The notes below the pieces were generated by a model that saw only the letters and a list, made by a program, of their open reading frames with translations, was not told the DNA's origin and did no database searches. This document shows, in pieces, positions 1 through 64,000 of a stretch of DNA of 64,000 bases. The number at the start of each line of letters is the position of its first letter. The first letter of the stretch is position 1. The position numbers were made by a program, and so were the translations under genes. This DNA comes from Chamaea fasciata (Eukaryota; Chordata; Aves; Passeriformes; Sylviidae): contig JARCOQ010000002.1 of assembly GCA_029207755.1 (NCBI GenBank), forward strand, positions 112,145,745 through 112,209,744, given 5' to 3'.

Positions 1-3000
1 GAAGAGCACAGAAGTGCAGAAAACGAAGCTGAACTTGTCTTCTGTGGGTCGAGTGTTGGTGTAGGAAATGCCTCAAACACCTGATAGGACCAAGCCATCC
101 TAAAATCATTTTGAGTCCTTTCTAATCCTGCCTAACCCGTGTTGTGTTGCTGCCAGCACGGGATCATGGTGAGATTAGAACAGGGCATGTACAACACCAG
201 CAACAACAGCTTATAGATCCCTGAATTAAAACATCAATTATTGTTACAGTTTCTGGTCCAATTTCACAAATATTCAGCTGTGCTAAAGATCAGGTGTCCC
301 CCACAGCAAGAGGAATGGAGACAGATTTGACCTACAGCTCAAAAGACCTTCAGTTTCTCAGGACAAACTTTTAAGTGGGGCCATGGGACAGCAAAGTGGA
401 CGTGAGCTGGACAAATCCCAGTTTTCCACTGCAAGCTTTCTGACCAGAAGTAGAGCACAGCCCTAACTTTTTTGGCTGTTCAGAAACTGAGTCCTTGAAA
501 GAACCAATTAACACTGGAAACAATTGGCAGATGGGTTTATACACCCAAAAATGTTTAAATCTAACTCCTTTTTGGCAGCAGGCCAGTGGATCTGCTCAGA
601 AAGGGAAAACTGGGTTTCCAGCAGGCAGACACACCAGCTTGATCCATTTAATGGTAGCTAAACAGGGATGTCATTGATTTAGGTCCCCGGAATTCAATGT
701 CCTTGCACAGCCCAGCTCCCATAAAAGCGACTAAAATGACACAGGTCTGTTTGGATTACCAACAGTAATATTTCTGTCCCTGTTTTTTTTCCCCACTGGT
801 ACAGTTGGAAGCTGATGTCAGCAGGTTTTTTATTCCAAAGTCAGTCATGAGGCCCAACCCCAGTCAGTGGTAAAGCTCTGCAATATCCTGTGCAGGGAAT
901 GAGGAGGGGGGCTGGCTGATGTCCCAGCAGGTCATGCCTGTGTCCTGGCACCAGCTGCCAGACCCAAATCCCCCAGTTCCTTTTTCCAGCCCATGCTGAG
1001 GGCACACATGCACTCCTTTGGCTGTAAGTCAGTATGTGCTTGGGATATCCTGAGGTCCTACAGCATTTTCTTGCTGTTTGAGAGGAGGAAAGCAAGCAGC
1101 TAAGTTTGGGGAAGGCACATTGCTGTGCTGTTTGTGACTTTGACCCCTCTTGCTGCTGATTTGTGTAACTTGAGTGTCTTTAGACCCTTTAGCATCTCAC
1201 TCCAGTCTTTCTTCCAGCACATGGCAGATCCAGCTCCCTGCAGAGGGAACTTCTGGCCTTGTGGCTTCCCTGTGTTAATCGTCAATTCCTTCTGTTCCTC
1301 TGGCACCTGGCTGGGGGACAGCAGGGCAGACATGGCATTCCCAGTGTCCTGCTGCTTTCTCCTCCCTTTCAAGGTGTTGTTCCATCATGAAACTACCATG
1401 ACAAAGGCACTAATGGAAATTCCTACCACAGCCTAAATAATCTCAGTTAGATAGAAGACTGCAACTCCCCAGCCTAAATAATCTCAGTTAGATAGAAGAT
1501 GGCAAGTGTACAACCTGCTCTTCCAGGGCTTGGCTTCATCCAGTCCCAAACTGCCTATGCCTTTGGGAATGCAGTGCAACAACTGGGTATGGTCCTGGTT
1601 CCAGAGCACCATGATTTTCTCATACTCGTGAAGCAAAAGCTTTTTGGTTATTGACAGCAGCTGGAATAATAAATTGTGGAAGAGTGAAATTGTTTTAAAA
1701 AGTCAGCTGAAGACTTGAGTCTCATCTCATCAGCTCCAACAGGAACAGAACACAGTATTTCCTGAGACCTTGGCCTTGATGTCAGCGTGCAGGATGGGAT
1801 TGGTAGGTAGCTCAGGTTTTTCTGGATCATAGTGTCAGTCAGTTCCAGGGGGGGAAAAAGCAAGTCTGAAACAGGCAAAATGCCCTTTCTCAATCACAGA
1901 CATCCTGACACATAAAAATGGAGGAATCGCTTAAATCCCACTGATATCAACAGTGGCCAGGTGTCTCTCTGACACTCAAAAGACATTTTGAGTGTCTTAT
2001 CCTCAGCCATTTATTTCTCTGTCCCAATTTCTGCCTCTCTCTGGGAAGGGAATATGCATGAAGTGCCCATCTGAATGCTGTTTGGGAGGGAGGAGGTGTT
2101 CCTCTGTGGAAAGGGGAGGTCTGGCTTCTCCTCCTCTCATTTTCAGGGACTTCACAGAGTCTAGACTCCACACTGTGGTGGAGGGGGGATTTTTATTGAA
2201 GTAGAAGGTAAAAAAGGACAGATTCAGTAGATCTTCTCTCTTGTTTGATTTAGCTCAAAAAGATCATCCTCTGTGTAATCATACCACGGTTAGCTCTGTT
2301 GTTGGCTGCACTGGCCACCCTCCCCCTCCAAGGCAGGTAGAAGAGGCTCCAAATTACATGACAAAAGAACAGCGGATTCCTTCAAAATGCACAATTGTAA
2401 AAATAAAGATTTTATTTTTAATGCATCTTTGAGAAAATTGTTTAAAATACCACTTCCCCCCCGCCCCCCCCCTGAAAACATTAAATACATTTTGCACGAA
2501 CAATCCCAGGACTGTTCAAGCCTCCTGTACATCTATTTAACACTATTTACAAGGGCATCAAAAAGCTTTACTGACAATGAGGATTTGCTATTCAAAGTAG
2601 GTCCCTCAAAAAAGAAATAAAAAGAATATTAACATAAGCGAGAGCACTCATTTGTATTTTCAACAGAGCTCCCTGGAGAACTTGTGCTTACTGACAGAAT
2701 ACTTCATTGAGTGACTACTCAGTGAGTATAACACCAAAGACAGATATATTTAAAAGCCACATAATATAAGTTTAACAAATACTAATCACTCTCTTTCCAT
2801 CAGTGAGGTGTCTGTGACTCCACACCCCAGACCTAATGAGGATAGACAAGTTGACACTACGTGGAAGGAAAGGGAGAGCAAGGCATGCAAGACCCTGTTT
2901 CACAGGTCCCTGCTCCTAAAAATAGTATTCCAGACAGGGTCCTCAGCAGGGCTCTCCCAAGAGCTGTGTTTTAGCACTGGGAAGGAGGGATGGAAATGCT

Positions 3001-4027
3001 GGCTGCACGTGGAGCAGAGCAGATCTGCCTGTGCACCACCACTCTGCTGAGCTCCCACCTTGTGCTGCAGTTCTGGCACCAATTTACTCTCACCTGTGCC
3101 AAATAACCATAACCTAATCCCCAAAAAACAGGGGTGTTCAGGGGCTGTGAGCTAGGGCCTCAACATCACAGGATACTCAGTGCCTCTACAGGAATTCCGA
3201 GCCTAGGCAGACTGACAAAATATACAGATACAGGGAGAGCTGCTTTGAAAGGAAACACATAAATCCTGCTGGAAATACAAACAGCAGTAAACTGCCCCTT
3301 TATCATCTGTGCAGCACATTCCAAGCAGGGAAAATCTGCACCATAGTAGAAACAGACTGTAACTTCACCAGGACTGCAGTGAAGAGTGGTGGGAAGAGGT
3401 AAAGGTCATTTCTTCTAATTGCTCTCAAGCATTTAGAAGAAATCTGAAGCAAGGTCTGCTCCAATGCCACAGGAGTTGCTTCTGTTGGACTCTACTTTGG
3501 GATTATCAAGAGCAGGACAAAATTGCATCATACGGTATGTCCTTGCTCAGCCAGCCCTTTTTGACAGGCAAAAATAGGTGACTAAAATAACTTTTGGCTC
3601 AAATTAACCTAATGTTTGCCTTCCCCATCTAGTAATACATTGAGACTATGCTGTGAAACCACACTTGTATTTAGCATGCTATACAATTGACACATGTAAG
3701 CAGTTATTTCTTCATGGCCCAGCAATTAAAGAAACCCTGACTTCAGAAGCCTTCAAATCAAATTTCTGGTCCACCAGAGTTCTATAGCAAGTACAGCAAA
3801 AGATGTATCCCATTTTTCTCCAAACTCCTAATCAAGCTGCATATGCTAGAATGCTAATTACCCTGGGCTCATTCTGCAGTCACAGGAGAGAAAAAGGCAT
3901 CTTTCTGAGGTGATACGAGTCTCAGAGGAGGGGAATCACCCTTGGCCAAGTGCACAAAACCCAGCAGGATGACTCTGGGCTCAGCTGAGCGTTCAGGTGA
4001 TCTGCCACAGCTACCAGGCTCAGTCAC
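1..4027. other. 3' flank of gene A, no resolved gene
   Basis: No exon with convincing splice sites or family similarity was found here. The last exon and 3' UTR of gene A should lie in or near this stretch. Minus-strand AATAAA hexamers occur at 2416-2411, 2197-2192 and 2015-2010, any of which could be a polyadenylation signal. A C-rich run lies at 2456-2472. No CR1 fragment was recognised. Confidence 0.4.
1430..1499. repeat. Short tandem duplication, 41-bp period
   Basis: The 29-base unit beginning AGCCTAAATAATCTCAGTTA occurs at 1430-1458 and again, identical, at 1471-1499. A 12-base spacer separates the copies. It looks like a recent local duplication; no function is evident. Confidence 0.85.
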
Positions 4028-4113
4028 CCTGTTTTTAGTGTCACTTAAATACAGTATTGAGTAGTTTGGATCCTGTCTCTCTAGATTGCCAGTGTTAGGA
4101 GTCATTGCAGTAC
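4028..4113 (-). CDS. Gene A exon 13 (probable): cytoplasmic tail
   Basis: A good pyrimidine-rich acceptor (CTTCTCTTCAGCCTATCCCCTATAG) opens a frame that matches the phase of exon 12. It adds GTAMTPNTGNLERQDPNYSI followed by LYLSDTKNR. Y-S-I-L fits the YxxPhi endocytic sorting motif. The end pattern (NL..., NYS, ..D) loosely resembles the UMODL1 tail in this window (YNLRIKSDNFSYQVFYD). Either a GTGACT donor at 4027 ends the exon, or the frame runs on to a stop at 3869. No convincing further exon was found. Confidence 0.5.
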
Positions 4114-4423
4114 CTATAGGGGATAGGCTGAAGAGAAGTCCCTCTGTTCCTCACTCTACCACGTGTACAATGTGGAAAATCCCATACCTGTTTAAAGGAA
4201 GATACATTAGGTGCTGTTAAAAGCTCAGGAGTTTGGCAATGGACATTGTGAAGGAAAGGGTGGAATTATCCAAAGTTAATATCCACAATTAACATCGAAT
4301 TGTAAGATAAATATATTCGTTTTCTGCCTCACCCAAAATATTTAAGTGAAACTGATGGTTTATCTTATAAGTGCTTGTAGACAAACATTCCGATGAGTCC
4401 TGAGGGTTCAACCAAGTATTTAC

Positions 4424-4561
4424 CTGATCTTCTCCTCACATAGAAGAAAAACAGTATTGCCAGGAGGATCAGCACTATTGCAACTCCAAGTAAAACTCCA
4501 AGGACAATCACTGCTACTCTCCAGGAGGAACTGTTGTCAGTTGAGGACTGAACAGACAGAG
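4424..4561 (-). CDS. Gene A exon 12: transmembrane segment
   Basis: A 138-nt exon, phase 1 at both ends. After a short Ser-rich stretch (ALSVQSSTDNSSSWR) comes a hydrophobic helix of about 26 residues, VAVIVLGVLLGVAIVLILLA and ILFFFYV. It is followed at once by the stop-transfer RRR, which sets a type I topology. The donor GTAAAT follows RRRS. If that donor were ignored, translation would stop after 18 more residues. The upstream acceptor TTTCCAG, not the nearer TTCAG, keeps the phase. Confidence 0.85.
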
Positions 4562-5068
4562 CTGGAAATTTAAAACACATTTTAGAAATGTTAGCTAGAA
4601 ACAGTAAAGAAGTGGGTGTAAGAAATCCTGGAGCCCAAAGTGACAGCTGTGTTTTACTGCTTGGCAGCTTTGAAACTTTTGAATAATATCGAAAATGTTT
4701 TTGTGTGTGGTGAAGATTTGTTAACTAGTAATCTTTTCTGAGGGTCCTTGTGATCTCTTGGTGACACCCATAACAGCTGCTCTGAGGATTTGCTGGATGG
4801 AATGGTGTAACCTGAGAGTCTTTAGATCCTTTAAGTGTGAAGAGAACCCATCCCTTCAGTCTGGAACTGGGTATGTGTAATGACTCTTTAAAATAGATCC
4901 ATAACCTGTATGAAATCACTATATGTTCAGTGAATGTTTAAATAGGTTACTTAAACTATTTGAATCTCTTAAAAGAGAGAAGTTATTTTATCATCTTAAT
5001 TTAACAGCAGTAGATCTGACCCTTTAATCCCCACATCATTGCAGAGAAGGTGTTTCAGCATCACTGAC

Positions 5069-5261
5069 CTTGCACTTCAGTTTGGTTCCCAAACTTGCTC
5101 TGAACCACTTCATTCAGGTAGGTCTGTACAGCATTCACATCCGTGGCTTCTTCTTTTAGCAGCACAAAGAGAAAATCAGCCACCACACTGCCGGGTCTGA
5201 ACCCCAGGATGACAATGTAGAAGTGGTCATTCCCTAGTCTCTCCTGCATTCCTTCAGCAAC
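5069..5261 (-). CDS. Gene A exon 11: second SEA domain, C-terminal half
   Basis: A 193-nt exon, phase 0 to phase 1. FYIVILGFRPGSVVADFLFV contains RPGSVVA, almost the MUC1 SEA self-cleavage motif (cut between G and S). The rest, ATDVNAVQTYLNEVVQSKFG, is the second helix region. This is the membrane-proximal SEA. By analogy with MUC1, cleavage would leave a large shed-able ectodomain bound non-covalently to a short membrane stub. The acceptor is TTGCACAG and the donor GTCAGT. Confidence 0.88.
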
Positions 5262-7334
5262 CTGTGCAAGGTGAAATTGAGATTTATTCCACTTGTCAGC
5301 CAGCTGAGGCAGAGCAGGAGCACGCACACACATCCTGCACACATCAGGATATCAAATTTTCTTCACTTACTACTCTTTCGAGGTTATTGTTTTGGGATAA
5401 CAAATAAACTTATTGAAAGAGGATTCCTGAGCCACGCATTGTCTGTGATTGAAAATGTGAGATCTGAGTTTGACTTCCAAAGCTCCAATCTGTTTAGCTA
5501 GTTATCAATGAATAATGCATTAAAACAACTTGTCCTCCTCCACAAACCCATATGGGACCCCGACCTACAAAATTTAGAATTTACAAAGAGCACTCAATAT
5601 TTCTAAAGTTATGTCCAGTGTCCCCTAACTTTTTTTTTTTACAAATGCAACTAAACTTCAAGCATTGTCCTGCACGCACTACCAGCACAGAACTTGATGT
5701 GAGAGGTTTAAAACTTACTTTTGTCACCAGATTTTCAAAGTCATGGCGTTACAGAATACCTTTGCAAAGAGAAGAAAGGATGTGACTTGCCTCTCAATCA
5801 TTCTGGCATAAACCAAGTGTATTCCCATGACACCAATCAAAATCAAATCAGTTGCACTGATATCTCCAAAAGTAGAGTCTTGCTTAGTACTTTCACTTAG
5901 ATACAAAGCAAGAACAAGCAGTGCCCTTTTTTAAGTGAGTCTGGTTGAAATGTTTTTGTCAGGACTGATCTTTTCAGAAAATTAGGTGTTCCATTCAATC
6001 CACTAAGAGAAGTTATCTTCTCAGTGTGGATAAATATGGTATTTTACCTGAAAGTCTGAAAGATTACTATTTTTTGTAGATGATAACAAACCTTGGTCTG
6101 AGTCACTGCTCAGTTTTCTGCCTCCATCTTTTCTGTGGGATAAACCCCCACCTCAAACTTTACATCCCTTTAAGTTCTTTGGCCAAAGGCTCCAAAAATG
6201 CTTTTCTTTTCCTCATCTTGATGAGCAGTCTAGATAGGAAACCTGATTTATGCAGGCAAAACTGTAAAATTTCAAAGCTACAACTACAGAGTGGTAGTAC
6301 TGTGGAATATAAAATAAATGGTTCCACATTCAAATTGAAAAAAAAAATCCAATACAGAAATTGTCTATACTTTCAATCATGTTAGTACAGCCTCTCTTTG
6401 ATTTTGCCATTATTTGAAGAAAAAGCTGACACTTTGCATGAGGTAAAAGCTTATTAAAAGCCAGAAAAGAGATTCCTGTTGCGTTGAGTCAGGTTGGAAG
6501 AAACCTTTTACATCCACTAAAATGAAATTTCTATCCATGAAGTGGAGATGTTAGCAGTCATAAGACAAGGTTACCTCCGAGTTGGCGTGGTGAGAACAAA
6601 TTAATTACTGCTTTTGAAATCTGTGGAGTTTCTTAGCTAAAGGGTATGATCATCCCACTAAAAATATCTGTGTTAGTTATTTAAAGCTGTCTACCCCAAC
6701 CTCAAAGTAGATTTACCTTTCCAGCAGGCGTCTATACATCAGGATTCCTGAGAGGTGTTGAAATGATTAGGGTTTTCTTTTTTAACGTGCTGCTAAAGAC
6801 AGTTGAGTGGCAGACAGATGCTGCTGCCTGTCAGCATGACTAACTCCAAGCTTCCACTTTCTCTCCTCATTTTCCCCGTGAGATGGACCCCTTGATACTT
6901 TGTCCAACCCTGCAGCCACTTCCATGTAGCGAATTGCCAATGACCTGGACTCAAAGTACACTCTAGCAAAGTTCTTATATTTCCAAGTCTGTGCTGAACG
7001 GCTGTTTTTGAGTGACATCCCTTTTTTGCCTCCACAGGCTTCAGTTTAGTGAAGTGGGAGAAAATAAACAGAACGGGATGTTCCTTACAAAATTAGAATT
7101 GTAAAGGGCCTTTCACTAAATAACTCATGTTTGAGGATGGCTTAGGGAAGGTTGCCCCCCTCATTGGACAACAAGCTGTCTGTCTTTGGCAGATTTTGGG
7201 CTTCCTATGCTGTTTTTTTTCTTTTTCACCTGTCAGAGTCTTGATTTAACAATGAATATAGGAGACTAAGGTTGCTAATCACAAGCCTTTCTGCAGTTCA
7301 TTCATGTTGACAAAGAAGATTTGCATCAACTTAC

Positions 7335-7444
7335 TTCTTTTTTGATCCTTTCAGACGCTGTTTTGTAGCCATCACTATCAGAGTTATAAAGTGTATTATT
7401 AAACATCTGGTTTGTAAACTTAATGTTGCAGGCAAATGCTTGGT
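7335..7444 (-). CDS. Gene A exon 10: second SEA domain, N-terminal half
   Basis: A 110-nt exon, phase 1 to phase 0, giving ACNIKFTNQMFNNTLYNSDS then DGYKTASERIKKE. This is the SEA opening (strand 1 and helix 1) with the same phases and nearly the same length as the two other SEA first-half exons in the window. The acceptor TTTTTTTCCAG and donor GTAAGT are both strong. Confidence 0.82.
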
Positions 7445-7554
7445 CTGGAAAAAAATTTAGAAAAAGAAGAAACATTTAGGTGAATCCCAGGATTATCTCC
7501 ACAATTGGTCTTTGGACTTTATTTTATAATATGAATTGATAAAACCAGAAACTA

Positions 7555-7555
7555 A

Positions 7556-7618
<63 letters not shown>
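7555..7618. repeat. (AAT)n microsatellite
   Basis: About 21 uninterrupted AAT units lie in the intron of gene A between exons 9 and 10, just upstream of the SEA-2 acceptor in gene direction. Poly-Ile reading frames on both strands are artefacts of this repeat. Confidence 0.95.
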
Positions 7619-8091
7619 TTTTAAAAGTGTATTCTGTGTGTCTAATGCAGTGGCTTTGGAACTTTCAGAGCTGAATCTCTCCAAGTTTGTCAGCCATCAC
7701 AATCGTCACGACTTGTTCACCATCCCTGTATTATTTAGGGTGCATCCCACTCCCTAATTCAACAGCCACTCTCCCATTGATTCCAGCAGAAGCAGCACCA
7801 GTCTGTTAGACTCCGCAAGGCTCTGAGTGAGTTTAAATCCTCCTGAGTAGGTGGATGAGCCCTGAGCCAAAAGAAGAAAGCTTTACATAGAAAAGTCCAG
7901 ACTAAAATAGAGCTGGAAGCTGACACTGAAGTTTGATGGAGGCAGCTTCTCCACCAAAGGAGTGTGAACTTCAAGATGCTGTGTGAACTGGCATCATAAA
8001 GCAGATGGCAAAATACTCAAGGGAGATACTATATTGTGAAATAATACCCCGTAGTTATGGATAAACAAATGTTGAGGTTCTATAAACTTAC

Positions 8092-8175
8092 TGGAGCAGA
8101 CAATGCCTTTTAAGTCAGAGCAGCCAGTACTTTGTGCTGAACAAAAATCAGTTCCTTTGAAACAGGAAGCAGGAT
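8092..8175 (-). CDS. Gene A exon 9: small Cys-rich exon
   Basis: An 84-nt exon, phase 1 at both ends, 28 residues long. It contains CFKGTDFCSAQSTGCSDLKG followed by IVCS, that is four cysteines spaced 6-6-7. The acceptor is TTTTGCAG and the donor GTAAGT. The spacing does not match a full EGF domain and I recognise no family. It sits between FN3-2 and SEA-2 and preserves the reading frame if skipped. Confidence 0.65.
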
Positions 8176-9807
8176 CTGCAAAATAAATGTAAAAATCGAG
8201 ATAATCGCTTTTGTGCATGCATTATTAATGCTAATAAGAAAATTATGGAATAGGTGAAAGTCTTTAATTATGGCCAAGGAGTCACCTAAGCAGCAGTTCC
8301 TTTGGCCCAGTGAGAACTCAGAATTGCAAATTATAAACTTGGAGCATATCACAAGAGAGGCAGGTGGTGGGTGGGTAGGTGGTATTTGAGAATTCACTGA
8401 AATAGCATTGAGAACTCTGATTTCTTATGAGAGCTAAAGATATAGGTTGTGCTATTACGTGCTTGTACAACTCAGGTAAGCTAGATGGAGTTTTCAGAAG
8501 TAAAAGTCACCTGCAGTTTCTTTTGGAAAAAACATATTCATCATGGAGTCTCAAAATCTCAGCATGCTTGTCTGGACTTGCTAATCTGAATTATTTATGA
8601 AGGGTCAAAACCCATTAAAGGCTGATATAGCAGGTTTTATGTGGTTAGCTCATTGGATTGTATCTCCAGTTCTCGCAGAATTGAACATCATCTTTAATTT
8701 CACAGGAAATATGGATGACTTGGTCTTTATTGCTCTTTTTAGTTGGCTTACAAACAATTTGCTGGTAGGGCTGATGGCTCCAGATTACAAAAGGAGACCA
8801 TTTTTTTATTTTTCTTCAATAGAGAAACTAATAAATGAAAGCCAGTGGGCTGAAGAATTGCAAGATTTCAATGGAAATAATGACGAGAATTCCTTGGCTT
8901 TGTGGTCCTAAAGACTGTGGAGAGAGGGTAAGTCCATCAGAAGGAACCCCCACAGTTGACTGACAAAATAATTGCCCTGAAGGGTTTTGAGAATAATAAG
9001 ACAATCCACTAGAGAACTCAAAAAAGGATTGCAACAAGGACATTTATGTTTCAGAGGTCAAGAAATGCTGGAAGAAATCAACAGTTGCAAAAAGTCAAGT
9101 TAGAGCTTTCAAGTTATATAAAAAGAAATTGTGAGCACTTTCTCAGCCACTGGGAAAGAATGATAAAGTGCAGCACAGTTTTATCAAAGGTGGATCATGC
9201 CAAAATAACCCAGTGGCTTCCTTTGATAGGCTGACTTTTAGATCTCTTCCAGTGGTGGAAAAGCAAAAGTATACAGTGCCGAGTGGTAATTTTGTTTGTG
9301 GAAAAAGTTTTGTCTAAAGGAATTGGCTAAGGGGGAGACGGCAATGGGGAGTTTTAAAAGGAGAAACCTTGATTTAGAGGGATATGATGTGTCATGTTCC
9401 TTCAGAATCAGTTTTAGCACAGAGACACAATCAAACTCTTTGCCTTAATGTCTATAACCCAGGATGAAATTAAAAAGGCAACAATGACAATTAGGGACTG
9501 CCTGCATGCACAAGAGCATCTAGAACCTAAAATTCACACTGCCAGAATATTTTCTGGTAAATTTACAACCAAAATATCCTGACTTCCGTGCAGAATTATC
9601 TGACTCAATAATGCAACGTGATCAGAAATTTTACAGAGCAAGTTCTTACTTTTGCAAACTCCTGTTTAGTTCAAGCAGTCCTATCCAAATAAATAAAAAC
9701 AACTGGCAGGAATAAGGCTCTGTGAGATCAAGTCCAGATCGTATGGCAGCAAGAGGCTGTGAGTTTATATTAATTAAAAAGAAAAGCCAGGGTGATGGAG
9801 GAGGTAC

Positions 9808-10047
9808 CTGTTCGGACAGTGACTGAAGTAGGTTTATTCTCAGCACAAGATGACACTACCACAGAAATGGTGTACACATGGCCAGGAAGCAGGTTTTTAA
9901 ACACAGCTTTTGTCTCATTTGTAGTTTTTGTGTTTATCTCCTTTCCATCCATGATAGAGATGTTGTAGAGGCTGCCTTTGCTGCTGCTGGTCCAGCTGAG
10001 CTGTATTTCTTCTTCAGTCACATTCTGAACTTCGATGGACACTGTCA
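9808..10047 (-). CDS. Gene A exon 8: second fibronectin type III domain
   Basis: A 240-nt exon, phase 1 at both ends, coding for an 80-residue FN3 domain. VSIEVQNVTEEEIQLSWTSS carries the strand-B Trp and LYNISI the central Tyr. AVFKNLLPGHVYTISVVV has the L-P-G-x-x-Y strand-F signature, and it ends in SVTVRT. It is clearly related to exon 3 (NVT...W...NLL.G..Y.ISV), which points to duplication of an FN3 unit. The donor is GTACCT. Confidence 0.88.
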
Positions 10048-10789
10048 CTGGAAAGCGTGAAAGTTTCATACAGCTGAGAGCAGTTAATTTCACTTCTGAA
10101 ATTCTACACATTTATCATTGAAGAAAATATACAAATTAAACCAATATGAACTCCTGTGTGTTTTTTTGGAGCTGATTTCAGTTTTCCACCTCATTCTCCC
10201 GAAAAAGCAGAAGTGAACCATTTGCTCTATAGACAGAAATCATATATTAATGTACTTTGTTTGATGGCTCTAAAACACAAATGGGTGATATTCTGCTTGC
10301 TTTTAGCCTTTGTAACTGCAGGCAAAGTGTGGCAAATGGTCAGAATTCTACAATGTTGCTTTAAGATAATAGAGAATTGATGAGGCTGGTTGAGAAAAAC
10401 AGGAGCATTCTGAAGTGGACTGATATTTGATTCATTCTGATATCCTCAGGAGGATGGATTTTTTAAATACCACCAGGAAAACCTGAGCTCAGAGCATTTA
10501 TTAAATGTGCTTCATAATAGGGTTAAGAAAACTCACCTATCACACTGGTTTATGCCTGCAAGCAGGCACCCAGTGAATATTTACTGGGTCCAGGAGAGCT
10601 TTACAAAGGTGCAGAAACTGCCTTGATTGATATTTACATAATTATGCATTTTCAGTAATTTCATCAGGCTTCCCTTTCTGAAATTACATCCAGGGATTTT
10701 ACTTCACAGCTGATATGACCAATGAACACGAATATTGTGTCTAATTGGATCATTTTCATTCTACTATTCAGTACCAAATATTTACTTAC

Positions 10790-11590
10790 TGCAAGGTGCT
10801 GACGTAAATGTGGCAGCGGAAACGGAACTAGATGTAGATCCTGTAAATCCAGCTGTATTGGTGTCTGGAGGGGCTGGAGTTGTTGATCCTGTTCCAGTTG
10901 TACTGGTGGTTTTGGTGTTTGGAGGGGCTGTGGTTGTCTGTCCTATTCCAGTTGTACTGGTGGTGTTGGTGTTTGGAGGGGCTGTGGCTGTCTGTCCTGT
11001 TCCAGTTGTGTTGGGGGTGTTGGTGTTTGGAGGAGCTGTAGTTGTTGATCCTGTTCCAGTTGTGTTGGGGGTGTCGGTATTTGGAGTGACTGGAGTGGTT
11101 GATCCTGTTCCAGTTGTACTGGTGGTGTTGGTGTTTGGAGGAGCTGTAGTTGTTGATCCTGTTCCAGTTGTACTGGTGGTGTTGGTATTTGGAGAGGCTG
11201 TGGCTGTCTGTCCTGTTCCAGTTGTGTTGGAGGTGTCGGTATTTGGAGTGACTGGAGTGGTTGATCCCGTTCCAGTTGTACTGGTGGTGTTGGTGTTTGG
11301 AGGAGCTGTAGTTATTGATCCTGTTCCAGTTGTGTTGGAGGTGTCGGTATTTGGAGTGACTGGAGTGGTTGATCCTGTTCCAGTTGTACTGGGGGTGTTG
11401 CTGTTTGGAGGAACTGTAGCTGTCTGCCCTGTTCCAGTTGTACTGGTGTTGTTGGTGTCTGGAGGAGCTGCGGTTGTTGATCCTGTTCCAGTTGTGTTGG
11501 GGGTGTTGGTGTTTGGAGGGGCTGTAGTTGTCTGTCCTATTCCAGGTGTATTGGTGGTGGTGGTGTCTGGAGGGGCTGTAGTTGTGCGTT
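10790..11590 (-). CDS. Gene A exon 7: 18-residue mucin tandem repeats
   Basis: An 801-nt exon, phase 1 at both ends, of 267 residues. It is almost wholly 14 tandem copies of an 18-residue Thr/Pro unit, typified by TTTAPPNTNTPNTTGTGS. It ends SAATFTSAPC before the donor GTAAGT. Thr next to Pro and the lack of charge mark dense O-glycosylation; some copies add N-sequons. The opposite strand is also open over 288 codons because the repeat lacks stops in that frame, but only the minus strand fits the flanking exons and splice sites. Confidence 0.85.
10830..11585. repeat. 54-bp coding minisatellite, 14 copies
   Basis: Fourteen 54-bp units lie head to tail with no frame break. Two main subtypes alternate irregularly: TTTAPPNTN- type and TTPVTPNTD- type, with TATA/TATV variants. 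The TTPVTPNTD type appears as units 5, 7 and 10. The last unit is degenerate. Near-identical neighbours suggest recent unequal exchange or slippage, so copy number is probably polymorphic. Confidence 0.9.
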
Positions 11591-11865
11591 CTGTGAAATA
11601 AAAATTTGGAGGCAGTGAGTAGAATTTATCTTGAAGGTGACCAAGTTTAAGCTTCTTATTTTCAAGAAGCAAGCCCAGAAAGCTTGCTGCTATTGCTTGC
11701 CTAAATATTTAACTGTGGTACCACATAAAGTCCAATCCCTTCAAGGCCCGTGTACATAATTATAGTAATATATTGCCTGAGGAGGGTCAGGGAAGGGAAA
11801 AGACCTTATTTGCAATTTTTTTTAAGGTTTGGGGTGGGGTTTTTTAACTTATATAAAGCAGTTAC

Positions 11866-12018
11866 GTGAAGGTGGATCCTGCTGACAATCTCTGCCTGGA
11901 ACTTGGGGACTCCTATCAGTGAATCCTTGGTTGCATTGGCAGGAGTAAGTGGCTTCTTCAGTGATGCAAGCAGCATTTTGGTCACAGTCGTTTAAACCTG
12001 GCTCACAGCTATTCCTTG
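11866..12018 (-). CDS. Gene A exon 6: EGF-like domain
   Basis: A 153-nt exon, phase 1 at both ends, with an EGF-like module. Six cysteines occur in the order C-x6-C-x5-C-x8-C-x-C-x15-C, starting at SCEPGLNDCDQNAACITEEA and running through YSCQCNQGF to GRDC. The D/N-rich start and the Y/F before C4 fit the family, with an extended final loop. The donor is GTAACT after the last P-S codons. EGF next to SEA is usual in membrane mucins and in UMODL1. Confidence 0.85.
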
Positions 12019-12192
12019 CTACAGTGGAGTTAAACAAAACAGAAAAAGAACAAAGGTTTAAGTCAGTATTGGGCAAAGGGATAAACCAAGTACCATTTGC
12101 CTTTCCCCACCCAAATCCCGTTTCACCAGATGTTACCATCAGTGAAAAATACACACTACTGCTTAAACTCATGGTGATGAACAAATTCATAC

Positions 12193-12412
12193 CTTCTACA
12201 AAAGTCTTTTGATTATCAATGTTAAACACTGTGCTCCTGTTAAGGGCCTCTGTAAAAGCGTCTGAAATCTCTGATTTTGTTATATTTTGTCCAATATCCG
12301 ACACAATGTCATAGCGTATAATCACACTGCCATTCTCGATGCTATGAATTACAATACGTAGTTTTGTTCTATTTTTTAAATCTTGTATCTTCTGTGGCAG
12401 ATGTTTTGTTAT
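12193..12412 (-). CDS. Gene A exon 5: first SEA domain, C-terminal half
   Basis: A 220-nt exon, phase 0 to phase 1, which completes the SEA domain begun in exon 4. It includes IVIHSIENGSVIIRYDIV. The N-G-S-V-I-I core sits where MUC1-type SEA domains cut themselves between Gly and Ser, so autoproteolysis is possible. The following ISDAFTEALNRSTVFNID is the second helix region and resembles the matching UMODL1 segment (TTFCEALEHSSCLTID). Confidence 0.87.
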
Positions 12413-12723
12413 CTGCAAGGTAAAAGGTTTGAGTTAGTATCTATTTTTCTTCTTTAACATATGGCAATATGCTAGCCATAATTCAGTTAAAAGCAGCTGT
12501 CATAGTGGGAGAATATGTATAGCTTCCAGACAGAATTTCATTTAAATCAGGGCCTCAGAGGACAACAATATAAATGAAAAATGACTTCTGCTTCATGTCT
12601 AACCATCACATAATCTTTTCCACCCACATTTAAGATATTCACACCCAGATGCTCATGGTTATTTACACTAGGAAAAGCTCAACGGAAAATAAAATTTTAG
12701 TTTAGAATTTCTAAGCAAAATAC

Positions 12724-12836
12724 CTCCATAATGAATTTCTTTTCTAACTCCTTAAATTCTGTGCTTGATTTGTTCTCATATTCAGGCTTGAAAACTTCAT
12801 TCTTAATCCTAGTGGTTCCCCTGTAGACTTCAGCAG
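12724..12836 (-). CDS. Gene A exon 4: first SEA domain, N-terminal half
   Basis: A 113-nt exon, phase 1 to phase 0. It codes for a charged segment with FKPEYENKSSTEFKELEKKF, the classic opening of a SEA domain (first strand, then helix 1). Its length and phases equal those of the UMODL1 SEA exon at 61203-61315 in this window, and the residue pattern is similar. The SEA fold continues in exon 5. Confidence 0.85.
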
Positions 12837-13203
12837 CTGTGGACATATGAAAGAATACCCAGACAAAATGAAGTTATTTAAAAATGGTTTCTCAGCTAAG
12901 TAAGACTTGGGAATTAAAGTGCATGGAGCTGGGAGAGGCTTGAGAACACTGAACCACTGTGGTTCTAGCTGAGTAAAGTTTTGAATTTGTCAGGAGAACC
13001 AAGTGAAGCTCTGGATCTTAGCCCCATGAAAAATTTGCAGTCTGACTTTAAATTTCTCTAAGTTTGGCCTCCTTTTGCCTATTCATTTCAATATGTAGCT
13101 TATTCATGTCCAGGTAGGTGCTCAGTGTAAAAGGGCTTCATGATCAGGCCATGAATGTGTTAGTTTGCTAACAGGAAAAGAATAAAAAGTCCAGAGGAAA
13201 TAC

Positions 13204-13458
13204 CTGTCTGAACTGTCAAGGAGGTACTGACATTCTTAGAGCAAGTTGAAACATTCACGGATATTTGGTACTGACGACCAGAAAGCAGATTTTCAAATGA
13301 AGTGCTTGTTTCATTTAGGGTTTTCTCCTCCATCTCTCCCGATTTTCCCAGCAGTCTCACTGTGTAAGGGCTGTCTCCTGTGCCACCTTGAGGTTTCCAG
13401 CTGAACTGTATCACTGTGCTGGTCACGTTCTGCAGCTGGATGGACAAAGTGATAGGAG
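13204..13458 (-). CDS. Gene A exon 3: first fibronectin type III domain
   Basis: This 255-nt exon, phase 1 at both ends, holds one complete FN3 domain of 85 residues. It shows the family pattern: ITLSIQLQNVTSTVIQFSW, with the conserved Trp in strand B, then a central Y (PYTVRL), then the SFENLLSGRQYQISV loop and strand with its conserved Tyr. It ends in SLTVQT. Several N-glycosylation sequons are present. FN3 domains act as spacers or ligand-binding modules in surface receptors; here the domain joins the mucin stalk to the first SEA. Confidence 0.88.
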
Positions 13459-13594
13459 CTGGAAAGCAGGAAAGGAAATCCTTGTGAAGCACGTAGTTAT
13501 AGTCTGTGTGTCTTTAAGGAACAAAGTATTAATGGGAAACTGACAGCCTAGGGAAATACTGAAGTATCTGGAATATTTCTATAAAGATATGAAA

Positions 13595-14560
13595 CAGAAT
13601 CGTATCACAAAATCACAGAATTGATTGGAAGGGACCTTAAAAATCATCTGGGCATGGGCAGGGACACCCTCCACTATCCCAGGGGGCTCCAAACCCTGTC
13701 CAACCTGGCCTTGAACACTTCCAGGGATGGGGCAGCCACAGCTTCTCTGGTCAGCCTGTGCCAGGGCCCCACAACCCTCACAGGGAAGAAATTCTTCCTA
13801 TTATTTACTCTAGCCCTACCCAATTTCAGTTAAAAGCTGCTTGTCCTGTCACTACGTGCCCCTGCACAAAGTCCCTCTCTTAGGTCCCCTCTAGGTACTG
13901 GAAGGGGTTCTATGTGCCCAGAGCCTCCTCCAGGCTGAACAGCCCCAACTTTTTCAGGCTGTCTCCATTGCAGAGGTGTCCCAGCCCTCTGAGCATCTTT
14001 GTGGCCTCCTCTGGACCTCCTCCACTTCTTTCTCATGTTGGGGATCCCAGGGTTGGCGGCAGCTCTGCAGGTGGGATCTCACCTGGGCAGGGCAGAGGGG
14101 CAGAATCCCCCCTCCCCTGCTGCCCACGGTGTTTTGGATGCAGCCCAGGACATTTTTGGCTTTTTGGGCTGTGGGGGCAGCTGGCTAAGTCACGCCCAGC
14201 TTTTCATCCACCAGCACCCCCAAGCCTTTCTCCTCAGAGCTGCTCTCAGTCTGTTCATGCCCAGCCTGTGTCTGTTTGTGCTTGGCACTGCCCTGACCCA
14301 CGTGCAGATGTCGCACTTGGCCTCCATGAAGTTCACAGGGAGCCACCTCTGGAGCCTGTCCAGGTTCCTCTGGATGCCATCCCTTCCCTCCACAGTGTCA
14401 GCTGCACCACACAGTGTGGTGTCAGCAGCAAATTTGCTGGGGGTGCCCTCAATCCTGCTGTCAGTGTCACCCACAAGGACATTAAACAGTCTCAGGAGTG
14501 ACCGCTGAGGAGCCACTCGTCACTGGGCTGTCCTCGGCCATTGAGCCACTGTCAAAAATC
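13595..14560 (-). mobile_element. CR1 LINE 3' fragment with reverse-transcriptase remnant
   Basis: The low-coordinate end carries the CR1 terminal motif (AATCACAGAATTGATTGGAAGGGACC read on plus), so the element points to the minus strand. At 14516-14190 the minus strand keeps a recognisable end of the CR1 reverse transcriptase: VLVGDTDSRIEGTPSKFAAD followed by TTLCGAAD. It lies in the intron between gene A exons 2 and 3. It is the longest CR1 in the window. The plus-strand open frames here are shadows. Confidence 0.88.
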
Positions 14561-14927
14561 AAGTTGTACCTTACTCTGTGTGTGTCCGTATCTCCCACTG
14601 CATTCCATGAACACTGTGATTCCAGATCAGGGAAGGATTAACCCCTTGGACTAATGGATCTCGAAGAATACCATGGTGCACTAAAAATGGAAGTCATGCT
14701 GCCTTTGTTTGTTGGGTGCAGAGTACAAGAAGGCTGCATTCTCCCCTTTTCCATCTTTGCTTTATTTTTTTATCCATTGAAAAATGATGAGAGGTTCATT
14801 ACTGCATATTCTTTGAATATGGGCAGATAGCCCTTTGGCAAAAAATTAAAGACACACTAGAAAAGAATTAGTATTGAAACAAATAAGAATCGAGCTAGCA
14901 AAAAAAAAAAAATCAACTGTATTCTCC

Positions 14928-14990
14928 CAATCAACAAAACCAATAAAAACCAATAAAACCCAACAAAAACCAATAAAACCCAATAAAACT
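14928..14990. repeat. (CCAATAAAA)-like minisatellite
   Basis: About six imperfect 9-11-base units (CCAATAAAAA / CCAATAAAAC / CCAACAAAAA) occur in the intron between gene A exons 2 and 3. The minus-strand Trp/Phe-rich frame here is a by-product of the repeat. Confidence 0.8.
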
Positions 14991-15281
14991 TCCCATTGAT
15001 ATAACTTGGCCTATGCAGTATAAATACATAGCATATTACCCATGTGGCACTGCCTAACACAAGGTGTGTCATTTCAAAAACAATTCCAGACAGGAACTGC
15101 AGCTTTTCAGAAAATAGCTAGAAGCAGGGATTTGTATTCCTGGATTAAAATCCCAGCTTAAAAAGGGACATTGTAAAAAGCTCGAATTCCAACCAAAAGT
15201 AACAATAATGAAAGAAAATTGTCCTCAACCCTTCCAGAAATAGAGGGAAATAAATTTAGTATCATGTGTTAAAATACTCAC

Positions 15282-16520
15282 AGCAAGTTCCAGTAAAAGG
15301 GAGATCAACAGATGTTGATTTACTAAGGCTCGTCGTGGATGGGGTTGCCAAGGATGTGGAAGGGAGGGAATGGGAGGTGCTGGCAGTGGGCTCAGGTGTC
15401 CTGATCTCCTGGTTCGTGGTGGAACTCTCCCCTTCTCCAGGAGGGATGGTGGCAGAGCTGCCTGCAGAGGCTGTGGAAGGCAAGGGGCTCCCCGTGGGAG
15501 GTGAGGTGGCCGTCACCTCTGTCACCTCGTCCAGGGGCTGTCCCTGTGTGAGGGTGTGTCGGGGTTCTGGTGTCTCCGTGCTGCTGCCTGCTGTGGATGA
15601 ACGGCTGGAGGCAGTGGTGTGTGAGGCAGGAGAGGTGATGGAGGCAGAAGGCACTGGATGAGTGCTGGCTGTGCCGGGAGCCGGGCTGGGTGTCACCTCC
15701 TCTGCTATCACAGTGTCTGCCTCCACGCCTGTGACACCAGCAGTGGAGAACAGGAGTGCTGTGGGTGGGTGGGATGTGGTGGCCAAGGATGTCCCAGTGG
15801 TGCTGCTGCTCTGCTGGGGAGCCACAGCTGGGGAGCCCATGGAAGAGGTGCCAGAGGTGGAAGGCACTGGGCTGGTGCTGGGTGTGAGGGGAGCTGGGCT
15901 GCTCATGGTGGGCTCTACTCCCAACTCAATTCCTGTGATGCCAGCAGTGGAGGAGGGAGAGGAGAACACCAGTGCTGTGGGTGGGTGGGATGTGGTGGCC
16001 AAAAACATCTCAGTGATGCTGCTGGTGCTGCTCTGCTGTGGGCTGGGAGTCACAGCTGGGGAGCCCCCGGGAGAGGAGGAGGACGATGACGAGGACGATG
16101 AGGAGAAGGAGGACGAGGATGAGGAGAAGGAGGGCAAGGATGAGGAGTGCCTCGTTGTGGCTGAGCTGAGAGGTGGGGAGGATGCAGTGCCACTCTCTGT
16201 GCCCGTGCTGGGGGCAGTGGTGCCAGTTCCTGATGTTGGGAATGCTGCACTGCTCTCAGCAGACATCCCCAATGCGCTCCCTTCCCTCCTGGTTGTTGTG
16301 GGTGTAGTGCCCATCCTCTCTTCTCCATCTACCATCCTCATCATGGGGGGGGACGGCGAGGTTGTGCCCAGGAGGGCATTGTTAGTTTGGGTGTTGGGCT
16401 CTGGCACAGAAGCATTTGAGCTGTTTGCAGCTGGGCCAGGGCTGGTGTCCGTGTTTGTGCTCCTGGAGACATTGACGTGGCTCCCAGCAGTGGCAGTCGT
16501 CGTGTTTCCTCCCTCCAATG
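15282..16520 (-). CDS. Gene A exon 2: large Ser/Thr/Pro mucin exon
   Basis: This 1,239-nt exon codes for 413 residues and is phase 1 at both ends (acceptor TAACAG, donor GTGAGT). Ser, Thr, Pro and Ala dominate, with almost no aromatic residues and a single Cys at the very end. That composition marks a densely O-glycosylated extended stalk. N-linked sequons (NTT, NVS, NSS, NAS) cluster near the start. It contains a poly-Ser stretch encoded by the GAGGA-rich tract at 16078-16145. It also contains two imperfect copies of a roughly 70-residue unit, each carrying TTSHPPTAL. The low-complexity sequence evolves fast, so homology searches alone would be weak here. Confidence 0.85.
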
Positions 16521-16894
16521 CTGTTACAGTACCTGTCAGAATTTCAGAAATGGGGATTATGAATTGCTGCCCTGTAATTCTGTGAAGTACTTTAATAGTC
16601 TACCAAGTGTGACTTTGTTCCTGTGCAAAAAAATCACTTAATGCTCTCATCTTTCACTTAATGTTTCATATTCTTTCCATTCCTCAACTGCCATGAAATT
16701 TCTGTTACTTCCTTTTCCATTTGCATAAATTTGAGGAGATCTTACAAATTTCCTGGTAATGTTTTTTTTCTGTATAAATGTAGAGATTTATATAACCTTT
16801 CTATTCCTAGCCTACTTTTTTTTTTTTCAATTTTCTATGTACTTTTCTTTTTGTAAATATTATTTCATTTAAAGAAAGGAAGTGGTATAGTGGC

Positions 16895-16978
16895 AGACTC
16901 ATCAGTGTTAGATTTCAGGTTGGACTCGATCCTAAAGGTCTTTCCATCCTTAATGATTCTATGATCCTATGATTGTTC
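16895..16978 (+). mobile_element. CR1 3' end fragment
   Basis: A short CR1 tail, TTTCAGGTTGGACTCGATCC..., ends in ATGATTCTATGATCCTATGA, the usual CR1 terminal repeat. It lies in intron 1 of gene A. Confidence 0.75.
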
Positions 16979-18354
16979 TAAAATAAAATTTCTAGATAAT
17001 TCACAGCAAAACTAAAAATTAGTGGAATGCATTTTCCAGCATAATTTTCTCCTTATCTCCTTACCTCTCCTTACCTGTTTGTGTACATTTGATTGCTTCA
17101 ATTTCTTTATTTTGCAAGGCATTTATTGTTTTTGTAATTACTTTCTGTCAGGCAGGAGAGAACAATTTTTCTGAGGATATTTGTTGATGTTCTAAATTAT
17201 ATTAATCCTGGGTTAAAATTCATTGCCTTCCTATGTTTACCTCTATTTTTAACTACAAATAAATTGCAACTCCTGTAGTTTGCAAGTGTGAGGGTGACAA
17301 CATTTCTTTTAAACAAAGTTTATTTAAAAGGAAAATTAAACCCTTTTTCCATTGTGATTAAATATTAAGGCTAATTTGGGCTTACTTAATTTACTTGATC
17401 TGGTAATTCAACATTGATTTTAAAGAGTGGCTTTGTTCCCGTTAAAAACCCAGACACATCCTTCTGCCTTATTGCAATTTTACTCCTTAGCAACACTTAA
17501 TTATTATCTTGGATCTTTGGGTTTGGCTGAATGCAACTTAGAGGATTCTCAGGCAGGGTGTACTGGAGCACCTCTATCAAATTTTCAAGAATCACATTAA
17601 TTAACTGCTTTTGACTCTAATCACCTGTAAAAGGAAGGTGGTGTTTTCATATTGTTCGATGTCTATATAGAAACTTGTAATGTAACAAAACATATTTTTC
17701 AAGATTCTTCCTACAGACTGGTATCTTCTTTTACACCCAAATACAGTTTGAATTGTAAGGTCCTGTGCTTGTATTTCTCAGATTTTTAACAGTAGGCATT
17801 GATCAGTCAAGAAACTTGTGTTCATCTGCACTGAATGACATGAAACCAGGCATTAAGAATAAAATAATGCAGCCCTCTAAATTTCTAGATTTTTTTTTTA
17901 AATCTCTTGCAGTGCAGTGAGAACACAGCACAGTTAATACATCCTAATCCATGTTTTTTAATGTGTATTTTCCTAAAGAGTCTTTCAGAGGAGAAAAATA
18001 GGCAAAATGCATCTTTCATAACTAAGCTTGGGGGTAAAAAAGCCATAAAATCTGGTCAGACACTGCATGTTTGATCTTTTAGGTGAGTTTCCTGAATACT
18101 TTGCTCTCATTCTTTTACCTACTTACAGCTTTATATCCCTACTAAAATATCTGCTGAAATCCAATGCTAAATGAATAAATTAAAAAAATAAACCCCACAA
18201 TCCTGTAAATATTACATGTTATTGGTTTTTATATCTATTTTTAGCAGCCCCCCTTCCCTTATTATTGCTTTTAAATGTTTCTCAAGGACATCCTCTTAAT
18301 GTATAGCGACAATAAATAAAAATAAATAAACAATCAAGTACATTTTTTACTTAC

Positions 18355-18403
18355 AGAGGGAAAGAGAGAGGATGAAAAGCCAGAGGCAATTCCGAGTGCC
18401 CAT
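18355..18403 (-). CDS. Gene A exon 1: start codon and signal peptide
   Basis: The start codon sits in a strong context (A at -3, G at +4). It opens MGTRNCLWLFILSLSL, a short basic/polar start followed by a hydrophobic core, as expected for a signal peptide that sends the protein to the ER. The exon ends after one base of the next codon at a good donor, GTAAGT. It joins in frame to the mucin exon 1.8 kb downstream, which continues S-L-E-G-G. Cleavage is probably near this junction. Confidence 0.75.
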
Positions 18404-18472
18404 GTTGAGTCTTCCCCTCCTTGCAGTGCTCGTCCTGTGCCTGAGAGTGACATTTTGAATGGAACACTTCGG

Positions 18473-18489
18473 TAATTTAAACAGGGGCG
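18473..18489 (-). promoter_or_regulatory. Possible gene A core promoter (TTTAAATTA and GC box)
   Basis: Reading the minus strand, a GC box (CGCCCC, 18489-18484) is followed by TTTAAATTA (18481-18473), about 70 bases before the start codon at 18403. This spacing would give a 5' UTR of roughly 40 bases. The assignment is by position and motif only. An upstream ATG near 18453 lies in another frame. Confidence 0.3.
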
Positions 18490-20192
18490 AGGCTGCGACT
18501 GTTACGTCCCAGCCCCTGCAAGTCCCTCACGCACATTGGGATCGCGGCCAAGGCAACGAAACATCTCACACCTGACCTGTTCTGTAATAAATTCCAACGT
18601 TTTCTGTTGAAGCATGCTTGCCTTTCCTTCATGGAGCCAGGTCTGAGTGTGATCCAAAGGTGAGCCAAAGACAGGAGGGTTTAGTGAGCAGTCCAGCACA
18701 TCTGAACACCCTTTTGGTCAGGGTGTTCAATAAGTAAAATATTCCAACAGCCTTGGTGTGGGCAATGCATGACTAGGATCCAGAACTGAGGAGCCTTGGG
18801 TCCAAAAGTCTTGCCTTAATCCATAGATCCGCCTTTTTTCCCCTCCATATTTTCCTGTATTATTAATTATTTAGGAGAAAATGTTTAAATATTCAGGTCT
18901 AACTTGCACGTTCATTGTACTAGAACAACAAATTGCTAGAAATGCACCAAACAGGTACCAGCCATTGGTTCTGCAGGACTGTGAAGAGACTGGAGTGGTT
19001 GTAAGTCTCCATTATTTCACTTCGTTGAAGCAGATGGAAAATACTGGATGACCAGGCTTGTTCTTAGCTGAGTTTATCCCCATTTTCTTTAGCAGGTAAA
19101 CTCGTCCTAACTACAGGCAGCTGCCATGGACAGTCCCTGCTGGTCACCAAATCTGGGTCACAACTTTAACTCAATGATGTCAAACCTGCCTCTCTGCGTG
19201 CCTGGGGCTCATCAATGACTTAAACATTTACATTTTGTCATGTTTTTTAATACCCTACCCTGCCTGAGGTTTATACTGGTAAAAAAGTCTTCATTAAATC
19301 ACTTGCAGTGAGATTTTTTTTTTCCCAATCACACTATGTGAGAGGAATGCTTGAGTAGGGTGGGATGGAATGGAGTGGGGCAGAGCAAGGCCTGAAGAAG
19401 GAAGATCATTATTTACCTAATTCTTTCTCAAGTTTTTTATAGACCTGCAAGACTTGGCACCCCAGTACCTCCGTAAATCCCAGATTTTGCTTCATTGGTT
19501 TCATTTCAGTTTTTACTCTGACAGGGAAGTAAGACAAATATTCCTTGAAATGAGCTTAAGGCTATTGTTCTCTGGTGTGAGGCAGCAATTTCAGCTTTGT
19601 GCCTTGTTTGATGTAGAAACTCCTGACTCAGTCAGATCTTTTCTCAGCAACCACTTGTTTACAGATCTAACTGGAATTCTTAAAGAATAAATACAAGCTA
19701 TTTCCTCTTGCATAAATAATTGGAAATCATATTTTACTTCTGCTTAGGAGGTCAATATTGTCAGACCTCTCTCTCTTGGACTTCCATAAAACCAATCCCA
19801 GTGTCTAAATTCATGCTCTGGAGGTATAATTCCAAACTTAGGGTAGTTTTTGACCCTAAACCTCTTCCTTGACCTCTGCAGGTCCTACTCGTGTGCAAAT
19901 AACCTTTAATGAGCTTGCCAACTATGGAGAACAGGGTGGGAAATGCCACTCCCTACTTTCTTAACCGGGATTTTCTACGAAATGACAGCCATGGAAACTT
20001 GGCTGCAGAGTTTATTAAGTCAAATTCTTAGGATCTTAGAAGCACCACTGGTTTTTAGTGACATTTAACTTGTATGAAAGGAGAAGTCTTTTATGAACTA
20101 GAAGAAGAATCCAAGTTCAGATTTGGCAGCATAAGCCTGTTTTTACTGACATACAGCATATGACATATAGCATTTAAAAACTTCCAAATACA

Positions 20193-20231
20193 TTTCTTCT
20201 TTCCTTTTTTTTCTTTTTCTTTTTTTTTTCT

Positions 20232-20255
<24 letters not shown>
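20193..20255. repeat. Poly-T tract with C interruptions
   Basis: A pyrimidine-only run of TTTCTTTTTC type, about 60 bases long, ending in CCAGG. No retroposon body is recognised beside it. Confidence 0.85.
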
Positions 20256-20262
<7 letters not shown>

Positions 20263-21964
20263 ACAGATACAGCAGAGGGGCTGGATGTTGCATTAGAGCC
20301 TGTCAGTAGGGCTGAGGTTCAGATAAGCTCCTCTGTTAGGCAGCCTCAATTCCACAGTTTCTCTTCCTTCACCTTGACAATGCCCCAAAATCAAAGCAAC
20401 TTTTAAACCAGCTTGTCGTACACTTTACAGTAAAAGCTTGCTTTCTGGTAAACATAGAACAAGTTTTGCCACATGCCTTTCAGGTAAGAGACCTCCCAGT
20501 ATGAAACTGGTGACCTTTCTCAAATATTTTAAGTTCCTCGTGACTAATCTCACCAACCTATAAACTGAAGATTTAATGATCACTTAATTTTACATTTTTT
20601 TTTGAAAGATGCTGAGGGAACTCAGGTTTTGCCTACAGCTGGAAGGTGAAGGTACACGAGGAAATAATGAGATTAAAGGACACATAGTTCACTTGCAAAA
20701 AACCTTGTCATTCCTTTGGGGTGATCAAAGGACTTTGAAAAAAAAACTCTATTTAGATACTAATTTCCATCTGCTGAAAAACACCTTGTTAAAAGCCTGT
20801 GTTTGCCAAGGGTTTAACTTCTCTAAACAAACAAAAAAAGAAGGGTGAAGCTAAAAGAAATACAGAGGGCAGCCGATTTGGTGAAGGCAGTATCTTTTAT
20901 TAAATCAGAGAATACAACGTGGAGAAAAGCAAAATTCTTGTGGGCTTCTAAGCCCCCCCTCAGCCAACTTGAATTAGAAGCAGCAAGTGATGGGGAGAAA
21001 TGCTAGTGGCAGCTGAAAAATAAAGAACCCATTCTGAGCCACTCAGTTTTCTAATTTTCCCTCCTGACAGCCATCCCCAAACACTTCCAGACTCTCACTC
21101 GTCATTTTGTAAGTCAGAGATGGAATTGCTTGTGGAAATCACAATTTGGGGGAAGAGGATAATTCTGGTTTTAACTTCTTTTATCCTGCTGTAGAACCAA
21201 ACTCACATGTCCAAGAACTTCTAAAAATGTGTCAGTACTGTCAGTGAGGGTGGGCATTGGTCTGTGGATGTTAGGAATGAAGGGAAAATGGGGGTTTTAG
21301 GTAACAGAATTCCTGTACTTCCCACGTGTGCGTAAAAATGTCTGTAAGTTCACATAACTGTCATTGGTAAAATTCAAAATGTGTTTCATCATCTTAGAAT
21401 GACACAAAGTGGGTTCTGTAGCCAACCTGTTCCCACAAGGAAATGCTGGTGAATGAAACAGCCTCAGAAGCAGGATGGACCTGCACTGTCACAGAGTGTG
21501 GTCACAATACAGATTTCAGACATTCAAACCCTCCTGCCTTCTACAACCACTCAAGATTATTATTACTGTTGTCGTTGTTTTAATTTTATTTTTAATATTA
21601 TTATTATTAATATCGATGTCATAATTTTAATACTAGCTGTGAGTCAGTGACATTTCCAGCTGCCATTCTGCATTATTTACAACCACACTTGTCTTAGAAG
21701 TGCCCCACCGCTGAATTTTCCCTTCAATTCCTCAGTGTGTGATGGTGATTCCAGGGGGCTCAGCCCCCCTGAGCAATGCACAGCTCCATTATTCAGAGGA
21801 AACCACTGGGTTTGTGTCTGTGTCAGCCTAGTACATATTGACTCTGTCTCTTAGGTTTTTGTTTTATGTTTACCCTCTCATTAATCATAAATCACGAGAT
21901 TCTCCCATGTCTAATTACTGCTTCCAGAAAAGCTACTTTTGTAATTTCAGTGCTAGAGAGAAGG

Positions 21965-22036
21965 TGGGGGGGGGGGGGTTTGTTGGGGTTTTTTTTGAGT
22001 TTTTGTTTGTTTGTTTGTTTGTTTGTTTGTTTGTTT
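21965..22036. repeat. Poly-G run plus (GTTT)n array
   Basis: A run of about 13 G is followed by mixed G/T and then about eight TTTG units. The plus strand carries G and T almost only. A similar arrangement occurs at 63030-63088. Confidence 0.9.
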
Positions 22037-24314
22037 AACAACTCTCTTATTTTTAACTTATTTGTCCATTTCTAATTTGGTGTGATTTCAAACAGCACAG
22101 ATATGATAAATCCCAAAAGCCCCAAAACATTTGAAGTGTTTGGCTTTACATGTGCACTCAAAACTTACAGGCCATGAGGGCTTAAAATGGTACAGGGTAA
22201 AAAAAATGATCTCTGAGAAGCACTAAAATTGAATGAGATGTAAGGAATGGTGTTAGCACTGCGTATTCAAAGAGTATAAATTGTCTTGGCCTGAGACCTA
22301 AACAACACACCATGTTCCAGCAGTGCCCCTTCTCCCACATCAACCACACCGAAGACTTTCTAAAATCAAGATCCAAAGCTCAGCCCAAACAGGCCATGAA
22401 AAGTCATGATTTTTTCTTGGGGGAAAAAAAAATTAGAGAAATGAAAATGAAAGAAACAAGAGACAAAGGTACTTCTACTTGCCTCCTGGATTTAGGGGAA
22501 TTGAAGTGCACGTTGAGATACTTTTTAATGCTTTATAAACTACGGCTGTTTACAGCTGGCAAAGCAGAGTTCCTATTGAGGAGGACCGGCAAATCAAGGT
22601 GCTGAGCCACAAAGGTGATGAGTGGGCTCTAACAAGCTCTGACCAAATAAAATCCACATTTCCCTTCCTAGCCTTGCACTGGATTATCCTGAAAAGAGCA
22701 AATGGAAGAGGAATCAGGCACAAAATACCAGGACAAACAGAAGAGATAAATAATCAGAGATGCAGCTGAAACAAATCAATGCCCACACGTCACAGTGTGG
22801 CCTGGAATACCTGAGGCTTCCAAAACATGGATTTGCCAAAATGCTCTGGAAATAAGGGTAGCAAAAACAGGGAGAAGCTTTTCTGTGCAGGAGAGGAGTT
22901 TGGGAGAGGGGGAAACCCTCTGCATTTGGGCAGGGCACGGAACCAAAAGCACAACCTCACCAGAGGATGTTGCTGCCTCACCCAGTCGCACTGCACAGAG
23001 AGAGAGCTCAGATAAAGGCAGCCAAGGTGGCTCTAGAACCAGAATTAGAAAAACTCTGATAATCTGGGTCTATACTAATGACTCCATGCTGCTTCTGTGA
23101 CTTCATTTCTTTACTTCTTCCTTCTGTGCTATGCATTTCCATTGGTTTGCTCTGCCAGGGAATAAAGCTGTGCAATCCCCATAATTCTGGGCAGGAAAAT
23201 GAAGAGAAAATTACTCCAGAGAAGAAATTCCAGTTCTCCACGATGCAGCATCACCAACACAACATCTGCTGCAGGAACACATTAAAATACCCCACTGTCA
23301 GAGAACAAATACCCACGTTAATCATAGACCACAGAGGAAAATAAGTTACACATAGGCTCCTGGGTGGAATTCGAGAGCACCGAGCCAGGGATTGTTGCCA
23401 ACAGTAACAAAATAACCTCAAGAGCCACCACTCTGATGCTCTGTATCAACCCTTGTGATCAATTATTTTGTTTCAGCTATAGATACTGGAAAAAACAATT
23501 CATTCAATAAGCAGCTTTTTGCCACAGGTGTGTCAGGGTGTTTTTAAGAAGGGTATTTTATAAATCACTTTTTTGCCCTTCCCAGGCTTAGCCCGCAGAA
23601 GTGAGCCATAAAATTTTGAAAATTATTTGGGCTCCGCATTAACAAAAGTATGAGAGCCACAGGAATCACTGTGTTGTTTCAAGACTCTGAACCTTAACGT
23701 CAAGACTCAAAATGTCACCACTCTCCAAAGAGCTACAAGGTGCTGTGAAAATCAAAAATTCAGTCAGAAGGAAAGTTTTGGTTGCGTTAAGGCTGAACAA
23801 TCTGGTTTTGACTCTTATCTGAATTTAAACACTTCGATTTCCCAGCTCTGTGAAATGGCAATGTTATCCAAAATGCACAATTATAAAGGCAAAGTCAAAC
23901 TTATTTGACAGCTTTTTGGGAGGAAGTGTTGTGATAAGTTTTCCATGATAATTCCAGTGAAAACAGTCTACTTCTCAGGGAGATTTTCTTTTCATGTAAA
24001 CAGGTTTTGTTTTTCAATAGTCTGTTCTCTATGGGGAAAAAAAAAAACCAACCATAATTAAAGACCTTTTAAAGACCTTTCAAAGGAGATTTTTTTTTTC
24101 CGCCAGTGACCCGTCTATGTTGATCATTTTCTTTGATATGTTTTAGGTAATGACAGTGCAAGAAAACTTTGCTCCATCTTAGGCTGCCCTGTTTCATACC
24201 TACACCCTTTTCACTGTAAATCATTACTTTGGCTTCAACACAATGTGAAAAATACCACCAAGGACAGGATCAGGATTCCAGAATTCCGCCACCATTTGCA
24301 AAGTGCTGAGGTTT

Positions 24315-24416
24315 AAAACAAACAAAAAACAAATAAACAAACAAAAACAAACAAACAAAACAAAAACAAAAACCAGGAGAAAAACCCCAAAACCCCAAAC
24401 CAAATCAAACAAAAAA
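24315..24416. repeat. (AAAC)n / AAAACCCC-like tract
   Basis: About 100 bases almost wholly A and C on the plus strand: AAAC units, then AAAACCCCAAAACCCCAAACC. It is complementary in style to the G/T tract at 24764-24968. Confidence 0.85.
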
Positions 24417-24763
24417 CTCATGCTTTTTTCTAGAAATGGGAAGTGAAAAAGAGAAGGAGGTGCCAAAATATCACCCTCAACACAGATATCACTATATAGG
24501 AGCTCTGGACTGCTCTTGGGCCCCAAGGCCAGAGATAAAAATTAGCTAGAATTACACTGCTTGGAGCTCATCCCTCTAAAGCAGGTTTGTCTTGGGGAGG
24601 ACCAGGGAGTGAGTTAAGAGTTAAACACTGTGAGAGATCAGAGGTTCAGTGCATCAACTCTCTCCCTGGCCCACACATTTTTAGAAGTATAGATGTCACT
24701 GGGGAGAATGTGTTACCTCTTTTTACTCAGAGAAGGCATTTGTGAAAGCTTTCCTCTAGTTTT

Positions 24764-24968
24764 TTGTGGGTTTTTTGGTTTGGTTTGGGGGTTTTTTGTG
24801 GTTTTGGTTTTTTGGGGTTCTTTGGGGGGGGAGTTGTTTGTTTGTTTGTTTGGAGTTTTGTTGTTGTTTTTGTTTTGGGGTTTTGTTTGTTTTTGTTGTT
24901 TGTTTGTTTTTGGTTGGTTGGTTGGGTTTTTTGTTGTTTGTTTTTTTATTTTTTGGGGGGTTTTTTCC
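24764..24968. repeat. G/T-only tract (GTTT and GGGG blocks)
   Basis: About 200 bases with nearly only T and G on the plus strand, with GGGG to GGGGGGGG runs and TTTG arrays. Trp/Phe/Gly-rich reading frames here are artefacts. Confidence 0.88.
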
Positions 24969-25711
24969 CAAGGAAAGGCTCCAATCATACATTTTCCATT
25001 GTCTCAGTGACAGCTGCAAGATCTAAAAGATTCAGGACCAGAATTAGAAGATGAGACCTTCATGAAGAAAACGTACTTGTTCTAAGGGTATGTGGGAATC
25101 TTTTATGGCTGAGGACTGAATGCTGATCATTAATTGGTTGCTGTGCTAAAAAAGTGATTTCCCTACAAGAATTCACTCATTTGAGTTAACCAACTGTGTG
25201 CAGCAGCCCAATATTCCATGTTTGAACAGCCTTGGAATCCAGTCTGGGTCTGCACAAACTGCACAGGGGCAACGGAGCTGCTCCCTGCCAAACATCCAGG
25301 CAGAGGGACTGACACTGGATTTCTGATCAGCTTAGCCTGCAGAGGAACACACAGGCAGCTAGTTCAAATTTTCTTCCACTAGTCCAGTTTTTCTTTCACA
25401 AAGAATTAAGAGTTTTGCTCACTAGCAGCAAGGCTGTTACAACCTGTTTTTCTAGGCAGGTATGCCTTGTATAAAATTATCCCAGTGAAAATCTGGGATT
25501 TGTCCTTAAACACTTATATATCCTTAAACCCTGGTATTTATCATTAAAAACAGTAAATTAATGAAGGCATGAATCAGGTAAATGACAATATAATGAACTT
25601 CTTCAAAGCAGTGAGCAAATATAAAAATGAGATAATAGGTGACTCATGTAATTGTACAAATATGAATATTGCATGCATTATTACACACATCACCCTGAAG
25701 GTGTGAACAAC

Positions 25712-25870
25712 ATAGAATCACAGAAGGATTTGTTTTGGGAGGGACCTTAAAGATCATATCATTCCAACCCCCTGCCATGGGAAGGGACACCTTCCACTAA
25801 AACAGGTTGCTCAGAGCCCCATCCAGCCTGGATATAGAGTTACAGAAATCTCCATCTCTAAAAATACACA
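25712..25870 (-). mobile_element. CR1 3' end fragment
   Basis: Plus-strand CATAGAATCACAGAAGGATT and GGGAGGGACCTTAAAGATCAT are the reverse complement of a CR1 tail. The fragment continues through CACCTTCCACTAAAACAGG and TGCTCAGAGCCCCATCCAGCC. Confidence 0.85.
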
Positions 25871-26939
25871 GCCTGACTCTCCCACTCTCTGCCTATCCTC
25901 AGCACCCCAACAGAACGTCAGTGCCAATTACTACAATTAGTGACAAAGCTAATTCCGTGAGTATGTGGATTATTGAATGCTTCTAGCTGCTTTTTTTCCC
26001 CGCAGTGAAAAACAGCCCCAACCTTTGTGCACTTCGAGAAAAAAAAAAAAATTTACCTGTAATGAGTGCTCAGTATACCCTGGCATGGTATCACAGTCCC
26101 CTTTTTGTGCTCCAAAGCCTCACCAAAAATGCCCCTACACAGCACAGGTGTGGGAACAAGAATTCGGTGATATTTGTGAGAAAGGAGTTTAAACAGCCCT
26201 GTTTGCACCCACCCCATAAATTTGTGAAAGATGTTCCAGCTCAAGATGATTTTGAATTTTCCTGTGATGTTGCTCTGGGGCAGCTCAAAGACATCAAGCT
26301 CCTTTCTGGGTTAATACAACCCCCAGGTGGGCTCAGCTCTCTGCGCCTCTTCCAGCTTATTTCTGAGAAACCGTTTTGCAAAGTCAGGTATGAAAACAAC
26401 AAGGGCTTAGCTGGAATGCAAATTATTCTTTTGAGGCCTGCCAGCATTAATGAGAGGAGGATGGGACCCATATTCTTGTTTTTGTTTCATTTCAGGACTG
26501 AATATAATGGAAGGCTCTGTTACTGTCTTCCTTCGAGGGCTCCAGCAGGAGATCAATGACTAAGACTTGTCCTCTGCTGTTATTTCTTTCTGTCTCGGTT
26601 CCTTAGAATGCTCTTTTCTTTCCTCACTTTAATTTGGTCTGGTTTGCTCTCCAGAGGGGTATTAATTCAATAATTTTGTAGCCTTTTCTGGCCTTGGAGA
26701 CTTTCTCCTCCACCAGCCTGTTCAGTCCCTGGCTTTCAAAACAAACATAATAAGCTGGCACATGTATCCAGCAAGAATACACCCAGAAAAAAAGGGATCT
26801 AATCGCGAGCAATTAAGCTAATGATCCTTCTCTAAAGGACACGTCCTTTAAATGAATCACTGCAAAACAAACCTTCAGATTCCTGTATGAGCCCTGCAAA
26901 GGAAATGTGCGTGAGAAGGTGCAAAGCACCAGTCTCTGC

Positions 26940-27205
26940 TCCCTGTGTGACAGGGCTGGAGGGAATGGCATGGACTGGTGTCAGGAGAGGTTTAGGATGG
27001 AATTTAGGACAAGGTTCTTCCTCCAGAGGGTGGTTGGGCACTGAAGAGGGAAGGGGCACGGCCCCAAGGCTGCCAGAGCTCCGGGAGTTTGGACAACACT
27101 CAGGCACGGGGGGGATTGTTGGCGTGTCTGTGCAGAGCCAGGGATTGGACTCTGATCCTTGTGGGTCCCTTTCAAATCAGGACATTCTGTGATTCTGTAT
27201 TTCAA
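26940..27205 (+). mobile_element. CR1 3' end fragment
   Basis: The sequence runs from GTGTGACAGGGCTGGAGGGA through AGGTTTAGGATGGAATTTAG to TCCCTTTCAAATCAGGACAT and ends TTCTGTGATTCTGT. This is a diverged CR1 tail in plus orientation, lying next to the A/T-rich block. Confidence 0.75.
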
Positions 27206-27239
27206 GTGTAGAGTGCATAGGATAGCAGGGGATCTATGA

Positions 27240-27640
27240 TCACTAGCCAATAAAAGAATATTAAATACTTATTAATTATAAATATTATTAATTATAAATT
27301 ATAAACATACAGTAATAACATTATGCTATAAATATATTATTATAATAATTTAAATAATATAATTATAACAATGTTATAATAAGATAATTATAACAATGTT
27401 ATAATAATATAATTAATTATGTAATATTATAATTATCAATATAATAATATTTATATAGAATATTATCATTTTATAGTTCTAATTATAATTAGAATTATAT
27501 AAATATTATAATATATCTAAATATTCTCATAATATTATCATAATGTTATTGTATAAATGTATTGTTATAATATAATAAAAATATTATATAAATTCTGAAC
27601 TAATTATAAGTTAATTATTAGGTAAAATAATTAAAATATC
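27240..27640. repeat. A/T-rich low-complexity block
   Basis: About 400 bases are almost pure A and T, with TATAAT, ATTATAAT and TAATAT words. A direct repeat of AATTATAACAATGTTATAAT occurs twice near 27359-27410. The block starts about 35 bases after a CR1 tail. Many short self-complementary stretches are present. Confidence 0.9.
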
Positions 27641-28934
27641 CATTCAAGTCCTCCAAGCTCGTGTTGACATTGGCAGTCTTTTGATTTCAGTGCCTGAGGA
27701 TTATGAAACAACCTCAAAGTTTGCTTCTCTGCAGCAAAGATTCTGAGATTTTCAGGACGTTCTGGAAACATGACTTGGCTACATTTCACAATTCATCTGC
27801 CCCAAGGGTTTCGCTGAGATGGATTTCCCTTGTTTTATTAACAGAGAAATTTAGTGGTTCGATATCTGGCTGAAGTCCTTCCACAATGATTTCCTGAAGA
27901 CTACAGATACCACTCCTTACAGACTAAAAATCTGCCCACATCTGGCACAGAAAGCTTTCACCTGAATTAGTGCAGCAGATCAATTGGTGCCACAAGACGT
28001 GAAGAACTGATGCGTGGAAATTTCAAGCACTTTCTATTTCAATTTCAAAACTTTCTGTTTCCCTGAAGAAAGCTTAAAACCCAAATAAATGCAAGTGATT
28101 GAACAACATGAGGATATGTGTCCTATTTATTTACTTTTTGAAAGCAATGTAAGTTGTGGAGAGGTGTAGGTGGACAGAAATAGAGGAGCTTTAGGATTAT
28201 AAATGTATTTCCTCAAGAAAGGAAGAAATGGTTACCCACTGCTGACAGGAGTACCTTGAGATACATTTTGCATGTGCACATTTATTGCTCATTCTCCACC
28301 ATATGTGTCTCTGATCAACAGGTTTCTGAGAGTGAATGGAGACCAGTGTGCAAAATGGAATGGGTGTGGAGGGTGGTAAAGTGCCCCTGTGTGTGGGACA
28401 TAAGGGGAGGTGGCTCCAGGGGTCAATGAAGTGAAAAAGCCTCAGTGCTGAGGTCCTCGTGACATGTGTGTCCTCACAGCACAAAGAGAATACAGAAATG
28501 TATGCACACGTGAAATATAAATCACAAAGGTTGTTGGTGAGTAATCTCCTTTTCTGTGATGTGATATATATTACTGCGTGGGAGATGTGTTACTGCATGG
28601 CATGGGGGGGAAAAAAAAACCCACATAAATATTTCTTAGATCAGTGGCAGGGTATTTTGCACACAGCTTATTTCTTCCACTGTCATTTATTGCACTGTGA
28701 TCTCCTTGGGAAAGGGACAGTCACGTCCTACAAAGCACAGTGGCTCCACTGCCAGCCTGCCCCCCTCTGCTCTACTGTGACACAAATTATTAAACCCACT
28801 TGCTTGGCATTTCTGCTGCCTTTGTCTCCCAGTTACTGCTGAAGACACAAAAGGTGCTGTGAATGCAGCCTCAAGAAGTGAAAACTGGCTCCAAATTCTG
28901 AATTAGTCTTGTTAAGAAGCTGCTGAGGATTCAG

Positions 28935-29139
28935 CTGACAAGAAAGATGGAGAGGGACTGTTTATGGGGGCAGGTGGTGGCAGGGCAAGGGGGAACAGCT
29001 TCAAATTGGAAGGGGGTAGGTTTAGATTAGATATTTAAAAGAAATTCTTTATTTTGAGGGTGGTGAGGCCCTGGCACAGGTTGCCCAGAGAAGCTGTGGC
29101 TGCCCCATCCCTGGAAATGTTCAAGGCCAGGTAAGATGA
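28935..29139 (+). mobile_element. CR1 fragment, 5' part of an interrupted copy
   Basis: CR1 sequence (TTGAGGGTGGTGAGGCCCTG, CACAGGTTGCCCAGAGAAGC, TCAAGGCCAGGT) breaks off at 29139. It resumes at 29712 after an inserted LTR. The two halves align with one continuous CR1 tail. Confidence 0.85.
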
Positions 29140-29711
29140 TGTGGGTTTGTTATCTTCTTTTCTTCTGTTAGAGCCAGGATTAAATGCTCGAGAGATGCGG
29201 TTCTTGTTCGGACTCAGCTGTTTATTAATTCTTATCTATGTTACAGTCTAACAAACTGTGAGTTCTAGCTGGCAAAGTGAAAAATGGCTCCCTCTCTAGC
29301 TCTTTCCAAGGTCTTTTAAGCACAAATTGTCCAATTATGAAAGGACACCTAAATTATTTTTATTTTTAACCCAATAACTGAATACCCATGGCCCTCAATG
29401 CAGATTTTTCTATCCAGTTACAAGAAACCACTCAAACCCACGAAGAAGAAGGAGAAAAAGAAGGACTCAGCCTCTGCCCTAAAACCTCCATCTTGCTTTT
29501 TATATATTAATAATTCTAAAACCTTAAACTCTTGAGTTTTCCATCCTGTGATATCACACACTTCTATTCAAACTACACACCCACAATCCCAGTGCTATCA
29601 CTCAATTTTGGAAGCCTCTTCCAAGGCCTCAGGTCAAATGCAGTGTTTTCTCAGGGGTCAGTGCCTGTCAGCACAGAAAGCCTAAAATTCTCAGTGCCCA
29701 GGGTTCCAACA
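29140..29711 (-). mobile_element. Solo retroviral LTR inserted in a CR1
   Basis: A 572-base element begins TG and ends CA (TGTGGGTTTG ... GGTTCCAACA). It is flanked by a 6-base target duplication with one mismatch, AGATGA (29134-29139) and GGATGA (29712-29717). A minus-strand AATAAA lies near 29223, so the LTR points to the minus strand. No internal retroviral genes are present. The family is unassigned; it is an old endogenous retrovirus relic. Confidence 0.78.
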
Positions 29712-29835
29712 GGATGAGGCTCTGAGAGAGACATGGGATAGTGGAAGGTGTCCCTACCCATGGCAGGGGTTGGAACTGGATGATCTTTAGGCTCCCTTCC
29801 AACTCAAACCACCCAGTGATCCTCTGATTCTGTGC
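29712..29835 (+). mobile_element. CR1 fragment, 3' part of the interrupted copy
   Basis: GGATGAGGCTCTGAGAGAGA, ATAGTGGAAGGTGTCCCTAC and TTGGAACTGGATGATCTTTA continue the CR1 that stops at 29139. It ends with the terminal GTGATCCTCTGATTCTG. Confidence 0.85.
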
Positions 29836-32237
29836 CAACTTTCTGTTTAGCTCTGCTACGTAACAAGGAAGGGGAAAATTACACTGGTGGATGAGGTGAA
29901 AGGGAAGGGGGAAACAAGCCAAGAAAGGAGCCTCTCCTTTATTTGGCAATCCTGAACCCACACATTGCAATGTTAATAGTCAGGTGAAAACTGCCTTCTA
30001 CCTGAGTGACTCAAACAGCAGGCGAATAAAATTTATGGGGAAAGTGCAAGTGTAAAAGAAAAGTGCATGCCCCGGATATTTAAAGAAAAGCAATAATTCA
30101 AGTACTCTTGAAATGTATTTCCCTATAGAATTCTTATTTAACTGTGGGATTTGTTGGCTGAGTGGAAGTATTTTCATAAATCTGGCTCAAATTTACACTA
30201 CATGTGCTGTCCAAACAAACAACACTACTCTGAAAGTTGAAGCCAAGCCTCTAAAATTAACCCACAAAGGTCTGAACTGTGTTCATTTGAGGAGAACAAA
30301 AAACACCGTTGCCATTTCTGATCTTATCACTGCAGATCTCTGTTTGCTTTTGCTTCAGCACATTTTTTTCTCCTTGTTCCTGGGTGCAAGTGCCTCATGG
30401 CCCAGCCTGAGAGCAGGATTGGTAAGGGCTTTTCCCACTGTCCATTTCTGTGGTGGCACGTTGTGGCTGACTGCACTGGGGTAAGGAAAACGTGAGGGAT
30501 GAAGGAGGGGACCAGGACTGCACTACCTGAGAGGAAGTTTGGGAAGAAACCCATGGCTTGGTCACAGCCCAACTCCTCCAAACACAAAAAGGCAGATCCT
30601 AACTAGAAGCAGAGCACATCCCACTGGTGTGTTCAGGTGATGTGTGAAAATTTGTTTTAGCTCTAGTCATGTTATAAACGTTTCGGTTTGTACTGTGGTG
30701 GGCAGACACTTAAAAGCATCCTTCCTTTTTCCCAAATGTGGTTTTGTAAAACCCCTGCCCTCGCTGCTGCATGTGCAGCTTTGGGTCACCTGGGGACAGG
30801 TGAGCAGAGGAGCTCCCAGGAGTGGCAGATCTCTTGGTGAGCAGGACAAAACAATCACAGCAGGTCTCTGTGAGGTCAGGCTGGAAGGGAGTCTCATGAT
30901 CTGTTTATAGATATAGACAGGTTTGTGGGTTTGCTTATTTCCTGCATAATAGCACTGGAAAGCAACATTTTCCCAAACTCATGCCACTTGAAATTAAAAG
31001 TTATTGTTATTGCTGCCAGTACAGAAATAGAGGGGGTGGAGGGAAGATCACTTAGAGGTTCATTATCTGACTGGAAAAACATATTTTCTATCCTAGGCTG
31101 GTCTTCTCTCCACTAAGTGATTCAGCCAAAGATATTCCTGCAGGATTCCAGAAATGATCCACTCTTACGCCATGAAGCCTGAGATTTGACTCATTGTGGT
31201 TGGCTCTCCAAACTCCCTTTATATCCCAAACCTTCCCCTCCTTTCTCCAAGTAAACAATATCTTTGCTTTTCTGTGTATAAAAGAATAAAACCAAGGAGG
31301 GTTCTGGTTTTGTTGGGATTTACCACCCAAACCCTGGTTTCTTGGCACCATGAGTAGGTTAGTCTTGCTGGTGTAGTGAATTTACCAGATACACTCCAGC
31401 CTTGCAAGAATTCAGTTTTACAGTGTTTCAAAGTATCTTCAGCCAAACTATTGTGGGCTGAAGAGGGCGAGGACTCTCTCTACCGCAAGTGAGAGGGGGA
31501 AGGACAGAGGAGTTTTGAATGAGCAGGAATGAAAAAGCAGTTTTCAGAAATGATGCAATCACACAGCAAGATACCTCAAAAAAGCACGCAACAAGGTGCC
31601 TCAAACAAGCACTTTTAATTAAGAAAGTTTCTGTTCACCTTCTAGCTGGTCAAAACTGGTAAAAAAATGAGGAGGGGAAGGACAGAAACAATGACACACC
31701 TCACTTATGGCTGTCCTTGACTTGCCCCTCTAGGCTGGGGAAATTCCCTGCAGCAATATGAGCAGAGAGTCAACAGCTTCACCAGATCTTTATCAACAGA
31801 AACGGGAACTATAAAAAGAGTAATTACATCATCTCTAAGGATCAGTTGTAAATAAATTCGTCATTGCATATAAATATGGAAATGTACAAAATGTGAGCTC
31901 ATCCACCTCTGTGAAAGCAGCAGCTGGAAGAGCTGAAATATTGCCCACATGCATCAGGTCTCAAATCCTCTTTAGGCCATGGGATGCCTTCCAGAGAGAT
32001 GGGCTGGAATGTCTCCTGAGGGTGTATTCAGGTTTATTTCTGAGAGTAGATTCAAGTGCACAGCAGAGGAAAAGCTACATGAAGGAAGACTTGCACTGCC
32101 CTCTTCTCCAATCTTTGGAGCACCATTTCTTCCAGAGGCCATCCTGTGAGCAACAGAGGGCTGCCTTTCCTCTTTCAGTTCAGCCCATCTGACCACGAAT
32201 TTTTAAATTGTGCCACTGGCTGCAATAAGAGATAAGT

Positions 32238-32545
32238 TATTTCATAGAATCATGGAATTGTTTGGGTTGGAAGGGGCCTTAAAGTTCCAAAACCCTGCCA
32301 TGAGCAGGGACACCTTCCACTATCCCAGGCTGCTCAGAGCCCTTTCCAACCTCATCTTGGACACTTCCAGGGATCCGGGGGAATCCACAGCTTCTCTGGG
32401 CAACCTGTTCCAGTGCCTCACCACCCTCACAGGGAAGAATTTCTTTCTAACATCTGACCTAAACCTTCCCTTTGAAGGCCAGTAGGTTTAGATTCTCATT
32501 CCCACTTGTCCTATCACTGCATGCTCTTGTATAAAGCCCATTATT
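32238..32545 (-). mobile_element. CR1 3' end fragment
   Basis: The plus strand starts CATAGAATCATGGAATTGTT and GGGTTGGAAGGGGCCTTAAA. It continues through GGACACCTTCCACTATCCCA and CTCACAGGGAAGAATTTCTT. This is a CR1 tail in minus orientation. Confidence 0.88.
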
Positions 32546-33629
32546 CAGCTTGAGTGATTCAAGCCACAGAACAGGATCTGTGTTACAGAAGCCATTTCCA
32601 CTTGAAGCATAGAAATAACTGAGCTTCCAGTTCTGTAAATAAAGTGATAAGCCCTTTGATTTCTATGGGAATGTGTTATTTGCCTCAGGGCAAAGAAAAG
32701 AGAAATCCACAGGCAATGTGTGTTTATCAGATAAAAGTACACAGTGAGTAGCAACAAACTGTGAACAAGTGAATTGTTGTATCTGTTACTGTTTTAAAGG
32801 GAGAGCTTGAGAAAGGTGTGGAGAAATGAGTATAAAAATTCTGTCCTGTGGTCAGAACCACCTGCACAGACTTAAGAGGTAGTTAGAGGTCAGGCACCTA
32901 GGGAAAAATGCTCTTTATATGTTTTGTGTGATCTCTTTATCACACATAGATTTCTTCCACAGGGCTCTGCAAATCCTTTTGTCAGCTAAAACCACAGATT
33001 GAGAATTTACATATGTCTGTGACACAAAAGAATATGATATATAGTGTGCAGTAATTAATGTACCCTGCCAAGACATGTCACCAAGCTTTAAAATATGGCA
33101 GAAATTTTAAATACTTTGAGAAGTTTAAACTTGACATACAAGTATAGTCAAAACAGGAAAAAAAAATAAACAAAACCCAAAACCACCAAAGCCCAAAATC
33201 ATTTATTGTTTGTTGGGTAGGAATGTGAGAACCTGTGCTGCTCTTGGGACATGGTTTCAAACTATGTTTTGAACAGCTATTTATATGTCTTCTTCTGCTT
33301 GGTAGGTAAACAGAATAATTTGCCAGACTGCTGAAGAGTTCTCACTGCAGAACTGAGAATGAAACAACACTTTCGTTTCTGATCCTGAACAGTTCCCACC
33401 TTCTGCTGGGAAGGAAAATCCATCAGTGCCAAACCATGTGACAAGGAAGCAATGTGACAAAGGCACTTTGTCTACCTGTAGCTCAGTGCTGGCTCACCTT
33501 GGCATGTGCAGTGCAGCTGCCTGCCCCTGGTTTTGTGATTATGAAATATGTGAAAGAGAAGGAGGAAACTGACTTTGCAGTGTTACAGAACGGGACAGGA
33601 ATTAAACATAGGACATTAGTTTTAGGACT

Positions 33630-33845
33630 TAGAATCATAGATTCTTTCAGTGGTCTGGGTTGGAAGGGAATTTACAGATCATCTCTTTCCAACCCTCTGC
33701 TCTGGGCAGGGCCACCTTCCACTAGAAATGGTTTCTGAGAGTCCCGTTCAGCCTGGCCTTGGACACTTACAGGGATGGGGAACCCACAGCTTCTCGGGGC
33801 ACCCTGTGCCAGGGCCTCCCCATGCCCAAAATAAAGAGTGCTCCC
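33630..33845 (-). mobile_element. CR1 3' end fragment
   Basis: GAATCATAGATTCTTTCAGT and GGTTGGAAGGGAATTTACAG open a CR1 tail in minus orientation. It runs through TTCAGCCTGGCCTTGGACAC to the GCACCCTGTGCCAGGGCCTC segment. Confidence 0.85.
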
Positions 33846-36800
33846 CTACCAATGGCACCAGCACGTGGCAAAGCCATGGCAGGATTAGCAAAAAAATAAA
33901 ACCCAGACCCTGTTGGCAGGAGGGCAGAGAGTCTCTCTGTGAAAAGGCAGAGGGAGGGTTGCCCTCTCCCTTCAGCTGGAGGAGCCACTGCTGCCAGCCC
34001 AGGGGTCAGGGGCTGTATTGCTGATCCTCAACCAGGGTATCTCCAGGGGGAAGGTGTGTTTGGTCAGGTGTGACCTCAGAGGATGGTGTTTTATCAGCTT
34101 CCAGATTCCTGGTCTCTGCCAGTTCAAATCCCTCTGTTTATCTCTTCAAAACAGCTGTTTACAGCTGTCCAGCTGTGAGGGGCTGCTTCTGGTGACTGCA
34201 GATCCTCTCCCAGCAAAGCAGAGGCCAAAGGCATCACTGTGAGTTCCCAGGAGAGAGCTCAGAAAACTGGGAAACGGGTACAGAACATGAACTCACCTGG
34301 TTGTGCTGAGTGAATTAGTCAAAGCTGTGTGGGCAGGGAAAACGCAGTAAAGTTTTTCATGAGATTTTACTTGGGCAGGTTAATAATGTAAGGTTGGTTT
34401 GGCAAGGGCACCATGAAGCACCTATTGACTCCAGCAGCTGTAATTGCAGATTTTGTGTGTAACTAAACAGAAAACCTGAGAAAACCTGTGCCAGGAAATG
34501 TGCAGAGCGTGGCTGAGGGATTCTGTCAGGTGCAGGTTAGCAGAGTCCATCTGACTCCCCGAGGAAGTGCTAAAGTAGAGACAGATTTGTTTGCATCTTT
34601 ATGGAGTCTGGGAAAGAAAACAAACTCCAAGCAGGTGTCTTTAGAGCACAGATACAGTTTGTTCAGCTGACAGTCACTAATACCTGCTCCTAAACAAACC
34701 AAAGCTGTACAGTAACAGAAACAATTTAAGGCCTTGTTTCATCTCTTTTTCTACCTCCTGCTTCATCCATCATCTGTCAAATGAAGCAGGAATTCCAGCA
34801 AGAAGTTTCCATGAAGACTTAGCTCAAACATCAGCAACTTGCACAAAGGGAGGTTGTATTTTCACTCAGCACCCCACTTTCAGAAAGTCCAGGCACCGTT
34901 ACATTAACTACAAACCGCATCTCTTACCCTTAATTTTGAATTTCCTTGAAAAAAGTTGAGCAGATGCCTGCACAGGCCTGAATGAAGGGTGCTGTGAGGC
35001 AAATGTGTGTCACATCTTGCTCTCAGTGACAAGTGCCAGGGGCAGTCACAGCAGCTGAATGGATCTGAGTGGCACTGGGGGGAATTCAAAGCAGGAGGAG
35101 CAGGGATGAACCACACCGAGACATGGCACAAATATCAGCTGCTCATATGGATGGGAAGACACTTCCACCTGTGGTTACAACAAAGGAAGGCAGTGAGTCA
35201 ATAGCATAGGCCACCCCAGGGGTTCCTTTCTCTGCTTTGTATGGCTTTCATCCCATAAAAATCCCAGCATCAGTTTAAGAAATTAAATCTCTGGGGAAGT
35301 GCTAGAAACAAGAAACCTGGAAGATGCCAAACACGTATTTTCTCAGGGAGGTCACACAGCCTCCAGTCTGCACAGGGAGTACCAGAAGAGGTACACAAGA
35401 AGATAAGAAGTGTGTCATTTTTGGGAGTACTCTCTCACAAGAGAAGTGCAGGACACAGGACATCCAAGATACAGGACAAAGACACAACATGGACATCCTG
35501 GCATGCTGACTTTGGTTTTCTTAGAACTCAGGTGAGAGTTAGATGTCCTTTCAGGGAAGAAACTAAACTTCACAAGGTCATGCTTCTCACAGATCTTTCA
35601 GAAAACAGAGGTGCCTTTCTCCTGTTCAAGAATTTGATGTCACAGCTGTGGCCAATCAAGTGAAAAGGAGGAGAACAGGTAGTCAAATAAATGCCAAGAA
35701 ACTCAGGAAATTTGCAGCAGTACCTATCATGTCCTGTGACTAAGCCAGCTGATTTTTATATGGGCTACAAAATGTAGTCTCAAACAACTTATCAGCAGAA
35801 AATCTTTCTGAGACAATAAAGTCATACGCAGAAGCAAACAGCATCTTGTTCAGCTGTAATTCCTGACGTATTCCTTACAGACACACACAAAGGTGGGGCC
35901 CCAGAGCTGCTCTGTAAAATTTAAAGTTGGATTCAGTAAGCGTGACATTCCAAATTCCAGTTCCTCCATATTTTCACTTTTTTGGCTGAGTAACCCAGTG
36001 GACAACTTTGCTCACTGGGCAGGTATGATACACATATTATTGAGCACAATTAAATGTGCTGGAATAACCCTGTGAGAACACTGTTCATATGTAACACTCA
36101 GTAATTAACCTCTCAAGGCTGGCGCAAGAACAAACACACGACCCTTCTGTCTCCATGTACCAATAATAGCTGTGTTTGTTCAAAATATGCCTGTGAATCC
36201 CTTCCTTCATCCTTTCAGATTGCCAGATGCCAAAGGCAGCTAATAAATAAGAGCATTTTTTGTGGCCAACATTCCATATCAAAGCTCCAGACACGCTGAG
36301 AGGCAAAGCCAGACATTTCCTGAGTGGATTTGCAGAGTTTCGGTATTAATAAGCATAAGCCATGAAGAATCCACACTGTCAGTAGTGTCATTAGCTGCCA
36401 GCACATTCCCAAGGATGCAGTGATATTGTTTGCTGGAATAATTATACCTAAATGAAAATTCTACCCAAATGTCTGTGTCAGGAAGGCTGCCTCTTCCTGG
36501 AATTCAGAGTCACCTTTACATGGAGAGAGAAAGGGTTTTTTGGGATGGATTTGCTGAGAATGCAGCTCTTCCTATCCTACTAAACCACGTCTGATCTGCC
36601 TCCAAACAGCAGTGAAAGTAACTCCATAATGCCACCATACCTGGAGGTTCCAAGCACTCCTCAATGCTTATATCAAAATTTTCCTTGGATTTTCCCAACG
36701 GCTTGATCCAGGTGAGGAAAGAGTAGAAGTCCCATGCAGCAATTTGCCAAATATTCACTGCATCAGCAATAAATTAACCAAAGCTTATTTTTTCTACTCA

Positions 36801-39384
36801 TTTTCCTGATGTTCTGGTCTTCCTCAGAGTTACCTGTAGCAAAACCAGAGACCCAACAACTCAAAAAAAAAAAGCAGCTGCCAAATGATCGTGTTCTTTA
36901 CGAGCTTAAACAGAAATATTGTGGAAGAGAAATTCCACTTTCCTTTTGAAACTGATTACTTCTGTAATAATGCAGGAGAAGGAGAAAAACACTATTTAAA
37001 TAAAGCTTTAGTACTTCACCTGTTCCTACAAATACTTGTAATTTTCCAGAAGGTATTAAGTATTTTTATAAGTGAGAAAATTACCTAGGAATAAGCACTT
37101 TAACTAATATTTTCTCTGTAAGGATGGGGAGAGGAAAAGGGGAAAAGGTGGGCTCAAATTGATCTCTCTGCACTACAAAATTGCACTATTCCTAAATGTG
37201 CTTAACTTTCTCTAACACACACCTAAACACATAAAAAGATAGTTGGGTAAAACCAATATTTTATTTCATTCCTTACATTTATTATTTCACCAAATCCAGT
37301 TTCTAGGCAGAAACTTTTATTTACCCTGACCATCCTTAATTGTTTTAGCCTCCATCACAGAGAGGACTGAACACCAGCTGATTTAAAGAGAATATTGTGA
37401 GTGGATGTATTGAGATCTATTGCAATCACTACACCAGTGTTTTATATAAGTGAAATATTTTGAACTTCATGAATTTGAACTTCATTGCTCTGATCTTTTC
37501 CTTGCCACCTCCAAATATTCTGGCTTTTTCTCAGTTCCACTTTTACACTTGCACTGTGATTGTTTTTAGTGTGCAAATATTTGTGTTAGGTCTCTGAAGC
37601 TCTTCCTTCTGTGGATTTCAGAGGAAAAACTACTGCGGAAAGGAGGGCATGAGAGGCAGGGAAGGGAATGTTCTACCTGTGGATCAGGGGAGACATTAGG
37701 AGGCTCTCTGCTCTAGGCTTTTGACTAAATCATAGTCAACATCATGGTTTTAGATCAATTGCAGCCAAACCTTCTCAGTTCCTTTCTTTCCTTCCGCAGC
37801 CTGCAAGAAAACTTTCCAAACAGGCATTGAAAACCTGTCTTGTTTCTATTTGAATGGATGAGGAAGTTTTCCAATATCTCAGCTTTTTCACCAACCCCAC
37901 TGGGACCAGAATTTGGCACCATTATAATATGGGGGAAAGGAATAGTGATGAGTGTTTTGTATCCAGTGTCAGCAGTGTTGTGTTCTCATGAACAATGGGA
38001 CATGCACACCACTGGCCTGAAGTGTTTCTTAGGAAACAGTGTGAGATGTCAAAACTAAATCCTCATTTCTACGTATTTTTGTCCATTTTTTTAAATAATT
38101 ATTTAGAGCAGTGCTTCATTGAAAGAATACTCTCTTCATATTAGAATAAATATGGGCAATGCCAAATTGGAAAGGGGAAAAAGCAGCACAGGGATCTGAA
38201 AGCAATCCGTGAGGCTCTTGGAGACAGTGAGGTTAATTTCTTAATCCAGGTGATAATACAAAAAGAGAGGAAGCATTATTGCTGTTGTTTACCAGCATAG
38301 GTAAAATAAATGTTAGGGGCTTTGTTTTTATTTATTTATATGTTTATTTATTTAAGTTTATGTTTTTAAATGGTAGAGATGTCAATATTGGCAGCAGCCT
38401 GGGCTGCAGTGAGCATGCCCTGGTGGGTTTCACAAGCCTGACACATATAGGCCAGGCAAGGAGTCAGAACACTGAATTTTAGAAGAGCAAACTTTCAGTT
38501 GTTTAAGGAATCAGTGGATGTGACCCCCTGGACAACTTCTTCAGGGATAAAGGAGCTGTGGAGAGCTGGATACCCTTTAAGAACCGATTTATTCAAGCAA
38601 AGAGCATTCAATTCTTCTTTTGGAGCAGCTGTCAGAACTGTGCAAATTAAACACCTGGGGAGACTGGTGTGACAATAGTTTCAGATTGAATCACCACATT
38701 GTTGCAATAAATTGGAGTGGGAAAGCTGAATGCTCTTTTGGTTGTCTTTGCTGAAAAGGGTGAAACTAAAGCGTGTTTACCCTTTGCAAAGAAATGAAAA
38801 AGAGACCTTTAGGAGGTACAGGTATATAGTTGGTGGTAACTGAAGTCCACTGGGGTTTGGATAAATTCCTGTGTCATGTTTTCAGTGATTTCTGAGCATT
38901 TTATTGATCCTGGAACAGTTCAGAAGCTGCCACATCCACCAAGAGCACATCTTTAATATCGGTGAGTAAATCACACAGGAGAACATAACAGTACAGAAGT
39001 CAACAGCAAGTTACAAGGATGCTTTTATTAAGATACCAAAATTCCTATAAAAAGACCCAATCACAAATAACAGTTTCTGCTGAGCATGCAAGGTATCAAA
39101 TACAGGCTACTGGTTCACATTCATCCTGAGAAGTGCTCAGCTTGTGAAAATGGCATAGCTCCACCAAAATCAACAGGCAGGTCTCTAATCCTGTCACCTC
39201 CAAGAAGGTGAGCATTGTAAGTAAAAACTAGAAAATTGTAACTAAATTGTAACTAAAAACTAGGAAAATATTTATAGTAAAATAGTAAAATAGCTGATCC
39301 TGCCACTGAGTGCAGAAGGCAAACACATTTCACATTTGACAGCAAACTGAGCAAAATCAAGTGACTCCTACATAACAAGAACTA

Positions 39385-39570
39385 ATGGTTATGTTGTTGT
39401 CCAAAGAAGTTGTGGACTCCCCATCCCTGGAAGTGTCCAAGGCCAGGTTGGATGGGGCTCTGAGCAGCCTGAGATAGTGGAAGGTGTCCGTGCCCATGAC
39501 AGGGGGTTGGAGCGAGATGGTCTTTAAGGTCCCTTCCAACCCAAACCATTCTATGATTCCATGTTCATAA
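39385..39570 (+). mobile_element. CR1 3' end fragment
   Basis: CCATCCCTGGAAGTGTCCAA, GGTTGGATGGGGCTCTGAGC and GGTCCCTTCCAACCCAAACC are followed by the CR1 terminal ATTCTATGATTCCATG. Plus orientation. Confidence 0.9.
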
Positions 39571-39621
39571 GACTAAGACTGCAAAGATAATTTATAGTTT
39601 CACCACTTTCAACTAAATGGA

Positions 39622-39647
39622 TTTTTTTTTTTTTTTTTTTTTTTTTT
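39622..39647. repeat. Poly-T run
   Basis: About 26 consecutive T, shortly after the CR1 at 39385-39570 and not attached to a recognised retroposon. Confidence 0.9.
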
Positions 39648-41346
39648 AGATCAGGATCTGGTAACTCTCATTTCCATAAGGAAAAGACAAGTCAAAATGT
39701 CTTACTCCTTACAGAGTCACTTGAATCTAAAGCAGAATGCAAATGATTACTCTGAAATATTGATGTATTTAAAAGGTATATATAAAAGCTCTAAAACTTT
39801 CTGCAAAATGTGGAAGTCTTTTACCCAGTAATTGTACTACCTAATAGAAATTGGACTGGGAGGATAGAAAATCCACTTTCCTGTGCTATTCTGTACCCAA
39901 AAATCAGCACCTCAGTGCCATGGCTACTAGAAACATTCATGGCTTCAAGCTAAGGACCAATTTCCACTAAGAGTTATTTATAATGGTGTCCATTGAGACT
40001 AAGGAGGAATTATTTTGTTTATAAATTACTAAGTTAGATGTGACCCAGGCACAGCAGATTATCACTGTGTAGGAGGAGTGACTCCAGCAAACAGAACCAA
40101 GGGCTGGTGGGACGAGTTCTTGACACCTCTTCACCTCCCACCTTCCAACACATTCACTGACGTGGAGATTTGGGGCAGCAGAGAAGAGCAGCCCAGGAAA
40201 GAGCCCTGCAGGAGATGCTGACTGCATGGAAGAGATTTTGGCCCCAGTTTATCCAGCTGGACAGACTGCTGTTGTACCCAAAGGACCATGCAAAGTAAGC
40301 CTTTGCTGCTGCACCGATGGTCTTGCAGCCAGGCAAAATTCAGGTCAAATTTATAACTCTTCGTTTGCAAGGAGAGCTCTCAGTTAGGTGGGAAGGACCG
40401 TGTGGCTTGACTGAACAATCATTAGGGTCTAATTAAGCAGAATACACAGGTACCTATTGATTTATCTGGAAAAACATGGGCTGTCAGCAACAAAAATAAT
40501 TTGTTGGGGTTTTTTTCTTTCTTTTCCACTGAATCCTTGTCGATTATACAATGAATCAAATTTTAAAAACTCATGCTGAAGAACACCCTGAGTGTGTTAA
40601 GCCCCAGATCTACAATGGCTTTTTCTTTCTTGGTGGCAAATCCAATGCTTGTTCCCCAGCTTCTGTATACTTAAGGCGTTGCACAATTAGATCTTCAAAG
40701 CTGTTGCAGCTCAACGTTTCAAGCTCACCCTGAGTAAACAGTGAATCACAAACTGAAAAAGAGATCTTTCTGAGGGTTTCCTGATTTACTTCCTTGAATA
40801 TCAATGGAAACACGCAGCTTGTCAATATTAATGGCACAAGTGATGCTAAGATGAGCACACTGTGATGTGTCACAGTAAGAAAGCCAGGTCTTAGAACTTG
40901 AAGAGAGAGCCAGATGTCTTTGTTTTCTTCCCTTCTGTTTTATCAATGGAAAAACTGCCAAAATTCCTTCAACCTGGAGCTGTTGTCACAAAGAGTTCCT
41001 AGGACACTAGAGAAGAACCAGATTGCTACAAAAAAAAGAGGTGGAGGGGAGAAAGGGGGTAAAGAAACATTTTATATATTATATCAATTTGAAAGAGACA
41101 GTGTTGTGTAGAGCAAGGAAAACCAAATGCTGAGTGAAGACAAACTTCAGTTCTCCATGTGATGCGATATGATCCCACTAGGAAAAAAAAATATAAACCA
41201 AATTAATCAGGGTTGAGACAGGTAATCAATTCCCTTCCAAAGACAGTAAATTCCTAGGAAAGAAGAGCTGAGTAGTTCCAGATCCAAAAAGGAGCCATTA
41301 ACTGAGAATCCATCATGATGTAGAAGTGTTATGAGCCTGACAACCA

Positions 41347-41800
41347 TGCCTTAAGTTTTAGCTTTCATGTTTTTCAGATTCTGTGCTGCCTAGGGGTGCA
41401 GTTCTGAGCCTCATATAAAGTGTAAGCTCTCTTCATAGAGTAGGGAGACAAAACAAATCCTTTTCTTGCTGAAGACCAAGGACAATGAGTACAACTTTCA
41501 GGCCCAAAAGCACAAACAACGGTGGATTGAAGAAAGAAAACAAGAAGGATGGGACTTTACAACCTGAAACTGTAATTAGACAATTAAACCTCAATATGTA
41601 AATGGACCAAAACTTATAAAAGTGTGAGACTTCATGACTAGTTGTCCATTTTGTGACCATTTTGGGTCCACCTTGGGTGTAGCCCTGGCCAGGCTCTTGT
41701 CCTGCCCAAGGTGTATCCTTAAAGGCATTTTAATAAATATCTACTTTATTCTCTAGCTCTGTCCAGTCTCTGTTCCAGATCAGATTTCCCGAGGCATCCA
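41347..41800 (+). mobile_element. Solo LTR, copy 1 of a two-copy family
   Basis: The element starts near TGCCTTAAGTTTTAGCTTTC. It carries TATAAA at 41617-41622 and AATAAA near 41732, and ends around GTCTCTGTTCCAGATCAGAT and GAGGCATCCACA. The same landmarks occur in reverse complement at about 51030-51480, which defines the family. The exact 3' end and target duplication were not fixed. No internal genes are present. Confidence 0.65.
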
Positions 41801-42867
41801 CAATATCCTTTATGCTACAACCTCTTTGCAGAACTCCAGAATTCCCACTACAATGAGGTATTACTCAGGTGAGCAGAATGGTGAATGCAAGAGAAGCCAT
41901 TCTCGCTCTGTGGGGAGACTCAGAGATTTCATCTGCAGGTTTTCATCCAATGCACCTCGATATGTCCTTTATGCTGGGTTATGGCTCCGTGGTGGGATTT
42001 GTATCCCTGATGGAACTGCAGCTGCTGGAGCTGTACTAAGGAGTCCTGGGTACCTTGCCTTGGGACTGCTGACACATCCAGCCCCTGGGAAGCCACCAGA
42101 GGATCACCCTCACCTGCAGGCATCTCCCAGGAGCTGCCCGGAGATGTGTAAGAGGGTGGCCTGTGGGATAAAAGACAGGGAAGTACAGCTAAATGTGACC
42201 ACTCAAGACTTACAAGCAGGAAGTCTTGTAACATTTGGGATAATGTCCCCTGACCTTTGCCTGTGGTATATATTAAACATTACTGTGCTCAGTGAATTAA
42301 TTATCTGCAAATGCCATCAGGATGTGTCCAGTGCATTTACTGAGGCCATGGCATCATCCTGTGGGAGGCCTGCACCAGGGAAAGGTTACTGACTAATTCT
42401 GGCAATAATGGCAAATAAACCCGTTTCCAGGAACAGAATTCCATCCACAGCAAACATCCTTGAGCTGTGAAGTGGTGTTAGGTGCTGTTTCTCAGCCTGC
42501 CGGCTTTCTCACTTCTCTCTCCTCCCCTTAAAGAGACAAGCATGCAAATGATACTGAGCTGCTAGAACAGACTAATGTTACAGAAAACGTGCTGAATCCT
42601 GTGGTATCCTGAAAAGCTGTTAAATTCCCAAGTTTCAGAGGCAGGCAGTGTGGCAGTGGTTAAGTCTCCTCAGAGCTGTGTTTTCAGACTCTGCAGGCAC
42701 ATGTAAGCAGTGCATATTGCATCTCAATATTTCAAGCTCTTTACGTTTAACATCCCACTACTTTCTCAAAAAAAAAAAAATCAAAAAAGAATAATTAAAC
42801 CCAAACTTTTGCAGAAAGGGATCATTTCTGAGGAAAGTTTATAAAGAAAATGGTAAAGCTTCTCTCC

Positions 42868-42873
42868 TTTATT
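42868..42873 (-). terminator. Candidate polyadenylation signal of UMODL1
   Basis: AATAAA reads on the minus strand here, about 360 bases past the UMODL1 stop codon at 43232. A 3' UTR of about 380 bases would be ordinary. It is assigned by motif and distance only. Confidence 0.5.
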
Positions 42874-43231
42874 GCACTAGACACTGGTTTAAACCCAAAA
42901 ATTATGTGGCTTTTTTTGGGAAATGCTTATTGTTGTTTTCTAAGGTGATGTGTCATTTACTCTGACTAAGATCAAAGCCATGAAGAATCATGAAGGACAC
43001 AACACTTTCTTCCTCCTCTTGTAGTTTGCATCATTTGAAAACAGGGAAGAACAGCAGGAATTTCTTTCTTACTTACATAGCCTTTACCCAAAGCAAAAAG
43101 GACGGCAGGTTCAAATATTCTTATATAAAAGATGGTCATCTACAGGTATTTCACCATTTCAGGATGGGATAAACAGCTAAAAAATGCAACTGATCATAAT
43201 TCAGTACTCACATGTGGTAACCTGGGAATCA

Positions 43232-43419
43232 CTAATCATAGAACACTTGGTAGCTGAAGTTGTCAGACTTGATCCTGAGGTTGTAACTTCCCATCTTTCG
43301 CTGATACTGGAAAATGAGAAGGGTCACAACTCCCAGCACAAAACCAAACACACCAAAGGCTATGAGGATGATGTATCCAATTCCCATGCCAGCCTCCTTC
43401 TCTCTCTTCAAATCAGATG
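43232..43419 (-). CDS. UMODL1: UMODL1 last exon: transmembrane segment, tail, stop
   Basis: The exon starts in phase 1 after TTTTTTTAG. It codes for SDLKREKEAGMG, then the hydrophobic IGYIILIAFGVFGFVLGVVT and LLIF, then QYQRKMGS and the tail YNLRIKSDNFSYQVFYD with the stop TAG at 43234-43232. A single membrane span after the ZP module fits family topology (extracellular ZP, short cytoplasmic end). It is preceded by an Arg/Lys/Glu-rich stretch. Confidence 0.85.
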
Positions 43420-45926
43420 CTAAAAAAATACAATAATAAAATAAATTTAAAAATCAAGAGGTGAAAGAAAAAATAACGTTGAAACTCCTGAATCTTTTAC
43501 TGGGATGGGGGGGGAACAAGCCCTGAATATTAAAATTAGCCAACATGCCAGTACAGAATTGTGCTACAGAAGTGTATCACCCTTCTGGGAAGGGTGATTC
43601 TCATGGAAAGAGTGTGAGGACAGACCATGTTCTCTTTTTACACACCATTGTAGAGTCCCTACAGACATGAGTGTGATTTTCAGCTAAAGTGAGAATTAAA
43701 GAATTAATGCTGGTGACTTTTTAAAATGCTGCCTGACCTTCAGAAGTGCTTTAGAGGTGAAGCATTCCCCTATCTTAATCCTGTCTCCATTCATCTATGA
43801 TTATAAAAATGCCTTGATTTGTTTTTAACATAGAAGTAACAGTTCTGCAGGCACAGAGTATTTGGGGAAGGATTCTCTGTGTGTGCTGGGTCTCTAAGCT
43901 GCAGCTGAGCCAGCAGAGATGTGGCTGGGGTGGTCAGTGGAGTGACACTTGGCTTGGTCACCAGAGGCTCAATGCTACACCTGAGCAGTCCTTTAGAGCC
44001 AAGTGAGCAGCCTGAGGCTGTCTGCAGTGTCTGCACAGCTCTGGCAGACAAGACCTGCAGGAGACCTGTACTCTGCTGGAAGAGCACCCAGACTCAGAGG
44101 GGAAGGGAAGAACCAACACCAAACGCCCCAGTGTGGGCAAGAGTCAAGTCCCACATTGCCAGCTGCCCCCCAAGGCATCACAGACAGAAAGTGTTCTCCT
44201 GGTTCCCTTTCAACCACTCCCATATATTTGTCCAAATCTGCAAGCAGAAACCCCTCTCCCTTTATTATTATGCCTCTCTTCATGTTTGTACAAGTTTTTA
44301 TCATTCCTTCCTGCAAAGGCTCGATGCACCTACAGAAACATGCATTTGTTTGCTTACATCTTCAGGACAGCACTTGTTTTGCCAGGCACTCGTGTGGTAC
44401 CTGAGGTACACAGAAGATGAATACCACTGCACACATGCCTGCAATTAAAGACAAGGTTTTTGGCCAAAGGGAGCTGCTGGCAGCCACAGAGGTCAGTAAG
44501 AGCAGTGTTCAAGCTACAGGACACCCAGGGCATCCTTCCAAGACAGGCCAAAGCAGTGCTGTGTAATATATTTAGTCTCATTTTTGAATTCCAGCATAAA
44601 ACAAAGGAATAAAGTAGAAGATGCACAGTGGAAAAGGCAGCCTGTAGCCAGACACACAGCAAGCCCTCCTGAGGATGTGGCACAGTGGCCTTTGCCATCG
44701 CATGTGACCAAGTGTTGGCAGAGCAGGTAAAGTTTTTCATGTTTCACTGCAGCACTTACACCTGTTACTACCTGACATCATAATTCATGTTATCCCTTTC
44801 AACACAGAGATGTAGACCACTGAAAATGTGGTGTGATTATCCAAACTAGAAACAAGTTTCCAAAAAAAGCATCCAAAAGGGCCACCTTTTCCTAGAAATC
44901 AATTTAGCACAACCCAAAGAAAGCTTGCCTCACCAGAAGCCCTTTTGGGAAATGGCCATTTTTCAAAATTAGAAAAGAATCAGGGTCTCCAGCAAAAATG
45001 GGAGTGAGAGCTCCATGCTGTAAGAACTAAACAAGGAAAGCTGCACTAATTGCTTTAATTTTTTTTTTTTAAGAACTAATTCAGAAATGAGCACTGAGGG
45101 CCTATTTGAACAGACCATGTAATGGAAGAAAAATACACTCTCCTAAGTCAGAGTCAGTTCCGAGGTCCAAAAGAACATTATGGACTGTCTATTCATGGTA
45201 GGCACAAGTGAAGACTCTGATATTGGTGAGCCAAAACATTCTCAGTGAGTGTTTTGCATTAAGAAGTTATAAATGTAAAGCTGGAGGGGGGCAAATGACT
45301 GAAAACATGAGAGACCACGGGTGCCCTTGAAAGCATCATTCAGGTTAAACGCAGAAAAAGCAGGTGCATAACAAACTGGACCTTGCTTGTCCCCAGTGCT
45401 GGTGTTTGCCCTCAATTAACCTGTGCTGCACCAAATTAACCAAAGGTGCTGGGCATCAGCTGTGCTCTGCCACTTCCCCTCGCCGTGGTAATGAAGTCAA
45501 TACCAGGGAGCCAAAGGAAACACAATTAAATCTCTCACATCCTCTGATTTGGGACTTCAGAGCCCCAAATAATTGCAGACTAACAGCAGTGCAAACACTT
45601 GGCAAACCGGTTGCAATCTGAAAGATCGACTCCGCTTTCAGACTTTACAATTGAAATAATTGTTTGGTTTTGTGGTTGTTGCACTTGTTACCCTGTGCAA
45701 ACAGCCACACAAAAGCACTTTATCTTCCTTTCTACATTCCCCTGACAACCTGACAGTCCCTGCTCCGAGGAGGGCACAGTGCTCCTCCACGCTGCCACGT
45801 GGCTCCAGCAAGAATGCCTGCTCCCAAGGGATACAGAGGGGCACGAAAACCCCTGTGTGCCACAGGCCTTCAGGTTCCTTTGCCAGTACAAAATAATGTT
45901 GACGTGATAATCTGTTCACAACTCAC

Positions 45927-46014
45927 CAGCTGATTTACACAGGGGTCCCCAGGATGTTCTGTGCAGGGAGATGGTTTCTCCAGCCTTCAGAAGTCCAGCC
46001 CTCGCATGGCATCT
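45927..46014 (-). CDS. UMODL1: UMODL1 exon between ZP-C and membrane segment
   Basis: An 88-nt exon, phase 0 to phase 1, links the end of ZP-C (CRT) to the membrane exon. It encodes RCHARAGLLKAGETISLHRT followed by SWGPLCKSA. Its Cys residues probably complete the ZP-C disulfides. The region where ZP proteins are cleaved shows RTRCHAR across the junction but no clean R-x-x-R furin site. The acceptor is GTTGCAG and the donor GTGAGT. Confidence 0.75.
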
Positions 46015-47520
46015 CTGCAACGATCAATTCAAACTCCAGCAAGTCATGCGGTTTACTAATTCAAAATACAAAGCCTTCTGATGAGCTTGTGAAAGCCCAG
46101 TGCTACTCTCGCCACTGGGCTTTCGTTCCTTAATGTTATGCTCTGTTAAACTGAAATTAGCACCAAAAGGAAGTCCAAAAGAAATGGCATCAGGGAAAAA
46201 CCAGTATAAAATCTGTAATTAGTCACACTGGAACACACTGCTGGGAACAGACATTTCACAGAGACAACCTTTTCATTAACTTTCTGTTTATTTTAGAGAA
46301 ACCTTACGGGAGAATAAGTTTATCACCAATGCCAGGGTTTTGCAAGCACTTTTGTTGAGATGTTTCTGCTGCCCATGGCAGGCACAGCAGACTTTGCAAC
46401 CAGCAGCAGCAGCTTTCAGTCCCTGCCAAGCCATGCGTCATTCTGAAGCTACCCACAACCTCAGTGACACGTGAACCACTAATCTGGGAACTACAATCCC
46501 TGTCCTGTGGGCTGCTGGGGATCAGCTGCTTTAGCTCTGTGTGAGCAGCACTTGCACAGGCATTTTCTGAGCACTTCCTTTTTTTTTTTTGTTTGCTGCC
46601 ATTTTTTGTTTTAAGTCAAAGCCTAAAGGTCCCTGATGGGAACCAAAACCTACTGGCTTTTTCCTGTGGCTCTCCTGGAAGGACACAAAAACCCCCAGAG
46701 AAATGGCAGCATCATACCATGACCAATAAAATCAGCAGGGCGTCTTAGCAGCTTGTTTACACCAGAATATCTCACCAGTGTTACCAGTTTGGCTGCACTG
46801 GAAAATCTACAATCCACTGCCAGCAACAGTGTCTTCAGCTGCATCATCCCCCCAGAAATACCCATGTGGTTATTTATGACTTTGGTCTGTCCACAAACAG
46901 CTTCCCCAGGTAGGTGGATCTGTTAGAGAAGACATTTATGTAGTTGCTCCCTGATGACAACGAATTTTTGGTTCCACATGGCCACGGAGCAGCCACGTTC
47001 CACCAAACATCTGCATGGTGGTGGCACATCACTCGTCTTCCCATTCAAAGGAATTTTTCTTACTCATTTCTTACTACTTTTCTCCTTAGCCGGTCCATTT
47101 TTTTTCAACTCTAAACTTTAGGGCGCCTTACACTCTTCCACAGAGAAAACAAGGAATAAATAGACAGAGTAAGAAGAAATAATACAAGATGTAAGTATCA
47201 AGTGTGTGGGTGAAGAGCTGGGTTAAACCTGCCCTGAAGCAAATCACTGTTCCCCAGAGAAACAGATCAGAGGGTCGGATCCCAGACCCAGGCCACTTTC
47301 CCAGCCAACTTTCATTATTTACAAATATCCTCTGTTCTTGCTAATTTTTCTTGATCTTTGCACCTTCTGCAGCTCCTCCTCCCTTCTTTGTAAAAGCCAT
47401 TGCTCACCCTGTGTAGATGTGCCTGGTCTTCCCCCACATCACAATTTAGCCTCAGTCGAAGATACTGAATTCACTGACTTCTCATAGGGGTAAATTTGCA
47501 TAGGAGAAAGAAAATGTATG

Positions 47521-47584
<64 letters not shown>

Positions 47585-48771
47585 CATACATACATATATA
47601 TACATATATATATATACATATATATACATATATATATATACACATATATATACATACACATATATATATATTCATACTCAGCTGCAAATACTGGAGCCAT
47701 CTTACCATTGTCAGTCATGTTTCCTGTCCCTACTTTGTTTTTTGGTTTTTTTTGTTTGTTTTTTTTTTTTTTGTTTTGTTTTGTTTTGGGTTTTTGTTTT
47801 TTTTGTTTTTTTTTTTTTAATGGAGGAAGCCTTATACTTTGAGAAAGGAAACAAGCACCTTCTGGTAGCCTTTTTAAATCCTTTAGGAAGAGATCATTTG
47901 CTTTATAATGGGTTTAAACTGTATTATTTAGAGCTAGAGGAAAGTGTTAAACAATGGGGGAACACCAAACTGCTAATGAAAACATCCTTGACAGAAAAAG
48001 AGCCAGGAAGGTTGGCAGAGGAAGAGGAGAATTCCCAAGTGTCTGCTAGTAAGAAAAAAAAAAAAAAGCCATCAGTTAAACGTATTTTTTCTTATTTCTA
48101 TGGTAGCAACACAGTTTTAGATAAAGCTGTGTATTCACTTGCAAGTAAAAAGAAACAATGCAATGCTTTGTAGCACAGACAATTAAAAACTGCAGTTCTT
48201 ATCAGAACATGGCTTGGTTTATTGCTTTAAAAATCAATCAGGCTTTAAAAAGCCATAATAAACTCTATTAAAGTCACAGCCCTAGAAACTTAATGACACT
48301 GAGCTTCCTTTCCCGGCACCTAAACTCTCAGTTGGAGAAACAAATCTGAAGGGGATAAGAAAAAAAGGACAGAAAAAAATATAAATTTCCTCATTCTTCT
48401 GACACTGCTACTCTGGGAGTTCCTATTTTGTGACACATCCATCTGAGCTGATACTTTTCTAACCAGCCTAATTTCACTGCTTTTTAGTCATCCTTAAAAT
48501 GAGTAAAAGGTCCAGTTCTCAGGTTCCCCAACCCTGCTCCATGCTTTTATCTAGGAAGATGAACAACAGGAGAAAAAGCTGACACTTCCATAGTGTTTCC
48601 CCACTCCTCTCTGCTCTCACCAGAGAACAAAGGAAACCTCAAGAGTTATTTCAAACCTTGTTTGGAAACATTACTCCTTCCATTCCGTTGCAGGACTCCA
48701 TATGGCACTGAGAAAAATATAGTTTTTGGGGGTAGGGGGTGGGGAATAGTACATCAGAGCAAAACACTTAC
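46015..48771. other. UMODL1 intron with microsatellites
   Basis: No exon is seen between the ZP-C exon and the 88-nt exon. It contains the (TA)n array and T-rich tracts listed separately. The next UMODL1 intron (43420-45926) likewise shows nothing coding. Confidence 0.6.
47515..47672. repeat. (TA)n / (TATACA)n microsatellite
   Basis: About 60 bases of pure TA are followed by CATA, TATACA and CACATA variants. It is followed at about 47738-47817 by a T-rich tract with G interruptions. Tyr/Ile-rich reading frames on both strands are artefacts. Confidence 0.95.
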
Positions 48772-48931
48772 AGTCCTGCAGGTGCTTCCTGGTGACTCCA
48801 GACAAATACGAATTCTGCAGTGTAAGTAAACCACAGAGTTGTTGACAAAGGAAAAGATTTTCATCTTAAACTGAGCTTTGCTCGAATTCCCATTTTCCAG
48901 CAGCGTGGTGTAAGTGTTTGGGGTGGGACAG
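48772..48931 (-). CDS. UMODL1: UMODL1 exon: ZP-C domain, second part
   Basis: A 160-nt exon, phase 2 to phase 0. It contains CPTPNTYTTLLENGNSSKAQ, then FKMKIFSFVNNSVVYLHCRI and RICLESPGSTCRT. The F-x-x-F and Y-L-H-C-x-I-x-I-C core is the hallmark of ZP-C. The acceptor is CTTTTCAG and the donor GTAAGT. Confidence 0.88.
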
Positions 48932-49816
48932 CTGAAAAGGGAAACAGAAATCACACAGAGTAACTAAGGCTAGAGAAGAAGACAGGTTGTGATTAGAGCA
49001 CAGAACTTGGGGTTTAAGGTTTTCCTTCCTTTAGGAAGTCACAGCCAGACCCTTCATGAAGCAGCTCTGGCAGTGATAAGGGGCTGCTTTGCTGCTTTAA
49101 TCTCACAGTAACCAAGTGGAACAGGAGATGGGAGAAGTGGTTGGAGAGTTGGGGAAGAAGGGAAAGGGTAACAGAAAGAAGGATTTAAACTTGGCTTTAC
49201 CAAACACAAATGGAAAAAAAAATCAAATCTAATTTATATTAAAGGACTAGATTTTGTTACTGAGCAAAATGATTATTCTGTATTTTAAGGTAGCAGGTGA
49301 ACCTAAGAAATATAACATTGAGGTGAGATCAGGGATCCAGACAGGAACAAACCTCCTCTTTCACCAGAGGCTGCTTTAATATCATGTGTGAGGAATTAAA
49401 TAACCTACTTCTTCATTGACAAGAGGCACATAAGCTCATGATAAAGCTGAAGCCACAGAGAAACCTCTGAACCACAGAGGAGATAAAGCACCGACTTCTC
49501 AAACGCTCTTTCACTGACTGCCACAATCACCTTCAAGTGATTTTATCCAGTTTCTTCCAGTTAAAAGCACAATTCCCTCACAAAGCTGTAAGGAAGACAA
49601 CCAAACTCAAAAAACTTCCACATGGCCCTTTGAAATCCCTTTTCATGTCTACCTTTCTTGTTCAAAGAAGGTGTAACCAGGCCAAATAGAAAGGGACTAT
49701 GCATATGAATGGTGAGAACACACATAAAAAGCCTTTAAAATACAACACCTAATTAGTCAGTACCACTGTAAGACCAAAGGTATGGCTCATGGTATTTGCA
49801 AGTGGCATTGCTGTAC

Positions 49817-50053
49817 CTGTTGCTGATAAAAACAAATGCCAAGGGATCCACCGAATTATTGGTTGGAGTGGCCCAGCAGTCAGTGAGAACCACCTTGAGC
49901 TCGCTGTCTGCCCTCTGCATCTCCACTTCGATCAGCACATCCTCACTGGCAGACACGCTGAAATTTTTGGGGACTGGGGAGTTTCCAATAAACAGCTGCA
50001 TTTCTGTTCTGAAGTGTCCAGATCCGTGCAAATCCTCAAAGACGGTGTAAAGC
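49817..50053 (-). CDS. UMODL1: UMODL1 exon: ZP-C domain, first part
   Basis: A 237-nt exon, phase 2 at both ends. LYTVFEDLHGSGHFRTEMQL is followed by FIGNSPVPKNFSVSASEDV and then LKVVLTDCWATPTNN. The M-x-L-[FY] strand and the L-x-D-C-W-A-T-P motif are ZP-C signatures. The acceptor is TTTTTCAG and the donor GTACAG. Confidence 0.88.
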
Positions 50054-51029
50054 CTGAAAAATCAATTAGTCACCTTTAAAGACCACAAGTTTGACTGGAA
50101 GTTTCTGCAAGTCTTAAAACAGTGCCTGTCTTCCCATGTGTTTAAACAGTGGAGGGTTATCTGCAGACCAGGATGACAGGACACTGTTCAAAAGGAAAGG
50201 TGAAAATGCATCGAGGTTTCAGCTGGGAAGGTAGAAAGCATGGAAACACAAATGGGAAAATCCAAAGGGTGGTCTCAGCAATTCAAACAGGGCCGAGAGA
50301 AATACCTGAGTGGAGCAAGACAATGAGCTCCCTGAAAGTTCAGAATAAGGACAGTAAAAGCTTAGTGCAGAAGAGCCGAAAAAAATGAGATAGGGAAAAT
50401 CTGAACAGAAAGTGAAAGGCATGTGAAAATTATAGAGCTCAAAGAAAAGTGGCCTGACAAAGACTTTTCTGGGGAATAGGAAGGAAAATACAATCTCTGG
50501 ACAGGGCTAGGAAACAGAAACTGGATTTGGTGCCGATAGTTTAAGCACGATGATAGGCAAGAGAGGAGGTGCACTGGTGTGAAGGGAGGACACTCCCCAT
50601 GAGAGAAAGGCTTGAGCTGCCACATTTTCTGACAGCACAGCCTTGATTTTCTGTGAAGTGTGGCTCTGATTCCATCTCACTTGATAATGGGGACTTCCAC
50701 AACAAAAAAAGGATTTGCATGATTTTTCTTTTGGTTTTTCAAGTTGACCAAATAAGGATTTGTAGGGGGTTTAAAACTGCCATTCTCAGAAGCCACACAG
50801 CAATCTGCAGGCCTACATCAGGTGGAAAGATACACGACTGATATGTTCCAAAAGCAGGAAAATGCTGTTGTTGCTACAAGGGATTGCCCAGGAAGGCAAT
50901 GAGGAGACAGGAATTCTGACTCCTGAACCAGCACTTCCCAAAGGTTTATTTTCACCTGTGGTTTAGCCAGGTAAAGGCCAAGCTTGTTGGATCTACTGGC
51001 ACATTAGTTGGAGTAGGAGAGAAGCACAG

Positions 51030-51480
51030 AGCAGGGATCCCCTTGATGCCTTGGACTGGCTACCTAGAACAGAGGCTAGGCAGAGTTAGAGAATAAAGTG
51101 GATATTTATTTAAGGCCTTTGACAGATACAGCTTGGGCAGTGCAGGAGCCTGGCAGAGGCTACACCCAAGAAGGATGATGGTCATGAGTTTTTTTGGCAG
51201 ATATAAGTTTGGTCTATTTGTGTATCAGAGGTTAATTGTCCAATTACAGCTTCAGGTAACGAAGTCACATCCCCCTGGTTTGCTTCTCCCCAATTCACTT
51301 TTTTTTATACATTTCAGGCCTGAGGCTGTGATGATGACCTTGGTTCTCAGGCCTGGAAGGATTGTTTTGTCTGACCAAACTGTGATGAGAGCTTACTAAC
51401 ACTCCCTATGGAGTTCAGAGTTGCACACGAATGCAGTACAGGATCTAAAAAATATAAAAGCTAAAACTTAAGGCACCATT
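51030..51480 (-). mobile_element. Solo LTR, copy 2 of a two-copy family
   Basis: Read on the minus strand it begins near TGCCTTAAGTTTTAGCTTTT. It carries GGGTGTAGCCTCTGCCAGGC, then AATAAATATCCACTTTATTC, then CTCTAACTCTGCCTAGCCTC. These match copy 1 at 41347-41800 landmark by landmark but with clear divergence. It lies in a UMODL1 intron in the gene's own orientation. The ends are approximate. Confidence 0.65.
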
Positions 51481-51617
51481 CTGAGCACAGGACTCCCAGG
51501 ATGGCAGACTACTCCCAGTGCTGTCACTGGATACCACTACGGCCCCTGGGGGTTTTCCCAATGCAGCAGCACTCAGCCACACACCAGAATTTCAAAGCAG
51601 AGAGAGTTGTTCCTCAC

Positions 51618-51760
51618 CCGTCGTCAGTGTACCCAGAGGAAGTCAAGACATCGTTTTGAAACACACAGTGGATGGGACTGGCAACGTTCAAGTGGTGGAT
51701 TATTCCCTGAGCAGAAGCATCATTCCGAAGGGTGGTTTTCACCACGGTTGTAGTCATGTT
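51618..51760 (-). CDS. UMODL1: UMODL1 exon: ZP-N domain, second part
   Basis: A 143-nt exon, phase 0 to phase 2. It encodes NMTTTVVKTTLRNDASAQGI, then IHHLNVASPIHCVFQNDV, ending GYTDD. It completes ZP-N, supplying the fourth conserved Cys (IHC). The acceptor is GTGCTGCAG and the donor GTGAGG. The phases match both neighbouring exons. Confidence 0.85.
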
Positions 51761-51934
51761 CTGCAGCACACAAAGGAGAGAACACATCAGTATTTCCAGG
51801 GTTGTACCAGAGCTTGGGTGTTCCCCGTTCTCCCGACAGCAAAAATCAAACAGATTAAACCTTCAGTATCTTTGTTGCTGTACAAAGAGGCAAAGAAAAT
51901 ACAGAAGTCTTCCTCCTTTTCCTTGTTGTCACAT

Positions 51935-52085
51935 CATGGAATCACAGAACAGCTTTGGCTGGAAGGGATCTTAAAAATCATTAAGTTCCAAACCCCCTGC
52001 CATGGGCAAGGACACCTTCCACTAGACCAGATTGCCCAGAGCCCCATCTAACCTGGTCTTGAACACTTCCAGGGATGGGGCAATG
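51935..52085 (-). mobile_element. CR1 3' end fragment
   Basis: ATGGAATCACAGAACAGCTT, TGGAAGGGATCTTAAAAATC and GGACACCTTCCACTAGACCA through CTTGAACACTTCCAGGGATG mark a CR1 tail in minus orientation. It lies in the UMODL1 intron between the two ZP-N exons. Confidence 0.88.
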
Positions 52086-52530
52086 ATCATTCCTTAGCAA
52101 TGGCCATTGCTCCAGAAGGGAGTTTCTGTACTTTGACGTGGCCTGAACACGGCCATTGGTTCAGGATCCAAAGAGAGATATCACACTTTGTCCCCACTAC
52201 CGGTAGCTATTGAAGTATTTTTCAGCATGGGATGATGGAATGATTTTTAAGAAAAGACAGCTGCAAAAGGAATCCAGAAAAGGCATGGGAAGTTTGGAGA
52301 GGCCCTTGAGTTTTGCTGCCTGACCTCAAAGATTCCTCTTCTCTTTGGTGCTTCTCATCACACACTGAGAAGTAACTTTCCATCACAGGAGGGAGATTTC
52401 TTTCTCCAAAAGAAGCTCAGCAACCAATAGACTGAAGACCTAGCTAAGGACCTGCCACTGCCTCTCCCCTCCTGAAAGAGAAATACAGTGCTCCAGAGCT
52501 TGTTGGCATTCCCTTGATCAGAGGACTTAC

Positions 52531-52988
52531 GGTCTCAACTTGGGTGTCACAGTCGCTCCAGCCTGCCTGCAGCACAATGTGGGTGCCGTTGCTGGTGCTC
52601 ACATTGCAGCCAGGCTCCCCCAGGAACAGGGAACTCTCTGGGATGGACTCCTGCTGCAAGAATCTCTTCTGGATGGCAAGGACGATCCTCTCAATTTCAC
52701 AAAACACACTCACTGCCTCTTTAATGGAAACCTCTTGGGTGGGTTTGACAAGGTGGGCTGGAGATGCTGGAGGAGAAACATCAGGAGTTGCCTTGGGATC
52801 CGTGGTGAGAGGAGTCAGCACTGTGCTGGAGAATGTGGTGCCCTCCAGACCTCTGTGCTCAGCAGGAGAGAAGTCCAGAGAAGCAGGGGAGGAAACATGA
52901 GCTGAGGTTTGCAAAGATGTCACAGGTAAAATTGTGCTGTGCACAGGTTCCTTATCGGTCACTGTTGCCTTCTGGCTAAAGGGACACG
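52531..52988 (-). CDS. UMODL1: UMODL1 exon: Ser/Thr linker and ZP-N domain, first part
   Basis: A 458-nt exon, phase 1 to phase 0. The first ~95 residues are a Ser/Thr/Pro-rich linker starting CPFSQKATVTDKEPVHSTIL. Then comes the ZP-N start, FCEIERIVLAIQKRFLQQE, with further cysteines in GEPGCNVS and SDCDTQVET. Three Cys here plus one in the next exon make the four typical of ZP-N, the polymerisation half of the module. The acceptor is CTCTTCAG and the donor GTAAGT. Confidence 0.85.
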
Positions 52989-53150
52989 CTGAAGAGTGCC
53001 AAAAATAAAGGTACTGTTGTAATTTACACGCTCAGTTTGGTCTCATCAGGTGTTGGGGAAGATGAAACAGGGAGACCTTATAAATATGATTGTTTAGCAA
53101 AAGATTCTTAAAATATGAAACCTATACAGAAATGGAAGCTTACTTTGAGT

Positions 53151-53728
53151 TGTAGGATACCGAGTCTTAGTTACTATATAACCTAAAAACAATAGCCTAG
53201 CTAGCTGAAGAAGAATCCCTTTTGATGGAATGATACCCTTCTGCTAGCTAAGGAACCAAAGGTCAATGTAGCAAAACAGAAAAGTCTAAAGAATAGTTTT
53301 TAGAGTTTAAAATATAACATAGTATGGTAATGTAGTAGTTCTTATAGACTATATGTAGATTCTATAGGACTTTGTGTCTTGTATTGGTTGGTCACTGTAA
53401 ATTAGAATATTCATCACAAAAGGAGATACAATGCATTGTAACAAGGACCTCGCTCTCTTACTTCTACCTCTTTTTTTCCCTGCTCTCTTGCGCTCTTACC
53501 TCTTCCCCCTGCTCTCTGACCCCCGGCACCTTGCTCCCTCGCTCCATTCTCTCTCAACTCTTACCCCCTTGTTCTTTCTCCCTCTCTCTCTGGGACTTTC
53601 CTTCAGCCGAGGCTGGTGGCTGAAGGCAAGGCCCTTTTTACCCACGACCCATGCAATAAAACCACATATTCTAGAATATCTCAGGTCAGCAGAATTCCTT
53701 CTCCCTGCCGTCCGCGGATGCTCCTACA
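53151..53728 (+). mobile_element. Solo retroviral LTR with 7-8-base inverted ends
   Basis: The element starts TGTAGGA (53151) and ends TCCTACA (53728), perfect inverted ends that extend to 8 bases if the flanking T and A are counted. AATAAA lies at 53655-53660, giving plus orientation. A CT-rich zone (53446-53600) and a hairpin (CCTTCAGCC ... GGCTGAAGG, 53601-53628) precede it. No target duplication is visible and no internal genes are present. It lies in the UMODL1 intron just upstream, in gene direction, of the linker/ZP-N exon. Confidence 0.7.
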
Positions 53729-56313
53729 ATCAGGCAAAAGCAAACTCTTAGGAGGAAACTCTCAGTTACTGGCAGGAAATCAGCTTCTTTTGTTCTTTTA
53801 ACCTGCTCTACTTACTGCCAAAGCTGGGGCTTTTTTTAGAAAGGAGCCCATGAGACACATAAAGTGCCCATCAGTAAAGCAGAATTGCTTTATTTCCTGG
53901 CAGCTGCAATAATTAGTGTGTAATACATGTACAAACAGCTTTTGGAAGATCAGTACTGGCACAATATTCCCCACTGGAAGTTGCTCAACAAGTGCTTGTA
54001 TGTTTTTGCCTGGAGCTGTAGGAGACTTCCCAGTTCTGGCTGGGGCCTTAACCAGGAGTTTGATTTGGCCTCGTTTGTGACCAGTTATTACCCAAAAGAT
54101 GGGACCTTGAGCGCTTTGGGAAATTCATTTTTGGGGGATGCATGGGACAAACCTCATGTAGCAGCCCCATATTGCACTCAGTGTGTCCTGAGGGAGATGA
54201 ATAAATGTGCCAGCGCCAATCTGTAATGGTTCCAGGAAGAAAAAAGCAGGAAAAAGGGAAGAACAGGTTCTGATCAGTGTGTGTGTCAAACACCCAACAT
54301 CCAGCACAGGTCTGGGGTTACACCTTGAGTGTTCACCCACCACTGACTGAGAGAGAATCAAGACAATAAATCTGTTTGCAGGGAAGCACAAACAATGTGT
54401 CTCATCACACAAAACTTCTCTTAAATAATTTTAGTGTCTTAAACATAAAAATACCACCTATTTCCCACGAAATATATAAAATATGTACACATATATAAAT
54501 CCTTATGGAACTGCCCAGCTTCCAGAAAATCCCCAAATGAAAAAGTCACTGATTTGCACAATAGAGGAAGGTAAATAAAAGTTGGAGCTCTCCCAGAGCT
54601 GGATTTCCCAAAAGCTTGTTATTACATTAATATCTTAATTAAAACTGAACAAAGGTTGGCATCAATTGACAAATCATTGTGACTTCAGTAAAAAAATGTT
54701 CCTTATTCTTGTGGTTGCAAACCCAAATATAAACTACTGAAAAAGCCTAAGAGAATTCAGGAAATTAAAGACCCATCATACATCAGCTAGCAAACGACCT
54801 GAGGAAAGAGAGAAGCCAGATGAATCAGCTCATACAAATATCTAATTTGCAATACCAGCATTTCCTCCCTGCTGCCATACAGAGATGAAGCCACCTATCA
54901 AGTACTTTCTGTTTCTTTCTCTATTACCTCTCCTGTCCCCTCTGCTGCTGCTGCTAATGGAAATCACTAAGAATCTTGACAATCCTGCTTAATTTTTGTG
55001 GCAAATATGAGAAACCGAACTGTTAAAAGAACTTTACAGCATTAAAAAAAAATTAATATGGTACATTCCCCACTCCTAAGGTGATCAGCTGCCCAAAGGG
55101 ATGCTTCTAAGCCCAAGGACCGCCTCAGTTTTTTCCCCCATTTCACAATTCTGAGGAGATGCTGAGTAAATGCCCAGCATGAGTGAAGCAGAAGGCTTGC
55201 GTGACTGGTCCAGGCTGCAGTCTAGTTGCTGTCTTAATTTTTACCTGGCCAAAATTCTCATTTTCGAGAGAAAAAACCCCATGCTTTTACTTCTCTTTCT
55301 TACTTTCCGAAGTCTAAAAACCAGGGCAAACCAGACCACAGGTGGGACTGAGAACGCAGCACCAACCACCTGCTCTATGGGGACCTGTCCTGAAACAAAC
55401 CCTTTGTTTTAGCCCAGGTTTGAGGGGGGGCAGGCACTCTACAAAGCACTAGCACTGCCACAAGATTGTTGTGAACCTACTAATTACCAGGATATGTGAC
55501 TATCCAGATTTACAGCTGTGAGTGTAACAGGCAAAAAAAAAGAAAAAGTTATAGAGAAGAGCATAAATATGTTTCTGAAGTAATTTTGCATGTGATTCTA
55601 ATTGACAGCTTATAACAAGGCTCCTCGGACAAATGGATCATGTCAGGGATACAGTGTTTGATATTTTTTTTCAGAGGTGACTTGTGAAACAGAATTCAGC
55701 TGCTCTTAGTCAGGAGATTAATGGGTTTTGTTACTTAAATCAATTACATAGAAAAGAAAAGAAGTTGTACAATCAGCCATCGTGCTGGGCTTGGCAAAGT
55801 GTGGGCTTTCACCTGAGCACCAGACCCACAGGAGTGTGAGGAAAACAACTACTCCCAGTGCAGAAGAGCTCACATGTTCATTTATTTCTTGGGATTTCTA
55901 TTTCGTGAAAAAATTATCAGTGCAAAGCAGAGGGTTATGTGGTTTTAAATTATTTTAAACAGTGCTCGTTATGGCTGTGTTCAGGGACTCATTCGCACTG
56001 GTATCTTATAAACTCATCAATCCATGGCCTCTAACATCTCCTTACCTTTTTCTCTGTAAAAGTGATTCTAGGCATTGTCAAAAAGACCAGTTGGTTTTGT
56101 CCTTTTGGATCAGTGGTACCTCACTTTCTATGTCATCTGTGGGTGTTCTCTGAAAAACTTACTGCATGGACAAGCAGGAGCAATGCAAGGAGTGAGAAAG
56201 GCTTTTCATCCATGTGTTTTACAGAGATTTTCACCTCAGAAGACACAGATTAATAACAGCTTTTATCATCTGTCTGGTTCTGAAGAATTCCTGGGGCCCA
56301 AGCTGCTCCTCAC

Positions 56314-56528
56314 CGTGTGTAGAGAGGCTGCTCCTGTCGATGGTGAGGCAGGAGCTGTGTTCCAAGGCCTCACAAAAAGTGGTGATGACATGGTGGACAT
56401 CCAGTTCTTCAGCAAGCAGCAAATTGAAACTTACCACTGTGCTCCCATTAGTGACACCCGTTATCAGCACTTTAATCAGACCAGCATCCATCTGCTGGAG
56501 CACCTCGGGGGGGCAAAGATTTACGCAC
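56314..56528 (-). CDS. UMODL1: UMODL1 exon: SEA domain, C-terminal half, with a 1-nt frame problem
   Basis: The exon encodes LIKVLITGVTNGSTVVSFNL and HVITTFCEALEHSSCLTIDR, the second half of the SEA domain. It has an N-G-S-x-V-V core at the usual self-cleavage position. The strong acceptor TTTATTCCAG (exon start 56528) gives 215 nt, one too many for the neighbouring phases. A run of seven C at 56507-56513 lies near the start. With six C the frame would read VRKSLPPEV and run on, matching gene A's ITKHLPQKI. Otherwise a weaker acceptor, CCCGAG, at 56504 starts the exon at 56503 in frame. The donor is GTGAGG. Confidence 0.75.
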
Positions 56529-57843
56529 CTGGAATAAAAACCAAATGTATGTGGGGATGGGCAGATGGAGCAATTACATTTCAGGCCGTGTACACTGCTC
56601 AGAAATGAGTGTTGTGTTTCCTGCTCTGAAGGGAAGCAGCAGAAAATTGACCTTTTGCTTTGTAACATTTTCATTCCAGAGCAGCTGAAGGACGTGGGGC
56701 GTTATTTAACCATGAATATTAAACAAGCCAAAAGATTAAGATATCTCATCTGTGATTTAGCACAAGACCTTGCCTCTGGTAATAGAAAGGAAGGGAGGAG
56801 ATTGCAGGGAAGCTCCCATGTCCTGCCTCTCAGAATGCCTCTGGGGAGAGGGGCAATCCAGTACAAGGAATTGCTGGTGGAAGATGCTCCTGACACTCCA
56901 CACTGCCTCAGAGGGCTCTCTCAGCCCAGGAACATTACAACTTTGAGCAGGTGACCTTCAAGCTTTGCTTTACAGCTGATTTCTCACCAGAGCCAAGCCA
57001 AACCCACCTCTTCCTAAATACCCAGGCCAGGGTGTTAAGGGGTCAGGTGGGGGGCTACCCTGTGGCCACCTCCAACTGCTTCTTCCTCTCCCTGACTTCT
57101 GCAGGAAATATCTGGAGCAGCAGGGCTGGATTTCAGCCATGAGCTTAAGGCACAGTTTATTTCAGTGTGTGATGCTTTGGGATGCCAGCAGTAATTCCCA
57201 CCAGGAAGAACCCAGGGAAGAGGCTGGGAGCCACCAGGAGAAGCAGCTTTGTTTGCCTTGCACCCACGCACAGAGCTGGTGCATTTAGGGCTGGATTCTC
57301 ACAGCTTTTGCACAGCCTTGTGCCCTGCCTGCTGTGCATTGCCCAGCCCAGACTTCCCCACTCCAGCCCTGCAGACAGTCCCGGGATTTGCAGGTCCTGC
57401 AGCCTTTTCCTGAGTCACCAGAGCTGATGGTGCCAAGGCAACATGGCACAGAGCAAACCCTCTGTGTGCCCCTGGAAACTGCTGCCATGTGCCTGCAATT
57501 CCCCCACAGAAAACCATGGAGGGCCCCATGGAGCACTCAGGCAGAGCTGGGAGGATGGAGACAGCGGGATCCTCTCTAAAAACCTGGGCAGAACATAAAC
57601 TGTCCTGGTCAGGACCCAAATCTCTCATTTCACAAAGACAGGGCCTCTTGGGCTCCTTCTGCTCTCTCTTCCTGCTGTTTCACAAGCAGGTACTGAAAAG
57701 TAGAAGGCCTAAGTTTTCAACTTTCATAATTTTTGTCTGAACTTCTCAACAATAAACACAGACACCTGTGACATCCTCTTAGCCCACCCTGATTTCAACC
57801 TCTTTCTCTGTCTATTCTGAAAATTTTATCAGTTCTTCTTTTT

Positions 57844-58140
57844 CACAGAATCACAGAATCATTGAGGTTGGAAAAGACCACCAAGATCATCAAGTCCAAC
57901 CCATGCCCAATGCCCACCTTGTCCCCAGCCCAGGGCACTGAGTGCCTCATCCAAGCCTTCCTTGGACACCTCCAGGGATGGGCACTCCAAACTTCCCTGG
58001 GCAGCTCCTTCCAAGTCCTCACCGCCCTTTCCATGCAGAAATTCCTCCTGATGTCCAAACTGAACCTCCCCTGAAGCAGCCTGAGGCCATTTCCTCTTGC
58101 CCTGTCCCTTTTTCCCTGTGGCCAGCGCCTGACCCCCACC
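57844..58140 (-). mobile_element. CR1 3' end fragment, different subfamily
   Basis: CACAGAATCACAGAATCATT, GAGGTTGGAAAAGACCACCA, then AGATCATCAAGTCCAACCCA and CTTGGACACCTCCAGGGATG. This is a CR1 tail in minus orientation, of a subfamily distinct from the others here. It lies in the UMODL1 SEA intron. Confidence 0.88.
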
Positions 58141-58367
58141 TGGGTACAGTGGTTTTTTGTTCGTTTTGTTTTGTTTCTGTCCTTTTTATTCCTCTTTTTC
58201 CTCCCAAAGCAGGACCCAGAGCTTGAATAGTGTCCGGGCACATTCACAGTGTTTGCATTTAGCCACTAGATGACACTACAAAACCCTTTATCCGAGAATT
58301 TCCAAGGATTTCCCAACAGGTACCACACCCTGGCTTATCCAAATAACGCTTGATGAAGCAGGGCTAG

Positions 58368-58417
<50 letters not shown>

Positions 58418-58419
58418 GG
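58368..58419. repeat. Poly-A run followed by poly-G run
   Basis: About 42 A are followed directly by 10 G, then ACGGAACGGAAC. Assembly may be unreliable across it. Confidence 0.92.
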
Positions 58420-60164
58420 ACGGAACGGAACTTTTTGGAAAGAAATATTCAATATATAATACTCTTGAGTATGGGAGCTCTTACAAGAGAAATTATCTTC
58501 AGGTCTGTCACTGTATGTGCAATTTCTGCAGAACACAAAGGAAACCTAAGCAGGGAACGCACTGACAATCTGGAAACTGGGAATAAGTAAGCAAAAGGTA
58601 CAGTAATTTGAACAGAATATTGCTTGAAGACTGTTTTTCACTCAGAGAGAGAAAAAAAAATCCTCCCCACTGTCTTTTAGGTTTGGCTGCACCTTCAGGG
58701 AGAAGAGCACACATCTGCCCAGCCACCATCAACAGCAGCTTCCAGGATGTGGAGGTGGATAAACTCCAACTAACAAAAGGGTGAAATTACACTGGAATAC
58801 TGAAAATTCCTGAATCCCCGTTCCTACACTCATTGCACATACATATAGCTTCAACTACAATCATTTTAGGTGCACTCAGCTACACAAACACAGGCTATGT
58901 GCCTTCCAAATGGGGGAGTCATAAGGCATTATCATTTATTAGTTTCATACCTTTTGTCACTCAGCTAAGTTTAAGACACCCAAATTCAAACCTTTCCACT
59001 TGGGAATTTATTGCACCTCAGTGAATGTATTTTCAGCTCAAACTTTCGCTTTCCCAACTGCTTTTCTTGAGGACAGGCCATGATATCCTTCTTGGGGTGC
59101 TGTAAAACACAAGCTGAGCAAACCCCAAGACTTAAATATTTTTTTTTACCTTTATCCATGTTGTTTTTAAGTTGCATTACAAGAAAGGTGGTGGAACTGG
59201 CCTGGACAATGACAGTGCAGGTTATCACATCAAGTTTTTACCTCCTTCTCATTATTTAAAGGATGATATTTCCATTTGCTGTGCTGCCAATTTAACCACA
59301 TGGCACTTAAGTGCTGGGGCTAAAGACCATTATACACATTAGGATTTATAAATCCTCTGAATTGTAGATTGTGACTCCAAAGAGGTTTTAAAAAAAAATC
59401 TCTGGCAAACTGTATTTAACTGGAACCTGAGAGTGCTTTTAAAGCTCATAAAACTTTACTCATTTACTTCAAAGGGTCCATTTCTGGTCCTCATAACTGG
59501 AAAAGAAAATATACAGATCCTTCTGGTCTCTTGAATTTTCTTTGGCATCTAGAAATACAGTATTTGGGATATTATTTACAGCAGCTATGCAATTATGGCC
59601 CATTTACAGTGGCTCAGAGGTGGAAGGAATCAACACTGACACATTTCTCCAGCTGATCCACAAAACCAGAGTGCTGGGAAAAGGAGTGCTGGGTCCTTAT
59701 AATCAAAGTGATCATTTTCTGCCTGAAAATTTGAGACCCATGTAAAACTGACACAAAACTTCATTTTGTTCCTTTTTGCAACTATTTTACAATTTTTCCT
59801 AAATACATCAGTACCCATGGTTTTCTGGACTAAGGTATCTGAGTGAATGAAGAAAATACATTAATTTCAGTCCATTTCAATACTGTGCTGCTCTGAAATA
59901 GCCTCAGGCAGAGCGTGGTGCTGAATGAGAGAGAGGTCAGTGGAGAATTGCTCCCTTTTCGCTTTGCTAATCACATCACTCTCGTTCTGTCACAGTTTTT
60001 CTGATGTGACAGCTTGGGGCCATAACAGCTCCGGGAAAGCTGTGCTCTGCTAACATACCCAGAAAGGTGCAAACCAGTCCAGTGACTAGTGGGAAACTGA
60101 TTTGATGTCCAAGAAAGAGAAATGGATCACCCTCTTCCCTCCCTGCAGTTGTCTGTGACCCCAG

Positions 60165-60390
60165 GCTGGCCTGCCCTGTGCCCTATTTACAGAACTTTAT
60201 TACCCTTTTTACAGAAAGGGTAATTAAGTATTGGAATGGTCTGCCTGGGGAGGGGGTGGATTCACCCTCTCTGGATGTGTTTAAGAAAAGACTGGATGTG
60301 GCACTTGGTGCCATGGTTTAGTTAAGGTTAGGGTTGGGTTGGACTTGATGATCCTGGAGGTCTCTTCCAACCTAAAGATTTTGATTCTGA
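60165..60390 (+). mobile_element. CR1 3' end fragment
   Basis: TTGGAATGGTCTGCCTGGGG, AAGAAAAGACTGGATGTGGC and TTGGACTTGATGATCCTGGA, then GGTCTCTTCCAACCTAAAGA and TTTTGATTCTG. This is a CR1 tail in plus orientation. Confidence 0.88.
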
Positions 60391-61202
60391 CTCCGTGCCC
60401 CTGTGACAGCTGTGTTCCTGTGGCACTTTGTAACTGTCCCCGGTCTCAGGAGGCCTCTGCAGGGTTTGAGAATCCATCAAATTGCCAGTGAGGGATTTAT
60501 CAGCACACTTATCAGGGCCTCTGAAAGCACAGACAGTGAAGGGGAGGTAAGGGAGGCAGTAAAGCAGCCCAGCATAACCAGTGGTTTTCCAGGCATGGGT
60601 GTGTTTGAGGGAGCACCAGAAGGAACAAAGTTCTGACAAATCCACTGCAATATTAGATACTGTCAAATGCAACGTCCGAGAATCCTGAGAGGGTGAAAGG
60701 CACAGCAGATATCATGTTGTGCTTTGATATCCTGCACTCTAATTGGAAGTGAGGGCAGAGGTGACTTTTCAAGAAACCACTCCCTTTCCAGACACGGGGC
60801 TACAAAATCCAGGACGATTACAAGAACTGTCGGCCTTGAGGTACTGCTACAAAGGATAATAACAATCATACAGCTAATTAGGATAGTGCTGTTCAGGGCA
60901 AGGGTATCAGAGCACTTCGCTAATTCCATTAACTTTCCACCACACCCCTGGAAGAGATCAATAATTCAGTACAACCAAGTATGAGAAGGAGAGGACATGG
61001 AGGTACCAGAGAATCCCAAAATCCTGATCTTCCTCTAGAACACAGCTGCACACTTATCCTGCAGCCTCAGGCAGTCAGGGGAAGCCATACCTTACAGGTG
61101 TGTCAAGGGACACACATGAGTTATAAAGGCTGTGGGGGAAAAGGACCATATCCAGGGTTTTATTGAGACAGGTAGCAGGTCACATCCTTCTTCACCACTT
61201 AC

Positions 61203-61315
61203 TTCATCCACAAAGAGCTGTGCAAAGGTTTGATATTCCTCACTGCTTGTATTGCTGAAGCCTGGAGAGTATTCCATGTTTGTTATCCGAACTGTGCCGC
61301 TAAGTTTCTGGAAGG
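61203..61315 (-). CDS. UMODL1: UMODL1 exon: SEA domain, N-terminal half
   Basis: A 113-nt exon, phase 1 to phase 0. FQKLSGTVRITNMEYSPGFS followed by NTSSEEYQTFAQLFVDE is a SEA opening. Its length and phases equal gene A exon 4. The acceptor is CTTACCTTGCAG and the donor GTAAGT. The intron to the second half is 4.7 kb. Confidence 0.87.
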
Positions 61316-64000
61316 CTGCAAGGTAAGAAAAAGAAAAGGTAAGAAGGCAAGAAAATTTCTATACATGTTTTATGGACTGCAGTCCATGGACAGGTGTGTC
61401 ACAGTGTCCAGCATTCCTGGCCACATGTATCAACTCACAGCAGCAGAAGGAAATGCAGCCCAAACCCCAGAAGTCTAAAAATAAAATCATCCAGAATCTT
61501 AGTCTGCCCGGACTAAGCCCCAGATGATTCTGAAGAAAGGCACTGACCTCCTGGAGGTCCCACATCTGCCAGCTCTGCCTTGGATGCTCAGGGATGTCTG
61601 GAGTGTTGCTCCATTCAGGCACTGGAATCGCTCTCCCAGGCTCAGCTGGTTGTCCCTCCAGTCCCTCCAGAGGGAAACCACTGCAGCACCAAATCCTCCC
61701 TGCAGCCTCAGAGGAAGGCTGGGCAGCTGCCTGAGCTTAGACATCTACACTTTGGACAGCTGTGGTGGGATGAGATGAATCCCAGCAAGGTGTACACTTC
61801 CACCCCAGTTCACCTCTGCTGAATGGCATTAAGGCAGACTCAAACGTTTTAGTTTATTTCCTAATTTCTCAGTGTTTCCCAGTACCTCTGGCTTTGGCAT
61901 TGTTACTACAGACACTGAAGTGATCAGAGATCAGAGAAATCAGGAAATGCTTCTCAAGGCATGTTTTGTGCCCCTGGCATCCATTTAGTGATGAAATCAT
62001 CCAATGCTGTGACCATTGCCAGTAAATTACCTTCACTCTGCCCCCAGCTCCTAACAAATCATCACTCCTGGCACAGCAAAACGTAATATTTTTATATAAA
62101 TACAGGATAATCTTCACCTCAAACTTCAAGAACTTTATCATCTGGCCAAGGATTCAGTTTAAAAATTCTGAATCAAGTCACCCACCTTTACTTTCTGGTG
62201 TAGCAACCTGCTTTCCTCCCTGCACACACCCAGCTGCACCTCCACAGGGCATCAGGGTCCAGCTCTGGCACACTCCTATATTCAGATTTAATCTGCCATT
62301 TCAGCTGCTTTCTTTGAAACAGGAGGAATTATAAAGCTCTGCAGAAACTCTGTGGACCACTTTACATCCAAGTTCTACTCACATTGGGAAAATGATTACT
62401 TCAGCTAGGACAGGTACTGGAGGAAAAGAAATAGTAGTCAGGTAAAGCTTTAGAGGGGAGGGGAGAAATGCCTGCTTGAAGCACTGGAGGAGGGTTCCTT
62501 TATCACAGCATAATTCTGATCCCAAAGGAATCCTCACCACCAACAGTCAGATCAAAGGATTTGGGCTTGCTTTTTGCCATGGCTTGTCCTGTCATGTGAA
62601 CACAGGTATTTAGGGGATAAAACGCATTCAGTTGTCTCAGGTGAGAGGGGAAAATGTTCTGAACAATTGTCAAATAATAAGAAAAAAGCCCCCTGGTATT
62701 TAAAAGACCAGACTATGAAGAGTTGGCTGAGGTTGAGCCTCCAGGTCAGAGATGATGCCACAAGGAGGAGCTGCATATGAAACTTCACCAAAAATGGGCT
62801 TTTGCCCTCTGAATTTCGTGCCCTGGGCTAGTGAGATGCCACTCTGGTGGCTCTTGCTCTTGTTCCTTAGGAATAAGCCCTTCACAAGCTTCTTTCCCAG
62901 CAAAAGCACTTGGCTGAATATTTGATTCATCAGGAATATAAAACAAATTTTTATAAACTGAACTTTTTTTGTGTAGAATTTTTCAGTTTATTTTCCAGCT
63001 GGGAGAAAAGAACTTTTATGGATTTGATTGGGGGGGGGGGGGTTTGTTTTGGTTTTTTGGTTTGTTTTGGTTTGTTTGGTTTGTTTGTCAGTTAAAATGA
63101 GCTAATTTTGTACTTTAAAAAAATTCTTTGTTTTCATTAAAAAAAAAAAACAACTTCTTTTTTAAAAGGAGAGAAGACAGGAGCTGAACAGGACATTGGC
63201 ACAGCTGCCCAAGGCAGGGCAGGATGGCAGGAGGGGACACGTGGTGAGCAGGGTTGGGGGGACAAGAGAGGCTGGAGAAGCAGCAGAACTGGCCTTACAT
63301 GGCTGAAAAAGACATTTTCCAGGGAGAAAGGAATGAAGGAACACCAGAAGGGGGGTTCGATGAGTGGAGACCACCAGGAACAGGGGATCAGAGGGGAGGG
63401 ACAGAGAAAAGAGCAGAGGGAAGTGTGACTTGGGATCAGAGAGATGTGAAGGGCATGAGAGACAGAATCAAGACAAGCAGAAGCAAAAGTGAAATAGCCA
63501 AACTGAATAGTGACACACTACAGAAAAAAAAATACATTTAGTGATGGGCAGAGACAGCAGCATTGCTATCCCAAACAAAACTGTAATTTTAAGACCAAAT
63601 CTGACTCTCTGAAACATGATTCAGCTCCAATCAACAGAAAAATCCCCTAATTATCTGCAACACATCTGCCCAAACCCAAACAGATTAAACCTTTGCCAGC
63701 CTTGTTGCTCTCAAGTACAGCTCTTGAAGCAGTGTCTCTCAGGTTTCCAGGCAGCTCCTGCCTCACAGGGGATTTGTGGAGGACTCTGACTAATCATCCT
63801 CTGCTGAGGGGAAAGGGAAGGCAGGTCCTTTTCCTCCCTGGCTCCCTAAATTAACTCCACAGACAGCTGCTGCTGCCGTGTCCTGGTGCCAGAGGCTGCA
63901 GGGAAAACCAGGATGTGTGGGAAAAGGACGAGAAGCAAATGTTGCCACCAGCCATGCTCAGTGCACTCTTTTATGCTCTTCCTTCTCCTGGAGCTGAAGA
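61316..64000. other. UMODL1 intron running to the window edge
   Basis: The next UMODL1 exon upstream should end in phase 1, most likely the second FN3 or a small Cys-rich exon. Scanning the minus strand I found no stretch with the FN3 signature (W ... NLLPG..Y) or an EGF pattern. It is therefore probably outside the window. Only low-complexity tracts were noted here. Confidence 0.5.
63030..63088. repeat. Poly-G run plus GTTT/GGTTT array
   Basis: About 13 G are followed by TTTGTTTTGG and GGTTTGTTT units. The plus strand has only G and T, as at 21965-22036. Confidence 0.9.

Follow-up and report, generated by a model that had tools for sequence, protein, structure and literature searches.

Does the DNA beside UMODL1 in the passerine Chamaea fasciata encode a transmembrane mucin of its own and, if so, is this gene new and where did it come from? 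In this study, we analyzed a window of 64,000 nucleotides (the whole stretch examined, from contig JARCOQ010000002.1), in which a first-pass annotation had proposed an undescribed mucin gene of thirteen exons at 4028-18403.

Gene structure and domain organization

We found a conserved gene on the minus strand from 18403 to 4365, with 12 coding exons, a coding sequence of 3,663 bases followed by a stop codon, and a product of 1221 aa. Spliced translation gave a single open frame, and the claim of phase-compatible exons was confirmed, as all 11 introns were GT-AG and in phase. The longest open stretch within 4.0-18.5 kb had 445 codons, whereas 200 base shuffles gave none longer than 228 codons. 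Homologues conserved over the FN3-SEA-EGF part of the protein establish that the gene is real.

All exons lie on the minus strand. Exon 1 (18355-18403) contains the start codon and a peptide, MGTRNCLWLFILSLSLC, which looked signal-like by eye when N-terminal sequences were compared; this hydrophobic start is shared with other birds and resembles the starts of P0003, P0005, P0006 and P0018. It is followed by a Ser/Thr/Pro-rich mucin exon (exon 2, 15282-16532, aa 17-434, 54% S+T+P), a fibronectin type III (FN3) domain (exon 3, 13204-13458, 32.1 bits), a SEA domain (SEA1) divided between exons 4 (12724-12836) and 5 (12193-12412; 32.9 bits together, with Gly584-Ser585 of GSVII at 12331-12326 as hand-counted on the translation), an EGF-like domain (exon 6, 11866-12018), tandem mucin repeats of 18 residues (exon 7, 10790-11590, a 54-base unit repeated 13.5 times, 63% S+T+P), a second FN3 domain (exon 8, 9808-10047, 28.8 bits) and a Cys-rich exon with four Cys (exon 9, 8092-8175), which matched a Cys-rich segment in turtle (47% over 30 aa). 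The membrane-proximal SEA domain occupies exons 10 (7335-7444) and 11 (5069-5261; 39.7 bits together), and exon 12 (4365-4561) encodes a predicted membrane span, WRVAVIVLGVLLGVAIVLILLAILFFFYV, followed by RRRS and a short tail ending in YKHL. Pfam gave two fn3, two SEA (cut-off 26.4 bits) and one EGF match above curated cut-offs, the EGF match only just (21.9 versus 21.5 bits). Two Ser/Thr/Pro-rich exons, a SEA domain adjoining the membrane span and a short tail also support, at the level of sequence, the proposed transmembrane mucin.

On the other hand, the end of the gene had to be revised. When exon 12 was read past its proposed donor, it gave a tail, ...RRRSGKYLVEPSGLIGMFVYKHL, whose stop codon ends at 4365. 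This tail was whole in 7 of the 15 family proteins compared (Hawaiian crow, hawfinch, swan goose, mute swan, guineafowl, spot-billed duck and flatback turtle), begun in three (two lizards and one flycatcher) and replaced by another ending in five; Pithys, beyond these 15, also has it whole. Since the tail common to other birds, a turtle and lizards reads on from exon 12, exon 13 with its acceptors and the gene end at 4028 were rejected, which leaves 12 exons. The collared flycatcher, one of the five deviating proteins, ends in GMEFSTLYTW, similar to GMGFSTLYTW from a possible window exon starting at 4187. The intron that follows exon 8 was also considered as the site of a hidden SEA2-EGF-EGF unit; this was rejected, as turtle queries (E up to 1, region between 4 and 18.4 kb) matched only exons 4-6 and the Cys-rich exon.

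The membrane-proximal SEA domain carries a self-cleavage-type motif, GFRPGSV, which was invariant in all five aligned rows and deviated in two of 15 family models (GFRNGSV in Prinia and GLRPGSV in house finch); in the window protein, Gly1116-Ser1117 of GFRPGSVVA lies at 5192-5187 (position hand-counted). Elsewhere in the genome, each of the 23 listed matches to SEA exons ends at profile position 37-40, so the intron within SEA is not special to UMODL1. The structure model of the whole protein was weak (mean pLDDT 53.5, 11 sequences). FN3 proteins ranked first in Foldseek, the predicted SEA1 fold matched MUC16 SEA5, and MUC1 was absent among the 50 matches listed in either Foldseek list. A PDB search with the membrane-proximal SEA as a single sequence gave chance-level matches only, its profile weakly reached the SEA-type domains of two transmembrane serine proteases (E 0.006 and 0.008), and a search of the protein against NCBIfam, a prokaryote library, gave no match.

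Distribution and naming of the family

Among the matches listed, family models were present in at least 13 bird, at least two turtle and at least two lizard species. Over FN3-SEA-EGF, 11 bird proteins were 62-82% and two turtle proteins 51-54% identical to the window protein, and three further bird models were 84-85% identical over a third of the query. The gene is thus conserved across birds and other reptiles, and its product is probably a membrane-anchored surface protein coated with sugars. Model lengths ranged from 664 to 1917 aa, and two bird models (P0015 and P0018) lacked SEA1 and EGF, for which annotation may be responsible. The comparison with bird, crocodile and turtle proteomes suggested by the first-pass annotation yielded members in birds and turtles; no crocodile, mammal, amphibian or fish member was found in the protein searches (all 20, all 71 and 120 of 224 matches), which require shared 5-residue words and do not thereby show that further members are absent. 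No chicken member was among the matches listed.

The gene could be called undescribed in so far as no description was found in the literature matches listed (subscription papers lay outside the search); however, models of it exist in many species, with automatic names that disagree. In bird and reptile databases, this one gene goes by at least six names other than 'uncharacterized', including mucin-5AC-like, DAN4-like, uromodulin-like 1 and L-lactate dehydrogenase A chain. The 'mucin-5AC-like' of edible bird's nest is not this gene, as the accessible text of the papers treats it as a gel-forming mucin or maps it to MUC5B (PMC8535018, PMC10516954).

Relationship to UMODL1

One strand carries UMODL1, the mucin gene and ABCG1, with UMODL1 above and ABCG1 below in the direction of transcription. 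By tblastn with python UMODL1, the 3' part of UMODL1 (second SEA, ZP exons and membrane span) was located at 43235-64000 on the minus strand, and the gene extends upstream beyond the window to about 85754. The mucin gene lies directly downstream in the sense that the last coding exon of UMODL1 reaches approximately 43235, 24.8 kb away on the same strand. To our knowledge, no such gene lies between UMODL1 and ABCG1 in human.

The first-pass annotation knew of no named mucin with this domain order, and we also know of none with two FN3 and two SEA domains so arranged; however, UMODL1 itself has the order FN3-SEA-EGF, Ser/Thr-rich link, FN3-SEA-EGF, which the mucin gene follows as far as the second SEA. 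The module order was therefore inherited rather than newly assembled. Both proteins also have a membrane span and a short tail. In contrast with UMODL1, the mucin has two long mucin exons and an extra Cys-rich exon, its membrane-proximal SEA is only distantly like that of UMODL1, and WAP, ZP and anything like the N-terminal (EMI) region are absent. Python UMODL1 residues 108-165 (WAP) matched only at 79 kb, residues 26-111 (EMI) only at 85.5-85.8 kb (E up to 0.01) and the ZP parts only at 48.8-52.9 kb. Pfam found WAP and ZP in both UMODL1 proteins and in none of three family proteins; it reported no EMI even in the two UMODL1 proteins, this label being taken from the accessible text of PMC8874799.

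In a tree built without eight of the 18 family proteins (P0006, P0008, P0009, P0012, P0013, P0015, P0016 and P0018) and without MUC1, MUC13 and MUC16 SEA domains, and with P0175 as outgroup, the mucin gene appeared as a distinct, old paralogue of UMODL1, the nearest relative found. It grouped only tentatively with UMODL1 unit 2 (support 85/69), and grouping with all unit 1 rows was not rejected (p 0.276). An origin inside sauropsids from unit 1 was rejected (AU p 0.0009), and one from unit 2 was not (p 0.067).

Alternative explanations

The same strand, the adjacent position and the shared module order would also be expected if these exons were spliced to UMODL1 as an alternative 3' end, yielding an isoform that carries mucin repeats instead of ZP, and two family members (P0006 and P0008) are indeed called uromodulin-like 1 in databases. 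However, the gene begins with a start codon in a separate, signal-like exon, which is kept as the N-terminus of P0003, P0005, P0006 and P0018, and UMODL1 ends with its own membrane span 24.8 kb away, which makes such an isoform very improbable. We give even less credence, indeed almost none, to the idea that the gene is decaying and that its frame is open in Chamaea fasciata only by chance: the bird models without SEA1 and EGF point weakly in that direction, whereas the frame is open across 12 exons and conservation extends from birds to lizards.

A more serious alternative, which we nevertheless consider unlikely, is that the protein acts in adhesion or guidance, like UMODL1/olfactorin, with the mucin stretches serving as spacers rather than as a barrier. 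The conservation of FN3-SEA-EGF in 11 other bird proteins while total length varies widely is in line with this, as is the attraction of GnRH neurons by olfactorin (PMC8874799, accessible text). However, the WAP domain, which modelling in that text gives a central role, is absent here, and a mucin accounts better for the long repeats and for a motif of the self-cleavage type next to the membrane.

Comparison with known mucins and proposed function

We know of no FN3 or EGF in MUC1 and of no FN3 in MUC13/HEG, and MUC16 has a long SEA array and is not known to have FN3. MUC1 resembles the window protein as a type I membrane protein with mucin repeats and a membrane-adjoining SEA of the GSVV type, but differs in locus and origin. 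MUC16 shares several SEA domains, a mucin region and a membrane span; an array of SEA exons in this genome lies on another contig (C28). MUC13/HEG, which lies at another locus, shares PTS, EGF, SEA (MUC13) and transmembrane domains (PMC1552070, accessible text). The same text takes as a mucin criterion a SEA phylogenetically close to those of known mucins; the nearest relative found for the window gene was UMODL1. Pro/Thr/Ser-rich domains, another mark of such mucins, are present in the window protein. The same text also depicts an unnamed chicken protein ('unknown', Fig. 2 of Lang and others, 2006) with a SEA preceded by PTS, left unresolved and with no membrane span found by its authors; that this is the window gene would be a guess.

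Overall, the gene is likely to be an ancient tandem paralogue of UMODL1 encoding a type I membrane mucin with a self-cleaving SEA and a sheddable ectodomain. The analysis shows gene structure, domains, paralogy and the conservation of motif and tail; glycosylation, cleavage, shedding, sorting, an epithelial site and a barrier role are inferences beyond it. O-glycosylation would stiffen the Ser/Thr/Pro-rich stretches of the two mucin exons into rods, separated by FN3, SEA and EGF modules. The membrane-proximal SEA may cut its own chain between Gly1116 and Ser1117 during folding, with the halves then held together non-covalently, so that shear or binding could detach the glycosylated ectodomain, which would stand on the epithelium. 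Sorting or uptake might be governed by the short tail and its YxxL-type end. UMODL1's polymer-forming ZP and N-terminal WAP region are missing from the mucin, which has the Cys-rich exon and a distantly related SEA by the membrane instead.

A bolder reading, possible but less likely than not, is that birds, turtles and lizards have a membrane mucin of their own, which arose no later than the sauropsid root when a UMODL1-type gene traded its polymer-forming ZP end for a self-cleaving SEA. The first appearance of MUC1 is placed in mammals (PMC9564314, accessible text); on this reading, the gene would take a MUC1-like place in sauropsids, as a shear-sensitive, self-cleaved glycocalyx, and would have been lost in mammals.

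Because one gene bears so many names, expression and proteomic hits can be misread; mucin-5AC-like is also a name of gel-forming mucins in the accessible text of edible-nest proteomics. The accessible text of the 2006 chicken inventory (PMC1552070) does not name the gene, unless it is the SEA and PTS protein shown there. Should it prove to be an epithelial mucin, it deserves a place in the list of avian surface glycoproteins. The gene also illustrates how a ZP-type protein can become a mucin, with the core unit kept, the ends exchanged and the repeats of the link grown.

Gene structure and C-terminal tail

The mucin gene was rebuilt as 12 coding exons on the minus strand (18403 to 4365), which give a spliced translation of 1221 residues, with AG/GT at all internal boundaries and all phases compatible. 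Ser, Thr and Pro together make up 54% of exon 2 (residues 17-434) and 63% of exon 7 (residues 681-948), the latter containing 13.5 copies of a 54-base unit. Pfam analysis revealed two SEA (32.9 and 39.7 bits; cut-off 26.4), two fn3 (32.1 and 28.8 bits; cut-off 25) and one EGF domain (21.9 bits; cut-off 21.5). Exons 9 and 10 are separated by an intron with a perfect AAT x 21 microsatellite (7556-7618), and the intron that follows exon 2 has a stretch (about 13600-14560) resembling an old bird CR1 repeat; a piece similar to this stretch is fused ahead of FN3 in the Pitangus model P0013.

A further exon extending to 4028, proposed in the first-pass annotation with a donor after exon 12 that seems to have been GGTAAATAC, was not borne out: if exon 12 is instead read through, GKYLVEPSGLIGMFVYKHL follows, closed by a stop codon whose last base is 4365; several relatives share this tail. 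GKYLVEPxxLLGNFVYKHL, or a near form, ends the Hawaiian crow, hawfinch, swan goose, mute swan, guineafowl and spot-billed duck models; its counterpart is the C-terminal GEYWLEPKGLLGNFAYQYL in flatback turtle, and a horned lizard has GKYKTELQGIMGNFEYT. Among 15 family proteins compared, the tail was whole in seven, begun in three and absent in five. One of these five, from collared flycatcher, ends in GMEFSTLYTW, which corresponds to GMGFSTLYTW from a possible window exon starting at 4187; thus, an alternative last exon may exist. Whole tails of the family end in Y-x-x-L or F, a putative sorting signal, and the four UMODL1 tails compared have Y-x-x-F in the same region.

Family members and architecture

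With the FN3-SEA-EGF part as query, 20 proteins were found, which by name, domains and reading of the sequences were divided into 16 members of the mucin-gene family and four UMODL1 proteins with ZP; with the turtle C-terminus as query, the matches listed also included members from two lizards, Pogona and Phrynosoma. The family thus comprises at least 18 proteins from 13 bird, two turtle and two lizard species, Prinia being nearest to the window protein among the rows in the tree. The C-terminus of a turtle member, P0002 (Platysternon megacephalum), is unlike that of the family.

Sequence reading and local alignments gave the order mucin, FN3-SEA-EGF, mucin, FN3-SEA-EGF-EGF, Cys-rich, SEA, membrane span in turtles; mucin, Cys-rich-SEA, mucin, FN3-SEA-EGF-EGF, Cys-rich, SEA, membrane span in Pogona; and mucin, FN3-SEA-EGF, mucin, FN3, Cys-rich, SEA, membrane span in birds. 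Pfam alone marked SEA twice in the turtle protein and once in that of Pogona, the remaining ones being assigned by alignment to the window (50% identity of the second turtle unit to the window FN3-SEA-EGF; 42-45% for the last SEA). From this comparison, SEA-EGF-EGF of the second unit seems to have been lost in birds, and turtle queries found no remnant of it in the window gene. The earlier description of two FN3 and two SEA domains therefore holds for the bird form only, since the same gene in turtles has three SEA domains. That the gene is undescribed, as also claimed, stands provisionally: no description was found under gene, neighbour or database names among the matches listed from open-licence papers, but databases already carry it as mucin-5AC-like, mucin-19-like, mucin-2-like, cell wall protein DAN4-like, uromodulin-like 1, L-lactate dehydrogenase A chain (P0002), or as uncharacterized, hypothetical or unnamed. 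Elsewhere in the same genome (G000:C28:1934118-1962760), 20 SEA exon matches form an array, mostly 1.1-1.4 kb apart and one with an in-frame TGA; this is probably the MUC16 gene. In a 2006 chicken inventory, the membrane mucins are Muc4, Muc13 and Muc16, and one protein with SEA and PTS is left without assignment (PMC1552070).

Relationship to UMODL1

Both neighbours lie on the minus strand, as does the mucin gene: UMODL1 exons, matched with the python protein, from about 85754 to 43235, and ABCG1 exons from -57336 to -65301, matched with an ABCG1 probe. By sequence reading and Pfam, python and gerbil UMODL1 contain two FN3-SEA-EGF units ahead of ZP and a membrane span (Pfam marked one and two of the FN3, respectively). 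At 61300-64000, the second python FN3 used as query has no separate match in the interval from EGF to the second SEA and hits only the first FN3 again; thus, the second FN3 of Chamaea fasciata UMODL1 may be lost or diverged.

In a tree of 23 FN3-SEA-EGF units, all 13 included from the mucin-gene family formed one clade (support 100/100). UMODL1 units 1 and 2, each with bird, squamate and gerbil rows, also formed clades (100/100 and 95/92), and the mucin-gene clade joined unit 2 with support of only 85/69. A sauropsid origin from unit 2 was not rejected (p 0.067), nor was grouping with all unit 1 sequences (p 0.276); derivation from unit 1 within sauropsids was rejected (p 0.0009). The deep position is unsure because the branch to the mucin-gene clade is long (1.4 changes per site). 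Profile scores placed SEA1 (exons 4-5) nearest to unit 2 (138.7 vs 99.7), and were equal for FN3a (exon 3; 35.3, 35.6) and nearly equal for EGF (54.4, 51.4) against the two units. The membrane-proximal SEA (exons 10-11) is distant from both UMODL1 SEA domains (33.4 and 17.0) and from SEA1 (38.2).

Putative self-cleavage

The MUC1 SEA is cleaved at the Gly-Ser bond of GSVVV, and its parts remain together (PMC9564314); a second paper gives the cleavage motif as GSVVV or GSIVA, in a between-strand loop in MUC1 (PMC6954182). SEA1 of the mucin gene has GSVII, and the membrane-proximal SEA has GSVVA; the GFRPGSV in which the latter lies is identical in five of five aligned rows and present in 13 of 15 family proteins (GFRNGSV in Prinia, GLRPGSV in house finch). 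The swan protein was modelled with AlphaFold2 at a mean pLDDT of 53.5 (in blocks of ten, 66-87 for the first FN3, 54-73 for the second, 47-83 for SEA1 and 45-78 for the last SEA). In this model, Gly-Ser pairs 272-273 and 575-576 both lie, at low confidence, in a turn between two strands, and SEA1 superposes with SEA5 of MUC16. Self-cleavage at Gly-Ser would make the ectodomain sheddable from the membrane. On these grounds, we infer that the gene product is a putative self-cleaving, sheddable membrane mucin.
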